Shown: piece by piece, positions 1 through 52,771 of the stretch | How the letters are laid out: each line of letters opens with the position of its first letter | How positions within the stretch are numbered: the first letter of the stretch is position 1 | NCBI GenBank assembly: GCA_017431845.1 | Contig: JAFRKG010000015.1 | Coordinates: 1-52,771, forward strand | Length of the DNA stretch: 52,771 nt | Direction of reading: 5' to 3' | Origin: Methanosphaera sp. | Lineage (GTDB): Archaea > Methanobacteriota > Methanobacteria > Methanobacteriales > Methanobacteriaceae | Translations under genes and position numbers: made by a program | The notes under the pieces: model-generated | The model's database searches: none | Told to the model about the DNA's origin: nothing | The model's input: only the letters and a program-made list of their open reading frames with translations

Positions 1-125
1 AAAAAAATAAAAAAAGAAAATAAAATAATAAAACAATAAAAATAAGTACTAAAAAAGTGTTAAATAATTAATAGAATAAAAATTATAAACTATAATAAGA
101 TATCTAAAAAAGGAGTCCAAAAAAG

Positions 126-1136
126 ATGGATTTAATAGGAAAAATCAAAAATAAAGAAATATTTGATTTACTTATCGAAGCAGATAAAATAACACGCAAA
201 ACTCATGGAAAAAAAGTGACATTAGAACGAGCAATATTCCTTTCATGGTGGTGTGAAAAAGGAGACTGTAAATTCTGTTACATGTCATCACAAAAAGATA
301 GAATAAATAACCCAGACAAAGCAAAACGTCATGTGAAAGGAATATATGCTGAAGCTGAATTAACAAAAAGAATGGGTTGGAATATAGAATTTTTATCCGG
401 AGGATATGGAATATACACCACTCAAGAAATAAAAGAAATATCCGAAACAATATATGACATTACAGACAATCCTGTTTGGTTAAATATAGGTATAACAGAG
501 GAATTAGACCAATATGGTGATGAAATAATAGGAGTCACAGGTGCCGTAGAAACAGCTAACCCCAAATTTCATGATGAAATATGTCCAAGTAAATCCATAC
601 CCGATATCAAAAATATGCTAAAAACTGCCGGAGAATTAGGATATAAAAAAGCAATAACAATCATAATAGGATTAGGTGAAGAAATAGAACATATTAATGA
701 TTTATTTGATCTAATTGAAGAACTAGAAATAGATCGTATAATATTTTATTCATTAAATCCACATCCTGATACAGCATATCATTTAACACCACAACCTGCA
801 TCGTTATATTATGCAAGTATAGTTGCAAGTACAAGGATTAGATTCCCAAACATAGAAATAATTACAGGAACCTGGACAGACAACCTTGCAAATATGGGAG
901 TACTGCTTAAAGCAGGAAGTAATGGATTAACAAAATTTCCTTTGTTTAAAATGTATGGAAACCGATTTGGAAAAAGAGTTGAAGAAGAAGTATATTGGGC
1001 AGATCGTGAATTAAAAGGAAGTTTTTCGGACATGAACTTATTAAAGAAAGGAAACAACCTTAGACCAGAACTAGAACCTTACATCCAGAGATATATTGAT
1101 ATGTGTTATGATAACTTAGATATTAAAAGAATTTAA
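126..1136 (+). CDS. Radical SAM protein, BioB/HmdB-like
   Basis: This 336-residue protein looks like a radical S-adenosylmethionine enzyme of the biotin synthase/HmdB/PylB type. The cluster cysteines are C43, C48 and C51 (CEKGDCKFC), a CX4CX2C spacing rather than the usual CX3CX2C. A glycine-rich SAM-binding region follows (FLSGGYGIYT, near residue 90). The second half, with IIIGLGEE and FYSLNPHPDT, fits a TIM barrel with a BATS-like end. AGGAGT lies about 9 nt before the ATG. It is followed by gatB after 134 bp, so it may be transcribed alone. The substrate cannot be named: biotin synthase is unlikely given the cysteine spacing, and HmdB-type HcgA/HmdB proteins use CX5CX2C. Confidence 0.75.
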   Translation: MDLIGKIKNKEIFDLLIEADKITRKTHGKKVTLERAIFLSWWCEKGDCKFCYMSSQKDRINNPDKAKRHVKGIYAEAELTKRMGWNIEFLSGGYGIYTTQEIKEISETIYDITDNPVWLNIGITEELDQYGDEIIGVTGAVETANPKFHDEICPSKSIPDIKNMLKTAGELGYKKAITIIIGLGEEIEHINDLFDLIEELEIDRIIFYSLNPHPDTAYHLTPQPASLYYASIVASTRIRFPNIEIITGTWTDNLANMGVLLKAGSNGLTKFPLFKMYGNRFGKRVEEEVYWADRELKGSFSDMNLLKKGNNLRPELEPYIQRYIDMCYDNLDIKRI

Positions 1137-1270
1137 ATTAAAGAGAATAATTGAAGAAAAAAAATATAAAAATTTAAATTAATTGAAAATCAAAATATAA
1201 ATATATAATATAATATTATCTTTCTATAAAAAAATAAAAAATCGGAATTGGAGGAATAATTATTACAGAC

Positions 1271-2629
1271 ATGATGTGTGGTCTTGAAATCCACGTTCAA
1301 TTAGATACAAATTCAAAACTATTTTGTAGTTGTCCAACAAACTACCAATCAGCTCCTAACAACACAAACATATGCCATGTATGTTTAAACCAACCAGGAG
1401 CAAAACCATACCCCCCAAACCAAAGTGTATTAGACAAAGCAATAAAAGTAGCATTAATGTTAGGATGTGACATCTCTGACGAAATCATATACTTTATGAG
1501 AAAACACTACGATTATCCTGATTTATCCAGTGGATACCAGAGAACATCCGTACCTGTTGGAATAAATGGTGAATTAAATGGTGTTAGAATCCATGAAATA
1601 CACGTGGAAGAAGATCCAGGACAATATAAACCAGACAGAGGAACAGTTGACTTTAATAGATCAGGAATTCCACTAATAGAAATCGTAACAGAACCAGACA
1701 TGAAATCACCTGAAGAAGCCAGAAACTTCCTAAACGAATTAGTACGTGTATTAAACTACAGTGGATGTACTCGTGGAGAAGGAACTATGAGAGCTGACGT
1801 AAACATCTCCATTGAAGGAGGAAAAAGAGCTGAAGTTAAAAACGTTAACTCAATCCGTGGTGCATACAAAGTACTTAAATTCGAATTAATAAGACAAAAA
1901 AACATCTTACGTCGTGGTGGAGAAGTTCAACAAGAAACAAGAGCATTCCTCGAATCACAAATGATAACAGTACCTATGAGATCAAAAGAAGACGCTGATG
2001 ATTACAGATACATCCCAGACCCAGATTTACCACCATTACAAATTGATCCAAACCATGTAGAAGAAATCAGAGAAGTAATGCCCGAACCAGCACACCTTAA
2101 AAGTGCAAGATTTGTAGAACAATACGGTATAGACGAAGCAGATGCAAAAGTATTAACATCAGAATTAGAACTAGCAGATGCATTCGAAGAAGTATGTAAA
2201 AAAGTAGATGCTAATGTAGCAGCAAGATTAATGAGAGATGAACTCAAACGTGTATTACATTACAACAAAATTGAATACTCTGAAAGTAAAATAACACCAG
2301 AGGATATCATCGAACTAATAGAACTAATAAACACGAAACAAGTAACACCTGAAGCAGCACACAAACTGATAGAACAAATGCCTGGAAACGATAAAACACC
2401 TACAGAAATAGGAAAAGAAATGGACATTATCGGAGTAGTAGAGGATGATGCTGTAATAAAAGCAGTAGAACAAGCAATAGAAGAAAATCCACAAGCAGTA
2501 ACTGATTACAAAAATGGAAAAGAAAATGCAGTAAACTTCCTAGTAGGACAAGTAATGAGATTAACCCGTGGAAAAGCAAATGCCGGAGAAGCAAACAAAA
2601 TAATAAAAGATAAATTAGATTCTTTATAA
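1271..2629 (+). CDS. gatB: Asp-tRNA(Asn)/Glu-tRNA(Gln) amidotransferase subunit B
   Basis: GatB is the kinase/tRNA-binding subunit of the GatCAB amidotransferase, which converts misacylated Asp-tRNA(Asn) or Glu-tRNA(Gln) to the amide form in the cytosol. The N-terminal signature CGLEIHVQLDTNSKLFC, the YDYPDL and SGIPLIEIVTEPD motifs and the C-terminal YqeY-like helical tail (FLVGQVMRLTRGKANAG) are all present, and 452 residues is normal length. The ATG at 1271 is 15 nt beyond a strong GGAGGA (1250-1255), which is too far. The codon at the ideal distance is ATT at 1262, in frame, giving I-T-D-M-M-C-G. The start is therefore uncertain by three codons. GatA and GatC are not in this window. Confidence 0.96.
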   Translation: MMCGLEIHVQLDTNSKLFCSCPTNYQSAPNNTNICHVCLNQPGAKPYPPNQSVLDKAIKVALMLGCDISDEIIYFMRKHYDYPDLSSGYQRTSVPVGINGELNGVRIHEIHVEEDPGQYKPDRGTVDFNRSGIPLIEIVTEPDMKSPEEARNFLNELVRVLNYSGCTRGEGTMRADVNISIEGGKRAEVKNVNSIRGAYKVLKFELIRQKNILRRGGEVQQETRAFLESQMITVPMRSKEDADDYRYIPDPDLPPLQIDPNHVEEIREVMPEPAHLKSARFVEQYGIDEADAKVLTSELELADAFEEVCKKVDANVAARLMRDELKRVLHYNKIEYSESKITPEDIIELIELINTKQVTPEAAHKLIEQMPGNDKTPTEIGKEMDIIGVVEDDAVIKAVEQAIEENPQAVTDYKNGKENAVNFLVGQVMRLTRGKANAGEANKIIKDKLDSL

Positions 2630-2673
2630 TTTAATTTATCCCCCCACCATTAACAATGAAATGGAGAGATTTG

Positions 2674-3480
2674 ATGAGTGATTACAAAAAAGTTAAAGAT
2701 TACATGACAAGAAATGTAATTACAGTAGATCCAGATATGCCAATACCAGAAATTAAGAAAATCATAAAAAACACAGGACACGATGGATTCCCAGTAGAAA
2801 AAGATAACCAAATCGTAGGCATAATCACTGCATCCGACCTTCTTATCAGAGATTCAAAACCAACTGTTAGAGGAATGATGTCAGACGACATAGTAATAGC
2901 AAACGAAGAATTATCAATCAATGATGCAGCACGAGTAATGTTCAGGATGGGAATATCTAGATTACCTGTGACAAATGAAAAGAAAAAAGTATTAGGAATA
3001 ATAACAAACACAGACATTCTTCGATCACACATAGAACGATCAACACCTGAAAAAGTAAGTCAGTATAGACAAACACTAGAACAATTATATGATGTTAAAA
3101 CAGAACTAACTAAAGAAAAAATTAATGTATCATATTTAAAACCAACACAGGACAAAGTTTATGCAGATGAATTGCAGGGAAGAACTTATGAAATAGAAAA
3201 AGGATTAGCAGAGCCAATAATGTCCGTGAAAGTAGATGAACATAAATATCTTGTAATAGATGGACATCATAGATTAGTCGCATCAACACAAATGGGTAAT
3301 GATGAAATATTAGCATATGTAATAACAATAGATAAACCTATAAAATTAGGAATAGAAAAGACTGCTGAAAAGAATGGAATTCATACAATTGAGGATATTG
3401 AGATAATTAATGATGCGCAACATCCATTAATCGCAATAACTGGTAGTTTAAGGGATAAAAATACGACAATTAAGAAGTGA
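2674..3480 (+). CDS. CBS-pair protein with C-terminal ParB-like domain
   Basis: The first ~130 residues hold two CBS motifs (VKDYMTRNVITVDPDMPI and MMSDDIVIANEELSINDAARVM), which usually bind adenine nucleotides or SAM. The rest resembles a ParB/Srx-type domain: YADELQGRTYEIEKG followed by VIDGHHRLVAS, the GHHR signature of ParB-like nucleases/CTPases. An upstream ATG at 2656 is in frame, but GGAG (2663-2666) sits 7 nt before the ATG at 2674, so the shorter form starting MSDYKK is preferred. It follows gatB by 44 bp with no T-run and is followed directly by hisE, so the three may be co-transcribed. No partner par locus is visible, so a role in chromosome partition is not implied. Confidence 0.8.
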   Translation: MSDYKKVKDYMTRNVITVDPDMPIPEIKKIIKNTGHDGFPVEKDNQIVGIITASDLLIRDSKPTVRGMMSDDIVIANEELSINDAARVMFRMGISRLPVTNEKKKVLGIITNTDILRSHIERSTPEKVSQYRQTLEQLYDVKTELTKEKINVSYLKPTQDKVYADELQGRTYEIEKGLAEPIMSVKVDEHKYLVIDGHHRLVASTQMGNDEILAYVITIDKPIKLGIEKTAEKNGIHTIEDIEIINDAQHPLIAITGSLRDKNTTIKK

Positions 3481-3486
3481 ATGATT

Positions 3487-3774
3487 ATGAAAGATAATAT
3501 TATAAGAGAAGTGTATGATACACTAATAGATAGAAAGAATAATCCAACCGATTCATATACATCACAACTAATGCAAGACTCAGAAAAAAAAGCCGAAGAT
3601 AAAATACTTGAAAAGTTAGGTGAAGAAGCTACCGAAGTCATACTTGCAAGTAAAAATAATGAAGACTTGGTGCATGAATCAGCAGACTTAATATTTTTCA
3701 CAATATTAAACTTAGCATACAAAGGAATACCCCTAGATGACTTATTTGAAGAACTTATACAAAGACACAAATAA
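3487..3774 (+). CDS. hisE: Phosphoribosyl-ATP pyrophosphatase
   Basis: HisE hydrolyses phosphoribosyl-ATP to phosphoribosyl-AMP, the second step of histidine synthesis. The all-alpha MazG-like fold signature is clear: [16 protein letters not shown] supplies the metal-binding glutamates and [14 protein letters not shown] the second helix with its aspartate. About 95 residues is typical for the stand-alone enzyme. An ATG at 3481 abuts the preceding TGA, but GTGAAT (3477-3482) is correctly spaced for the ATG at 3487. The gene overlaps or touches the CBS-ParB gene, so translation is probably coupled. No other his gene is present here. Confidence 0.93.
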
Positions 3775-3796
3775 AAAAAACTAAACTTACCCTAAT

Positions 3797-3817
3797 CCCC
3801 AAACAACACTCTTTTTT
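3797..3817 (+). terminator. C-tract/T-tract terminator after hisE
   Basis: CCCC (3797-3800) followed by CTTTTTT (3811-3817), 23 bp after the hisE stop. Archaeal RNA polymerase terminates at such T-runs. The same C-then-T arrangement follows several plus-strand genes here. Confidence 0.5.
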
Positions 3818-3937
3818 AATAATAAACAAATTATTCTAATAATTAAACATAAATACTACTAAAAAAAATGATTTATTCCAGAACATTCTACTGTATCTGT
3901 CCAAATCCAAAAAAAAGGTATAATAAAAAAAAGTTAG

Positions 3938-5614
3938 TTATTCGTTTTTATATTTTTCTTCGTCAGCTACTCTTATCTGTTTTCTCATTATTTTTCCACT
4001 AATAGTTTTAGGTAATTCATCAACATACTCTATTGCTCTTGGATACTTGTAAGGTGCTGTTACATGTTTAACATGATTTTGTATATCTTTTGTTAATTCT
4101 TCCGATGGTGTGTATCCTTCTGATAAAACTATTGTTGCCTTTACTATTTGACCTCTTATTGGATGTGGTATTCCTGTTACTGCACAGTCAAGTACTGCAC
4201 TATGAGACAGTAATGCACTTTCTACTTCATAAGGTCCTATTTTGTAACCTGAACTTTTAATTATATCATCAATTCTACCTTTATACCAGTAGTAACCATC
4301 CTCATCTTTCCATGCGGAATCCCCAGTATGGTAGTATCCACCATAGATTGTTTCATTAGTTTTTTCTTCATTATTATAGTATCCTTTAAAAAGTCCTAAT
4401 GGATATCCATCAGATATATCAAATACTATCTCACCTTCTTCTCCAACATCACACTCTTGTCCTTCAGGGTTTAATAATTTAATATCAAATAGTGGTGCTG
4501 GTTTCCCCATTGATCCGAGTTTTATATCTAGCCAAGGGAAGTTTGCTATTGTTGCCACAGTTTCTGTTTGTCCAAAAGATTCTCTTATGCTTAATCCAGT
4601 TAATTCTTGGAATTTATAAAATACTTCATCATTTAATGGTTCACCAGCAGTTGTTACATGTTGTAATGATGAAAAGTCCAGTTGGTCTATGTTTTCTTTA
4701 ATGAAGAATCTGTACATTGTTGGTGGACAACATAGTGTTGTTATTTTGTGGTCTAATGCTTTTGATAATACTTCATAAGGATGGAATCGGTCATAGTCAT
4801 AGATGTATATTCCTGATCCCGATATCCATGGTCCATATATTTCTCCCCATAATGCTTTTCCCCATCCTGTATCTGCTATTGTATAGTGTAATCCACCTTC
4901 TACTACTTGATGCCAGTAGTGTGATGTTACTATGTGTGCTAGTGGGTAACCAAAACTGTGTTTTATCATTTTAGGCTGTCCTGTTGATCCTGATGAAAAG
5001 AACAATACTGATGTGTCTTCTACAGAGTCATCTTCATAGGTTGGTCTTGGGAAGTTTGATGATGCTTTTTTTACTTCTTCTCGTAGATCATACCATCCTT
5101 CTTTTGGTTGTGTTCCTACAAATATTTTATTGAGTGTTATTCCCAGTGTTTCTTCTACTTCAGCATAGTTTTCAGGAACACCATCCTCTCTAATTACTAT
5201 TACTGTTTTTATTCCACCAGAAGTTATCCTATATTCTATATCTTCAGGTTTTAGCATGTGTGTTGCAGGTACGGCTATTGCTTTTATTTTATGTAGTGCA
5301 AGCATACAGTACCAGAAGTCGTATCTGCTTTTTAGTGTAAGCAGTACTCTGTCTCCTTTTGTTATTCCTAGTGATGTGAAAAAGTTTGCTGCTTTGTCAC
5401 TTAATGTTTTTAAGTCTTTGAATGTGAATACTTTATCTTCATTGTCATCACACCAGGATAATGCTACTTTATCAGGACATTCTCTTGCATAGGTATCTAC
5501 TATGTCATATGCAAAGTTAAAGTCTTCTGGTACGTTAATTTTAAAATTTTGGTTGAAATCTTCATATGATGTGAAGTCATCCCTGTTTATGTATTTGTTT
5601 AGTAATGAAACCAT
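3938..5614 (-). CDS. AMP-forming acyl-CoA synthetase (acetyl/medium-chain type)
   Basis: A member of the adenylate-forming ligase family that activates a carboxylic acid with ATP and CoA. The P-loop-like core [18 protein letters not shown], the ESFGQTET motif, [35 protein letters not shown] and the C-terminal lysine motif [14 protein letters not shown] are all intact, so the enzyme should be active. Its 558 residues and its sequence resemble the AcsA-like/medium-chain acyl-CoA ligases more than the ~650-residue classical Acs. AGGTGAAGAA precedes the ATG. It lies 8 bp downstream of an XRE-cupin regulator, forming a two-gene operon. The substrate could be acetate, a branched-chain or aryl acid, or a fatty acid. 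The sequence does not decide. Confidence 0.88.
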
Positions 5615-5622
5615 TTCTTCAC

Positions 5623-6186
5623 CTACTCATTATTGTTTAGTACATCTAGGAATTTTACTGCTTTGTTTTCTAATGCTATCATTGAATGTTTATGTTGTGA
5701 GTCGAAGTATACTGAGTCTCCTTCATTTAAGTCTATGATATTGTCTTTGATGTATAATCTTAATTTTCCTTCGAGTACATATACAAATTCATATCCTTTA
5801 TGATAGTTTGGTTCAGGTATGTAATTATCTTCTCTTGGCATTACTGTTACTATGAATGGTTCTATTGTTTTGTGTGTGAAGCTTGATGCCAAGTTTTCAT
5901 AATCATATGCTTCTCTCCGGTTTATTCTTACTCCTTTGTCTTTTCGTGTTACTGCGAATACACTCATTCTTGTGTCTTCTCCTGTTAGTAAGAGACTTGT
6001 ATCTACATTGAATATTTGTGATGCTTCATATAGTATACTTGCTGGTATGTCTACATTTCCTGTTTCATATGATTCGTATGTTTTTATTGGCAGATCTAGT
6101 TTTTCTGCCATTTCTTGTATGCTTATTTCACATACTTCTCGCATATCTTTTACTCTGCTGGCTATTTCCTTTTTTATGTCTGACAT
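5623..6186 (-). CDS. XRE-family regulator with C-terminal cupin
   Basis: Residues ~10-65 form a Cro/CI-type helix-turn-helix ([44 protein letters not shown]). Residues ~105-185 form a cupin domain ([36 protein letters not shown], then [17 protein letters not shown]). This architecture is common among ligand-sensing regulators of small-molecule metabolism. AGGAGAAT lies upstream of the ATG. It is the first gene of an operon with the acyl-CoA synthetase, so it probably responds to the substrate or product of that ligase and may control its own promoter. That link is inferred from position only. Confidence 0.88.
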
Positions 6187-6337
6187 TTTTTTTATTCTCC
6201 TATTATTTGTTTTCTTATCTAATATATAATTTTGTTATGTGTTGATAATAAATTTTAAAAAGAGTGAACTATTTCTATGATGAGTTTTATTTTAAAAAAA
6301 AGTGTTAAAGGGATGAAAGATATTTAATCATTTTTTT

Positions 6338-7681
6338 CTAATCTAAATATTTTTCGATTAAAGTCATTCCCCAGTCTGCTAGTTCTGCTGCTTTTTCTGG
6401 AGTTTTTGCTTCTGAGAAACATCTGTATATTGGTTCTGTTCCTGATGGTCTTATAATTACCCATCCTTCATCTGTAATTACTTTTACTCCATCTGTTGTG
6501 TCTACTTCATATTCTGTTGTGTCATTTATTATACTTTCTGCAACGAATTGTTTTTTATCATCAGGACATTCTACTTTTCTTTTTTCAGAGTAATATGTTG
6601 GTAGTTCATTTATTAATTCAGATAATGGTTTTTTTGTTGTTGCTAATATTTCTAGTAACATTGCTGTTGCTAATCCGGAGTCTCTTCCATATACAAAGTC
6701 AGGGAATATTAGTCCACCATTTTCTTCTCCTCCAAATAGTCCGTCAACTTCTTGGAGTTTTCTTGCTACTACTAAATCACCCACTCTTGTTAGGATGATT
6801 TCACCATTATTTTCTAATGCTATGTCTCTGATAGCATTACTTGTAGCTACTGTTGTTACTATTTTTCCACCATTATTTTTTTCTAGCATTGATTTTTCTA
6901 CTAGTGCGAATGATTTGTCTCCAAATACAAATTGTCCTTTTTCATCTATGCATATTGTTCTGTCAGCATCTCCATCATGTGCTATTCCTATGTCTGCTCC
7001 TGTTGCTTTAACTACTTTTATCAGGTCCTGTAAGTTGTCTTCTGTTGGTTCTGGATTTCTTCCAGGAAATGCGCCATCTGGTTGGCAGTTTAGTGTTGTG
7101 ATTTCACATCCAAGTTTTCTTATAATAAATGGTGTGGTTCCACATGCTGCTCCTGATCCACAGTCAAGTACTACTTTTAGTTTTGCTTGTCTGATTTTAT
7201 CTGCATCTACTCGTTTTATTACTTCTTCGCAGTATTCATCTATGATGTCTTGTTTGTATGCTTTTCCTATTTTATCCCATGTGACTCTTTCTTGTTTGTC
7301 GTTGAAGTATATGTCTTCAATTTCTTCTTCTAAATCATCAGGTGTTCCTATTCCATCAGAATCTAATAGTTTTAGCCCATTGTATTTTGGTGGATTGTGT
7401 GATGCAGTTATCATTATTCCACCGTCATAATATTTTCTTACTGCATATTGTACTGCTGGTGTTGGTAACATTCCCAAGTCCACTACATTACATCCTGCAG
7501 ATAACAGTCCTGCGGTTACTGCATGTTTAATCATTTCTGAGGATGTTCTTGGGTCTGAACCTATAGCTATTGTTCCTTTTACTTTTGTTCCATATGCTGC
7601 TGCTATTTTTGATGCAAATTCTGGTGTGAGTACTGTGTTTGCTATTCTTCTTACTCCAAATGTTCCAAATAATTGTTTCAT
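6338..7681 (-). CDS. glmM: Phosphoglucosamine mutase / phosphomannomutase
   Basis: An alpha-D-phosphohexomutase that interconverts glucosamine-6-P and glucosamine-1-P (or mannose phosphates), feeding UDP-GlcNAc and glycan synthesis. The phosphoserine loop is TASHNPPKYNG with S94. The metal loop is DGDADRTICID, the sugar loop GEENGGLIFP and the phosphate-binding loop RPSGTEPIYR. All are intact, and 447 residues is normal. GGGAG lies upstream of the ATG. A CCC stretch and T-run follow the stop (minus strand, 6290-6325). Archaeal family members often act on both glucosamine and mannose phosphates, so the exact specificity is open. Confidence 0.93.
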   Translation of the reverse strand: MKQLFGTFGVRRIANTVLTPEFASKIAAAYGTKVKGTIAIGSDPRTSSEMIKHAVTAGLLSAGCNVVDLGMLPTPAVQYAVRKYYDGGIMITASHNPPKYNGLKLLDSDGIGTPDDLEEEIEDIYFNDKQERVTWDKIGKAYKQDIIDEYCEEVIKRVDADKIRQAKLKVVLDCGSGAACGTTPFIIRKLGCEITTLNCQPDGAFPGRNPEPTEDNLQDLIKVVKATGADIGIAHDGDADRTICIDEKGQFVFGDKSFALVEKSMLEKNNGGKIVTTVATSNAIRDIALENNGEIILTRVGDLVVARKLQEVDGLFGGEENGGLIFPDFVYGRDSGLATAMLLEILATTKKPLSELINELPTYYSEKRKVECPDDKKQFVAESIINDTTEYEVDTTDGVKVITDEGWVIIRPSGTEPIYRCFSEAKTPEKAAELADWGMTLIEKYLD

Positions 7682-7793
7682 ATCAATTCTCCCATGCCTT
7701 ATTTAAGAATTATTTTTTTATAAAAAAAATGATAAATGTTGATGTTATCTTTTATTGTATTATTTTATGTTTTTAATGAGTTATACATTTTTG

Positions 7794-9275
7794 TTAAGTT
7801 ATGCTTTGAATATAGTATATTGGTTCTTGTTGTTGGTTGTAACATACCCATTTTTGTCCGTTAAAGTTCCAGGTGTATTCTTGTTTTTCATGTGTTTCGG
7901 TCCAGATATTGTCTTTGTTTTCTGTCCATGTTATGTTGTAGTAGGTGGTGTTATTGTATATGTATTGTACTTTCCACATGTTTTGTTGTTTTTTCCATAT
8001 GTATTCGTAGCCCGTGTTTGAGGTTATGTGATAAGTGTTTTCGTTAATTTTATTATATGTGTATGGGTGGATGGTGTCCCATTTTAGTATGTATTTTGTG
8101 TTGTTTTGTTTTGTTATTGTTGCAGTTATGTTGTTTGAATCTTTTATTTTCTGTTTTTCTAGTATTGCTATTAATGGTGGTTGTGTTTTGATGTGGGATG
8201 TGTTTTCTTCTTTTATAGTTGGGGCTGTGCTGTTTTCCATGTGTTCTGCAGTTAGTATTTTCATGTCGTATAGTCCTGTTGCTTCATCGAGTGTTCTTGG
8301 TTTTGTTAGGTATTTGATGGTTATATTATTGTTTTGTAGATTGTTTATTACATCTGTTGATATGTAGTCTGTTTCTTCCATCTGTATGTATTGTGATTCT
8401 GTGTTTCTTAAGATGTATACTGTGGTTATGTTGTTTTCTTGTAAGTATGGAATAATATTTCCTTTGTTTGATGAGTCTTCTATTAGTATTGCATTTTCTT
8501 TTATTACTGTTGGTATTATTGTAGGTATTTCTCCATAAAATCCATAAAATGCTGTGTTTGTATTTTTGAGATATCCTTCCTGTTTTAGTTTATTGTTTAA
8601 GTTATTACTTACATCTAATGATGTTTCTCCGCTTATTTCTTCTATTTGAATATTGTGATTTTTTAGTTCGTCTTTTATGTTTTGTGGTGTGTTTCCTATG
8701 ATTGTTGCCTTTTTTATGTTGTGTTTTGTTATGTATTCTTTGTATTCTTTACTTAATGTGTTAGCTGATTGGTATGTGCTATTTGTTGCTGTTATGAATA
8801 CTGGTGTTTTTGTGTATGCTCCTAATATTCCTGCTAATGGATCAGAGGAGGTTATTATTATTTCTTCTTTGTTTATGTTTTTGTTGTTTTCTGTTATTTT
8901 TGTTAGTATATCTGCTATATTATCTCCATTTATTTGTTTTATTGTGACTCTGAGTTTCATGAATCCAATTATTTGTTGTGGCGTTACTGGTCCTACTATT
9001 ATTATTTTTGTTATGTTGTTTTTTTCTATGTATGATGGTAGCCATGTGTTTAATTGGTCGGGTAATGTTTTATCTGAGAGGATTAATGGTGCTTCTTCTA
9101 TTCCCGCATATACTGCTATTCCTGTTTCTAATGCTCTCATTTCTCCTGTGCATACTGATATTATTAATGTTTGATTATCACATTCAATGGTATCAGTATA
9201 TAATGTGCTTATAAAGAATAATGTTATCAGTATTCCAATTATAATTAGGCTCATTATTTTATGAGTTGTTTTCAT
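7794..9275 (-). CDS. Secreted/membrane CWB2-like cell wall protein
   Basis: After an N-terminal membrane segment (IMSLIIIGILITLFFISTL) come three Rossmann-like units. Each resembles the cell-wall-binding repeat 2 family, with the pattern PLILSD-LP-WLPSYI-IIIVGP in the first and weaker copies in the second (ATIIGNTPQNI) and third (TVYILRN). The last ~90 residues are rich in Trp, Tyr and Asn (for example YNNTTYYNITWTEN) and look like extracellular beta-strands. An upstream in-frame ATG (9308) would overlap the preceding gene by 28 bp. CAGGTAA just before the ATG at 9275 favours this start. It sits 5 bp after the GT-C-like gene, so the two form an operon. CWB2 domains bind anionic wall polymers in Gram-positive bacteria. 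The partner in a pseudomurein wall is unknown. Confidence 0.7.
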   Translation of the reverse strand: MKTTHKIMSLIIIGILITLFFISTLYTDTIECDNQTLIISVCTGEMRALETGIAVYAGIEEAPLILSDKTLPDQLNTWLPSYIEKNNITKIIIVGPVTPQQIIGFMKLRVTIKQINGDNIADILTKITENNKNINKEEIIITSSDPLAGILGAYTKTPVFITATNSTYQSANTLSKEYKEYITKHNIKKATIIGNTPQNIKDELKNHNIQIEEISGETSLDVSNNLNNKLKQEGYLKNTNTAFYGFYGEIPTIIPTVIKENAILIEDSSNKGNIIPYLQENNITTVYILRNTESQYIQMEETDYISTDVINNLQNNNITIKYLTKPRTLDEATGLYDMKILTAEHMENSTAPTIKEENTSHIKTQPPLIAILEKQKIKDSNNITATITKQNNTKYILKWDTIHPYTYNKINENTYHITSNTGYEYIWKKQQNMWKVQYIYNNTTYYNITWTENKDNIWTETHEKQEYTWNFNGQKWVCYNQQQEPIYYIQSIT

Positions 9276-9280
9276 AATAA

Positions 9281-10816
9281 TTACCTGTATTCTTGTCTTA
9301 TTTTGCATATTTTATAATTATCATTTTCTTTTACTATTTCTGCATAATATGGTACTGCTGTATCCTTCTTCAATAGAATATGACTAATATTGAGTTGGTG
9401 TATTTCATTCTTATTGGACCATCCTTTAATTATGTGGACGGGATCTGTAACATAATCGGGTATAGATTCTGTGAAACCTCCGTAAGCTACTGGAGTACCA
9501 CTTGTTGAAACAATTATTGTATCCATGATTGCATCTTCAGATATTAACATTCCATTAGGAGTATTTTCTTCAAAATATTTCATGATTTCATAACGATTAT
9601 GGGCTAGATTATTGTCTGCGAATCTTGAAGAAATGACTGTTGGCTTAAATAATGTTACAACAGGATTAACAATTAAATGAATATGTTCATCAATAATTGT
9701 GTTATTTACATCATGATTTCCCATTAAATCAGGAGTATAACTGTCTTCATATAATAATGCTGATGATACGGATAATAATATTACCAGTGCCACAAAAATG
9801 TTCTTGTATTGTATCTGAGTTATTTTATTATCATAAATATAGTTTAATCCAATACCTGCAATAATTATGAGAACATAGGATGCAACTTCTAATATTCTTA
9901 TCGAAACTGTGTTAAATCCAAGATATTTTATCTGACTTAATAATATTAATGATAATGAACTTGATAATAGGAATATTGATAACTTTGTTTTCTTTTTAAA
10001 CAACACATAATATCCAATTAATAGGAGTATTGTTGTGATAACTCCAAAGTATTTGAAGAAGAAATTGGTTATTATAGTATCTGTGCCTGAAATTGAATTA
10101 AATACTAAAGTATAATTTATTGCTATGTAAATCCACCAGGGTAAACCTAAACATAGTACTATCAGACAGTAACATAGTATTATTTTCAAATTAATATGCT
10201 TTTTCAACAATTGTATTAAAATGTATAATCCGATAACGCCACTTGTTAGTATAGCTGTTGCCATATGTAAATTCCATATTAAAGCAAGTGAAATTGCGGA
10301 TATTATGATTTCTTTATAATTTTCTTTGATGATACCATTATAACAATAGACAATAGCTATTAAAAATAATCCTATTGCAATTGTTGCGGGTGTGCAAATA
10401 ACGGATCTGTTAAATGTTATGAAACAGAACATTGCCAGAAATCCTGTTAAAAATGAAGTTCGGACATTTGTTATTTTATATGTTGTAAATGTAATTATGC
10501 CTATAAGGTAAGCTGAAAATAATGGTTGTGCACACCTGCATAACTCTATTGATGAAATATTTAAGGTTTTACTAATGCCTGCGAATACCAGATGGAATAA
10601 TGGTGGATACATTATTAGTCTACCTTTGGGAGCAACGGTGAGATTATCCCAAAAAACAAGTCCATTATTAGCATACAAATTAATCATATGTATATGATAA
10701 TAAACATCCCATGAAATAGGGAAGGAATATTTGTATAATAAGAGTAATGTTAAAATAAATGATAGGATTGCTGGTAATACTAATAATTTTTTATCTTCTT
10801 TTAAAAATAGATTCAT
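9281..10816 (-). CDS. Polytopic membrane protein, GT-C glycosyltransferase-like
   Basis: This 511-residue protein has about ten predicted membrane segments. The first extracytoplasmic loop carries SWDVYYHI (W36, D37, H41), like the acidic loop motif of lipid-linked-sugar-dependent GT-C transferases. A second conserved block, APKG-YPPLFH, follows. The same layout recurs in the protein at 49697-51274, so the two are paralogues. The C-terminal ~120 residues are predicted to be outside. It is the first gene of a pair with the CWB2-like protein, suggesting it glycosylates or builds a surface polymer. Assignment to GT-C rests on topology and the loop motif, not on a recognised family. Confidence 0.6.
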   Translation of the reverse strand: MNLFLKEDKKLLVLPAILSFILTLLLLYKYSFPISWDVYYHIHMINLYANNGLVFWDNLTVAPKGRLIMYPPLFHLVFAGISKTLNISSIELCRCAQPLFSAYLIGIITFTTYKITNVRTSFLTGFLAMFCFITFNRSVICTPATIAIGLFLIAIVYCYNGIIKENYKEIIISAISLALIWNLHMATAILTSGVIGLYILIQLLKKHINLKIILCYCLIVLCLGLPWWIYIAINYTLVFNSISGTDTIITNFFFKYFGVITTILLLIGYYVLFKKKTKLSIFLLSSSLSLILLSQIKYLGFNTVSIRILEVASYVLIIIAGIGLNYIYDNKITQIQYKNIFVALVILLSVSSALLYEDSYTPDLMGNHDVNNTIIDEHIHLIVNPVVTLFKPTVISSRFADNNLAHNRYEIMKYFEENTPNGMLISEDAIMDTIIVSTSGTPVAYGGFTESIPDYVTDPVHIIKGWSNKNEIHQLNISHILLKKDTAVPYYAEIVKENDNYKICKIRQEYR

Positions 10817-11003
10817 TTAAAATTACAACCTTCATCTTATTTAATTTAAGATATTCCATTCATCATTGATAAATGTTATAATTATTAATTTAACAAATTG
10901 TTCTAAGATATTATAAATTCATTATAATTTGTAATGTCTTATATTGTAATTAATTTATTTAATGAAAAAAAGAGGTTAAAAATTAGAATAGTTTACAATA
11001 GAG

Positions 11004-11369
11004 TTATCCTATTTTAATATTTTTGGATTCTTCCAGTATTAATTCTAATTCCCCATTATATTGTGTAACCCTTCCTATAACGGTTATTTTCTGGTTTTTG
11101 ATTAATTTAGTTTTTAGATTTGTTGATGGAAAAATTATTAAATTAATAGTTCCGGTTTGATCTTTTAATTTTATTATTTGAGTATTTGATTTTGTTTTGA
11201 TGATTGATTCTATGTTTGCATCTAATTCGATTTGATTGTCTATTTTTGATTTGTTTATTTGTTTTATTGTTAGTTTTTCAGGGTTTACATATCCTGATAA
11301 TAATATTATACCCATCAATCCTATAATTAATGTTATTAATGATATTTTAAATATTTTCTTGTCATTCAT
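11004..11369 (-). CDS. Membrane-anchored OB-fold protein
   Basis: A 121-residue protein with one N-terminal membrane segment (ISLITLIIGLMGIILLSGYV) and an OB-fold-like domain from ~40 to the end (LDANIESI, IIKLKDQTGTINLIIF, KNQKITVIGRVTQYNGELELILEE). The pattern matches the tRNA-anti/nucleic-acid-binding OB family. The fold alone does not prove nucleic acid binding, and the anchor places the domain probably outside the cell. No Shine-Dalgarno sequence is seen before the ATG, so it may be leaderless or poorly translated. The DNA ligase gene upstream on the same strand ends 69 bp away. Confidence 0.6.
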   Translation of the reverse strand: MNDKKIFKISLITLIIGLMGIILLSGYVNPEKLTIKQINKSKIDNQIELDANIESIIKTKSNTQIIKLKDQTGTINLIIFPSTNLKTKLIKNQKITVIGRVTQYNGELELILEESKNIKIG

Positions 11370-11438
11370 AATAAATTATAATAATATATATGTCTTTATT
11401 ATAGATAATGTTTATTATTTTTATACCAATATTATAAA

Positions 11439-13115
11439 TTAATTATTTTGTAAGTCAATCATTTGTTTTAATTTATCCAAAGTATCCACCTGATCCAAAC
11501 CAATATCATCCCTCACTCTTTTAATAGCTGGAAAACGTAAAGAATACCCTGCCTCATACTCATTACTTTCAACAATTTCACTATACGCTACTTCAAGAAT
11601 AACTGCCGGTTTAAATGTTACAACTTGTTCATTAGTAGATAAGATATACTGTTGCATACGATCCGTTAATGAAGCCAACATTTCATCATCCATCCCCGTT
11701 GCAGCATGAACAAGAGTTTTATATTCACCAGTTTGACTATCAAGTAATGATAATAAATAAGAACCAAAGAATTTAGCTCTTTTTCCCTTACCATACAATC
11801 CACCAGTTATAACACAATCCAAAGTTTCCCTAACTGGTTTGAATTTTAACATATTCTTTCCACGTTTACCCGGAGAATAAGGACTTGATACATCTTTAAA
11901 CATAATCCCCTCATGCCCATTATCTATAGACCAGTTAAATAATTCTTCAGCATCACCCACATTATCCGAAGACACTACTTTCATAGTACTTAACTCAACA
12001 TCATCTGATGTGTGCACTATCTCTTCAAGTAATTGCCTTCTCTGACCAATCGGTTGTTCTGCCACAGGTTCTTTATAATATAATACATCAAATAAGAATA
12101 TTTTCAGAGGAATTTTTTCCCTCATTTTTTCAACATCATATTTTCGTTTAACTCTTTGAAGAATATACTGGAAAGATATTGGCTTGTTATCCCTTGTTGC
12201 TATTACCTCTCCCTCAATTATATAATCTTCATCAGGTAATGCTTCTCTTATGTATTCCACTATTTCAGGTAATGCTTGAGTTACATTTTCTAAACGTCTA
12301 GTGAAAATTTTTATTTCATCACCAATTTTATGGATTTGAACACGTATCCCATCATATTTAGTTTCACAGACAACCTCACCCATTTCCTCAATACTTTCTC
12401 GTATACCCGGACTTAATTGGGCAAGCATTGGCTTTATAGGTTTTCCGGGAGTAATTGATAATTCTTTAACAGCACCAATAGATTCTTGTGCTCTTGTGGC
12501 TACTTCCCCAAGATCATTAGATAACATGTATGCCCTATCAATTATTTCTTTATCTATACCGTATGCATCACTTATTGCATCCACAAGCGTTCCTTCCCCA
12601 ACACCTATTCTCAGTTTTTCTGTTATTGTACGTGTTATATATTTTGCTTCTAATGGTGAAGCAGAACTGTATAATTCCAGTATGAGGTTTAATTTTTTGT
12701 TTTGTGAATTACTTCCCGTGATAGACTCAGTTTTTCTAAGATTGTTTATTACCTTTGTTATTGTTAGAGGAACTTTGAAGAAAGTAACTTGCTTGTTATT
12801 TGATACCAGTTCTTCTGTTATCTCACCCATATCCCCTACTGATGCTAACTTATTTTCTATGGATTTAGTGTTTTCTCCAAGCATTTTGGATAAAGCTTTG
12901 ATGATTAATTGTGTGGAAACTCCCATTTCCTTATCACTCCATGGTGGAAATATTTTCCCCTGAAGTAATAATGTCACATCATATGTTGTTTCTGGACTTT
13001 TATGTTTTATTGTTTTAAGGAAGTTGGCTATTATTTCCTCTTTTTCTAATCTTCGAGTTGTACTTCCTATTTTTTCATATACGTCCACTAATTCTTCGTA
13101 TAATATTCCTGACAT
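11439..13115 (-). CDS. lig: ATP-dependent DNA ligase
   Basis: The replicative archaeal ligase seals nicks using ATP. The adenylation motif CETKYDGIRVQIH (lysine near residue 255) is preceded by PMLAQLSPG. Motif III (YIIEGEVIA), motif IV/V (GHEGIMFKD) and the final LKFKPV are all present. The N-terminal ~210 residues form the helical DNA-binding domain (SSASPLEAKYITRTITEKLRIGVGEGT). Its ~558 residues match archaeal family members. A GTG at 13124 is in frame, but GTGAT itself looks like the Shine-Dalgarno sequence for the ATG at 13115. The gene lies 8 bp after the DUF2971 gene in one operon. Confidence 0.96.
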   Translation of the reverse strand: MSGILYEELVDVYEKIGSTTRRLEKEEIIANFLKTIKHKSPETTYDVTLLLQGKIFPPWSDKEMGVSTQLIIKALSKMLGENTKSIENKLASVGDMGEITEELVSNNKQVTFFKVPLTITKVINNLRKTESITGSNSQNKKLNLILELYSSASPLEAKYITRTITEKLRIGVGEGTLVDAISDAYGIDKEIIDRAYMLSNDLGEVATRAQESIGAVKELSITPGKPIKPMLAQLSPGIRESIEEMGEVVCETKYDGIRVQIHKIGDEIKIFTRRLENVTQALPEIVEYIREALPDEDYIIEGEVIATRDNKPISFQYILQRVKRKYDVEKMREKIPLKIFLFDVLYYKEPVAEQPIGQRRQLLEEIVHTSDDVELSTMKVVSSDNVGDAEELFNWSIDNGHEGIMFKDVSSPYSPGKRGKNMLKFKPVRETLDCVITGGLYGKGKRAKFFGSYLLSLLDSQTGEYKTLVHAATGMDDEMLASLTDRMQQYILSTNEQVVTFKPAVILEVAYSEIVESNEYEAGYSLRFPAIKRVRDDIGLDQVDTLDKLKQMIDLQNN

Positions 13116-13123
13116 ATTTATCA

Positions 13124-14332
13124 CTATATTATTGATTTAAATATTTTTCCATCTTTTTCTTTGATTTGAAATATTCTTGTGCCAGTACTTTCCACTATGT
13201 TTTTGTAGCTTTCGATTTTTTCTTCAGGGAAGTTTATTCCAAGATATATTGCTTCTGGTTTCATATAATCAAACATGATTTCATCATCCGTAATTTTAAG
13301 TACTTCTTCAAATTCATCATGTATTTGACTATCGAATTCTTCAGATTCTAATATTTTAAGGATGTCATTTATTATATCTTCATGTTTATAAATTAATTCA
13401 TCATTTTCTTCTTTTAAATAGTTTTTAAATGTTATCTGTTGAATTTTAGGATTATTCATTGTTTTATGATATATTGGTTCAAGAAGATTATCTAACATTC
13501 GGTATTCTGTTTCAGTGTAATGATGATTGTATATGAACATCCATTCATTATCATAATCTGTTACTTCATTTCTTACTTTCATAATACTTGCACAATGATA
13601 ATTATATACATCATAATCCAGTTCATCTTCAGATATTTTTTCTTTAACATATAATACAGGGAACAATCTGTTAAGATTCATTGCGTTAGTTCTTTTTATT
13701 TGTTTGAAGTCATAAGCAACACAAAATCCTTTATGATTACCTGCATATTCATCCCATAATTCTTTTTTATTATATGGTGTTTGGAATAAGCGCACATAAT
13801 TATTATCCTTGTATAATTTCATCGTGAAATATATGTTTATTATACCAGATATGAATTGTTGGTTAATAAATTGGTTCATGTTAGTTTTCCATTCTTGTTG
13901 ATCTTCAACTGTCATTTCATCAGTATCCTTAGAGAATACAACAGTCATAAGTTTTGCAAATGGAAAATCTGCATTTTCAATAATTTCTTTTTCTTCTTCT
14001 GAGAGAAATGTTGGATCTTCTTGTTGAAGATTCATTATTTGTTGATGCATTACATTGTTTAGTTGACTTTTAATATTTTTCAAGTAATCTATCTTAACTA
14101 TATCATTATAATTTTCATCTAGTTTAGCCTTTTTTAGTTTTAGCTTTCCTTCACAAATATTTTTTAATTCTTCAGGACTTACTGTTTTTTCATAGAAGTT
14201 TCCTATGACAGGAGGAAAATGTTCGAACTTTTTTTTGTCTGCTTTTTCAAATACTTGAATATTATCGTATTCTGTTGCAAAAACCTTAAAAAAGTCTATT
14301 TTCCATTGTTTATTTAGTGAATTATCTAACAT
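13124..14332 (-). CDS. DUF2971 domain protein
   Basis: A 402-residue soluble protein. The central block LWDEYAGNHKGFCVAYDF (about residues 203-220) and the later KPEAIYLGINFPEE (near 365) are the signature segments of DUF2971. In other genomes this family often occurs in variable or defence-related regions, but its function is unknown. The N-terminal ~130 residues are charged and helical, and longer than in many family members. It is the promoter-proximal gene of a pair with DNA ligase (stop and downstream ATG 8 bp apart), an unexpected partnership with a housekeeping gene. The divergent gene is polC. Confidence 0.65.
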   Translation of the reverse strand: MLDNSLNKQWKIDFFKVFATEYDNIQVFEKADKKKFEHFPPVIGNFYEKTVSPEELKNICEGKLKLKKAKLDENYNDIVKIDYLKNIKSQLNNVMHQQIMNLQQEDPTFLSEEEKEIIENADFPFAKLMTVVFSKDTDEMTVEDQQEWKTNMNQFINQQFISGIINIYFTMKLYKDNNYVRLFQTPYNKKELWDEYAGNHKGFCVAYDFKQIKRTNAMNLNRLFPVLYVKEKISEDELDYDVYNYHCASIMKVRNEVTDYDNEWMFIYNHHYTETEYRMLDNLLEPIYHKTMNNPKIQQITFKNYLKEENDELIYKHEDIINDILKILESEEFDSQIHDEFEEVLKITDDEIMFDYMKPEAIYLGINFPEEKIESYKNIVESTGTRIFQIKEKDGKIFKSII

Positions 14333-14519
14333 TGAACCAATCCTAATTTTTTATTGTCTAAAAATTTATCTATTATTATAATATATGAATTTGTTTCTAC
14401 TAAAAATTTTTGAGAATAATATATTAATACAAAAATAGATAAGAGAAATATTTCACATATATAATTATTAGCAAAAAAATATCGCCAGCATAAACATTGA
14501 AAAGAAGGAGGTAAGAAAA

Positions 14520-17500
14520 ATGGATTACTTTAAAATGCTTGAAGATAAAACGGAAGAACTTTATGATATTGCACGAAAAGCTAGAAAACAAGGAAAAGAC
14601 TTGGAATTAGTGCCTGAAATACCATTAGCAAAGGACCTTGCCGAACGTGTTGAAGGGCTTGTAGGTCCGGAAGGAGTTGCAAAAAGAATAAAAAAATTAG
14701 AAGAAACTATGTCTAGGGAAGAAGTAGCATTCCAAATAGCTAAAGAAATTGCAACAAAAGATGATGTTCTTGGTGAAAAAAATAATTATGAAGTTCAAGA
14801 GGAAAATGCAGATAGTGCAATACGTACTGCTCTTGCAATACTTACGGAAGGAGTTGTAGCAGCACCTCTAGAGGGTATTGCTAAAGTAAAAATTAAAGAT
14901 AATCCTGATGGAACAAAATGTTTTGGTGTTTACTTTGCTGGACCTATTCGTAGTGCTGGAGGTACAGCTGCTGCATTAGCTGTATTAATCGGGGATTACA
15001 TACGTATTGCTCAGGGACATGATAGGTACAAACCTACTGATGATGAAATTGAAAGATATGTAGAAGAAGTCGAATTGTATGAATCTGAAGTTACAAACCT
15101 CCAATATTCCCCTACCCCTGAAGAAGTAAGAAAAGCTGTTCGTAGCATTCCTGTTGAAGTTACTGGTGAACAAACAGATGCTATTGAAGTGCAAAATAGG
15201 GATTTGCCACGTGTAGAAACCAACCATATTCGTGGAGGAGCTTTACTCGCTATAGCTGAAGGAGTTATCCAAAAATCTAGGAAAATTGTTAAATATGCAA
15301 ATACTTTAGGTATTGATGGTTGGAGTTGGCTTGAATATTTCACAGCACCTAAATCTGATAAAAAGGAAGAAAAAAAAGAAGAAGAAGTTAAAGAAAAAAA
15401 TGTTAAAAAACCTAAGAAAAAAGCAAAATATATGGAAGATATTATTGGAGGAAGACCTGTAATGTCTTATCCTGGTGCTAAAGGTGGTTTCAGATTAAGA
15501 TATGGTCGGACACGTGATAGTGGTTTAGCTTCAATGGCAATACATCCTGCGACGATGGAAATTGTAGAATTTCTAGCTATTGGTACACAGATGAAAATTG
15601 AAAAACCGGGAAAAGGAAATTGTGTTGTACCGTGTGATTCAGTTGAAGGTCCTATTGTTAAATTAAAAAATGGTGATGTTGTACAAGTAAATAATGTTTC
15701 ACAGGCTATCAAGATTAGAAGGGATGTTTCTGAGATTTTATTCCTTGGAGATATGTTAGTTGCTTTTGGTGAATATCTCAGGGGAAACATTCCTCTTGAT
15801 GTTTCAGCATGGTGTGAAGAATGGTGGGCACAAGAAGTTGAAGTTTCTGATTATTTTAAAGAAACTCATGACGATTTTGGTATAGGATTTAAGGAAGAAC
15901 TTGAATTAAATGATTTGCTTAAATTAGATATTTCTGCAGAAAAAGCATTTGAAATTGCCGAAAAAACAAAAACTCCTCTTCATCCAAAGTATACATTTTA
16001 TTATCATGATGTGTCCAAAGAAGAATTGAATTCACTTCATGATTATATTTATGAATATATTGAAAGTCCTGATAAAGTGTTCAATGTAGATATTAATCGT
16101 ATTCCTATTGATTATCATAAAAGAATACTGGAAGTACTTGGTGTTCCACACCATGTTAATAATAATTCATTAATTATATCTAATGATAATCTTTATGCTT
16201 TAATGAAAACTTTAAATAAACATTTAACTCCAGATGAAGATACAAAAAGTATAGAAGCAATAAACCAAATTAATGAGATTAGTATTAAAGCAAAAGCACC
16301 TACTTATATAGGTGGTCGTGTTGGTCGTCCTGAAAAAACTAAGGAGAGACTTATGAGACCTGCACCACATTCATTATTCCCTATAGGAAATTATGCTGGA
16401 AATATCCGTAATATCGTAGAAGCTGCAAAGAAAGGTACGATTAAAGTAACGCTTGCTAAATGTAAATGTACTAATCCTACTTGTAAAGTAACTTCATTCA
16501 AGTCAATATGTCCTGTTTGTGGTTCTCGTACGGAGTTAGAATCATCAGCTGCTAAGAATATTAAATTAGGAAAATTGTTAAATGATGCTTTTGATAGTGT
16601 GAAAGTTAGGCGTTTAGACACTGTTAAAGGTGTTAAAGGATTGATTTCTGAAGATAAATATCCAGAACCATTAGAAAAGGGTATTCTTAGAGCATTACAT
16701 GATGTTTATACTTATCGTGATGGTACTATCAGACATGATTCTACTGATCTTCCGTTAACACATTTTATTCCTAGGGAAATTGGTGTTAGTGTGGATAAAA
16801 TATTGGAGATGGGTTATACTGAGGATATTTATGGTAAGCCTATTACAGATGAGAATCAAATTGTTGAAATCAAAATTCAGGATATTGTTGTTAGTGAAAG
16901 TTGTGGGGATTATTTGTTAAAGGTTTCACAGTTTATTGATGATTTGCTTATCAAATATTATGATATGGAACCATTTTATAATGCTGAGACACGTACTGAT
17001 TTGATTGGTGAATTAGTTGCAGGTCTTGCTCCTCACACTTCAGCTGGTGTTCTAGGTCGTATTGTTGGTTATACTAAAGCTTCAGGTTGTTATGCTCATC
17101 CTTATTTCCATTCAGCTAAAAGACGTAATTGTGATAGTGATGAAGATGCTGTTATGTTGTTGTTAGATGCTTTGTTGAATTTTGGTAAAACATATCTTCC
17201 TAGTACTCGTGGTGGTAGTATGGATGCTCCTTTGGTTTTAAGTATTCGTATTGATCCTGAGGAAATAGATGATGAATCACATAATATTGATTGTATGAAA
17301 CGTATTCCTTTGGAAATTTATCATAAAACAGAGGAGGGTGGTGTTAAACCTTCTGATGTTAATAATTTAGTGGATAATGTTGAGGGTAGGTTAGGTACTG
17401 ATGCACAGTATAGTGGTATTATGTATTCCCATCCAACTAGTTCGATTCATAGCGGACCAAAAGTTTGTTTGTATAAAACTTTACAGACTATGACTGAGAA

Positions 17501-17882
17501 AGTTGAGAGTCAGATTGGTCTTGCTGAAGTATTAAGATCCGTTGACCAAAAAGGTGTTGTTGAGGGTGTTATTAATTCTCACTTCTTACCAGACATGGCA
17601 GGAAATATTAGGGCATTTTCAAGACAGAAGGTACGTTGTACGAAGTGTGGAGCTAAGTATAGGCGTATTCCATTGTCAGGACAGTGTACTTGTGGTAATG
17701 ATTTAATTTTAAGTATTTCCAAAGGTTCTGTTCTTAAGTATTTGGATATTTCAAAGGATTTAGCTCATCGTTATCCTATCAGTCCTTATGTAGTGGAGCG
17801 TATTGATATTTTAGAGACTGCTATTAATTCTTTATTTGAAAGTGACAAATCTAAACAAAGTTCATTAGACATATTCTTCTAA
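14520..17882 (+). CDS. polC: DNA polymerase D large subunit DP2
   Basis: DP2 is the catalytic subunit of the archaeal replicative polymerase PolD, partnered by the DP1 exonuclease subunit (not in this window). Its 1120 residues contain FAGPIRSAGGTAAALAVLIGDYIR near residue 140. A Lys/Glu-rich linker lies at ~278-303 and the double-psi beta-barrel core includes NCDSDEDAVMLLLDALLNFGKTYLP with the catalytic Asp residues. There are zinc-finger cysteine groups at CKCTNPTCK...CPVCG and CTKCG...CTCG. The last eight residues, QSSLDIFF, match a PCNA-interacting PIP box exactly. No intein is present. AAGGAGGT precedes the ATG. The codon mix shifts from A-rich at the 5' end to T/G-rich later. Confidence 0.97.
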   Translation: MDYFKMLEDKTEELYDIARKARKQGKDLELVPEIPLAKDLAERVEGLVGPEGVAKRIKKLEETMSREEVAFQIAKEIATKDDVLGEKNNYEVQEENADSAIRTALAILTEGVVAAPLEGIAKVKIKDNPDGTKCFGVYFAGPIRSAGGTAAALAVLIGDYIRIAQGHDRYKPTDDEIERYVEEVELYESEVTNLQYSPTPEEVRKAVRSIPVEVTGEQTDAIEVQNRDLPRVETNHIRGGALLAIAEGVIQKSRKIVKYANTLGIDGWSWLEYFTAPKSDKKEEKKEEEVKEKNVKKPKKKAKYMEDIIGGRPVMSYPGAKGGFRLRYGRTRDSGLASMAIHPATMEIVEFLAIGTQMKIEKPGKGNCVVPCDSVEGPIVKLKNGDVVQVNNVSQAIKIRRDVSEILFLGDMLVAFGEYLRGNIPLDVSAWCEEWWAQEVEVSDYFKETHDDFGIGFKEELELNDLLKLDISAEKAFEIAEKTKTPLHPKYTFYYHDVSKEELNSLHDYIYEYIESPDKVFNVDINRIPIDYHKRILEVLGVPHHVNNNSLIISNDNLYALMKTLNKHLTPDEDTKSIEAINQINEISIKAKAPTYIGGRVGRPEKTKERLMRPAPHSLFPIGNYAGNIRNIVEAAKKGTIKVTLAKCKCTNPTCKVTSFKSICPVCGSRTELESSAAKNIKLGKLLNDAFDSVKVRRLDTVKGVKGLISEDKYPEPLEKGILRALHDVYTYRDGTIRHDSTDLPLTHFIPREIGVSVDKILEMGYTEDIYGKPITDENQIVEIKIQDIVVSESCGDYLLKVSQFIDDLLIKYYDMEPFYNAETRTDLIGELVAGLAPHTSAGVLGRIVGYTKASGCYAHPYFHSAKRRNCDSDEDAVMLLLDALLNFGKTYLPSTRGGSMDAPLVLSIRIDPEEIDDESHNIDCMKRIPLEIYHKTEEGGVKPSDVNNLVDNVEGRLGTDAQYSGIMYSHPTSSIHSGPKVCLYKTLQTMTEKVESQIGLAEVLRSVDQKGVVEGVINSHFLPDMAGNIRAFSRQKVRCTKCGAKYRRIPLSGQCTCGNDLILSISKGSVLKYLDISKDLAHRYPISPYVVERIDILETAINSLFESDKSKQSSLDIFF

Positions 17883-17901
17883 TTGAATTGTTTAATAACC
17901 A

Positions 17902-17922
17902 CCCCACATTTTATTTCTTTTT
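17902..17922 (+). terminator. C-tract/T-run after polC
   Basis: CCCC (17902-17905) followed by a T5 run (17918-17922), ~20-40 bp after the polC stop. This is a plausible archaeal U-tract terminator. Confidence 0.4.
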
Positions 17923-18019
17923 AATACGAACTATTTGAATAGATACGAACTAAAAATACTAATTTTTATATATTAACAAAAACTAAAAATAATAATAGAA
18001 AGAAAAACATGTGATTAAA

Positions 18020-20335
18020 ATGATGAAAGATCCTGAAACAATACAAGACACATACAACTTAAACGAAATCCACGTAATAAAAAACGATGGAATAAAAGAA
18101 AAATTCAGCTACGAAAAACTAATAAAATCATGCATAATGATAAACATACCACTAGGCCTAGCAGAAAAAATAGCCTATAAAGTATCCAAAGAAGCACATG
18201 ACAACATAACAACAAAAGAAATAAAAAATCTCATATACAAACTACTAAAAAAAGAAAATACCAAACTAGCAGACAAATACTACAATAATAACACACTCCG
18301 AGTAAGAACAGGAAGAGACACAATAGAAGCATTCGACAAAACCAAAATAGCAAATACATTAATACAAGAAACACAAACAACACCAAAACTCGCCAACAAA
18401 ATAGCAAACGAAGTATACAAAGAACTCAAAAAACTTCAACTAGACTACCTAACAGCACCAATCATAAGAGAAATGGTAAACACCAAACTAACAGAAAACG
18501 GACTAGAATCCCTAAGAAGAAAATACACAAGACTAGGAATGCCAGTATACAACATAACAAGCCTAATAGAAAACGGAAACAAAGATAATGCAAACATGAT
18601 GCACAACCCAGAAACAATACACAAATACGTAGCAGACGAATCCCTAAAACAATACACACTCCTAAACATACTACCACACCACCTAGCCGATGCACACATG
18701 AACGGAACAGTACACATACACGACCTAGAATTCTTCGCAGGAAGACCAATAAACTGTTTACAACACGACTTAAGACAATTCATAAGATACGGACTAAAAG
18801 TAGATGGAACAGGAGACCATACAAGCGTAGCAGGATCACCAAATCACATAGAAACACTCATGAACCACTCAGGAGAAATAATGCTAGCAGCACAACAAAA
18901 CATGAGTGGTGGACAAGCAATGAGTCTATGGAATGTATTCGTAGCACCATTTGCAGCAGGACTCCCATATGATAAAATCAAACAATCCGTCGAAATGCTA
19001 ATATTCAACCTCAACATGGCATACGCAGCACGTGGAGGACAAGTACCATTCACAAGCGTAGGATTAGAATTCACAGTCCCAGACTTCCTAAAAAACGAAC
19101 CAGCATATGGACCAGGAGGAAAAGTAGTAGGAGTATACGGAGACTATGAAAAAGAGGTAAGACTTTTACAAAGAGCATTCACAGAAGCACTAATCAAAGG
19201 AGACTCAGAAGGAAAACCACACCTCTTCCCAAACACAATATACTACCTAAGAAAAGAATGCTTAACACCAGAATTCCAAGAAGACATTGACAGAGTACAC
19301 TACTTATCCGCTAAGTTCGGAACCGCATATTTCATCAACATGTTACCAAAATACATGGGAAACCATGCAAACTATATGGGATGCAGAACCAGATTATCCG
19401 ACAACTGGACAGGAGACTGGGAAAAAGACTGTCTTAGAACAGGAAACCTAGCATATGTAACCATGAACCTACCACGTATCGGATACAATGCAAGAGACGA
19501 AAACGAAATCTTCGACTACCTAGATGACTACATGAAAATCGTAGAAGAAGTACTTTTAATAAGAAGAGAAAGAGCACTAAAATGCTTAAATGATTACAAA
19601 TTACTACCATTCCTAACACAAAAAATGGGCGAAGACCCATACTACCAAGTAGACAACAGTACATTATCATTCGGATTTGTAGGTTTAAATGAAATGTTAC
19701 TAGCACAAACAGGTGCAGGTCTAGAAGATCCGGAATCAAACAAATTAGGACATAAAATAATACAACACATAAATGATAGGGCAGACCAACTTAAAAGTGA
19801 AACCGGCCTAAGATGGGGAGTAATCCAGACACCAGCAGAAAGTACCGCATACAGATTTGCAACCATGGACAGAGAAAAATATCCAGACCAAGTAATATGT
19901 AACGGAGACAGCAATGCATCTTACTACACAAACAGTAGCCACGTTCCAGTAGATACACCTATGAGCTTACCTGAAAAAATAAAAATAGAATCAGAATACC
20001 ATCCATTAACACAAGGAGGACATATCTTCCACGCATTTATGGGAGAAAGTTACAGTGACCCAGATAGTTTAATGAGCTTAACAAACAAAATTGCAAGAAA
20101 AACAGATATCGGATTCTGGGCATACAGTAGTGCACTTAGTTTCTGTATAAACTGTAAAACATTAATGAAAGGATTACAGTCAACATGTACACATTGTGGA
20201 GAAACAAAAAATGTGGAATGGTATGACCGTATAACAGGATATGTACAGCAAGTAGGACATTCAGAAAGTGCATCCGGTGGATGGAATGCTGGTAAAAAAC
20301 AAGAATTAATTGACAGAAAACGATGGGAACAATAA
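18020..20335 (+). CDS. nrdD: Anaerobic ribonucleoside-triphosphate reductase
   Basis: The class III reductase makes dNTPs from NTPs using a glycyl radical. Numbered from an in-frame GTG at 18011, it has two successive ATP-cone domains (about residues 16-95 and 96-180). The substrate-site cysteine lies in CLQHDLRQFIRYG, and NMSGGQAMSLWNVFVAPF is conserved. Four zinc cysteines are C712, C715, C726 and C729. The C-terminal glycyl-radical segment GGWNAGKKQEL places the radical at G761. The GTGAT at 18011 reads as a Shine-Dalgarno sequence for the ATG at 18020, so the protein probably begins MMKDPE. The activase nrdG is not adjacent. The coding strand is unusually A/C-rich compared with polC. Confidence 0.97.
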   Translation: MMKDPETIQDTYNLNEIHVIKNDGIKEKFSYEKLIKSCIMINIPLGLAEKIAYKVSKEAHDNITTKEIKNLIYKLLKKENTKLADKYYNNNTLRVRTGRDTIEAFDKTKIANTLIQETQTTPKLANKIANEVYKELKKLQLDYLTAPIIREMVNTKLTENGLESLRRKYTRLGMPVYNITSLIENGNKDNANMMHNPETIHKYVADESLKQYTLLNILPHHLADAHMNGTVHIHDLEFFAGRPINCLQHDLRQFIRYGLKVDGTGDHTSVAGSPNHIETLMNHSGEIMLAAQQNMSGGQAMSLWNVFVAPFAAGLPYDKIKQSVEMLIFNLNMAYAARGGQVPFTSVGLEFTVPDFLKNEPAYGPGGKVVGVYGDYEKEVRLLQRAFTEALIKGDSEGKPHLFPNTIYYLRKECLTPEFQEDIDRVHYLSAKFGTAYFINMLPKYMGNHANYMGCRTRLSDNWTGDWEKDCLRTGNLAYVTMNLPRIGYNARDENEIFDYLDDYMKIVEEVLLIRRERALKCLNDYKLLPFLTQKMGEDPYYQVDNSTLSFGFVGLNEMLLAQTGAGLEDPESNKLGHKIIQHINDRADQLKSETGLRWGVIQTPAESTAYRFATMDREKYPDQVICNGDSNASYYTNSSHVPVDTPMSLPEKIKIESEYHPLTQGGHIFHAFMGESYSDPDSLMSLTNKIARKTDIGFWAYSSALSFCINCKTLMKGLQSTCTHCGETKNVEWYDRITGYVQQVGHSESASGGWNAGKKQELIDRKRWEQ

Positions 20336-20361
20336 TCAAAAAAGAATCTCATCATTTTAAT

Positions 20362-20372
20362 CCCCCTTTTTT
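20362..20372 (+). terminator. C5-T6 terminator after nrdD
   Basis: CCCCC followed directly by TTTTTT, 26 bp after the nrdD stop. It lies between convergent nrdD and the YbjQ-like gene. An A-run at 20394-20402 provides the T-run for the opposite strand. Confidence 0.55.
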
Positions 20373-20420
20373 AAAATAACTACTTTTTAATAGAAAAAAA
20401 AATTTAAAATTAATAATAAT

Positions 20421-21242
20421 TTAATCAAGGTATTGTTCCTCAATAGTTACTGCGGTACCATATGCAGCTATTATTATGTCTGGAGGTATTTGCTGATTAT
20501 AATTTGTGTATTCAAATTCAACTTCAATTATTGCATTAGCATTTAATTTAAGTGCCTGTTCTTCAAGAAGATGTAATATATATTTACGTGACATTGCATA
20601 ATCATTAAGCTTCAATATATTTTTATTTTCAACATTAGATCCCATATATTTAATCTGTTCTTTTCTATTCTTTTCTTCAAATTCTATTACATCCTCTACA
20701 CAAACCAAACCATGATACTTTGCTATAGGAACATTAGGTTTCGAATTTAATATAGGCAATTTTAATTGTGCAGTATCTTCAATATCGCTAAAGGTTAACT
20801 GAGAATCATTTTGATTTTTAAACTTTGAACCAATAAAACTACCACCAAGGCCCAATAAATAAGTGAATGCTAAAAATATCCCAATTATTAAATAATTTAT
20901 TAACAAAGGAAATGCTGCCTGTAACATCAATAAAAAACCGCCAACAGTAAATATATTAAATGTTAAAGGTTGTGATGGGAAAAGCCAGCCTATACCATTT
21001 GTTAAGAAGAACAAAATTATAGCACTTATTGCTCCGGAAGATTTTTTTCTAAGGTACATTGAAACAAATGTTTCAACAAAACCTGCAACAACAGGGGCAA
21101 TAAAAACATCAATATTTACTCCAAAAATTACTAAATGGTAATATATGCAAATACCGGTTATTATACTTCCAACCAGTAACCCTGAAAAAATGGATAATCC
21201 CAATAATAATTTATCATAAGTAAATATTTTATGTTCAAACAT
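20421..21242 (-). CDS. Membrane protein with C-terminal YbjQ-like domain
   Basis: The first ~150 residues contain about four membrane segments (LLGLSIFSGLLVGSIITGI, NIDVFIAPVVAGFVETFV, GAISAIILFFLTNGIGWLF, LINYLIIGIFLAFTYLLGLG). The C-terminal ~95 residues match the YbjQ/DUF74 heavy-metal-binding-like fold: LHLLEEQALKLNANAIIEVEFEY then IIAAYGTAVTIEE. YbjQ proteins are usually stand-alone ~105-residue cytosolic pentamers, so the membrane fusion is notable. Its function is unknown. There is no clear Shine-Dalgarno sequence at the ATG. It is divergent from the PfkB gene and convergent with nrdD. Confidence 0.7.
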   Translation of the reverse strand: MFEHKIFTYDKLLLGLSIFSGLLVGSIITGICIYYHLVIFGVNIDVFIAPVVAGFVETFVSMYLRKKSSGAISAIILFFLTNGIGWLFPSQPLTFNIFTVGGFLLMLQAAFPLLINYLIIGIFLAFTYLLGLGGSFIGSKFKNQNDSQLTFSDIEDTAQLKLPILNSKPNVPIAKYHGLVCVEDVIEFEEKNRKEQIKYMGSNVENKNILKLNDYAMSRKYILHLLEEQALKLNANAIIEVEFEYTNYNQQIPPDIIIAAYGTAVTIEEQYLD

Positions 21243-21511
21243 TTGAAAAACCTAATCTTATTTTTGAAGCTTTTAATAATAATTTTTTTCCATGACAAAT
21301 AGTATAATTATGTAATTACATAATAATTATAGGATACTTGGCATAATTATTTTAGATAGAAAAAAGTATTACTACAAAAAATTAGAATATTTTTTCATTA
21401 TCAACAATATTCTGCCTTTGTTCAAATCAAAATAATAAACACAATGTTAATTACAATTTATTTTAACACGCTTAAAAAGAAACCATATTAAAGAGTATTT
21501 CGGAGGATAAC

Positions 21512-22441
21512 ATGAAAAACGTGGATTTACTAGTTTTAGGACACACAGCTTTTGATTATATTATGGAAGTTAAAGAATTTTCAAAAATAAACACATCCGC
21601 TATTGTAGATAAAATGGAAAAATTACATGGTGGTGCTGCAGGTAATGTTGCAGTTGTCGCAAGCAAAATGGGGTTAGATGTTGGTTTAATATCATGCATA
21701 GGTAAAGACTTTAAGGATAGTGAGTACGAACAAGAAATGATAGAAGAAGGTATTGATATTTCTGATATGATAGTTTCAGAAGATGCAAATACGCCTACAG
21801 CTTTTGTATTAACAAACCCTGAAGATGAACAGATGTTTTATTTTTATTGGGGTGCTGCAAAGGAATATGAAACAAGCCCTGTTCCTAAAGCTGCCATTGA
21901 CCAAGCACGTGCTGTTCATTTAGCAACAGGAGATCCAGAATACAATATTAAAGCGGGAAAATATGCTTATGAATCAAATAAATTAGTATCATTTGATCCA
22001 GGACAAGATTTACACTTGTATACAACTAAAAATCTTGAAGAAATGATAAAAAACTGTAACATACTCTTTGGAAATGAGCATGAAATAGATCATATATGTG
22101 ATTTACTAGAAAAATCTGTTGAAGATTTACTTGAAGAAAATATTAATATGGTAATTCAAACCCTTGGAGATAAAGGTAGTATTATTTATGCTAAAAATGA
22201 AGACCCACTAAATATTGAAGTTGTTCCAACAAAAGCAGTTGATCCAACAGGTGCTGGTGATTCTTACAGGGCAGCTTTCTTAAGTTTATACCTAAGAGAT
22301 AATGATTTGAAAACTTGTGGAAGATTTGCAAGTACCGTTTCATCATACATCGTGGAAACACAAGGTACTCAGACAAACATTCCTACTGCTGACCAAGCTT
22401 TTGATAAAATGAATGACATATGGTCAGAAACAGATTATTAA
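21512..22441 (+). CDS. PfkB-family sugar/nucleoside kinase
   Basis: A ribokinase-family enzyme. The N-terminal substrate loop is GGAAGNVAVVASKMGLDVGLISCIGKD. The catalytic signature is DPTGAGDSYRAAFLSLYL, with the base D250. The family includes the archaeal broad-specificity nucleoside kinases (MJ0406 type), ribokinase and phosphofructokinase B. The length of 309 is typical. CGGAGGAT is well spaced from the ATG. It is likely monocistronic, as the next gene is 269 bp away and a C5/T7 terminator follows. Substrate specificity cannot be read from the sequence; a nucleoside kinase is the best archaeal match. Confidence 0.85.
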   Translation: MKNVDLLVLGHTAFDYIMEVKEFSKINTSAIVDKMEKLHGGAAGNVAVVASKMGLDVGLISCIGKDFKDSEYEQEMIEEGIDISDMIVSEDANTPTAFVLTNPEDEQMFYFYWGAAKEYETSPVPKAAIDQARAVHLATGDPEYNIKAGKYAYESNKLVSFDPGQDLHLYTTKNLEEMIKNCNILFGNEHEIDHICDLLEKSVEDLLEENINMVIQTLGDKGSIIYAKNEDPLNIEVVPTKAVDPTGAGDSYRAAFLSLYLRDNDLKTCGRFASTVSSYIVETQGTQTNIPTADQAFDKMNDIWSETDY

Positions 22442-22463
22442 AGAAATATTTTTCTTTTAACCT

Positions 22464-22485
22464 CCCCCTATCAACTAATTTTTTT
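22464..22485 (+). terminator. C5/T7 terminator after PfkB kinase
   Basis: CCCCC (22464-22468) followed 11 bp later by a T7 run (22479-22485), within 45 bp of the stop codon. Confidence 0.5.
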
Positions 22486-22612
22486 AACATTCAAAATTAA
22501 TTTAAAAATATCCCATTCAATAAATTAAAATGAAAAACACCAATAAAATTTAATTAATAAACTGTTTAATTTGTAAATTAAACTTAAATTTTAAAATAAA
22601 ACTCTTAAAAAC

Positions 22613-22620
22613 TTTAAATA
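22613..22620 (+). promoter_or_regulatory. TATA box of thiC (first copy)
   Basis: TTTAAATA with A-rich sequence just upstream (BRE-like), 91 bp before the thiC ATG. Initiation ~25 nt downstream would start RNA near 22643-22646, inside the palindrome at 22644-22666. The 5' leader would then be only ~65 nt, too short for a TPP riboswitch, and no THI-box sequence is seen. Confidence 0.5.
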
Positions 22621-22643
22621 CTCCTATAAACTAAGTTAATAAT

Positions 22644-22666
22644 AGTTCATTATGGCCATAATAACT
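22644..22666 (+). promoter_or_regulatory. Palindromic operator candidate upstream of thiC
   Basis: A perfect 14-bp palindrome, ATTATGGCCATAAT (22649-22662), is extended by AGTT on the left and AACT on the right with one unpaired C. A further outer pair, CTAAGTT (22631-22637) and AACTTAG (22663-22669), overlaps it. It covers the predicted transcription start, as a repressor site would. It could also form a 5' RNA hairpin. Confidence 0.45.
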
Positions 22667-22710
22667 TAGTGTAGAACACAAATAATTACAATTTAAGGGA
22701 GTATATAAAA

Positions 22711-24012
22711 ATGACACAAATGACCGAAGCAAGAAACGGTAACATTACTGAAGCAATGAAACAAGTTGCAAAAGATGAAAAATTAGATCCTGAATATATA
22801 AGAAAAATGGTGGCAAAAGGATACATAGCAATACCAGACAATAATCAAAGAGAAACAGTAGCAGTAGGTATTGGTAAAAATTTAAGAACAAAAGTTAATG
22901 CTACAATAGGAACATCAACAGACATCTGCAACTTAGACGAAGAATTAGAAAAAGCAAAAGTAGCCGAAGAAGCAGGTTGTGACACGCTAATGGAACTAAG
23001 TATTGGAGGAGACTTAGACCATATCAGAAGAACTGTTCTTAAAAATACCAACAAACCTGTCGGAAGTGTGCCTATTTACCAAACTGCCGTAGAAGCAATC
23101 GAAAATGATGGTGCAGCAATAAACATGGACCCTGACGATATGATAAAAAATATTGAAAAACAAGCAAAAGATGGTATAGACTTCATGGCAATCCATTGTT
23201 CAGTAAATCGAGAAACACTAAAAAGATTAAAAAGAGAAGGAAGAAAAGGAGGATTAGTCAGCAGAGGAGGTTCATTCATATCATCATGGATGGTGCACAA
23301 CGATGCTGAAAACCCATTATATGAAAACTATGATCAAATATTAGACATAGTAGAAGAATATGATGTATGTTTAAGTATGGCAAATGCTATGAGAGCAGGA
23401 GCATTAACTGATTCAACAGACCGTGCACAAATACAAGAACTAATAGTTTTAGGAGAACTTGTTGACAGGGCAAGAGAAAGAGGAGTGCAAACAATAGTAG
23501 AAGGACCAGGACACATACCAATCAATGAAATTGAAACTAACATAAACATACAAAAGAAAATGTGTAAAAATGCGCCATTTTATATGCTAGGACCAATTGT
23601 AACCGATATTGCACCAGCATATGATCATATTGTATCCGCAATAGGTGCAGCACAATGTGCAAGATATGGTGCAGATTTCATATGTTATGTTACACCAGCA
23701 GAACATCTTGCATTACCAGATAAAGAAGATGTACGTGAAGGAGTAATAGCTACAAGAATAGGTGCCCATGCAGGAGACCTTGCAATAGATCTTGAAAGAT
23801 TTGGAGAAGAAGATATTAAAATGGCTGATGCAAGAAAATCTTTAAATTGGACAGAACAATATGAACATGCAATGTGGCCTAATGATGCTAAGGCAATCAG
23901 AGACAAAAGACCACCAGAAGCTGATGACACATGTACCATGTGTGGTAATTATTGTGCAATAAAAATAGTTAATAATTGGCTAGATAAAGCTGAAAAAACA
24001 GTATTTGACTAA
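22711..24012 (+). CDS. thiC: Phosphomethylpyrimidine synthase (first copy)
   Basis: ThiC is a radical SAM enzyme that converts aminoimidazole ribotide to hydroxymethylpyrimidine phosphate for thiamine. Its 433 residues carry the core blocks [56 protein letters not shown] and [21 protein letters not shown]. The cluster motif near the C-terminus is CTMCGNYC, a CX2CX3C spacing, one residue shorter than the CX2CX4C of bacterial ThiC. The second copy has the same spacing. GGGAGT precedes the ATG. Bacterial ThiC is much longer; this short form is normal for archaea. Convergent with trkA. Confidence 0.95.
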
Positions 24013-24044
24013 AAAAAAGTACTATCCTCCTATCAGCAGAGAAG

Positions 24045-24065
24045 TAATAGGAATTATTCCTATTA
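24045..24065. repeat. 21-bp perfect palindrome between thiC and trkA
   Basis: TAATAGGAAT, a central T, then its exact reverse complement. It lies 33 bp after thiC and 24 bp after the trkA stop on the other strand. The position suggests a bidirectional terminator or RNA-stabilising hairpin. No T-run of five or more follows on either side. Confidence 0.6.
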
Positions 24066-24088
24066 ATCCATTCTCTTATAATAAAAGA

Positions 24089-24742
24089 TTATGGTGCAAA
24101 AAACTTTGTAACTTCTTGAATATAATTTGATTTTGTGATAACAGATATTTTCTGATTTTCTTTGAATAATGTGTCTTGTTGAGGAATAACAAGTTCATTA
24201 TCATCATAAACAGCACATACAATAAAATTTTCAGTCGGACTATAATCCAGAACTTTTTTTCCAAATAACTTCTTATTTTCTAAGTTTAATTCAAGTAATT
24301 CTGTTGAACCTCTTCCTAAAACTATTAAATCAGCTATTTTTGGTCGAGTAATTATTCTTTCCAAGTATCTTGCTACTGCTGCTTCAGGACTTACTGTAAT
24401 ATCTATTCCAACATTTTTAAATGCCTTTTCGTGTTCCAAATCATTTACTCTGACAATTCTTTTTTGAATATTACTATAACTTTGACTAAGTACTGCTGCT
24501 AAAAGATTAACCTTATCATCACCAGTTGCAGCTACAAAAACATCAGCATCAGATATATCTGCATCTTCTAGTATTTGTACACTTGTTGCATCACCATTAA
24601 TTACCATTGCTTTAGTTTCCTCTGCTACTTCTTCGGATATTGTAGAATCATTTTCAATTATTGTTACACTTAACCCTTCATGTATTAATGATTCTGCAAG
24701 GTTTAGCCCTACTCTTCCTGCACCTACTATTATTACATACAT
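24089..24742 (-). CDS. trkA: TrkA-type potassium transport regulator
   Basis: A 217-residue KTN/RCK protein. The N-terminal Rossmann domain has GAGRVG (residues 7-12) and an acidic residue after the second strand (IIEND), as in NAD(H)-binding TrkA_N. The C-terminal ~75 residues are a TrkA_C (RCK_C) domain (LLELNLENKKLFGKKVLDYSPTENFIVCAVYDDNELVIP). Such proteins gate TrkH/Ktr potassium channels at the inner face of the membrane. GTGA lies upstream of the ATG. No TrkH gene is adjacent in the window. Confidence 0.9.
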   Translation of the reverse strand: MYVIIVGAGRVGLNLAESLIHEGLSVTIIENDSTISEEVAEETKAMVINGDATSVQILEDADISDADVFVAATGDDKVNLLAAVLSQSYSNIQKRIVRVNDLEHEKAFKNVGIDITVSPEAAVARYLERIITRPKIADLIVLGRGSTELLELNLENKKLFGKKVLDYSPTENFIVCAVYDDNELVIPQQDTLFKENQKISVITKSNYIQEVTKFFAP

Positions 24743-24958
24743 GTTTATTCACATTACTAAAAATTTTATATATTATATAGTTATATTTTTAATATTAAAA
24801 AAAGTGACTATTTATGATAAAATTATAAACTAGAAATTACATAGATATATTATTAATGATTTTTTCATATAATGAAAAATAGATTATTTTTATTTAAAAA
24901 TTATTTTAATTTATTAGTTAACTTTAAATTTTATAAAAAAGGAATTATTGTGATATAG

Positions 24959-26548
24959 ATGAGTAAACATTGGACTGAAAGAATTGCTGAAGAATTAAGT
25001 AAAGAAGGAAGAGATGAATACGTAATTGGAAGCGGAACTTCAATATCTGGGTCAGTACATATAGGTAACAGTTGTGACGTGTTCATTGCAAATGCTGTAA
25101 GTAAAGAATTAAGAAAATTAGGTGAAAATGCAAGAACACTGTGGATAGCTGATGATTATGATCCTCTAAGAAAAGTACCTTACCCTTTACCAGAATCATA
25201 TGACAAATACCTCGGACAACCTTACTATGAAATTCCATGTCCTGAAGGTTGTTGTGACAATTTTGTTGAACATTTCCAAAAACCATTTACTTCTGCTTTA
25301 GAATCTTTTGATATTCAAGATCTTGAAATTAAAAGTGGAGCATATATGTATAAAAATGGATTTTATACTGAAGCTACAAAAATTGCATTAGAAAATGCAG
25401 AACGTATTAGAGAAATATTCAATCAATATCGTGAACATCCACTTAAAGATAATTGGTTACCATATAATCCTATTTGTAGTGAATGTGGAAGAGTTAATAC
25501 TACAGAAGCTTATGACTATGATGGAACTACCATAAAATATAAATGTGAATGTGGTCATGAAGGAGAAATGGATTATACTACAGGTAAAGGTAAATTAACA
25601 TGGAGAGTAGAATGGGCTGCAAGATGGAAAATATTAAATATTACCTGTGAACCATTCGGTAAAGACCATGCAGCTAGTGGTGGATCATATGATGTTAGTA
25701 AAATCATATCCGAGGAGATATTTGATTATCCTGCACCATATCCAGTACCATATGAATGGATAACACTTGATGGTGATGCTATGAGCAAATCAAAAGGTGT
25801 GTTCTTTAGTCCAGAGGCTTGGCTGAAAATAGGAAAACCTGAAACTTTAAATTATTTCATATTCAGAAATAAACCATTAAAACCTAAAGATTTTTCACCT
25901 AAAATGGGATTTTTAGATTTAATGGATCAGTATGATAGAGTAGAAAGAATTGCATATGGAATAGAAGAAGCAAGTAATGAAAAAGAAAAAGAAAAACTTA
26001 CTAAAATATATGAAATATCCCAAATTAATGAATTACCTGATGAAATGCCATTCCAACCAGCATACAGATTCTTAACAGTAGCTTATCAAATTGCTAGTGG
26101 TAAATCCGATAAGATTTATGAAATTCTTAAAAATAATCATCAGTTACCTTCAAGATTAGAAGATGTGAGTTATGATAATTTAAGTGAATGGGATAAAAAT
26201 ACATTTTTACAAAGGTTAGAATATGTTAACAATTGGTTAGATATTTATGCTCCTAAATTTGTTAAATTCCAAGTTATGAAGAAATTACCTCGTATTGAAA
26301 TTAATGATGAACAAAAAGAGTTTTTAAGACAATTGGCTGATGTTTTAGAAAATGAAACTTTTGATAATGATGTTGAATTCCATGATCGTATGTATGAAGT
26401 TCTTGAAGCTCTGGGTATGAAGCCTCAAAAAGCTTTCCAAGCTATTTATAAAACAATTTTGGGTAAAAAACAGGGTCCTCGTGCAGCTTCATTTGTATTA
26501 TCTTTAGATAAGGATTTTGCAATTAAAAGGTTCAGACTTGAAGAATAA
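24959..26548 (+). CDS. lysS: Class I lysyl-tRNA synthetase
   Basis: This is the archaeal class I LysRS, unrelated to the class II enzyme of most bacteria. The HIGH-type motif is HIGN (residues 34-37) and the KMSKS-type loop is MSKSK (275-279). Zinc-binding-like cysteines occur at CSECGRVN and CECGHEG. The C-terminal helical anticodon-binding region ends [20 protein letters not shown]. Its 529 residues are normal. GTGAT precedes the ATG by a short gap. It converges on the ModE-like gene, leaving 18 bp, with a shared T-rich stretch (26560-26568). Confidence 0.96.
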
Positions 26549-26566
26549 TATTTCTTCAAATTTTTT

Positions 26567-27442
26567 TTATAATGGTTCGAAACCAAATTTAGAAGTTAAT
26601 TTTTGTGCATTATGTGATGCAAAATTAAGGAAACTTTCTACTTCAACACTATTTTTAACATTCAAAGCGCTTATTATATGACGAGTATCTTCGGATAATA
26701 TATCATTTGTATTAAGATATGTATATGACAGACTGTTATTTATAAAAGTATATAGGGCAGAATCTTGTTCAACCATACAAATAGCTTCATGGAATGAATC
26801 AACAGAAGTAACTATATCAAAATCCAAATCATAGTTAGCAAGAGTAGTCCAGGCAAGTCTTTGAGCAGAACCCTCAACCTCAACAAATTTCAAACCATTT
26901 AAATCAGACAAATCATTAAACTCATCACCATCATGAGTCAATAACATCAACTTATCCCTACCCAAAGCAACAGGTTCCAAATTCCGAATATATGCTTGTA
27001 CCGGATCGTCAAAACCAACAATATCCACAATACCCTTACGTGCCAAATCCAATGAGGTTTCTAAATCAGTTTGAATAATTTTTATATCCTCCAAATGATA
27101 CGCTTTAGCTAATTCTCGAATAAATTCACAAGAAACAAAACCACCAGCCATCGTCCAAACATTGTCATCAACCAATCTTCGCTCATAAGATTCATATTCA
27201 TCAAGTAAATTCAATGCAAACGCTGTTAAATGAGAACCACTATTTGAAACAACCACCAACTTCTCAGACAACAACTTCTCAGCATTAATAATTCTACGAT
27301 TTAAAACCGTATGTGATATACCCAAATCCTTAGCAGCTTTACGTTGAGATTTATTTAATTTTACGGATTTTAATGTATCAAATAATTTATAATCATAAAG
27401 AACATTATTAATTTCAAGATTTAATTTCTTATTACCAACCAT
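26567..27442 (-). CDS. ModE/LysR-type regulator with PBP-like domain
   Basis: Residues ~25-90 are a LysR/ModE-type winged helix-turn-helix (KSQRKAAKDLGISHTVLNRRIINAEKLL). The ModE-like end of the domain, SGSHLTAFALNLLDEYE, follows. The remaining ~200 residues form a periplasmic-binding-protein-like sensor (VSCEFIRELAKAYHLEDIKIIQTD, then DIVGFDDPVQ). Archaeal proteins of this layout are often annotated as molybdate/tungstate-type regulators. A GTG at 27454 is in frame, but GGTTGAT just upstream of the ATG at 27442 marks the likelier start. It is divergent from the hxlB-like gene, with an inverted repeat between them, and 0.7 kb from the fwd operon, which encodes a Mo/W enzyme. Confidence 0.75.
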   Translation of the reverse strand: MVGNKKLNLEINNVLYDYKLFDTLKSVKLNKSQRKAAKDLGISHTVLNRRIINAEKLLSEKLVVVSNSGSHLTAFALNLLDEYESYERRLVDDNVWTMAGGFVSCEFIRELAKAYHLEDIKIIQTDLETSLDLARKGIVDIVGFDDPVQAYIRNLEPVALGRDKLMLLTHDGDEFNDLSDLNGLKFVEVEGSAQRLAWTTLANYDLDFDIVTSVDSFHEAICMVEQDSALYTFINNSLSYTYLNTNDILSEDTRHIISALNVKNSVEVESFLNFASHNAQKLTSKFGFEPL

Positions 27443-27493
27443 AAAATCAACCACACAACAAATATATACTTGTTATAAAATTAGATTAGTAAA

Positions 27494-27515
27494 ATGTAAA
27501 TATAAATGTTTACAT
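27494..27515. promoter_or_regulatory. Inverted repeat in regulator/hxlB divergent promoter
   Basis: ATGTAAA, 8 bp, TTTACAT, in the 134-bp gap between the divergent regulator and isomerase genes. Its form (dyad around a short spacer) suits a LysR/ModE-type dimer, so it is a candidate autoregulatory site. Confidence 0.4.
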
Positions 27516-27588
27516 ATAATATAATGATAATAAAATTAAAATATTCATTATCTGTTAAATTGAAAAGTTAATTATTGTAGGTAAAAAC

Positions 27589-28173
27589 ATGATTTATGAT
27601 GATGCACTAAATGATATAATTGAAAATGTTTCAAAAATCACAAAATCAGTTAGTTCAGAAGAAATAACTAAAATGACCAACATGATTTCAGAAGTTGACA
27701 ATGTCTTTATTATGGGACTTGGACGTTCAGGTTTAGTTGCTAAAGCCTTCGGTATGAGATTAATGCACTTAGGACTAAACGTATACATTGTAGGAGAAAC
27801 AATAACCCCCGCAATTACAGACAAAGATTGTTTAATTGCAATATCAGGTTCTGGTGAAACAAGTTATATAGTAAGTACTACAGGAATTGCAAAAAGTATA
27901 GGTGCAAAAATAATTGCAATCACCTCATACACAGACAGTACTTTAGCTAAAGAATCAGATCTTATTGTACAACTTCAGGGAAGAACCAAAATAGATGATG
28001 AACCAAACTATATTCGTCGTCAAATAAGTGGGCAACATCAAACATTATCCCCTATGGGAACTATCTTTGAAATTAGCGCATTAATATTTTTAGATTCAAC
28101 AATTGCCCAAATGATGCATAACTTAGGACAGACAGAGGAAGATTTAAAAGCAAGACATACAGTACTTGAATAA
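27589..28173 (+). CDS. hxlB: 6-phospho-3-hexuloisomerase
   Basis: A 194-residue SIS-domain isomerase. FIMGLGRSGLVAKAFGMRLMHLG and LIAISGSGETSYIV are the sugar-phosphate-binding segments, and QHQTLSPMGTIFEISALIFLD the conserved C-terminal part of the PHI family. It interconverts 3-hexulose-6-P and fructose-6-P. In methanogens lacking the oxidative pentose-phosphate route this serves, run in reverse with hexulose-phosphate synthase, to supply ribulose-5-P. AGGT lies upstream of the ATG. No hps gene is adjacent. Confidence 0.9.
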   Translation: MIYDDALNDIIENVSKITKSVSSEEITKMTNMISEVDNVFIMGLGRSGLVAKAFGMRLMHLGLNVYIVGETITPAITDKDCLIAISGSGETSYIVSTTGIAKSIGAKIIAITSYTDSTLAKESDLIVQLQGRTKIDDEPNYIRRQISGQHQTLSPMGTIFEISALIFLDSTIAQMMHNLGQTEEDLKARHTVLE

Positions 28174-28200
28174 ACAAAATCTTCCAATTAAAACTTTTTT

Positions 28201-28476
28201 TTAATCTTCAAGAATTAATGTAACAGACTTATCTTTAAAAGTATAAACTATTTCTAATAACTCGTGTTTAACTTCATTAAAATCAATATCCACCCTTTGA
28301 TTTAATAATTCACCCATTAATTGAATAGTAACTGTAGCATCATCATAAACGTGCACAATTTTTCCGGGAACAAACACTCTATTATATGAAATTTCAACTA
28401 TAGCTCCTTCCTCAAAATTATTTACTACATATTCAGTTAACTGATTCTCTTTTAATATTATTGATTCAACTTTCAT
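28201..28476 (-). CDS. Small conserved protein at end of fwd operon
   Basis: A 91-residue beta-rich acidic protein without cysteines or membrane segments (EEGAIVEISYNRVFVPGKIVHVYDDATVTIQLMG). I do not recognise a characterised function; it may belong to a small methanobacterial DUF family (DUF2097-like, unverified). Its ATG is 6 nt after the fwdC stop, with TAGGAT as Shine-Dalgarno sequence, so it is part of the operon and translationally close to fwdC. A role in assembling or regulating formylmethanofuran dehydrogenase is inferred only from position. Confidence 0.6.
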   Translation of the reverse strand: MKVESIILKENQLTEYVVNNFEEGAIVEISYNRVFVPGKIVHVYDDATVTIQLMGELLNQRVDIDFNEVKHELLEIVYTFKDKSVTLILED

Positions 28477-28482
28477 AATATC

Positions 28483-29271
28483 CTATTTTTTAAGCCATAA
28501 CTGACCTTTACCTTTCACACTATTATCTCCAGAATATAATTCATATTTTCCAATAAAGTACTTTCCATTAATTTTAGGATTATGAATTATCTCCTGTAAC
28601 TTGAATGATGGAAGAATTTTCTCTAGATTACCCTGAACTATAATAGTTCCTTTTTTCATTTGTCCACCCACCCATTGGTTAACATTGCCATCAATAGATA
28701 TTAAACCACCAGACATGTGAACTCCTGCTAAAATATCACAATTTCCTTCAACAATTATTTCACCACCCATCATATACTCTGCTAACTGTTTTCCGGCATT
28801 ACCCCTGACAACAATTTTTCCTCCAGACATTCCTCTCCAATCACCAGCATATGATGAGCCACAGAATTCTTTAACATCACCATTGATTTCCAATAGTCCC
28901 CCAGACATTTCTCGACCAGCATAACTTTCCGCATTACCATTTACTATAATATGACCTCCAGACATGAGAGCACCTACATGAAAATCAACATTACCATTTG
29001 CAACAATAATTCCAGAGGACATGTTATATCCAATTCGCTTTATCCTAGATAAATCACCGTCAATAATTATTTTACAATCATTAGAATTATCACAAGTTCC
29101 TTCCACTATTATATCAAAGAAGTCAGATAATTTTTTTTCCTTGTTTCCATAATAAACTATAACTGATTCAATTTCTTTTTCAGATTTATCATATATTAAT
29201 TCCGGAAGAACATTATCAAATTCTATGGATATTTTTGTTGATACAGTCTTTTTCAGATTAATTATTTTCAT
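28483..29271 (-). CDS. fwdC: Formylmethanofuran dehydrogenase subunit C
   Basis: FwdC is a structural subunit of the enzyme that reduces CO2 to formylmethanofuran. It resembles the C-terminal beta-helix of glutamate synthase. The GxxMxxG-type repeats are plain: [37 protein letters not shown] and GGQMKKG, one per helical turn. An upstream ATG (29286) lacks a ribosome site. GGTG six nt before the ATG at 29271 gives MKIINLKK and a 14-bp overlap with fwdA, so the genes are translationally coupled. Confidence 0.93.
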
Positions 29272-30997
29272 TGGAGACACCACCATAATTAATATTCAAT
29301 CTTGTTTCTGGTTTAATATAATGATCATTAACCCCATAATTTTCATATTTTATTGTATAATACTTGTTGAACTCTGGTTTTATTCTATTAATTAATTGTT
29401 CTTCTTCTTTTTCTAAACCATTAATATTACACCATATATGATTACTTTTAACTAATTTAACAATGTTTCCATCTTTAACCAATATTTCTCCATCTTTAAT
29501 AGTATACATACTGTTTAATAATTTATTTTCAAGGGTTTCTGAATTGGATTTTAATGTTGGATCAAAATTATCTACATCAATATCATATACAGAAATATCT
29601 GCTTTAGCACCTACTCCCAAATGCCCTCTATCATTCAATCCAAGTATTTTTGCCGGACTTGCCCTTGTAATTATAGCTATATCATTCCAAGAATATTCTC
29701 TGTCATAAGTGCCCAGGTCTGTTCTTTTTGTTGCCCAATTATGGACTTCATTATCCAACATATCCTGTAATTTTTCTTGACTCATAATCCAGGAAATTAT
29801 TTTAGGATACCTGATAAATGGTCCTGCATTAGGTGAATCAGTTGTTAACACTATTTTCCATGGATTTTTCACTCCCATGAAAAATTCTAAACCAACAGCC
29901 CATTGTAATACACTTACAGGAGCATGTTTGGAATATATTGATGGAATTAAGCCGGAAGAGGTTTCCACTTCTATGTCCTTATTAGCCCATTTAAGTCCGG
30001 TTAATCTGAATAAATCATATTCCATTGGTGCATCTGCTGTCATTGTAGTAGTTTCATCAAAAGTTATTTGTCCTATGTCACAGGTCAAGTGCTCATTCTT
30101 ATTTATATAATCTATTAATTCTGTAGCACCAGAACTCACATCCCTCCATGATGTTCCTTTATAGGCGTGGAATTGGATATGTGTACAATGCATTACTTGA
30201 TTTCTATCCACATTTTTATTCTTTTTTATGTCTTTCACACAATCAAATGTTTCTAATGTGGTTAGATAATTTCCTGGATGTCCTAAATCATTTGTATGTA
30301 CATGAACTGAATGTGGAAGTCCTAATCGTTCATTGACTTTTGTTAGTGATGTTATTACTTCACGTCCAGTAACTCCCCAATGAGGTTCAGGATCATCTAG
30401 TCCGTCAACATTCTTTCCCCAACCCCATGCTTCACTTCCACATGGGTTTACAATTTTTATACCATAACCCTTAGCTAGTTTTAACCATTTGGATATAAAG
30501 TATGTTAAATCATCCAACCTGTTCTCTTTCACATATTTTAGCATGAACCAATTGTTTCCGAATAATGTTAGTGTAGGAATATCCAAATTAGGAATACTGT
30601 TTATTTCTTCATGAGCATGTTTTGCTTCTAATGGGGGAACAGCTGCTTCTGTAACTGTAGTATAACCCATTTTTGTGTAACGATATCCTATTGTTGGACA
30701 AGTAGGTAATGAGAATCCTGCTTCAAAACCGGAAATATCATTTTTGGTTGCTGGTTTGATTCCTCGCCTAATATCTTCAGGCCGATATAATCTGCCTATA
30801 GACAATTTTGGACCTGCTATATGAGAATGTAAGTCTACTCCCCCTGGCATAACCAACTTACCAGTTATATCAAGTATTTTTGCATTATTTGATACATTAT
30901 CCACTATTTTGTTGTCTTTGATGAATATGTCCATTTGTTCTCCATCAATATTATTTTTTGGATCATATACTATTCCATTTTTTAGAACATATTCCAT
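29258..30997 (-). CDS. fwdA: Formylmethanofuran dehydrogenase subunit A
   Basis: FwdA is the amidohydrolase-type subunit that condenses formate with methanofuran at a binuclear metal site. The ligands can be placed: H57 and H59 in DLHSHIAG, the carboxylated-lysine candidate K181 in GIKIVNPCG, histidines H232/H234 in HVHTND, and D387 in [10 protein letters not shown]. The active site is complete. The 579-residue length is typical. The start overlaps the fwdB stop as TAATG, and GGAG is ~11 nt upstream. Belongs to the operon ferredoxin-D-B-A-C. Confidence 0.96.
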
Positions 30998-32334
30998 TAG
31001 TTTTCATCTCCATTTTTTAGTGTTTCTACTCTTTTATATAATTCTGTTAAAATCCATTCATCTGAATGACAGTTTTCAGGTTTATCTATTACTTTTTTCA
31101 TGAACAGTGGAATTGAATCCATACGATAAGCTGTTCCTTCTGTTTCCACGCCAACTCTAGTACTTGGCAGAACAATATCCGATAATTCCGTGTATGGTCC
31201 CCAATGAGTATCAATTTGTACTGTAGGAATTTGAGTTAAGTGTTGTATTGAATATCCTGGAAATTGAACACCAGGATCTGCTGAAATAGCCATGAAAAAA
31301 TCAGGTTCCCTTCTATTTAATAAGTCAATAGTTGTTGTTTCACCCACCATAAATCTAGGATATCCTCTTGAAAAATCCACCCCATAAGGATACCCTGTTT
31401 CAGAGGTTAATGCAATATTAAATCCACTTACATTAAAGAATCCTCTCATAGGTAACATAGACCATTTAGAATATCTGTTTAAATCTTCTATTAATTGAAT
31501 TAAAACATCCACATTTTTCTGTTTTGCTAGTGTCTGAGATACGCCTAATCCAAAAAATAATGCGCCATATTCTGCGTTTTTCATCGTGTTTATTAAATTG
31601 TTTAATTGTTCCACTGGTACTCCTGCTATTTCATTTTCTTCTATTGTTTCTCCTCTAAGAATAGTTCTTAATGCATTGAATAATAAATAATCTTCATTCA
31701 TATTGAATTGTATCCATTCATCAGATACTTTTGCAGTATTTGTAAATTTAGGATCCAATGTTATTACTGTCCGGTCATTTCTTCCATTTCTTCTGAAAAA
31801 TCCCTCAGGAAATGTTGTGTACCTAGATAAATGTCTTGGATGATCATCCATCGGATTTGTTCCAACATATATTATTACATCTGCCCTGTTTTTTACTTCA
31901 CCTAATGTCATCACAGGGTGTCCTACATTTTGAAATGCTTGAATTGTGGAACCATGACATATCGTTGATTGATTATCTATAACTGAGCCTGATAATTCTG
32001 CAATTTTTATTCCTTTCTTTATTGCTTCTACAGATGTTTCTCCCCACCCATATAATACAGGTCTTGTGCTTTCATATAATAATTTGGCTGTTTTATCTAA
32101 TGCTTCATCCCATGTTGTTTCTTCAAGGAGTCCTTCTTCATTTCTTACCATAGGATTTAGTAATCTTTGATCTTGATCGTTTATTATTTTACTTGCGCCT
32201 ATACGACATGCATGTCGAACTCCAACAATGTTATTATTTTTTAACAGATATGTTATGTCATCACAATTGTTTCCACAATAAGAACAAGAACAATTTTTTA
32301 CTTCTTCATCATAATCGGTTATTGGTGTTTCCAT
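30997..32334 (-). CDS. fwdB: Formylmethanofuran dehydrogenase subunit B
   Basis: FwdB carries the molybdopterin/tungstopterin site that reduces CO2 to formate. A [4Fe-4S] site is formed by C17, C20, C24 and C43. The metal-ligand residue is C126 in STICHGST, where some methanogens have selenocysteine; here it is a plain cysteine codon. The later [17 protein letters not shown] segment matches molybdopterin-oxidoreductase proteins. The 445-residue length is normal. AGGAGGAT precedes the ATG. W- and Mo-type isoenzymes (fwd/fmd) cannot be separated with certainty, so the symbol is provisional. Confidence 0.94.
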
Positions 32335-32338
32335 GAAT

Positions 32339-32782
32339 TTAATCCTCCTTTTTCTTATAAATTGGTTTATCCGACAAGTTTTCTGGACTTAAATTGTATT
32401 TGTTATATGTTTTATTCATTAATTGTGAAACTAATAAGACTTCTTCATCTGTTTTTGTTATAGATGCCGGTATCCCCTTGTAAGTAGGGATGTTACAACA
32501 GTAAGTTTCGGGACTGATTACAATGTTTGCCCAAGGTCCTTTTGGTATAAAAATCATTCCTTCATGAGGAGAATCATGGGATTTATCCACAAATAATACA
32601 ACTTCGCCCCAATCTGTCTGAACTTTGATTTTATCCCTTGGTTTTAGTGACATTTTTTCCATATCCTTTACATCCATAAAGGCTACTGCAGTAGATTGTC
32701 TATACTCATCTTTTAGTGTTGAACCTTTTTTCTCATAAAAAGCTTGTATGATACTTGTTCCTGTGTTTATTATTACTTCCAT
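32339..32782 (-). CDS. fwdD: Formylmethanofuran dehydrogenase subunit D
   Basis: FwdD is the small molybdopterin-dinucleotide-binding domain subunit, equivalent to the C-terminal part of formate dehydrogenase. [31 protein letters not shown] and [20 protein letters not shown] are the family blocks. The ATG at 32797 has no ribosome site and would overlap the ferredoxin gene by 11 bp. GGAG lies 9 nt before the ATG at 32782, giving MEVIINTG, the expected N-terminus. The C-terminal ~25 residues ([18 protein letters not shown]) extend past the conserved core. Confidence 0.93.
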
Positions 32783-32786
32783 ATTT

Positions 32787-33017
32787 TTATTCTCCATGAT
32801 ATATTGACTTAGTTGGACAAGTATTTGTACAGCTTCTACAGCCTATACATTTTTCGGGGTGAAACAATTTTATAATCCCATTTTCTACTAACATAATTAC
32901 ATCAGTTGTATCCGGACCATTTCCTCCAATTACCTCCGGACATATTTTCTGATTTACTGGACACACTATTATACATGCACCACATCCCAAACAATGATCT
33001 TGATTTACCTTTAACAT
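32787..33017 (-). CDS. fwdG: Ferredoxin subunit of formylmethanofuran dehydrogenase
   Basis: A 76-residue 2[4Fe-4S] ferredoxin: CLGCGACIIVCPVNQKICPEV (with an extra cysteine) and CIGCRSCTNTCPTKS. It is the first gene of the operon, just upstream of fwdD; the fwdD Shine-Dalgarno sequence is inside its last codons. It most likely passes electrons to FwdB and matches FwdG by position and size. The polyferredoxin FwdF and FwdH of the Methanothermobacter operon are absent here. A TATA-like stretch lies within the inverted repeat at 33068-33090. Confidence 0.85.
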   Translation of the reverse strand: MLKVNQDHCLGCGACIIVCPVNQKICPEVIGGNGPDTTDVIMLVENGIIKLFHPEKCIGCRSCTNTCPTKSIYHGE

Positions 33018-33067
33018 GTTAAACTCCTTACTAAATAATTAATTTGATTATGTCATTATTTTCAAAC

Positions 33068-33090
33068 TTGAATATATTTATATAATTCAA
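33068..33090. promoter_or_regulatory. Inverted repeat over fwd promoter
   Basis: TTGAAT and ATTCAA flank an ATATATTTATATA core in the fwd/purP divergent gap, ~50-70 bp upstream of the ferredoxin ATG. The core serves as a TATA candidate for the fwd operon and the arms as a possible operator. Confidence 0.35.
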
Positions 33091-33229
33091 ATTTTTAGTA
33101 TTTTTCTAGTTGTTTAAAAGCAGAAATTTTAATCAAAAAATTAAATATAAATTACTATTTTAATAAGAATATACAAAAATATGAATATAAGAATTATCAT
33201 TAATATTCATGATAGATATGGTGTAAAAA

Positions 33230-34321
33230 ATGGGAAAAGTAAAAAAAGAAGACATAAATAAAATACTTGAAGGATATGATAAAGAAAATATTACAATAGC
33301 TACACTTGGTAGTCACACAGCTTTACATATTCTTAGAGGAGCAAAACAAGAAGGATTCAGAACAGCAGTAGTATGTGAAAAAGGAAAAGAAGTACCATAC
33401 CAAAGATTTGGAGTGGCTGATGAATTTATATTTGTCGATGAGTATAAAGACATAGTCAATGAAGAAGTTCAAGAACAACTAAAAGCAATGAATGCTATTG
33501 TTGTACCTCATGGATCATTTGTTGCTTATGCTGGTTTAAGCAATGTTGAAGACAAATTCAATGTACCTATGTTTGGAAACCGTGACATCCTAAGATGGGA
33601 AGCAGAAAGAGATAAAGAAAGAAAAATGATTACCGAATCAGGTATCAGAATGCCAAATAAATACGAAAATCCTGAAGATATTGATAAAGCAGTTATGGTC
33701 AAATTCCCTGGGGCAAGAGGAGGACAAGGATACTTTATCTGCTCAAGTTATGATGAATTCCAAGAAAAAATTGATGAAATGAAATCAAGAGGATGGATAA
33801 CTGATGAAGATGTTAAAGATGCACATATAGAAGAATATGTATGTGGAACAAACTTCTGTATTCATTATTTCTACTCTGCTTTAAAAGATGAAGTAGAAGT
33901 TCTAGGTATGGATAGTAGATATGAAACAAACATTGATGGAATTGTAAGAATTCCAGCCCAAGAACAAATTGAAGCTAATCTAAGTCCATCATATGTTGTT
34001 AGTGGAAACCATCCTGTTGTAATCAGAGAATCCTTATTACCACAAGTATTTGAAAACGGTGATAAACTCGTTGAAACAGCAAAAGAATTAGTTAAACCTG
34101 GTATGAACGGTCCATTTTGTCTACAATGCCTAGTAAATGATGATCGTGAAATTGTTATATTTGAAATGAGTGCTCGTATTGATGGTGGTACAAACACGTT
34201 CATGAATGGTTCAGCTTACTCATACATCCAATTTGGTGAAGTTATGAGTATGGGTCGTAGAATTTCAAGAGAAATTAAAAACGCTATAAAAGATGATAAA
34301 CTAGATGTTATAATAACATAA
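33230..34321 (+). CDS. purP: FAICAR synthetase PurP
   Basis: PurP is the archaeal ATP- and formate-dependent enzyme that formylates AICAR to FAICAR in purine synthesis, replacing the folate-dependent bacterial enzyme. The 363-residue ATP-grasp protein shows IATLGSHTALHILRGAKQEGF at the N-terminus, VKFPGARGGQGYFIC as the ATP-binding lid, and IVIFEMSARIDGGTNTFMNGS near the C-terminus. GGTGT precedes the ATG. An 8-bp inverted repeat, ATGAATAT (33181) and ATATTCAT (33203), lies just upstream. Divergent from fwd; both pathways handle formyl/formate units. Confidence 0.96.
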   Translation: MGKVKKEDINKILEGYDKENITIATLGSHTALHILRGAKQEGFRTAVVCEKGKEVPYQRFGVADEFIFVDEYKDIVNEEVQEQLKAMNAIVVPHGSFVAYAGLSNVEDKFNVPMFGNRDILRWEAERDKERKMITESGIRMPNKYENPEDIDKAVMVKFPGARGGQGYFICSSYDEFQEKIDEMKSRGWITDEDVKDAHIEEYVCGTNFCIHYFYSALKDEVEVLGMDSRYETNIDGIVRIPAQEQIEANLSPSYVVSGNHPVVIRESLLPQVFENGDKLVETAKELVKPGMNGPFCLQCLVNDDREIVIFEMSARIDGGTNTFMNGSAYSYIQFGEVMSMGRRISREIKNAIKDDKLDVIIT

Positions 34322-34344
34322 ATCTTAATTAATCCCCTTAAATT

Positions 34345-34355
34345 CCCCTTTTTTT
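34345..34355 (+). terminator. C4-T7 terminator after purP
   Basis: CCCC followed directly by TTTTTTT, 24 bp after the stop. A second CCCC stands at 34334-34337. The A-run that follows gives a T-run for the opposing ferredoxin gene. Confidence 0.5.
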
Positions 34356-34414
34356 AAAAAAAAAAATGAATTAATAAAAATTAAAAATAGAATAAAAAAA
34401 TATAAATATAAAAC

Positions 34415-34606
34415 TTATGGTTTAGAAATAGCTTCTTTTGGACAATTCATAATGCACAGACCACATTCAGGACATGCATCCTCATTAACTACTGGTCTAC
34501 CATCAACATTATCTAATGCATTTAATGCACATATTTCTATACATAATCCATGTTCTGGACATGCATCTACTCCTTGACATATACTTGTATCAATAATTAT
34601 TGCCAT
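34415..34606 (-). CDS. Small ferredoxin, 4Fe-4S
   Basis: A 63-residue ferredoxin. The second cluster is classical (C44, C47, C50, C54 in CPECGLCIMNCPKEA). The first has wider spacing, C10-x5-C16-x5-C22-x3-C26, so its first cysteine ligand is uncertain. GTGAT is spaced correctly for the ATG at 34606. A 16-codon ORF with its own ribosome site ends one nucleotide before this ATG. Its neighbours are purP (convergent) and nrpR upstream on the same strand. Its redox partner is unknown. Confidence 0.85.
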   Translation of the reverse strand: MAIIIDTSICQGVDACPEHGLCIEICALNALDNVDGRPVVNEDACPECGLCIMNCPKEAISKP

Positions 34607-34607
34607 A

Positions 34608-34658
34608 TTAAATCACTCTTATTTTATTTACCAAGTTATTCAAAACTTGATTAACCAT
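34608..34658 (-). CDS. Possible 16-residue leader ORF before ferredoxin
   Basis: GGTGATTTAAT precedes an ATG at 34658. The ORF encodes MVNQVLNNLVNKIRVI and stops (TAA) one nucleotide before the ferredoxin ATG. The 14-bp start region (CCATATTAAATCAC on the plus strand) is duplicated exactly at both starts, 34603-34616 and 34655-34668. It may couple translation, or it may be a remnant of a small duplication. No homologue is known to me. Confidence 0.35.
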   Translation of the reverse strand: MVNQVLNNLVNKIRVI

Positions 34659-34873
34659 ATTAAATCACCAATTATACAAATAATAAGTTTTATTTTACTC
34701 CTTAAACAATACCTACCATTGTATAACTGTAACTCTATTAAAAAAAGTATTTAAAACAATTGATTTTTAGGAATACTTAAAAATTACTTGGAAAAATATA
34801 AAACAGCAATAAAAAGACAAAAACAATTAAAAATAATAACAAACTATGGAAAAAATAAGGAAGATAAAATGAA

Positions 34874-36538
34874 TTACAACTCTTCAAAAGAAGAATAATC
34901 CATAATCTTTTCTATAGATTTTACATCAACAGGTATCCCCTCTTCTTTAATAGCAGCTATAGGATTTAAACCGCCAGGTACAACATAACCAAAATGATAT
35001 TTTTCTATTTTTGCATTATACATATATTCGTTAGTTTGACCAAGTTTAAGTACATCGAAACCAGATTTTTTAATAATATCCAAAATATCTTTACTTGCAT
35101 CACGAGAAACATAAGGAACTGTATGCACACTTGCCAATATCTTACCATCATTAGATAAAGAACCATTTATATCATGCATATTTTTTTTGATAAAAATTTC
35201 ATGAGGATCTACAGAAGAACCTTTATAAGATACAAGTTCTATAAAGCGTCTGTTCTTCTTATAAATATCAAGAATACCACTATAAACTGGATTAACATTA
35301 ATTCCATAATTAGTTAAAATTCCATCAATAGTTAAACTACAAATAGTAGCTATACCTATTTTATCATCGTTTTCATCAACAAGAGCATAATTATTCCCCA
35401 TACAGTATTCCTGTTTATTTTTATATAAATTATCCAATATTTCAATAGCATCATCCACAAATGTTTTTTCAATATAAGATATGTTTGAAATTACATTTCC
35501 GGTAAAAGATTCAATATCATAATCCACATTAGATATTAAATTATATATTTTATTTAAAACAAATGAAACATTCTGTTTAGATTTTTTAGAACATTTTTTT
35601 AGAGGTAATTTAACATTTTTATGAACTAATGACATTTGACTATATTCGGCAAAACTATCAGCAAGTTTGATATTTAAATCATAACCACTTTCCTGGGCAG
35701 CACATAAAGGAGCTACTCCCCCTATAATCACTATTCCAATCATGTTTTCTGGAACTGGAATTCCCAATACAGATTTACCTGCTTCACCAACATGTATTAC
35801 TCCACCAACACCTATTTTAGATAATTTATTAATGATTTTTATTGCATCATCACGTTTAGACGCTGGAATGATTCTGAAATTTGCGGGAATTACACCGGTT
35901 CCATCATTAGCAACATCCAATACTGACGTGTTATCATGACTTGTGAATGCTTCAAGAGGAGTGATAGATGTTTTTTCATAAGATATCTGTTCTATGAAAT
36001 TAATAGGAGTATAATCTTCAACTTTTAATAATCCACCATATAATGGTTTAGTAACTATTCCATTTTTTTGGAAGACACCATCAATTGTTGTTCCACATAC
36101 TGTTTCAATATAAGTTTCATTATTTTGTTCGTAAAAATTATATTTTTGACTTACTGCCAGCCCATTTTTAAAGAATTCATCTATAATATCTTTTGAATCA
36201 ACTTCATTAATACTAGACAAATTTACTATAACTAATCCTTTTGAAGTATTGTAATCTAAGGATACATTATACATTTTTTCTTGAAAACGAGAATATGTGA
36301 AATCCACTTGATCATATATTAATCCTTTTTTAAGTTCATCTATTCCTTTAGATGTTATTTTTCGACCTTTATATCCAATTTTTTCTGTCAAACCTTTTTC
36401 ATCAAGAATATGCATATGATATCTTACTGCTCTTTCCCCTAAAGAATATCCTCTATTATTTAATTCTTCAGAAATTACTTTAGCACCCAAAATTTCATTT
36501 TCATTGTATAATATTCTTAAAATTTCCATCATTTTCAT
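34874..36538 (-). CDS. nrpR: Global nitrogen repressor NrpR
   Basis: NrpR represses nitrogen-assimilation genes and is released by 2-oxoglutarate. The 554 residues comprise an N-terminal winged helix (residues ~1-70, SEELNNRGYSLGERAVRYHMHILDEKGL) and two tandem NrpR/DUF128 domains (~80-310 and ~325-554). Each has the VPxxxxGIVIxGGxxPxCAA-type block: VPENMIGIVIIGGVAPLCAA and FGYVVPGGLNPIAAIKEEG. No Shine-Dalgarno sequence is evident at the start. A 15-bp palindrome lies 19 bp upstream. It is the next gene after glnA on the same strand, a classical target of this regulator. Confidence 0.93.
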   Translation of the reverse strand: MKMMEILRILYNENEILGAKVISEELNNRGYSLGERAVRYHMHILDEKGLTEKIGYKGRKITSKGIDELKKGLIYDQVDFTYSRFQEKMYNVSLDYNTSKGLVIVNLSSINEVDSKDIIDEFFKNGLAVSQKYNFYEQNNETYIETVCGTTIDGVFQKNGIVTKPLYGGLLKVEDYTPINFIEQISYEKTSITPLEAFTSHDNTSVLDVANDGTGVIPANFRIIPASKRDDAIKIINKLSKIGVGGVIHVGEAGKSVLGIPVPENMIGIVIIGGVAPLCAAQESGYDLNIKLADSFAEYSQMSLVHKNVKLPLKKCSKKSKQNVSFVLNKIYNLISNVDYDIESFTGNVISNISYIEKTFVDDAIEILDNLYKNKQEYCMGNNYALVDENDDKIGIATICSLTIDGILTNYGINVNPVYSGILDIYKKNRRFIELVSYKGSSVDPHEIFIKKNMHDINGSLSNDGKILASVHTVPYVSRDASKDILDIIKKSGFDVLKLGQTNEYMYNAKIEKYHFGYVVPGGLNPIAAIKEEGIPVDVKSIEKIMDYSSFEEL

Positions 36539-36947
36539 ATCGGTTTCTTGTTGTACTGTGATAGTATCACATCCTAATAGAATATTATTGTATTAGTCAA
36601 TAAATAATAAATTATTTTTTAATTCGTGGTTCCATATGTAGATAGAGTATGAATTGTTGCATTATTAATCAAAATTTTAAAGTATTCTCAGAGTCATTAA
36701 TATTAAATAATTTTGTGTTAATTAAGTTTTATTCTAACAATCACTCGTAAAAAAAAATTATAGATTAGATAGTATTGAATCTTCACTTTTAAATGTTAGA
36801 ATAATTAAGTTATATTTTAATATTTTATTTGTAACTATATATATTCATTTTATTTATTTTGAAATGTTTATTACAGTAGATAACATCTATAAAAAGTGAA
36901 CATTCCGTATATCAACAAATTGTTAAAAAAAAAGGAAATAAAGAAGA
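36539..36947. other. Intergenic, glnA end to nrpR start
   Basis: 409 bp with no coding potential. It holds the T-run downstream of glnA (an A10 run at 36923-36932 on the plus strand) and, toward nrpR, the palindrome at 36557-36571. The rest is AT-rich with several possible TATA elements, none clearly best. Confidence 0.5.
36557..36571. promoter_or_regulatory. Perfect 15-bp palindrome upstream of nrpR
   Basis: TGTGATA, G, TATCACA. It lies 19 bp before the nrpR ATG, likely within its 5' leader or start region. It does not match the GGAA-N6-TTCC operator known for Methanococcus NrpR. It may be an autoregulatory or other factor's site. Confidence 0.5.
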
Positions 36948-38285
36948 TTATACATTTAAGTATCTGTCACGTTCATAATCAAATACTTGAACCCTATAAT
37001 CATCCCATTCCTGACGTTTAATGTTATAAAACTGATTATAAACATAATCCCCTAATGCATTAATGACAACTTCATCTTTTTCCAATGAATGATAAGCTTC
37101 CCAAAGACTGGTAGGTAAAGTATCAATACCTTTTTCTAACAATTCTTCCGGAGTAAAATCAAATGCATTAAATTCTGTAGGTTCTCCAGGATCAATTTTA
37201 TTATCCATACCATCCAATCCGGCTTCAAGCAATACTGCAAAGGCCAAATAAGGATTACATGAAGGATCCGGTGATCTGCACTCTATTCTTGTACCAAGAC
37301 CTCTTGATGCCGGAATTCTTAAAAGAGTAGATCTATTCCTAAGTCCATATGCAATATAACAAGGAGCTTCATAACCCGGAACTAAACGTTTATATGAATT
37401 AACAGTAGGAGATAAAATAGCAGACAATGCTTTAGCATGTTTTAATAACCCACCAATGAAATAAAGAGCTTCCTGTGACAAACCAGTTTCTGTATTAGGG
37501 TCATAAAAAATATTTTTTCCATCCTTAAATAAACTCTGATTACAATGCATACCACTACCATTAACACCAAAGAAAGGTTTAGGCATAAATGTAACATCAT
37601 ATCCTAAATTACTTACCAAAGCTTTAATAGCCTGTTTGAAAGTAATTACTGCATCAGCAGTTTTCATTGCATCAGCAAATCTGAAATCGATTTCGTGTTG
37701 TCCTGGTGCAGCTTCATGATGACTAAGTTCAATATGAAAGTCCAATTTTTCTAATCCTAATACTATTTCTCTTCTCAAATCGGTTCCTTTATCCAGTGGT
37801 TCAACATCAAAGTAAAATGCATCATCTGAAGGCTTGAAATCTCCATTTTCATCACGTTCAATAATGAAAAATTCAGGTTCAGGCCCCATATTAAATTGAT
37901 ATCCTCTTTCATCTGCTTTTTTCAAAGATTTTTTAAGAACACCCCTCGGATCACCTTCAAAATTACTACCATCTGTATTGTAGATATCACAAATAAACCG
38001 GCCCGTTCCTTTATCTTCAGGCCTCCATGGTAATGTTGAAAAAGTATTAATGTCTGGCTTTAATGCTAAGTCACTGTCATTAATATCAACAAAACCTGGT
38101 ACGGATGATCCATCAAATAATAACCCATCATTAATTATATCTTCGGCATCATCTGGTTTTTTAAGTGATACCGCCATACTTTTAGGAATACCATGAATAT
38201 CAGAAAACTGTAATCTTAAAAATTTAGAACCATATTCATCTATCTGTTTAATTATTCGGTCTATTTTGTCATCTCGTTCAGACAT
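36948..38285 (-). CDS. glnA: Glutamine synthetase, type I
   Basis: GlnA makes glutamine from glutamate, ammonia and ATP. At 445 residues it fits the shorter GSI-alpha type. Key segments: [60 protein letters not shown], the flap-region [13 protein letters not shown] and [27 protein letters not shown]. No adenylylation-loop tyrosine typical of GSI-beta is evident. AGGTGA precedes the ATG. The 265-bp upstream gap must hold its promoter; I found no GGAA-N6-TTCC site there, although nrpR is next door. Confidence 0.97.
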
Positions 38286-38550
38286 AAATATTCACCTTAA
38301 TATTTTTATTAATGAAACTTTAATAAATTTTATAATTATCTTAGTATTAATTTTTTTTCATTTAATTGATTGTTTAAAAAAAATACTTTTGGAAATTGTG
38401 TAGTTATTAGTCTAATTTTAAAAAGTTTTTGTAAAGAAAATTAAAAAAGGATTAAAATGTTAAATTAGAAAGTTTAGTATTAATACGGGTCTCCTAAGCT
38501 CAAATGAATTTAACTGCAAAACAATTAAAAAAATATTTTAAATGTAATAA

Positions 38551-39285
38551 TTAAAAATCAATTATCCTAAATGAAGAAATATCAAAAATATCCCATTGTA
38601 ACACTTTAGGAGCTAAAACAATATTTTCCTTTCCTAATATGTATTTTATTGTTTCATTAACTTCTAAAGAACCAAAAATTGCAGGAGTTATTCCGAGAAC
38701 TTGCGGTTTTTTAATGCTTAAACTTAACAAATAATCTTTAACTTGATCTAATTCATAACCCAATGATTTTAATCTAAATACTTCTTCATATGTAGGAGAT
38801 TTCGGTTCAAAAACTGATAATTGACCTAATGTTTTATCAACAGCACTGTGTACAAAAGTCATTCCTTGTTTTTTTGCTTCTCTTGAAATCATTACTCTTG
38901 TATATACATTATCAACTGCATCAACTAATATTTCATTTCCTTTGAAAATCTCTGAAATATTGTGTTGATTTATTGTTAAATCATAAGCAGTAATGTTTAC
39001 ATTTGGATTTATTTTTTCTGCAGCTTCTTTTGTTACTTTTACTTTTGATTTGCCTATTGTTTCTAAATTACTTCTTAATTGTCTGTTTAAATTTGTTTTA
39101 TCAAACACGTCTTGATCGATGATAGTTAATGTTTCGAAACCTGCACGAACAAATTGTTCTACTATTATGCCACCTAATCCACCAGTTCCTACTACAACAA
39201 TAGGAGTTGTTCTTAATTTTTCTTGTTCTTCTTGTGTAAAAATTTCAATTTGTCTTGAAATCAAGTCTTCATACAATTTTGTCAT
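38551..39285 (-). CDS. ThiF/MoeB/HesA-family E1-like protein
   Basis: An adenylating E1-like protein of ~244 residues. GTGGLGGIIVEQFVRAG is the nucleotide loop, DQDVFDKTNLNRQL the conserved D...N-NRQ motif, and VDAVDNVYTRVMISREAKK the substrate-side helix. The CxxC zinc pairs common in MoeB/ThiF are missing: the expected place reads EPKSPTYEEVF. The open frame extends to 39441, but that part is hydrophobic non-coding-like sequence. GGAGAT seven nt before the ATG at 39285 fixes the start (MTKLYEDL). It is near tRNA-Met and the second thiC, so a role in thiamine thiazole sulfur transfer is possible but unproven. Confidence 0.8.
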   Translation of the reverse strand: MTKLYEDLISRQIEIFTQEEQEKLRTTPIVVVGTGGLGGIIVEQFVRAGFETLTIIDQDVFDKTNLNRQLRSNLETIGKSKVKVTKEAAEKINPNVNITAYDLTINQHNISEIFKGNEILVDAVDNVYTRVMISREAKKQGMTFVHSAVDKTLGQLSVFEPKSPTYEEVFRLKSLGYELDQVKDYLLSLSIKKPQVLGITPAIFGSLEVNETIKYILGKENIVLAPKVLQWDIFDISSFRIIDF

Positions 39286-39472
39286 GAAATATCTCCAATA
39301 GTTTAGATTTATTATATATATATTTATAAGATATAATATATAACAATTGTTATAAAATGTAATAAAAAACATAAAAATACAAGCAACAATCACAAAAATA
39401 TAAAAAAAACAGTAAAAACCTAACTGATAAAAAAATATCAATTAGTTAGAATACTCATACCATAAATAGTAT

Positions 39473-39584
<112 letters not shown>

Positions 39585-39589
39585 AGTGG

Positions 39590-39607
39590 CACATAACAAT
39601 TTATGTG
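39590..39607. promoter_or_regulatory. Inverted repeat between tRNA-Met and thiC
   Basis: CACATAA-CAAT-TTATGTG, 6 bp upstream of the mature tRNA 5' end and adjacent to a symmetric TATA-rich stretch (39609-39623) that could serve both divergent genes. Confidence 0.35.
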
Positions 39608-39744
39608 TAATATAATATATATACTTTACGGTAAAAAATGATAAAAGAATAAAATAAATAAGAAAATAAACAAAAAGAAAAAACAATAGATATGAAAAAT
39701 AAAGAAAATAAAAATAAAAAAAACATATCAATAGGGGTTTCTAA

Positions 39745-41025
39745 ATGACACAACTAGAAGAAGCAAAAAAGGGAAATATAACTCCTGAAATGAAATATGT
39801 AGCTAAACAAGAAGAAATAAGTGAAGAAAAATTACGAAAACTTATTGCTAAAGGACAAATAGTAATTCCAAAAAACAATAGAAACAACACCATACCAACA
39901 GGTATAGGAAAAAATTTACGTACAAAAATAAATGCTAACATAGGTTCCTCAACAGAAATGGAAGACATAGAAATAGAACTTGAAAAATTAGAAGTATTGA
40001 TAAAATATGGTGCAGATGCTGTAATGGATTTAAGTACCGGCCCTAAATTACATGAAATAAGAAAAACAATAAGAGAACATACAAACATACCATTAGGAAC
40101 AGTCCCAATTTACGAAGCAGGAGCCGATACAACCAATATCGGAAAAGCAATAGTTGAAATGGATGAAGACACAATCTTTAATACCATCACCAACCAAGCA
40201 AAAGAAGGCGTAGATTTTATAACAGTACACTGTGGAATTAATAAAGATTCAATAGAATCTGTAAAAGATTCAAAAAGACTAATGGGAATAGTAAGTAGAG
40301 GAGGAGCATTAACCGCTGCTTGGATAATGCACAACGAAAAAGAAAATCCATTATACAAAAATTTCGATTACCTGTTAGAGATATGTAAAGAATATGATGT
40401 TACACTATCCCTAGGAGATGGATTAAGACCAGGATGTATCCATGATGCAACAGACATAGCACAAATAAGAGAATTAACCACACTAGGAAAATTAGTGAAA
40501 CGCTCAAAAGAAAATGACGTACAAGTAATGGTAGAAGGCCCAGGCCATGTACCTATCAAACAAATAAAAGCCAACATGCAAATACAAAAAACAATATGTG
40601 ATAATGCACCATTCTACGTTCTAGGACCCCTAGTTACAGATATAGCCCCAGGTTACGACCATATAACTGCTGCCATAGGAGGAAGTATTGCAGGATCAAG
40701 TGGAGCAGACTTTTTATGTTATGTAACTCCCGCAGAACATCTTTGTATACCTACAGTAGAACATGTAAAACAAGGAGTAATAGCATCAAAAATAGCTGCA
40801 GAAGTAGCAGATGTTGCTAAAGAAATTCCAAGCACTATGAGAAAAGAAAAAGAAATGGCCATAGCACGAGAAAACTTTGATTGGAATAAACAGTTTGAAT
40901 TAGCCATTGATGGAGAAACCGCCCGTGAATATTACGAAAGTGCAAAAACAAGTGACGATGAAATGTGTAGTATGTGTGGAGACTTTTGTGCAATAAAAAT
41001 GGTTAAAGAATATGAGAAAAAATAA
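39745..41025 (+). CDS. thiC: Phosphomethylpyrimidine synthase (second copy)
   Basis: A 426-residue ThiC paralogue, clearly related to the first copy but diverged. Core blocks are INANIGSST, TVPIYEAGADT, ITVHCGINKDSIES, SRGGALTAAWIMHNEKENP, EGPGHVPIKQI and GPLVTDIAPGYDHITAAIGG. The C-terminal cluster motif is CSMCGDFC with the CX2CX3C spacing shared by both copies. Catalytic motifs look intact. GGGGT precedes the ATG. It is followed by sec61-beta after an 81-bp gap with its own Shine-Dalgarno sequence. Why two copies are kept is not evident; different regulation is likely, since the upstream regions differ. Confidence 0.93.
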   Translation: MTQLEEAKKGNITPEMKYVAKQEEISEEKLRKLIAKGQIVIPKNNRNNTIPTGIGKNLRTKINANIGSSTEMEDIEIELEKLEVLIKYGADAVMDLSTGPKLHEIRKTIREHTNIPLGTVPIYEAGADTTNIGKAIVEMDEDTIFNTITNQAKEGVDFITVHCGINKDSIESVKDSKRLMGIVSRGGALTAAWIMHNEKENPLYKNFDYLLEICKEYDVTLSLGDGLRPGCIHDATDIAQIRELTTLGKLVKRSKENDVQVMVEGPGHVPIKQIKANMQIQKTICDNAPFYVLGPLVTDIAPGYDHITAAIGGSIAGSSGADFLCYVTPAEHLCIPTVEHVKQGVIASKIAAEVADVAKEIPSTMRKEKEMAIARENFDWNKQFELAIDGETAREYYESAKTSDDEMCSMCGDFCAIKMVKEYEKK

Positions 41026-41106
41026 CACAAAATTAATAATATAATAAAAGATATAATATACTATAAATATTCACAGAGGTAAGCAAAGACAATAGGAGGT
41101 AAACAA

Positions 41107-41277
41107 ATGGCACGAAAAAATAAAAAAACATTACCTGCAAGTGGGGCAGGTATAGTCAGATACTTCGATGATGAAACTTCAGGAATAAAACTCTCTCCTA
41201 ACCAAGTAATTATTGGAGCAGTAATCATTGCATTAATTTGTATCGCATTAAGATTTACAACATATGTAGGTTATTAA
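41107..41277 (+). CDS. secG: Preprotein translocase Sec61-beta subunit
   Basis: A 56-residue protein: basic, Gly-rich cytosolic head (MARKNKKTLPASGAGIVRYF) then DDETSGIKLSPNQ and one membrane helix (VIIGAVIIALICIALRF). This is the archaeal Sec61-beta pattern; it is the non-essential small subunit of the SecYEG-type channel. AGGAGGT is seven nt before the ATG. Many annotation pipelines miss genes of this size. Confidence 0.93.
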   Translation: MARKNKKTLPASGAGIVRYFDDETSGIKLSPNQVIIGAVIIALICIALRFTTYVGY

Positions 41278-41584
41278 CACCTTCAAACAAACTATTTTTT
41301 TAAAAATTTACAATTAACACATCCCAATTTAGAAAGATTATTAAAGAAATTAAATCATAATTATTAATAATGAACAATATCTTTAATAAATGATACTTTA
41401 CTTCTCATGGAAAAAAATTATAAGAAAATTAATTAACCATGATAACATATAATAAATTAAGTATAAAGTGTTTAATTATAAAAAAAGATGGAATTTTTAT
41501 AAGAAAAAACTGAAAAACACTGAATTATTTATATTTTAGGATTAGTACAAGAGTTATATTGAAAAAATATGGAATGGGATAAAA
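41278..41584. other. Intergenic, sec61-beta to repeat protein
   Basis: 307 bp, AT-rich, no coding potential. A T7 run (41299-41305) just after the sec61-beta stop can terminate it. TTATTTATATTTTA near 41524 is a TATA candidate for the following gene. I see no RNA gene or strong hairpin. Confidence 0.5.
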
Positions 41585-42496
41585 ATGAGTGAAAATAAAG
41601 CTAATTTTAGGGATGCAAACCCAGAAAATCAAAAACCACACAATATTTCTGGAAAAAATCCAAGATCCGTGCAAAACTTACATAAAGCACAGGTAAAACC
41701 AAAATCTCAAGATAAAGAGATAAAAATTGAAATTATTGAAAATGAAAAAAATGCATATAAAACTAAAACATCATACCTTGTTCAAAAAGCAAAAATGCAA
41801 CTTAAAAGACGTGTAGCACCAGGAATTTCAGAAATTATTATCAGAAAAAATGAAGAAAAAAGAAAAAAAGAGGAAGCAAAAGCAGCAGCTGCAGCTCAAG
41901 CAAAAGCAAAAGAAGAAGCAGAAAAAGAAGCTGAACTAAAAGAAAAAGTTGAAAAAGAAATTGAAAAACAAAAACAAAAAATAGAAACACGTGCTGCACC
42001 TCAAGAAGATAATGAAACCGTGGAAGAAGTCGTGGAAAAACCAGAACCTGAAGAAGAAAAAGTGAACATTGCTGAAAAAATTAAAGAAGATGCAAAAGAG
42101 GTTGTTTCTCAGGTAAAAGAAAAAGTAGAAGCTAAAATAGAAGAAAATAGTAATGAAAAGTCATTCACACAAACACTAAGAGAACAAGGACTAATACAAG
42201 CTCAAAAAATATCCGAAAAAATTGAAGAAACAAAACCAAAAGTAGAACAAGCAGTAAAAGAAACAAAAGAAAAAGTTGAAACAAAAACCGAACAAACAGA
42301 AACAACAAGTGACGGAAAATCATTCACACAAACACTAAGAGAACAAGGACTAATACAAACAGAAACACAACCACAAGAAACACCAAAACAAGAACAAAAA
42401 CAAACACCAAAAGAAACAAAAACCGAACAAACAGAAACAACAAATGATGATGTAAAAACATTTATGGATTTAATACGTTCAGAAGGTTTATTATAA
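41585..42496 (+). CDS. Lys/Glu-rich protein with repeated [14 protein letters not shown] motif
   Basis: A 303-residue highly charged protein with no recognised family. The N-terminal ~60 residues are polar. Residues ~65-140 contain [24 protein letters not shown] and an Ala/Glu/Lys heptad-like coiled coil. The second half has two identical motifs at residues 192-205 and 245-258, and a variant at the very C-terminus (291-303, [13 protein letters not shown]). The consensus is K[ST]Fxxx[LI]RxxGL[IL]. Linkers are Thr/Glu/Gln/Lys-rich and probably disordered. No signal peptide or membrane segment. The next gene starts 16 bp downstream, so they may be co-transcribed. The layout suggests a scaffold with three docking motifs. 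Confidence 0.75.
42161..42199 (+). repeat. 39-bp exact direct repeat, copy 1
   Basis: Encodes [13 protein letters not shown]. Identical at nucleotide level to 42320-42358, spaced 159 bp (53 codons). Silent positions are identical too, which points to recent duplication or gene conversion. Confidence 0.95.
42320..42358 (+). repeat. 39-bp exact direct repeat, copy 2
   Basis: Second copy of the repeat at 42161-42199. A second exact repeat encoding TKTEQTETT flanks it at 42281-42308 and 42416-42443 (28 bp). Confidence 0.95.
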
Positions 42497-42512
42497 AAGG
42501 AGTATTCCAACC

Positions 42513-42917
42513 ATGTCCGAACACATCAAATGTAGAATGATTTCAAAAGGAAAAGATACTGGTGAATTATTAGTTACAAAAGATCCTATTAGTTTTTTAG
42601 GAGGCGTTGATCCAAATACGGGAATAGTGATTGATAAAAAACATGAATTATATGATCAATGTATTACTGATAAGATATTTGTTATTCCTTCAGGTAAAGG
42701 ATCTACTGTAGGTTCTTATGTAATTTATCAAATGGCTAAGAATAAAACTGCTCCTAAAGCAATTATTTGTCAGAATGCTGAGCCTATAATTGCTATTGGT
42801 GCAATAATATCTAAAATTCCTATGGTCGATAATCCAGAAGTTGATGTTACTACTTATTTAAAAACAGATGAAATTATTACTGTAGATGCGGATAACTCTT
42901 TAATCTCCTTAAATTAA
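42513..42917 (+). CDS. Phosphomevalonate dehydratase small subunit (DUF126)
   Basis: A 134-residue aconitase-X swivel domain. [48 protein letters not shown] is the family signature, with [12 protein letters not shown] the active-site loop. With the aconitase-X large subunit (not in the window) it dehydrates 5-phosphomevalonate in the archaeal mevalonate pathway for isoprenoid lipids. AAGGAG precedes the ATG. It lies 16 bp after the repeat-protein gene. Confidence 0.9.
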
Positions 42918-43094
42918 CTTTTTTTAATATATTTTTTTATTTGATTAATTTATCCTGTTAACTCAATGTTTATTATTGTTTTGATGAAGAAATAAGATTA
43001 TTTTATTTTTAGATAACTATTTATAAAACTTCCTAGTATAAATTTAGTATAGACTAAAAAATTTTTCAATAAAAAAATAAAGGAGGAAGAACAA

Positions 43095-43322
43095 ATGAGT
43101 GACAAAGAAGATACTTTTGTAGTTGAAGATATGCATTGTAATGCTTGTGTTAATACAATTACTAAAACATTAACTTCGAATGAAGCAGTAACAAATGTTG
43201 ATGCAAATCTTGAAACCAAAGAAGTTAAAGTTAAATATGATGATGAAAAGTTTGATGTTGAAGAAATTTTAAGTTCTTTAGATACCATAGGTTTTCCTGC
43301 AACTATTAAAAAAAAACAATAA
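43095..43322 (+). CDS. CopZ-like metal-binding domain; 5' part of copA
   Basis: A 75-residue heavy-metal-associated domain with MHCNAC in the metal loop (VVEDMHCNACVNTITKTL) and the full ferredoxin-like fold. It ends IKKKQ-stop directly after a nine-adenine run. AAAGGAGG precedes the ATG. If the reading frame slips back one base in the A-run, translation continues as KKKTINVAGMTCVMC into the copper ATPase at 43334, giving one two-domain CopA. This may therefore be a short chaperone form made from the same gene, a naturally split gene, or a homopolymer sequencing error. Confidence 0.85.
   Translation: MSDKEDTFVVEDMHCNACVNTITKTLTSNEAVTNVDANLETKEVKVKYDDEKFDVEEILSSLDTIGFPATIKKKQ
43308..43316 (+). 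other. A9 slippery run joining CopZ-like ORF to copA (-1)
   Basis: Nine adenines read AAA AAA AAA CAA TAA in the first frame. A one-base backward shift reads AAA AAA AAA ACA ATA AAT GTA, restoring the INVAGMTC start of a second metal-binding domain. The stop lies within five codons of the run start. AGGT at 43289-43292 is a weak upstream Shine-Dalgarno-like element. Confidence 0.7.
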
Positions 43323-43333
43323 ATGTAGCAGGA

Positions 43334-45532
43334 ATGACCTGTGTAATGTGTTCAAGAGCCGTGACCTCCGCAGTATCAAAAATGCCCGGAGTATATTCAA
43401 CCCATGTTAATCTTGTCTCTGAAACTGCAGATGTACTGTATAACCCAGAAGTAGTTACTATTGAAGATGTAGGAGAAAGAATTAACAATATTGGTTACGA
43501 ATACATGGGCATTCATGATAATAGCTCCATTAACAATGACGTAATTGAGAAAAAACATGAAGAAAATCAAAAAAGAAAATTATACCGAATTGTTGTTGGA
43601 TTCTTCTTTTCAGCAATATTAATGATATTGATGTTTGGAAACTTTAATTTAGGTCCAAATGCATCATACATAATGTTAGCTATATCAATTTTACCATTCA
43701 TTTATGTATCATATCCTATCATAAAATCTGGATTAACTTCTATAAGACATAAAAATTTAAATATGGATGTAATGTATTCATTAGGAATAAGTGTGTCTTT
43801 TTTAGCTAGTTTAATAAGTACATTCGGTTTATTAGGAACTAATGAATTCATGTTATATGATACAAGTATTATGTTAGGATCATTTTTAATGCTAGGTAAA
43901 TATTTAGAAGACCGAGCTAAAGGAAAAACTTCAGATTCTATAAAGAAATTAGTACAACTTAAAGCAACAGAGGCTACTGTTGAGAAATATATTGAAAATA
44001 AGGTAATTCAAGAGAAAATGCCTATCAATGAAGTTTTGAAAGGAAATATTATAATAGTAAAACCTGGAGAAAAAATACCTCTTGATGGAAAAATTATAGA
44101 TGGAAACAGTTATGTTGATGAATCTTTAGTAACTGGTGAATCAAAACCAATCCATAAAGAAGTGGGTTCAAATGTTATAGGTGGTTCCATAAACAAGGAA
44201 GGAACATTTAAATTCAAAGTCACAAATACTAGTGAAAAAACTGTTTTGTCACAGATTATTTCAATGGTACAAGAAGCTCAAAATTCAAGTCCTCCTATAC
44301 AGAAATTAGCTGATAAAATTATTAAATATTTTATTCCTGCAATTTTGTTAATTGCTCTAGTTTCATTTATTGTATGGTATGTGATTTTTAGGCAAGCATT
44401 TTTATTCAGTTTAAGTATTTTTATTTCAGTAGTTGTTGTGGCTTGCCCATGTGCATTAGGTCTTGCAATTCCTACAGCTTTAACTGTAGGTGTTGGTTTA
44501 GCAGCTAAGTATGGAATTCTTATTAAAGATGGGGAAACTTTAGAAGTTTCGGATAAGATAAACCATGTATTGCTTGATAAAACTGGTACAATTACTGTAG
44601 GTCAACCTACTCTTAGTACTATTATTAATTATTCAGAAAAAAGTGATGATGAAATTTTATGTATTGTTCGTTCAATAGAACAGTTCTCACAACATCCAAT
44701 ATCTAGTGCTTTATTTAATAATGAAGATAAACAGGGATATGAATTATATGATGTTGATAACTTTGAAAATATCACAGGTAAAGGAGTTATGGGAAGTATA
44801 GATGATATTCAATATTATGTGGGTAATAAAAAGTTAATGAAAACATATGACATGGATTTACCTGGAAATATCCTTGAAGATTTAGAAAAAGAAGAACTTG
44901 ATTTGAAAACTAGTGTTATTTTAGCTGATGAAAATAATATTTTGGCAATAATATCTGTTGAAGATAAGATTAAAGAAAATAGTATTAATGCTATTGAAAC
45001 TCTTCATTCCATGGATATTGAAACTTCGATGGTTAGTGGTGATAATAGGAATACTTGTGAAAAAATTGCTGAAAAAGTTGGAATCAGTGATGTTGTTTCG
45101 GAAGTTTTACCACAAGGAAAATTAGATTATGTTAAACAATTACAAAATGAGAATAAGATAGTTTCTTTCATTGGTGATGGAATTAATGATGCTCCTAGTT
45201 TAACTAAGTCAGATGTTGGGGTTGCTATGGGTACGGGAACTGATGTTGCCATAGAATCAGGAGATGTGATTTTAATTAATGGAGATTTATTGAATGCTGT
45301 TGCTAGTATTCAAATTAGTAGAAAGACTATGTCAAGGGTTAAACTTAATTTATTCTGGGCATTTGCGTATAATATCATATTAATTCCTGTTGCTGCAGGA
45401 CTCTTAATTCCATTTAATATCTTTTTCAGACCTGAATTCAGTGCTTTTGCTATGGCTTTAAGTTCTGTGACTATAATCACATTATCTTTACTTTTAAAGG
45501 GTTATGTTCCGGAAATTTTAAAGGATGAATAG
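43334..45532 (+). CDS. copA: Copper-transporting P1B-type ATPase
   Basis: The open frame from this ATG begins inside a metal-binding domain (MTCVMCSRAVTSAV), so the true N-terminus must come from the preceding frame. The rest is complete. TGESKP is the actuator loop, CPC (371-373) the membrane copper site with PTALTVG after it, DKTGT (D415) the phosphorylation site, SQHP the nucleotide-domain motif and GDGINDAPS the hinge. CPC with a C-terminal YNIILIPVAAGLL helix fits Cu(I) export (P1B-1). The ATG has AGGA only one nt upstream, too close to initiate well. No CsoR-type regulator is adjacent. Confidence 0.92.
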   Translation: MTCVMCSRAVTSAVSKMPGVYSTHVNLVSETADVLYNPEVVTIEDVGERINNIGYEYMGIHDNSSINNDVIEKKHEENQKRKLYRIVVGFFFSAILMILMFGNFNLGPNASYIMLAISILPFIYVSYPIIKSGLTSIRHKNLNMDVMYSLGISVSFLASLISTFGLLGTNEFMLYDTSIMLGSFLMLGKYLEDRAKGKTSDSIKKLVQLKATEATVEKYIENKVIQEKMPINEVLKGNIIIVKPGEKIPLDGKIIDGNSYVDESLVTGESKPIHKEVGSNVIGGSINKEGTFKFKVTNTSEKTVLSQIISMVQEAQNSSPPIQKLADKIIKYFIPAILLIALVSFIVWYVIFRQAFLFSLSIFISVVVVACPCALGLAIPTALTVGVGLAAKYGILIKDGETLEVSDKINHVLLDKTGTITVGQPTLSTIINYSEKSDDEILCIVRSIEQFSQHPISSALFNNEDKQGYELYDVDNFENITGKGVMGSIDDIQYYVGNKKLMKTYDMDLPGNILEDLEKEELDLKTSVILADENNILAIISVEDKIKENSINAIETLHSMDIETSMVSGDNRNTCEKIAEKVGISDVVSEVLPQGKLDYVKQLQNENKIVSFIGDGINDAPSLTKSDVGVAMGTGTDVAIESGDVILINGDLLNAVASIQISRKTMSRVKLNLFWAFAYNIILIPVAAGLLIPFNIFFRPEFSAFAMALSSVTIITLSLLLKGYVPEILKDE

Positions 45533-45554
45533 TTATTCATCCCAACTTTTTTTT
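45524..45554 (+). terminator. Hairpin plus T8 terminator of copA
   Basis: GATGAATA-GT-TATTCATC overlaps the copA stop codon and is followed after five bases by T8 (45547-45554). This is a bacterial-like intrinsic terminator, between convergent copA and truD. Confidence 0.6.
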
Positions 45555-46803
45555 ATACATTTTTTTTCATTATTTCTCGTAGTACTGCGGTTGCATAACA
45601 TCCTCTTGGTATGAAGAATTCGACTGAAATTCCATCATTTATTTCTTCAACATGTGTATCTTCTATTTTAAATCGAATACTTCTTCTTATGCCATGACTA
45701 CCTAATTTTGGTGTTTTTGGGCATGCAAATGATTCTTTAAGAATGTTTTCGTCATGAATTACTTTTTCTTCTATTTTGCCTTGAATACCTTCTGCTAGTG
45801 GCACTTTTGATCCGAGTAGTGGTGCTGTTGGGTTTAGTATAAACTTATCCATATCATCTTGTATTGTTTCTTTGTTAATTTCATGCACCCAACGTTCTTC
45901 GGAGTCAATTATTATATCTCCTTCTAAGTATTTGTCAATACCTATTTTTGCTCGTTCATTAATTATTTTGTTGAATAAGTATGATTCATATGCGTTAACG
46001 AACATTCTTTTTAATGGTTTTGGTAATGATTCTATGGCTCGTATATAATCTTTTTCTACTAATTCTCCATGTTTATCTTTTGAAATCATTAATTCACGAA
46101 TCATTGATTTTTCGTATCTCATACTTTTTGGCATTATATTATATGCTTCTTCAAGTTTTCCTTCATCATATAATTTTCTTGCTTCATATGGCTGATTATG
46201 TTCTTCTTCGTTAGGATGTCCAATATAAGTATCTACTGCTTTTTTTATGTCACCTTCTACAAGACATTTTCCCACTAAATGTGTTGTAGATCTTACTTCG
46301 CCGAAACGCTGATATCCATAATAATTTGGTACACCAGTTTTTTTTAATGATTCTAAGACTTCTTCTGCTATATGTTTATCTTCAGATGGATTATTGGTAT
46401 TTCGGATGTTAATTTTGAATTTATTTCCTTTTAACTGGCCCATTCTTAATTTTTTCTGATTTTGTTTTATTTCAAGTATTTTTACGTTGTGTAATATTTC
46501 ATTAAAGTCAGGTAATTCTTGTGGAGTGATATTTGAAATACATAACCATTGTCTGGTTATTGCAGAACGGTCCTTCATTCCTGCAAATCCTGTTCTTTTT
46601 CGGCTGAGATGTAATTCACGTGCAATGTCCAATACTACATCCAATGTTGTTCTTCCATTTTTTTCTATGTGTAACCACGTATTAGGTCCTTCTCCGGAAG
46701 GTAATTGTAATGGGACTTCATCAACATAGAAATCTTCATTGCTTTGTCTTATGATTCCATTTGTTCCCTTATTCTCTGTGATAAACGTTTCAACATTTAA
46801 CAT
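45553..46803 (-). CDS. truD: tRNA pseudouridine synthase TruD
   Basis: TruD makes pseudouridine 13 in tRNA. GFAGMKDRSAITRQW contains the catalytic D78. The insertion domain and the later NYYGYQRFGEVRSTTHLVG block are typical. The 416-residue length suits the archaeal TruD. GAGGATGA lies upstream of the ATG. Convergent with copA, only 20 bp between stops. Confidence 0.95.
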   Translation of the reverse strand: MLNVETFITENKGTNGIIRQSNEDFYVDEVPLQLPSGEGPNTWLHIEKNGRTTLDVVLDIARELHLSRKRTGFAGMKDRSAITRQWLCISNITPQELPDFNEILHNVKILEIKQNQKKLRMGQLKGNKFKINIRNTNNPSEDKHIAEEVLESLKKTGVPNYYGYQRFGEVRSTTHLVGKCLVEGDIKKAVDTYIGHPNEEEHNQPYEARKLYDEGKLEEAYNIMPKSMRYEKSMIRELMISKDKHGELVEKDYIRAIESLPKPLKRMFVNAYESYLFNKIINERAKIGIDKYLEGDIIIDSEERWVHEINKETIQDDMDKFILNPTAPLLGSKVPLAEGIQGKIEEKVIHDENILKESFACPKTPKLGSHGIRRSIRFKIEDTHVEEINDGISVEFFIPRGCYATAVLREIMKKNV

Positions 46804-47102
46804 TAATTTTCATCCTCTTTTTTATAATTTTAATCATTTGATTAATAAGTAATTATTAGAATAGAAATAAGAGTTAAAATTATTAAAGATTAAGATTAAA
46901 TAAAAAGTAATATTTTCCTTTATTATCAAATAATTATACTATTATATTATTAATCTTTTATAAATAAGAATATTTAGAATTATTAATTTTTAAATGAAAA
47001 AATTTTATGACTTAAAAATATGATTAAAATAATAACAAAGTTTAAAAATTAGAATTTAAATAAATATATTATAATTTATTTTGATTTCATGGAGGGAGAA
47101 AA
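46804..47102. other. Divergent promoter region truD / DUF1616 gene
   Basis: About 300 bp of AT-rich sequence without genes. It must hold the promoters of both genes. AAATAAATATATTATAATT (47055-47073) is the TATA candidate for the DUF1616 gene, ~25 bp before the GGAGGGAG. No stable structure or RNA gene is seen. Confidence 0.5.
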
Positions 47103-48350
47103 ATAGCTAATTCAACATCCAAAAGTTTGGTTGTTTTATTTATATTAACACTAATACCACTTATTCTAAGTTTATTGAATTTAGTGAATAATACTTATTT
47201 GTTCGTAGGGTTATTTGCTGTAGACTTCCTCATTGTTGGAATTGCAGCAACAAAATTAAAGTATCCCTTATTAGATATTAAAGAAGTTTTACGAAAAGTA
47301 ACCTTAATCATACCTCTAGGTTTACTGTTTTCGTTGATAAGTGCAGGAATTGTTTATTATTTTAAAATGACTGCAAGTAGTATATTATTGTTTTTATCTT
47401 TAATCGCAATAATTTTAATAATTACTTCAGGATTAAGAACACAAAGCAATATTAGTAAAATAGAAAATCCAAAGGAATATGCGGAAAAACATTTGAAACG
47501 TATAATTTACATGTTAGTGATATTCTGTATCATTTCTTATATTGGAATGGAAGTACCACCATTTAGTGTCATACCATTATGGTTCGGTTTATGTATTCCA
47601 TTTATCATGTTATTACCTGGATATCTCCTATTAAATATTCTTAATCCATATAAGGATGCAATTCGTTTAGGTGAACGTTTAGGAATTTCAATATTTGCTA
47701 GTTTAGTTTTTACATCAATCATTGGATTAATTATAGTTCAAATAGAACATATGCTTAATATGAGACATGTTTCTTTAGTGCTTGTTGTAATTACATTAAT
47801 TATATTGTTACCATTGTATTACATAAAAGTTAAAGAAAAAAATACTCATGAGTTATTTAATGATTACCGGATAAACAGATTGTTTACATTAATTACTGTT
47901 GTCGCAATTATTGCAGTGTTAGCATCAGCAGCATTAGTTACTTCAGGTAATTGGAGTGAAAATAGCCCTAGTGCATTATTCCAGGGAAATACAACATTTA
48001 AAGTTTCTGGTATACACAATACTCCCGATGAAAAAGGATATTATAATTTTACAAATGGAGAAGTATTAAATTTAACAATGTCCATTGTTAACGATGAACA
48101 TAGAGACATGGAATATACTGTAAAAGTAGAAGTTACTAATGAAACCAATAACGTCACATTACAAGAAGAAAAAGTTAAAGTTAAAAATAATGGACGTAAA
48201 AATATTAAAACTAACATTACAATGACTAGTGGTAAAAAAGATATTAAATTCACATTATATGATAGTAACAACCAACCATATAAAATACGTCACTTATATG
48301 TGAATGTAAACGAAAATAATACTTATACTGAAAGTGGAGAACAAACATAA
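47103..48350 (+). CDS. DUF1616 membrane protein, possible ATA start
   Basis: A membrane protein of ~415 residues with about eight membrane segments in the first 280. The DUF1616 block is FSVIPLWFGLCIPFIMLLPGYLLLNIL followed by LGERLGISIFASLVFT. The last ~130 residues are extracellular (SALFQGNTTFKVSGIHN...) and contain many N-x-T/S sequons. GGAGGGAG (47091-47098) is 28 bp from the TTG at 47127, which cannot use it, but is perfectly spaced from an in-frame ATA at 47103 (I-A-N-S-T-S-K-S-L). DUF1616 proteins often accompany surface-glycan genes, and here the gene converges on a UDP-sugar dehydrogenase. Function unknown. Confidence 0.75.
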   Translation: MANSTSKSLVVLFILTLIPLILSLLNLVNNTYLFVGLFAVDFLIVGIAATKLKYPLLDIKEVLRKVTLIIPLGLLFSLISAGIVYYFKMTASSILLFLSLIAIILIITSGLRTQSNISKIENPKEYAEKHLKRIIYMLVIFCIISYIGMEVPPFSVIPLWFGLCIPFIMLLPGYLLLNILNPYKDAIRLGERLGISIFASLVFTSIIGLIIVQIEHMLNMRHVSLVLVVITLIILLPLYYIKVKEKNTHELFNDYRINRLFTLITVVAIIAVLASAALVTSGNWSENSPSALFQGNTTFKVSGIHNTPDEKGYYNFTNGEVLNLTMSIVNDEHRDMEYTVKVEVTNETNNVTLQEEKVKVKNNGRKNIKTNITMTSGKKDIKFTLYDSNNQPYKIRHLYVNVNENNTYTESGEQT

Positions 48351-48380
48351 AAAGGCAGATGGGAACTATTTTCCCACTGC
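48351..48380 (-). terminator. Hairpin plus T-run ending the glycan operon
   Basis: A 10-bp stem (GCAGTGGGAA pairing, one bulged A, five-base loop; 48355-48380) spans the stop codon of the UDP-sugar dehydrogenase. On the minus strand it is followed by CTTTTT, like an intrinsic terminator. Confidence 0.5.
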
Positions 48381-49685
48381 ATAATATTTTAAACCTAATT
48401 TTTGCATTGTACTATTTTTAAATTGATTTCTACCATCAAATATCATATTTTTAGACAGATTACTTTTTATTTTATTGAAGTCTGGACTTCGAAATTCTTT
48501 CCATTCTGTTATTATAATTAAGATATCAGCATTTTTTATTGCGGAATATTTATCATTAAAATAGTTAATATCCCAATCTTTAAAGTAAAATTCTTTTGCA
48601 ACATCCATTGCTTTTGGATCATATGCATTTATTGTTGCACCCGCATCTAACAATTCTCTTATTATAGTTATTGATGGTGCTTCTCTCATGTCATCTGTTT
48701 CAGGTTTGAATGCTAATCCCCATATTGCAAAAGTTAAACCAGTGAGATCTTCCCCTAGAACTTTTTTTATCTTATTTACCAAATAGGATTTTTGTTGATT
48801 GTTTACTTCTTCAACACTTTTTAGTAATTTTGGCTCATATCCCGAATCGGTTGCAGTTTTTATTAGTGCAGTTACATCTTTTGGGAAACAACTTCCACCA
48901 TATCCACAACCAGGATAAAAAAAGCTTGATCCTATTCTGGAGTCACTTCCCATACCCTTTCTTACATTATCTATATTTGCCCCTATTTTGTCACAGATAT
49001 TTGCCATTTCATTCATGAATGAAATTCTATTAGCTAACATGGAATTTGATGCATATTTTGTCATTTCTGCACTTTTAATATCCATTATTATCATTCGTTC
49101 ATGATTTTTTGTAAATGGATCATATAATAGTTTCATAACTTCTATTGCATTTTCATCATCTGCCCCAACAACTATCCTATCTGGGTGCATAAAGTCATTT
49201 ACTGCATTTCCTTCTTTTAAAAATTCTGGATTAGACACTATTGATATTGAGTATGATTCTCCTCTTTTTTCTAGTTGTTCATTAATGATAATTTTAACTT
49301 CATCTGCTGTACCTACAGGTACTGTTGACTTGTCAACTACTATCATATCATGAATAATTGTTTCTCCTATTTGTTGAGCTACTTGTCTAACATATTGTAA
49401 ATCTGCACTTCCATCTTCACCCATAGGGGTTCCTACTGCTATAAAACATAGTTCGGAATTATCTAATCCTTCTTTAAGGTTTGTTGTGAAATGTAGATTT
49501 CCTCGTTCATAATTTCGTTTAATTAATTCTTCTAATCCTGGTTCATATATTGGAATTTTTCCTTCTTTTAATGATTGTATTTTTTCTTCCAGTACATCCA
49601 CACAGTATACTTCATTTCCCATATCGGAGAAACATGTGCCAGTAACAAGTCCCACATATCCTGTTCCTATTATTGTAATATTCAT
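48366..49685 (-). CDS. UDP-glucose/UDP-sugar 6-dehydrogenase
   Basis: A nucleotide-sugar dehydrogenase that oxidises a UDP-hexose to the uronate with two NAD+. The NAD motif is GTGYVG (7-12), then VGTPMGEDGSADL and DKSTVPVGTADEV. The catalytic cysteine is C266 in GYGGSCFPKDV. The C-terminal UDP-binding domain has WGLAFKPETDDMREAPSI. The 439-residue length and motifs fit UDP-glucose dehydrogenase; UDP-ManNAc/GlcNAc enzymes of the WecC/WbpA type are alternatives. AGGAGA precedes the ATG. Third gene of the operon, 11 bp after the GT-C-like gene. Confidence 0.92.
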   Translation of the reverse strand: MNITIIGTGYVGLVTGTCFSDMGNEVYCVDVLEEKIQSLKEGKIPIYEPGLEELIKRNYERGNLHFTTNLKEGLDNSELCFIAVGTPMGEDGSADLQYVRQVAQQIGETIIHDMIVVDKSTVPVGTADEVKIIINEQLEKRGESYSISIVSNPEFLKEGNAVNDFMHPDRIVVGADDENAIEVMKLLYDPFTKNHERMIIMDIKSAEMTKYASNSMLANRISFMNEMANICDKIGANIDNVRKGMGSDSRIGSSFFYPGCGYGGSCFPKDVTALIKTATDSGYEPKLLKSVEEVNNQQKSYLVNKIKKVLGEDLTGLTFAIWGLAFKPETDDMREAPSITIIRELLDAGATINAYDPKAMDVAKEFYFKDWDINYFNDKYSAIKNADILIIITEWKEFRSPDFNKIKSNLSKNMIFDGRNQFKNSTMQKLGLKYYAVGK

Positions 49686-49696
49686 ATTTTTTTCTC

Positions 49697-51274
49697 CTAA
49701 TATACTTTACATACTATAAACCGATTGTTTTCAAATGTTTTCTCTGTTGATGGTAATTTTATATTTTGGAAATTATCCTCGGTTATTTCTTTGGTGAAAT
49801 AATATGATGGGTAAAAACTACCATTCACATACCTTACATCTAATGATTCATAATCAGATGTGTTATTCATTATTAACTTCTTATCATAGACTATGTATCC
49901 TATTTTTTCTTCGTTTAATGATGTTGATGATGATTTTGATAGTGATTTGTTTGTGTAAACATCGAATTGATAATGTATAGGTATTTCATCCATACTTGAG
50001 AGTACTGTTCCAAAGTATAAGTTATTTATTAATATGGATTTATTGTTGTGTTCTTCGTTTTTGAAATAATTTATTAATTCTTGTTCTTCTAATGTAGGTG
50101 GTGCTATCTGAAAAGTTGATTGTTCTGTGTTTGCACTGAAAATTGTTACAGAAGGATCGTTTATATGGACAATACATAAACCTACTGATAAAATTATTAA
50201 AGCTAAAACCAATATTATAGGAAGCCTTTTGTCTGAAGTTTTTACAGAATCCAATAAATTAGATAAACCATAACCACCAAGAATTACCATAGGTATAATA
50301 AGGTATAATAATAACCTAAATGTATATACAGGTATTCCAAACCAATGCAAATTAGTAAATAAAAATGCTACCAAAGCCCATAGAGATACAAAATAAAATT
50401 CTTTCTTTTTAAAAGAAAAATACAAACCTATAATAGCAAAAATTAAAGATAACACTCCTACACACTTAACATACCTTTCTAACCCCATTGCAACTTGACC
50501 CATAAATAAATCAAAAGGATTATTAATAATTGATACAACACCAGAGAAAACCTGAGTAAAATGATCAGGACTAAACAAGAATAAAAATATTAAACCAACA
50601 AATCCCAATGCAAATATTGGTATCATAACATAAACATAATATTTTATCCCATCAAAATTACCCAAAGTAACTGATTGAATTAACATTAAAACAACCAACA
50701 AAATCATCAAATATACAAAAGATGAAAAATGTGTTAATAACGTTGATAAAGCAAGACAAGCTGTAAATATTGCATAAATTCCTTTTGATTCTATAGTAGC
50801 CTTATAATACATATAAACTGCCAAAGTGAAAAAAATCATGGCAAGAGTTTCAGGAATCGGTAAAAATAACCGGGTAAACATGAAACTTGAAATTAAAATC
50901 AAACCAGCAAATAACCCAGTTTTTCCATCATACAAATCTGATGCAACATAAGTTATTGTTAAAACATTGACGACAACCAATATTATTTGTAATAATTTTG
51001 CTCCACCCACTAAACCTGAACCAGTTACGAATGAAACAAATATTAAAAGTACGTGGAACAATGGAGGATAACCTATACTTTTTCCTGCAGGTGCGTTTAA
51101 AAAGTAATCCGTGTTAGTTATACCATTCTGTAAGTAAGCCAATGCATAATTAATATGAGTATAAATGTCCCAGCTTAATGGAAATTGATTTATTAAAGTT
51201 ACAATTAATGCAATAATTAATGACAATATAACCGGAACAAATATTATGCCTTTTCCTCTTAAATTAATATTCAT
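49697..51274 (-). CDS. Polytopic membrane protein, GT-C glycosyltransferase-like
   Basis: A 525-residue membrane protein with about eleven helices. The first external loop has SWDIYTHI (W35, D36, H40), then APAGKSIGYPPLFHVLL. Both blocks match the paralogue at 9281-10816. The C-terminal ~130 residues are outside. AGGTGAT precedes the ATG. It lies 10 bp after the polyprenyl-phosphate sugar transferase and 11 bp before the UDP-sugar dehydrogenase, so a role in transferring lipid-linked sugars at the cell surface is likely. No named family is certain. Confidence 0.65.
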   Translation of the reverse strand: MNINLRGKGIIFVPVILSLIIALIVTLINQFPLSWDIYTHINYALAYLQNGITNTDYFLNAPAGKSIGYPPLFHVLLIFVSFVTGSGLVGGAKLLQIILVVVNVLTITYVASDLYDGKTGLFAGLILISSFMFTRLFLPIPETLAMIFFTLAVYMYYKATIESKGIYAIFTACLALSTLLTHFSSFVYLMILLVVLMLIQSVTLGNFDGIKYYVYVMIPIFALGFVGLIFLFLFSPDHFTQVFSGVVSIINNPFDLFMGQVAMGLERYVKCVGVLSLIFAIIGLYFSFKKKEFYFVSLWALVAFLFTNLHWFGIPVYTFRLLLYLIIPMVILGGYGLSNLLDSVKTSDKRLPIILVLALIILSVGLCIVHINDPSVTIFSANTEQSTFQIAPPTLEEQELINYFKNEEHNNKSILINNLYFGTVLSSMDEIPIHYQFDVYTNKSLSKSSSTSLNEEKIGYIVYDKKLIMNNTSDYESLDVRYVNGSFYPSYYFTKEITEDNFQNIKLPSTEKTFENNRFIVCKVY

Positions 51275-51284
51275 AATTAATCAC

Positions 51285-52679
51285 CTAATACGCGTTTTTA
51301 TCATTTATTAATGCGGGTAATGTTTTAAAGAATATTCTTATATCCAAAAACATAGTCCAATTTTCAACATAATAAATATCATATTCTATCCTCTTAACAA
51401 TAGAAGTATTACCCCGATATCCATTAATTTGTGCCCAACCCGTCATTCCCGGACGGACATGATGTTTAATCATGTATTTTGGAACAGATTCCTTAAATTT
51501 ATTCACCAAATATGGACGTTCAGGTCTTGGACCTATAAGACTCATATCACCTTTCAATATGTTGTAAAATTGAGGTAACTCATCAATACTGAATTTTCTT
51601 ATAATTTTACCAACAGGAGTTATTCTAGGATCATTTTTCTTAGTCCAATGTTTATCATCAATATACTCATTATCAGAATACATACTCCTGAATTTGTATA
51701 TTTCAAACACTTTTCCTCCTTCACCAACACGCTCCTGTTTATATATAATCGGTCCAGGAGATGTTGTTTTTATTATAATTGCTACAACAAAAAGTAATGG
51801 TGAAATAACAATGGAAACACAGATAACAAATATAACATCAAATATTCGTTTAATGAGACTATTATAGAAAATATCCAAAGGCAAGTACCTAGCACTTATT
51901 AATGGAATATCATCCAATAATTCAATATTAGGATGAGTTGTAAGATATCTATAATAATCTGGAACAATATCTGCTCTAACACCATTTTTTTCACAAGTAA
52001 ACATTAAAGATTCAATTGTTTTATAATGTCTTGGAGCTATACTAAGAATTACCCTATCAATAATTTGATTTGATGTAATGATTTTATCCAAATCATTTAC
52101 AGTACCAATTATTTCAACATTATTTACTGGTTCTTTAATATTATCATCCAAAAATCCTATTACCTTATAACCCAGATAAGAATTTTGATTAATAGTATCC
52201 ACTAATTTTTCACCTACTTCTCCTGCACCAATAATTAATACATATTTAATGTTAAAACCACGAGATCTCATTAATCGCAGGAAATAACGTATAATTGCAC
52301 GTTCAATTACTGCAAATAAAAAATTTAATACAAAGAAAAATATTAAAAAATTCTCTGGTAACACTAAAATTTCAGTGAACGTTACTGCAGACAATATAAC
52401 AAATTCTATAAGATTTACTTGTCCAATAGTTGAAGCTTCTGAAAAAATGGACTTGTTTGTTCTTTGTGGTGTATATAATGAGAATACATAATATAACGAT
52501 ATATATGTAGGGATTAAAATTATTAAAAATGTTAAAAATGTTTCAAAATTGAAATTGAAATTAAATCCAATAATTCTTGTTGCAATACTTGAATTTAAAA
52601 ATAAAGTTGAAGCAATTAGTACAAGAATATCAAATAAAACATTTAATACATTAAATAATTGTTGGTTTTCCCTAATCAT
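51285..52679 (-). CDS. Polyprenyl-phosphate sugar-1-phosphate transferase
   Basis: A WbaP/WcaJ-type initiating transferase that attaches the first sugar phosphate to a polyprenyl phosphate for a surface glycan. About four N-terminal membrane helices (to ~125) are followed by a Rossmann-like domain (VLIIGAGEVGEKLVDTINQN). The catalytic domain comes after one more helix: GPIIYKQERVGEGGKVFEIYKFRSMY, then ITPVGKIIRKFSIDELPQFYNILKGDMSLIGPRPERPYL and VRPGMTGWAQINGYRG. All motifs are intact at 464 residues. GTGG is upstream of the ATG. First gene of the operon. This family is widespread in bacteria, so horizontal origin is possible. Confidence 0.9.
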   Translation of the reverse strand: MIRENQQLFNVLNVLFDILVLIASTLFLNSSIATRIIGFNFNFNFETFLTFLIILIPTYISLYYVFSLYTPQRTNKSIFSEASTIGQVNLIEFVILSAVTFTEILVLPENFLIFFFVLNFLFAVIERAIIRYFLRLMRSRGFNIKYVLIIGAGEVGEKLVDTINQNSYLGYKVIGFLDDNIKEPVNNVEIIGTVNDLDKIITSNQIIDRVILSIAPRHYKTIESLMFTCEKNGVRADIVPDYYRYLTTHPNIELLDDIPLISARYLPLDIFYNSLIKRIFDVIFVICVSIVISPLLFVVAIIIKTTSPGPIIYKQERVGEGGKVFEIYKFRSMYSDNEYIDDKHWTKKNDPRITPVGKIIRKFSIDELPQFYNILKGDMSLIGPRPERPYLVNKFKESVPKYMIKHHVRPGMTGWAQINGYRGNTSIVKRIEYDIYYVENWTMFLDIRIFFKTLPALINDKNAY

Positions 52680-52771
52680 ATTACCACTTAATAATAGTTA
52701 GTTATGTTATTCATATTTAATAAAAATGTTTGAAAAAAAAGAAATGTTAAAAAATAGTTTTCAAAGTTAAA

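Follow-up and report, generated by a model that had tools for sequence, protein, structure and literature searches.

An A9 Tract Conserved in Methanosphaera Suggests Recoding of One Gene into a CopZ-Like Chaperone and a Copper Pump

Introduction

How might a single archaeal gene provide both a free copper chaperone and the pump that the chaperone would accompany, when the two coding regions lie in different reading frames? The question is raised by a locus in Methanosphaera sp. (assembly GCA_017431845.1, contig JAFRKG010000015.1), within the 52,771-nt stretch of DNA that we analysed as a whole and call the window. A short frame for a CopZ-like protein stops just beyond a run of nine adenines (A9), and a copper-pump frame, displaced by one base, continues from the same run. 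Such an arrangement may reflect regulated decoding, two separate proteins, or simple damage.

From comparisons across the genus and its family, we consider it very probable that copZ-copA is a programmed recoding unit, with chaperone and pump made from one gene by way of a slip on the tract. Standard decoding from the ATG at 43095 to the stop at 43320 would release a free 75-amino-acid CopZ-like chaperone; in some events a −1 shift at A9 would instead give an 812-amino-acid Cu(I) P1B-ATPase with two heavy-metal-associated (HMA) domains. A single transcription unit would thus fix the ratio of chaperone to pump. We infer the occurrence of slippage, its efficiency, and a shared promoter.

Results

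Gene Anatomy and Protein Families

The locus has the following features.

43043..43058, + strand: operator-like palindrome TTTAGTATAGACTAAA, a candidate, upstream of copZ
43080..43086, + strand: Shine-Dalgarno-like AAGGAGG before copZ, read from the sequence
43095..43322, + strand: 0-frame product, CopZ-like HMA domain with CxxC (MHCNAC); PF00403, 9.4e-16
43307..43309, + strand: TAA in the −1 frame, bounding the slip zone of this genome on its 5' side
43308..43316, + strand: A9 slip site, AAA AAA AAA in frame 0, including A_AAA_AAA
43316..45532, + strand: continuation in the −1 frame, with the second HMA domain (TINVAGMTCVMC) followed by the Cu-type P1B ATPase; TIGR01511, 580.6 bits
43334..43336, + strand: earliest ATG in the −1 frame, within the second HMA domain, an unlikely start

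The 0-frame open reading frame (ORF) runs from the ATG at 43095 through 75 amino acids to the C-terminus IKKKQ, its last codons (AAA AAA AAA CAA) preceding the TAA at 43320–43322, and PF00403 matches it as one HMA domain over profile positions 1–61 of 62 (9.4e-16). Downstream of its stop at 43307–43309 the −1 frame is open as far as 45532; this stop and the 0-frame stop at 43320–43322 necessarily confine the shift to 43310–43322. In seven of the 18 A9-bearing genomes of the genus the open stretch of the −1 frame reaches beyond this limit on the upstream side, without ATG, GTG, or TTG. The second HMA domain covers profile positions 1–62 of PF00403, starting at the second residue when the −1 frame is counted from 43313. 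On the same count the ATG at 43334 falls at residue 8, and a protein begun there would lack the first strand of the domain; ahead of it, the −1 frame is free of ATG, GTG, and TTG in all 18 genomes. These positions bear out three claims of the earlier note, which was made from the window alone: that a complete CopZ-like domain ends right after nine adenines, that a backward slip of one base reads into a second metal-binding domain, and that the internal ATG cuts into that domain. The source genome contains two HMA matches, both at copZ-copA.

Most relatives have, by eye, comparable purine motifs ahead of copZ. The pattern TTTAGN6CTAAA, chosen after some of the sequences had been viewed, occurs with at most one mismatch upstream of copZ in 12 of the 20 genus genomes (search space up to 150 bases upstream of the copZ frame, 79 in G011), and the palindrome TTTAGTATAGACTAAA is possibly the operator of a putative metal regulator.

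By family model the −1-frame part is predicted to be a Cu(I) P1B-type ATPase (CopA), exceeding the curated cut-offs of TIGR01511 (580.6 versus 397 bits) and TIGR01525 (593.5 versus 346.25), and falling below that of the CopA equivalog PRK10671 (504.7 versus 1316). The 0-frame product is an HMA domain (PF00403, 58.4 bits versus a cut-off of 24.8) left free in sequence by the 0-frame stop, and its CxxC is present in all 18 A9 genomes. We call it "CopZ-like" because the NCBIfam CopZ and copper-binding models remain under their cut-offs (NF033795, 49.3 versus 91; NF033794, 47.2 versus 95; TIGR00003, 44.1 versus 62). The products are presumably specific for copper, with a chaperone role for the smaller one.

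Conservation of the Slip Site within the Genus

Our sample of the genus consisted of 20 genomes, all with the pump. In 18 of them (which include G005 and G009, where contig ends break the pump) the site has the same form: the adenines number exactly nine and the next base is C, the CopZ frame closes with KKK, one further residue, and a stop codon, and the −1 frame encodes the pump. These 18 represent 16 distinct sequences around the slip site, G000 and G010 being of the same species, and they extend to the deepest member of the genus, G013, which is only 54% identical to the query over CopA. A degenerate pattern for the site matches 19 of the 20 genomes, including G016, in which a run of ten (A10) contains A9, and missing G018; a reversed control pattern has no match. 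Outside the copZ-copA locus we found no other HMA domain in the 18 A9 genomes, a result that is firm for the 12 that are at least 90% complete and less so for the six under 90%.

G011 has four HMA matches as a consequence of a tandem duplication of the start of copZ-copA (L011; G011:C117, about 9700–11310), with A9 in each copy. In the first copy the pump frame stays open for no more than about 179 amino acids.

Adenine runs are prone both to sequencing error and to slippage, and G016 carries A10, as one would expect if the arrangement were a sequencing error, a pseudogene, or a phase-variable tract; the earlier note had named a one-base error or a recent mutation as the simple alternative. 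The alignment of relatives that it proposed as a check instead gives the A-run, the frame offset, and the 0-frame stop in 18 of 20 genomes, among them G003, G008, and G010, which are assembled in one or two contigs, and neither A8 nor A11 occurs at the site in the 20. Non-coding A-runs just upstream (43056–43077 in the window) differ between G000 and G010 (A6/A8 and A7/A6), and the A9 is the same in both. Together with the low dN/dS values given below, this agreement strongly disfavours error or recent mutation, and we regard the whole group of explanations by error, decay, or phase variation as very improbable.

Apparent Selection at A9, at the Early Stop, and in the Two Frames

The three lysine codons of the slip site are AAA in all 18 genomes, a uniformity seen in none of the 13 other invariant lysine columns of CopA. 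AAA makes up as little as 43% of CopA lysine codons (G006), and the naive product of the cubed AAA frequencies, which ignores kinship among the genomes, is 1e-6. As a background we counted sense-strand A-runs of at least nine in samples of ORFs of 150 or more amino acids, a size cut that leaves copZ out: there is one in 327 kb in G010, one in 158 kb in G003, and four in 163 kb in G016, where the runs measure 9, 10, and 17 and the run of 10 is copA's own. In the same samples A9 was found at none of 31 KKK sites in G010 and G003 together and at four of 16 in G016.

The neighbours of the tract are constrained as well. The Ile/Leu codon that carries the 0-frame stop is ATA, TTA, CTA, or CTG (NTA/NTG) in all 18 genomes, and none of the other 27 of 28 Ile-rich columns is uniformly so. 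The codon preceding A9 never ends in A, which is true of two of 63 comparable Ile/Val columns when its own column is counted; the run may thus be held at nine from both sides. Beyond the tract, the −1-frame residues T, N, and G ahead of the ATG at 43334 are invariant, and the 0-frame residue that follows KKK varies among Q, P, L, and H.

For the CopZ part, dN/dS lies between 0.04 and 0.16 in seven of eight chosen pairs of genomes (dS 0.67–1.75) and is 0 in the same-species pair (dS 0.024); over the eight pairs it is low in the CopZ and CopA parts alike. A sliding scan of synonymous sites places the slip region among its top windows; other CopA windows score equally, and the scan on its own is not decisive. 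Taken together, both frames, the A9 tract, and the out-of-frame stop look as if they are selected jointly: slip site and offset are conserved and both frames show signs of selection, a combination expected of programmed frameshifting.

The same comparisons bear on a simpler arrangement, in which two separate proteins would be made, CopZ first and then CopA by re-initiation at the ATG at 43334, 11 bases past the stop. All 18 A9 genomes share that ATG, and its distance from the stop is, by established knowledge, suitable. Its methionine, however, belongs to the GMxC motif and is kept in the fused outgroups too, and initiation there would cost the domain its first strand. Each of the six codons ahead of it differs among the genomes in its third base, two of them also in the first base and one in the second, while T, N, and G do not change, and re-initiation would leave the A9 without a reason. 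We therefore hold it to be improbable.

Two Exceptional Genomes

G018 and G016 serve as natural controls for the recoding that we propose. The pump of G018 is encoded in a single frame without an A-run, and its first HMA domain has lost both cysteines (NMSDKSSF). Directly upstream of the fused copA lies a separate copZ of 73 amino acids (L015, about 911–1132), which is 32–54% identical to the first domains of the genus, as against 28–29% to four outgroup CopZ ORFs, the four that came to light beside the 30 loci whose flanks we examined. These values suggest that the G018 copZ arose by duplication within the genus and that a division of labour followed.

In G016, which is assembled as one contig, A10 brings the two parts into one frame (L013; G016:C1, about 282995–283024). 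The CxxC is intact, the stop codon of the A9 phase is kept, and no further HMA match was found in the genome. The A10 is possibly a mirror-image or switching state: under polymerase slippage G016 could still yield CopZ from A9 transcripts, which a ribosomal −1 slip would not directly provide.

Relatives outside the Genus and Evolution

Among the matches listed, 96 of 118 genomes of the family outside the genus encode the fused protein in a single frame (match from query residue 5 or earlier, ORF of at least 787 amino acids); the remaining 22 are uninformative, with a partial match, a later start, a paralogue alone, or no match among those listed. Of the 21 Methanobrevibacter loci among the best 80 listed, 19 have two CxxC domains and the pump in one frame, and in these 19 there is no run of seven A or T from −40 to +60 bases around the junction; the other two align only from residue 24 (L058) and residue 205 (L091). 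The earlier note had held that relatives with one uninterrupted frame and no A-run would count against its reading. Such relatives exist in the outgroups and in G018, with its separate copZ, but within the genus 18 of 20 genomes retain the A9, and the unbroken frame of G016 has A10.

A separate copZ, recognised as an HMA match in an ORF of 71–101 amino acids, is present in at least 19 of the 118 genomes. Some other genera, those of G029, G133, G134, and G137 among them, have in the matches listed two HMA matches only, both in the fused frame; with the fused protein and no separate HMA domain, such genera indicate that a free chaperone is not obligatory. This counts against the recoding reading, as do the single frame of G016 and the negative search for a consensus RNA fold.

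A CopA tree of 41 sequences was built from the first part of the protein minus the HMA domain. It joins the genus in one clade, with G013 deepest and G016 and G018 inside a clade of 19. The fewest state changes on this tree number three, which we read as one gain of the A9 and two losses. The arrangement apparently arose separately from that of Escherichia coli copA, from an in-frame ancestor.

RNA Structure

RNAalifold predicted no consensus pairs in the 110 nt from the A-run and none around it. A downstream stem-loop was tried as a stimulator and rejected: there is no consensus fold, and the downstream folds in G000 are ordinary (z −0.99, 0.16, and −0.20). By eye, no internal Shine-Dalgarno motif precedes the slip site within the 24 bases before A9 in the 18 sequences, and among the elements sought no stimulator of frameshifting was identified.

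A hairpin with A9 in its loop is strong in G000 (z −3.97, 0/200 shuffles). Over the set, 73.6% of cells pair, against a shuffled mean of 69.6% (5/500 reach the observed value) and at most 47.9% for slid versions of the hairpin. Its covariation is ordinary, with one pair showing double changes, double-change cells reached by 136/500 and the score by 50/500, and unexceptional pair types, and much of the pairing stems from Pro-Ala and Ala-Gly codons. We treat the hairpin as a possible element and draw no evidence from it.

Ribosomal or Transcriptional Slippage

Two routes could lead from the A9 to the pump. In the first, towards which we lean at a little short of even confidence, the ribosome alone would slip, by −1 programmed frameshifting one base back on A_AAA_AAA. 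The heptamer is contained in the site; the archaeal fucA gene is described as shifting by −1 at A_AAA_AAT, also in Saccharolobus solfataricus extracts in vitro (PMC8211752), and an insertion element in G003 has A_AAA_AAC ahead of a stop. Against a ribosomal slip stand the absence of a consensus 3' fold and the constraint itself, which covers all nine adenines and perhaps disfavours ten. The missing AAG had been considered as an additional argument against it; we gave that argument up, since a tRNA-Lys CUU exists separately in G003.

In the second route, which we rate nearly as likely as the first, RNA polymerase alone would add one A, and the resulting A10 mRNA would be translated in the ordinary way without the ribosome ever shifting. 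The run is exactly nine in all 18 genomes, though the ribosomal heptamer needs seven; the first lysine codon is always AAA, whereas the fused G018 has Glu there (alignment by eye); and lengthening seems to be avoided, the codon before A9 never ending in A. G003 has both tRNA-Lys UUU and tRNA-Lys CUU, like Thermus thermophilus, for which polymerase slippage on the nine-base run of dnaX is described (PMC5009743). G016 also fits, its A10 being accompanied by an intact CxxC, the A9-phase stop, and no other HMA domain, so that length-changing slippage would still give CopZ. On the other side, reported E. coli cassettes shift more with longer A-runs (7 A, 10%; 9 A, 40%; 11 A, 63%; PMC3711429), and among the literature matches listed no title or opening of an abstract presents transcriptional slippage on poly-A in an archaeon.

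A fuller history, more tentative than either route, is that the genus replaced a dedicated copZ by breaking an ancestral in-frame HMA-HMA-CopA with the A9, that polymerase slippage sets the ratio of chaperone to pump, and that G018 has since undone the arrangement through copZ duplication and fusion.

Discussion

The recoding proposed here concerns methane-making archaea of the gut. It is spread across a genus, in which the slip tract, the stop, and the two reading frames all bear marks of selection. Automatic annotation would probably label such pumps as truncated. The locus offers a direct test of whether slippage on A-runs by the RNA polymerase of archaea can be put to use; if the polymerase reading is true, copZ-copA would be, to our knowledge, the first cellular gene of an archaeon with transcriptional slippage conserved throughout a genus. 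Among the matches listed from the open-licence PMC literature, no title or opening of an abstract reports frameshifting in Methanosphaera copZ-copA.

Other genes of the same cell may be expressed across A-runs. We scanned contig C1 of G003 for runs of at least seven adenines that have a stop in frame 0 no more than 30 nt away and at least 100 amino acids in a shifted frame. Of the 16 matches, ten are in the −1 frame. One of these is copZ-copA, which alone has A9; seven are the copies of an IS630-type element, joined over A8; and in the remaining two the second frame has an ordinary start upstream of the run or seven bases after it. The G003 cell may accordingly use −1 expression on A-runs elsewhere too.

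The IS630-type element (L154:16161–17518; G003:C1, about 816161–817518) occurs in seven copies that share 1149 identical bases. Its ORF1 (HTH) and ORF2 (DDE_3) are joined in the −1 frame over A8 (A_AAA_AAC, with the stop next), which makes the element another candidate for −1 expression on an A-run.

Comparison with Known Systems

The dnaX gene of T. thermophilus is described as using RNA polymerase slippage at nine T, with two tRNA-Lys possibly relevant (PMC5009743). It resembles copZ-copA in its nine-base A/T run, in the two tRNA-Lys (here in G003), and in giving two products per gene; it differs in being a bacterial DNA polymerase gene, and in that slippage is reported there and deduced here.

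Nearer in lineage is fucA of Saccharolobus solfataricus, presented in two articles of 2021, a review and a research paper, as the sole gene of archaea for which −1 frameshifting has been shown; its full-length counterparts elsewhere in the Sulfolobales carry an A stretch that is shorter by one base, and the reason for the recoding is stated there to be unknown (PMC8211752, PMC8037382). Both fucA and copZ-copA are archaeal cellular genes with a −1 shift, proposed in our case, on an A-run, but in copZ-copA both products look selected across a genus.

A conserved −1 shift at poly-A has also been predicted in magnesium chelatase fs-genes of Methanocaldococcus and Methanococcus, in a survey of 1106 genomes downloaded in 2010 (PMC3711429). 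These genes, which we set beside copZ-copA by description, share with it a predicted archaeal shift of the same kind and belong to another gene and another group. Probably only one member of the genus, M. stadtmanae, was available in 2010. It may have the fused A10 form, which would explain why the survey missed the case.

The closest functional parallel, put forward in the earlier note, is copA of E. coli, for which decoding in the zero frame is described as giving the 834-amino-acid pump and a −1 shift a 70-amino-acid product (PMC5009743, PMC9470648). In outline the parallel holds, since in each case one gene would give a CopZ-like protein and a copper pump through a −1 event that follows the first HMA domain; it fails in polarity, which is inverted, the unshifted product of the archaeal gene being the chaperone. 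The slip sites differ as well, that of E. coli copA being C_CCA_AAG in place of the A9 here. The comparison suggests convergence of the archaeal and bacterial genes on the same pair of products under inverted logic.
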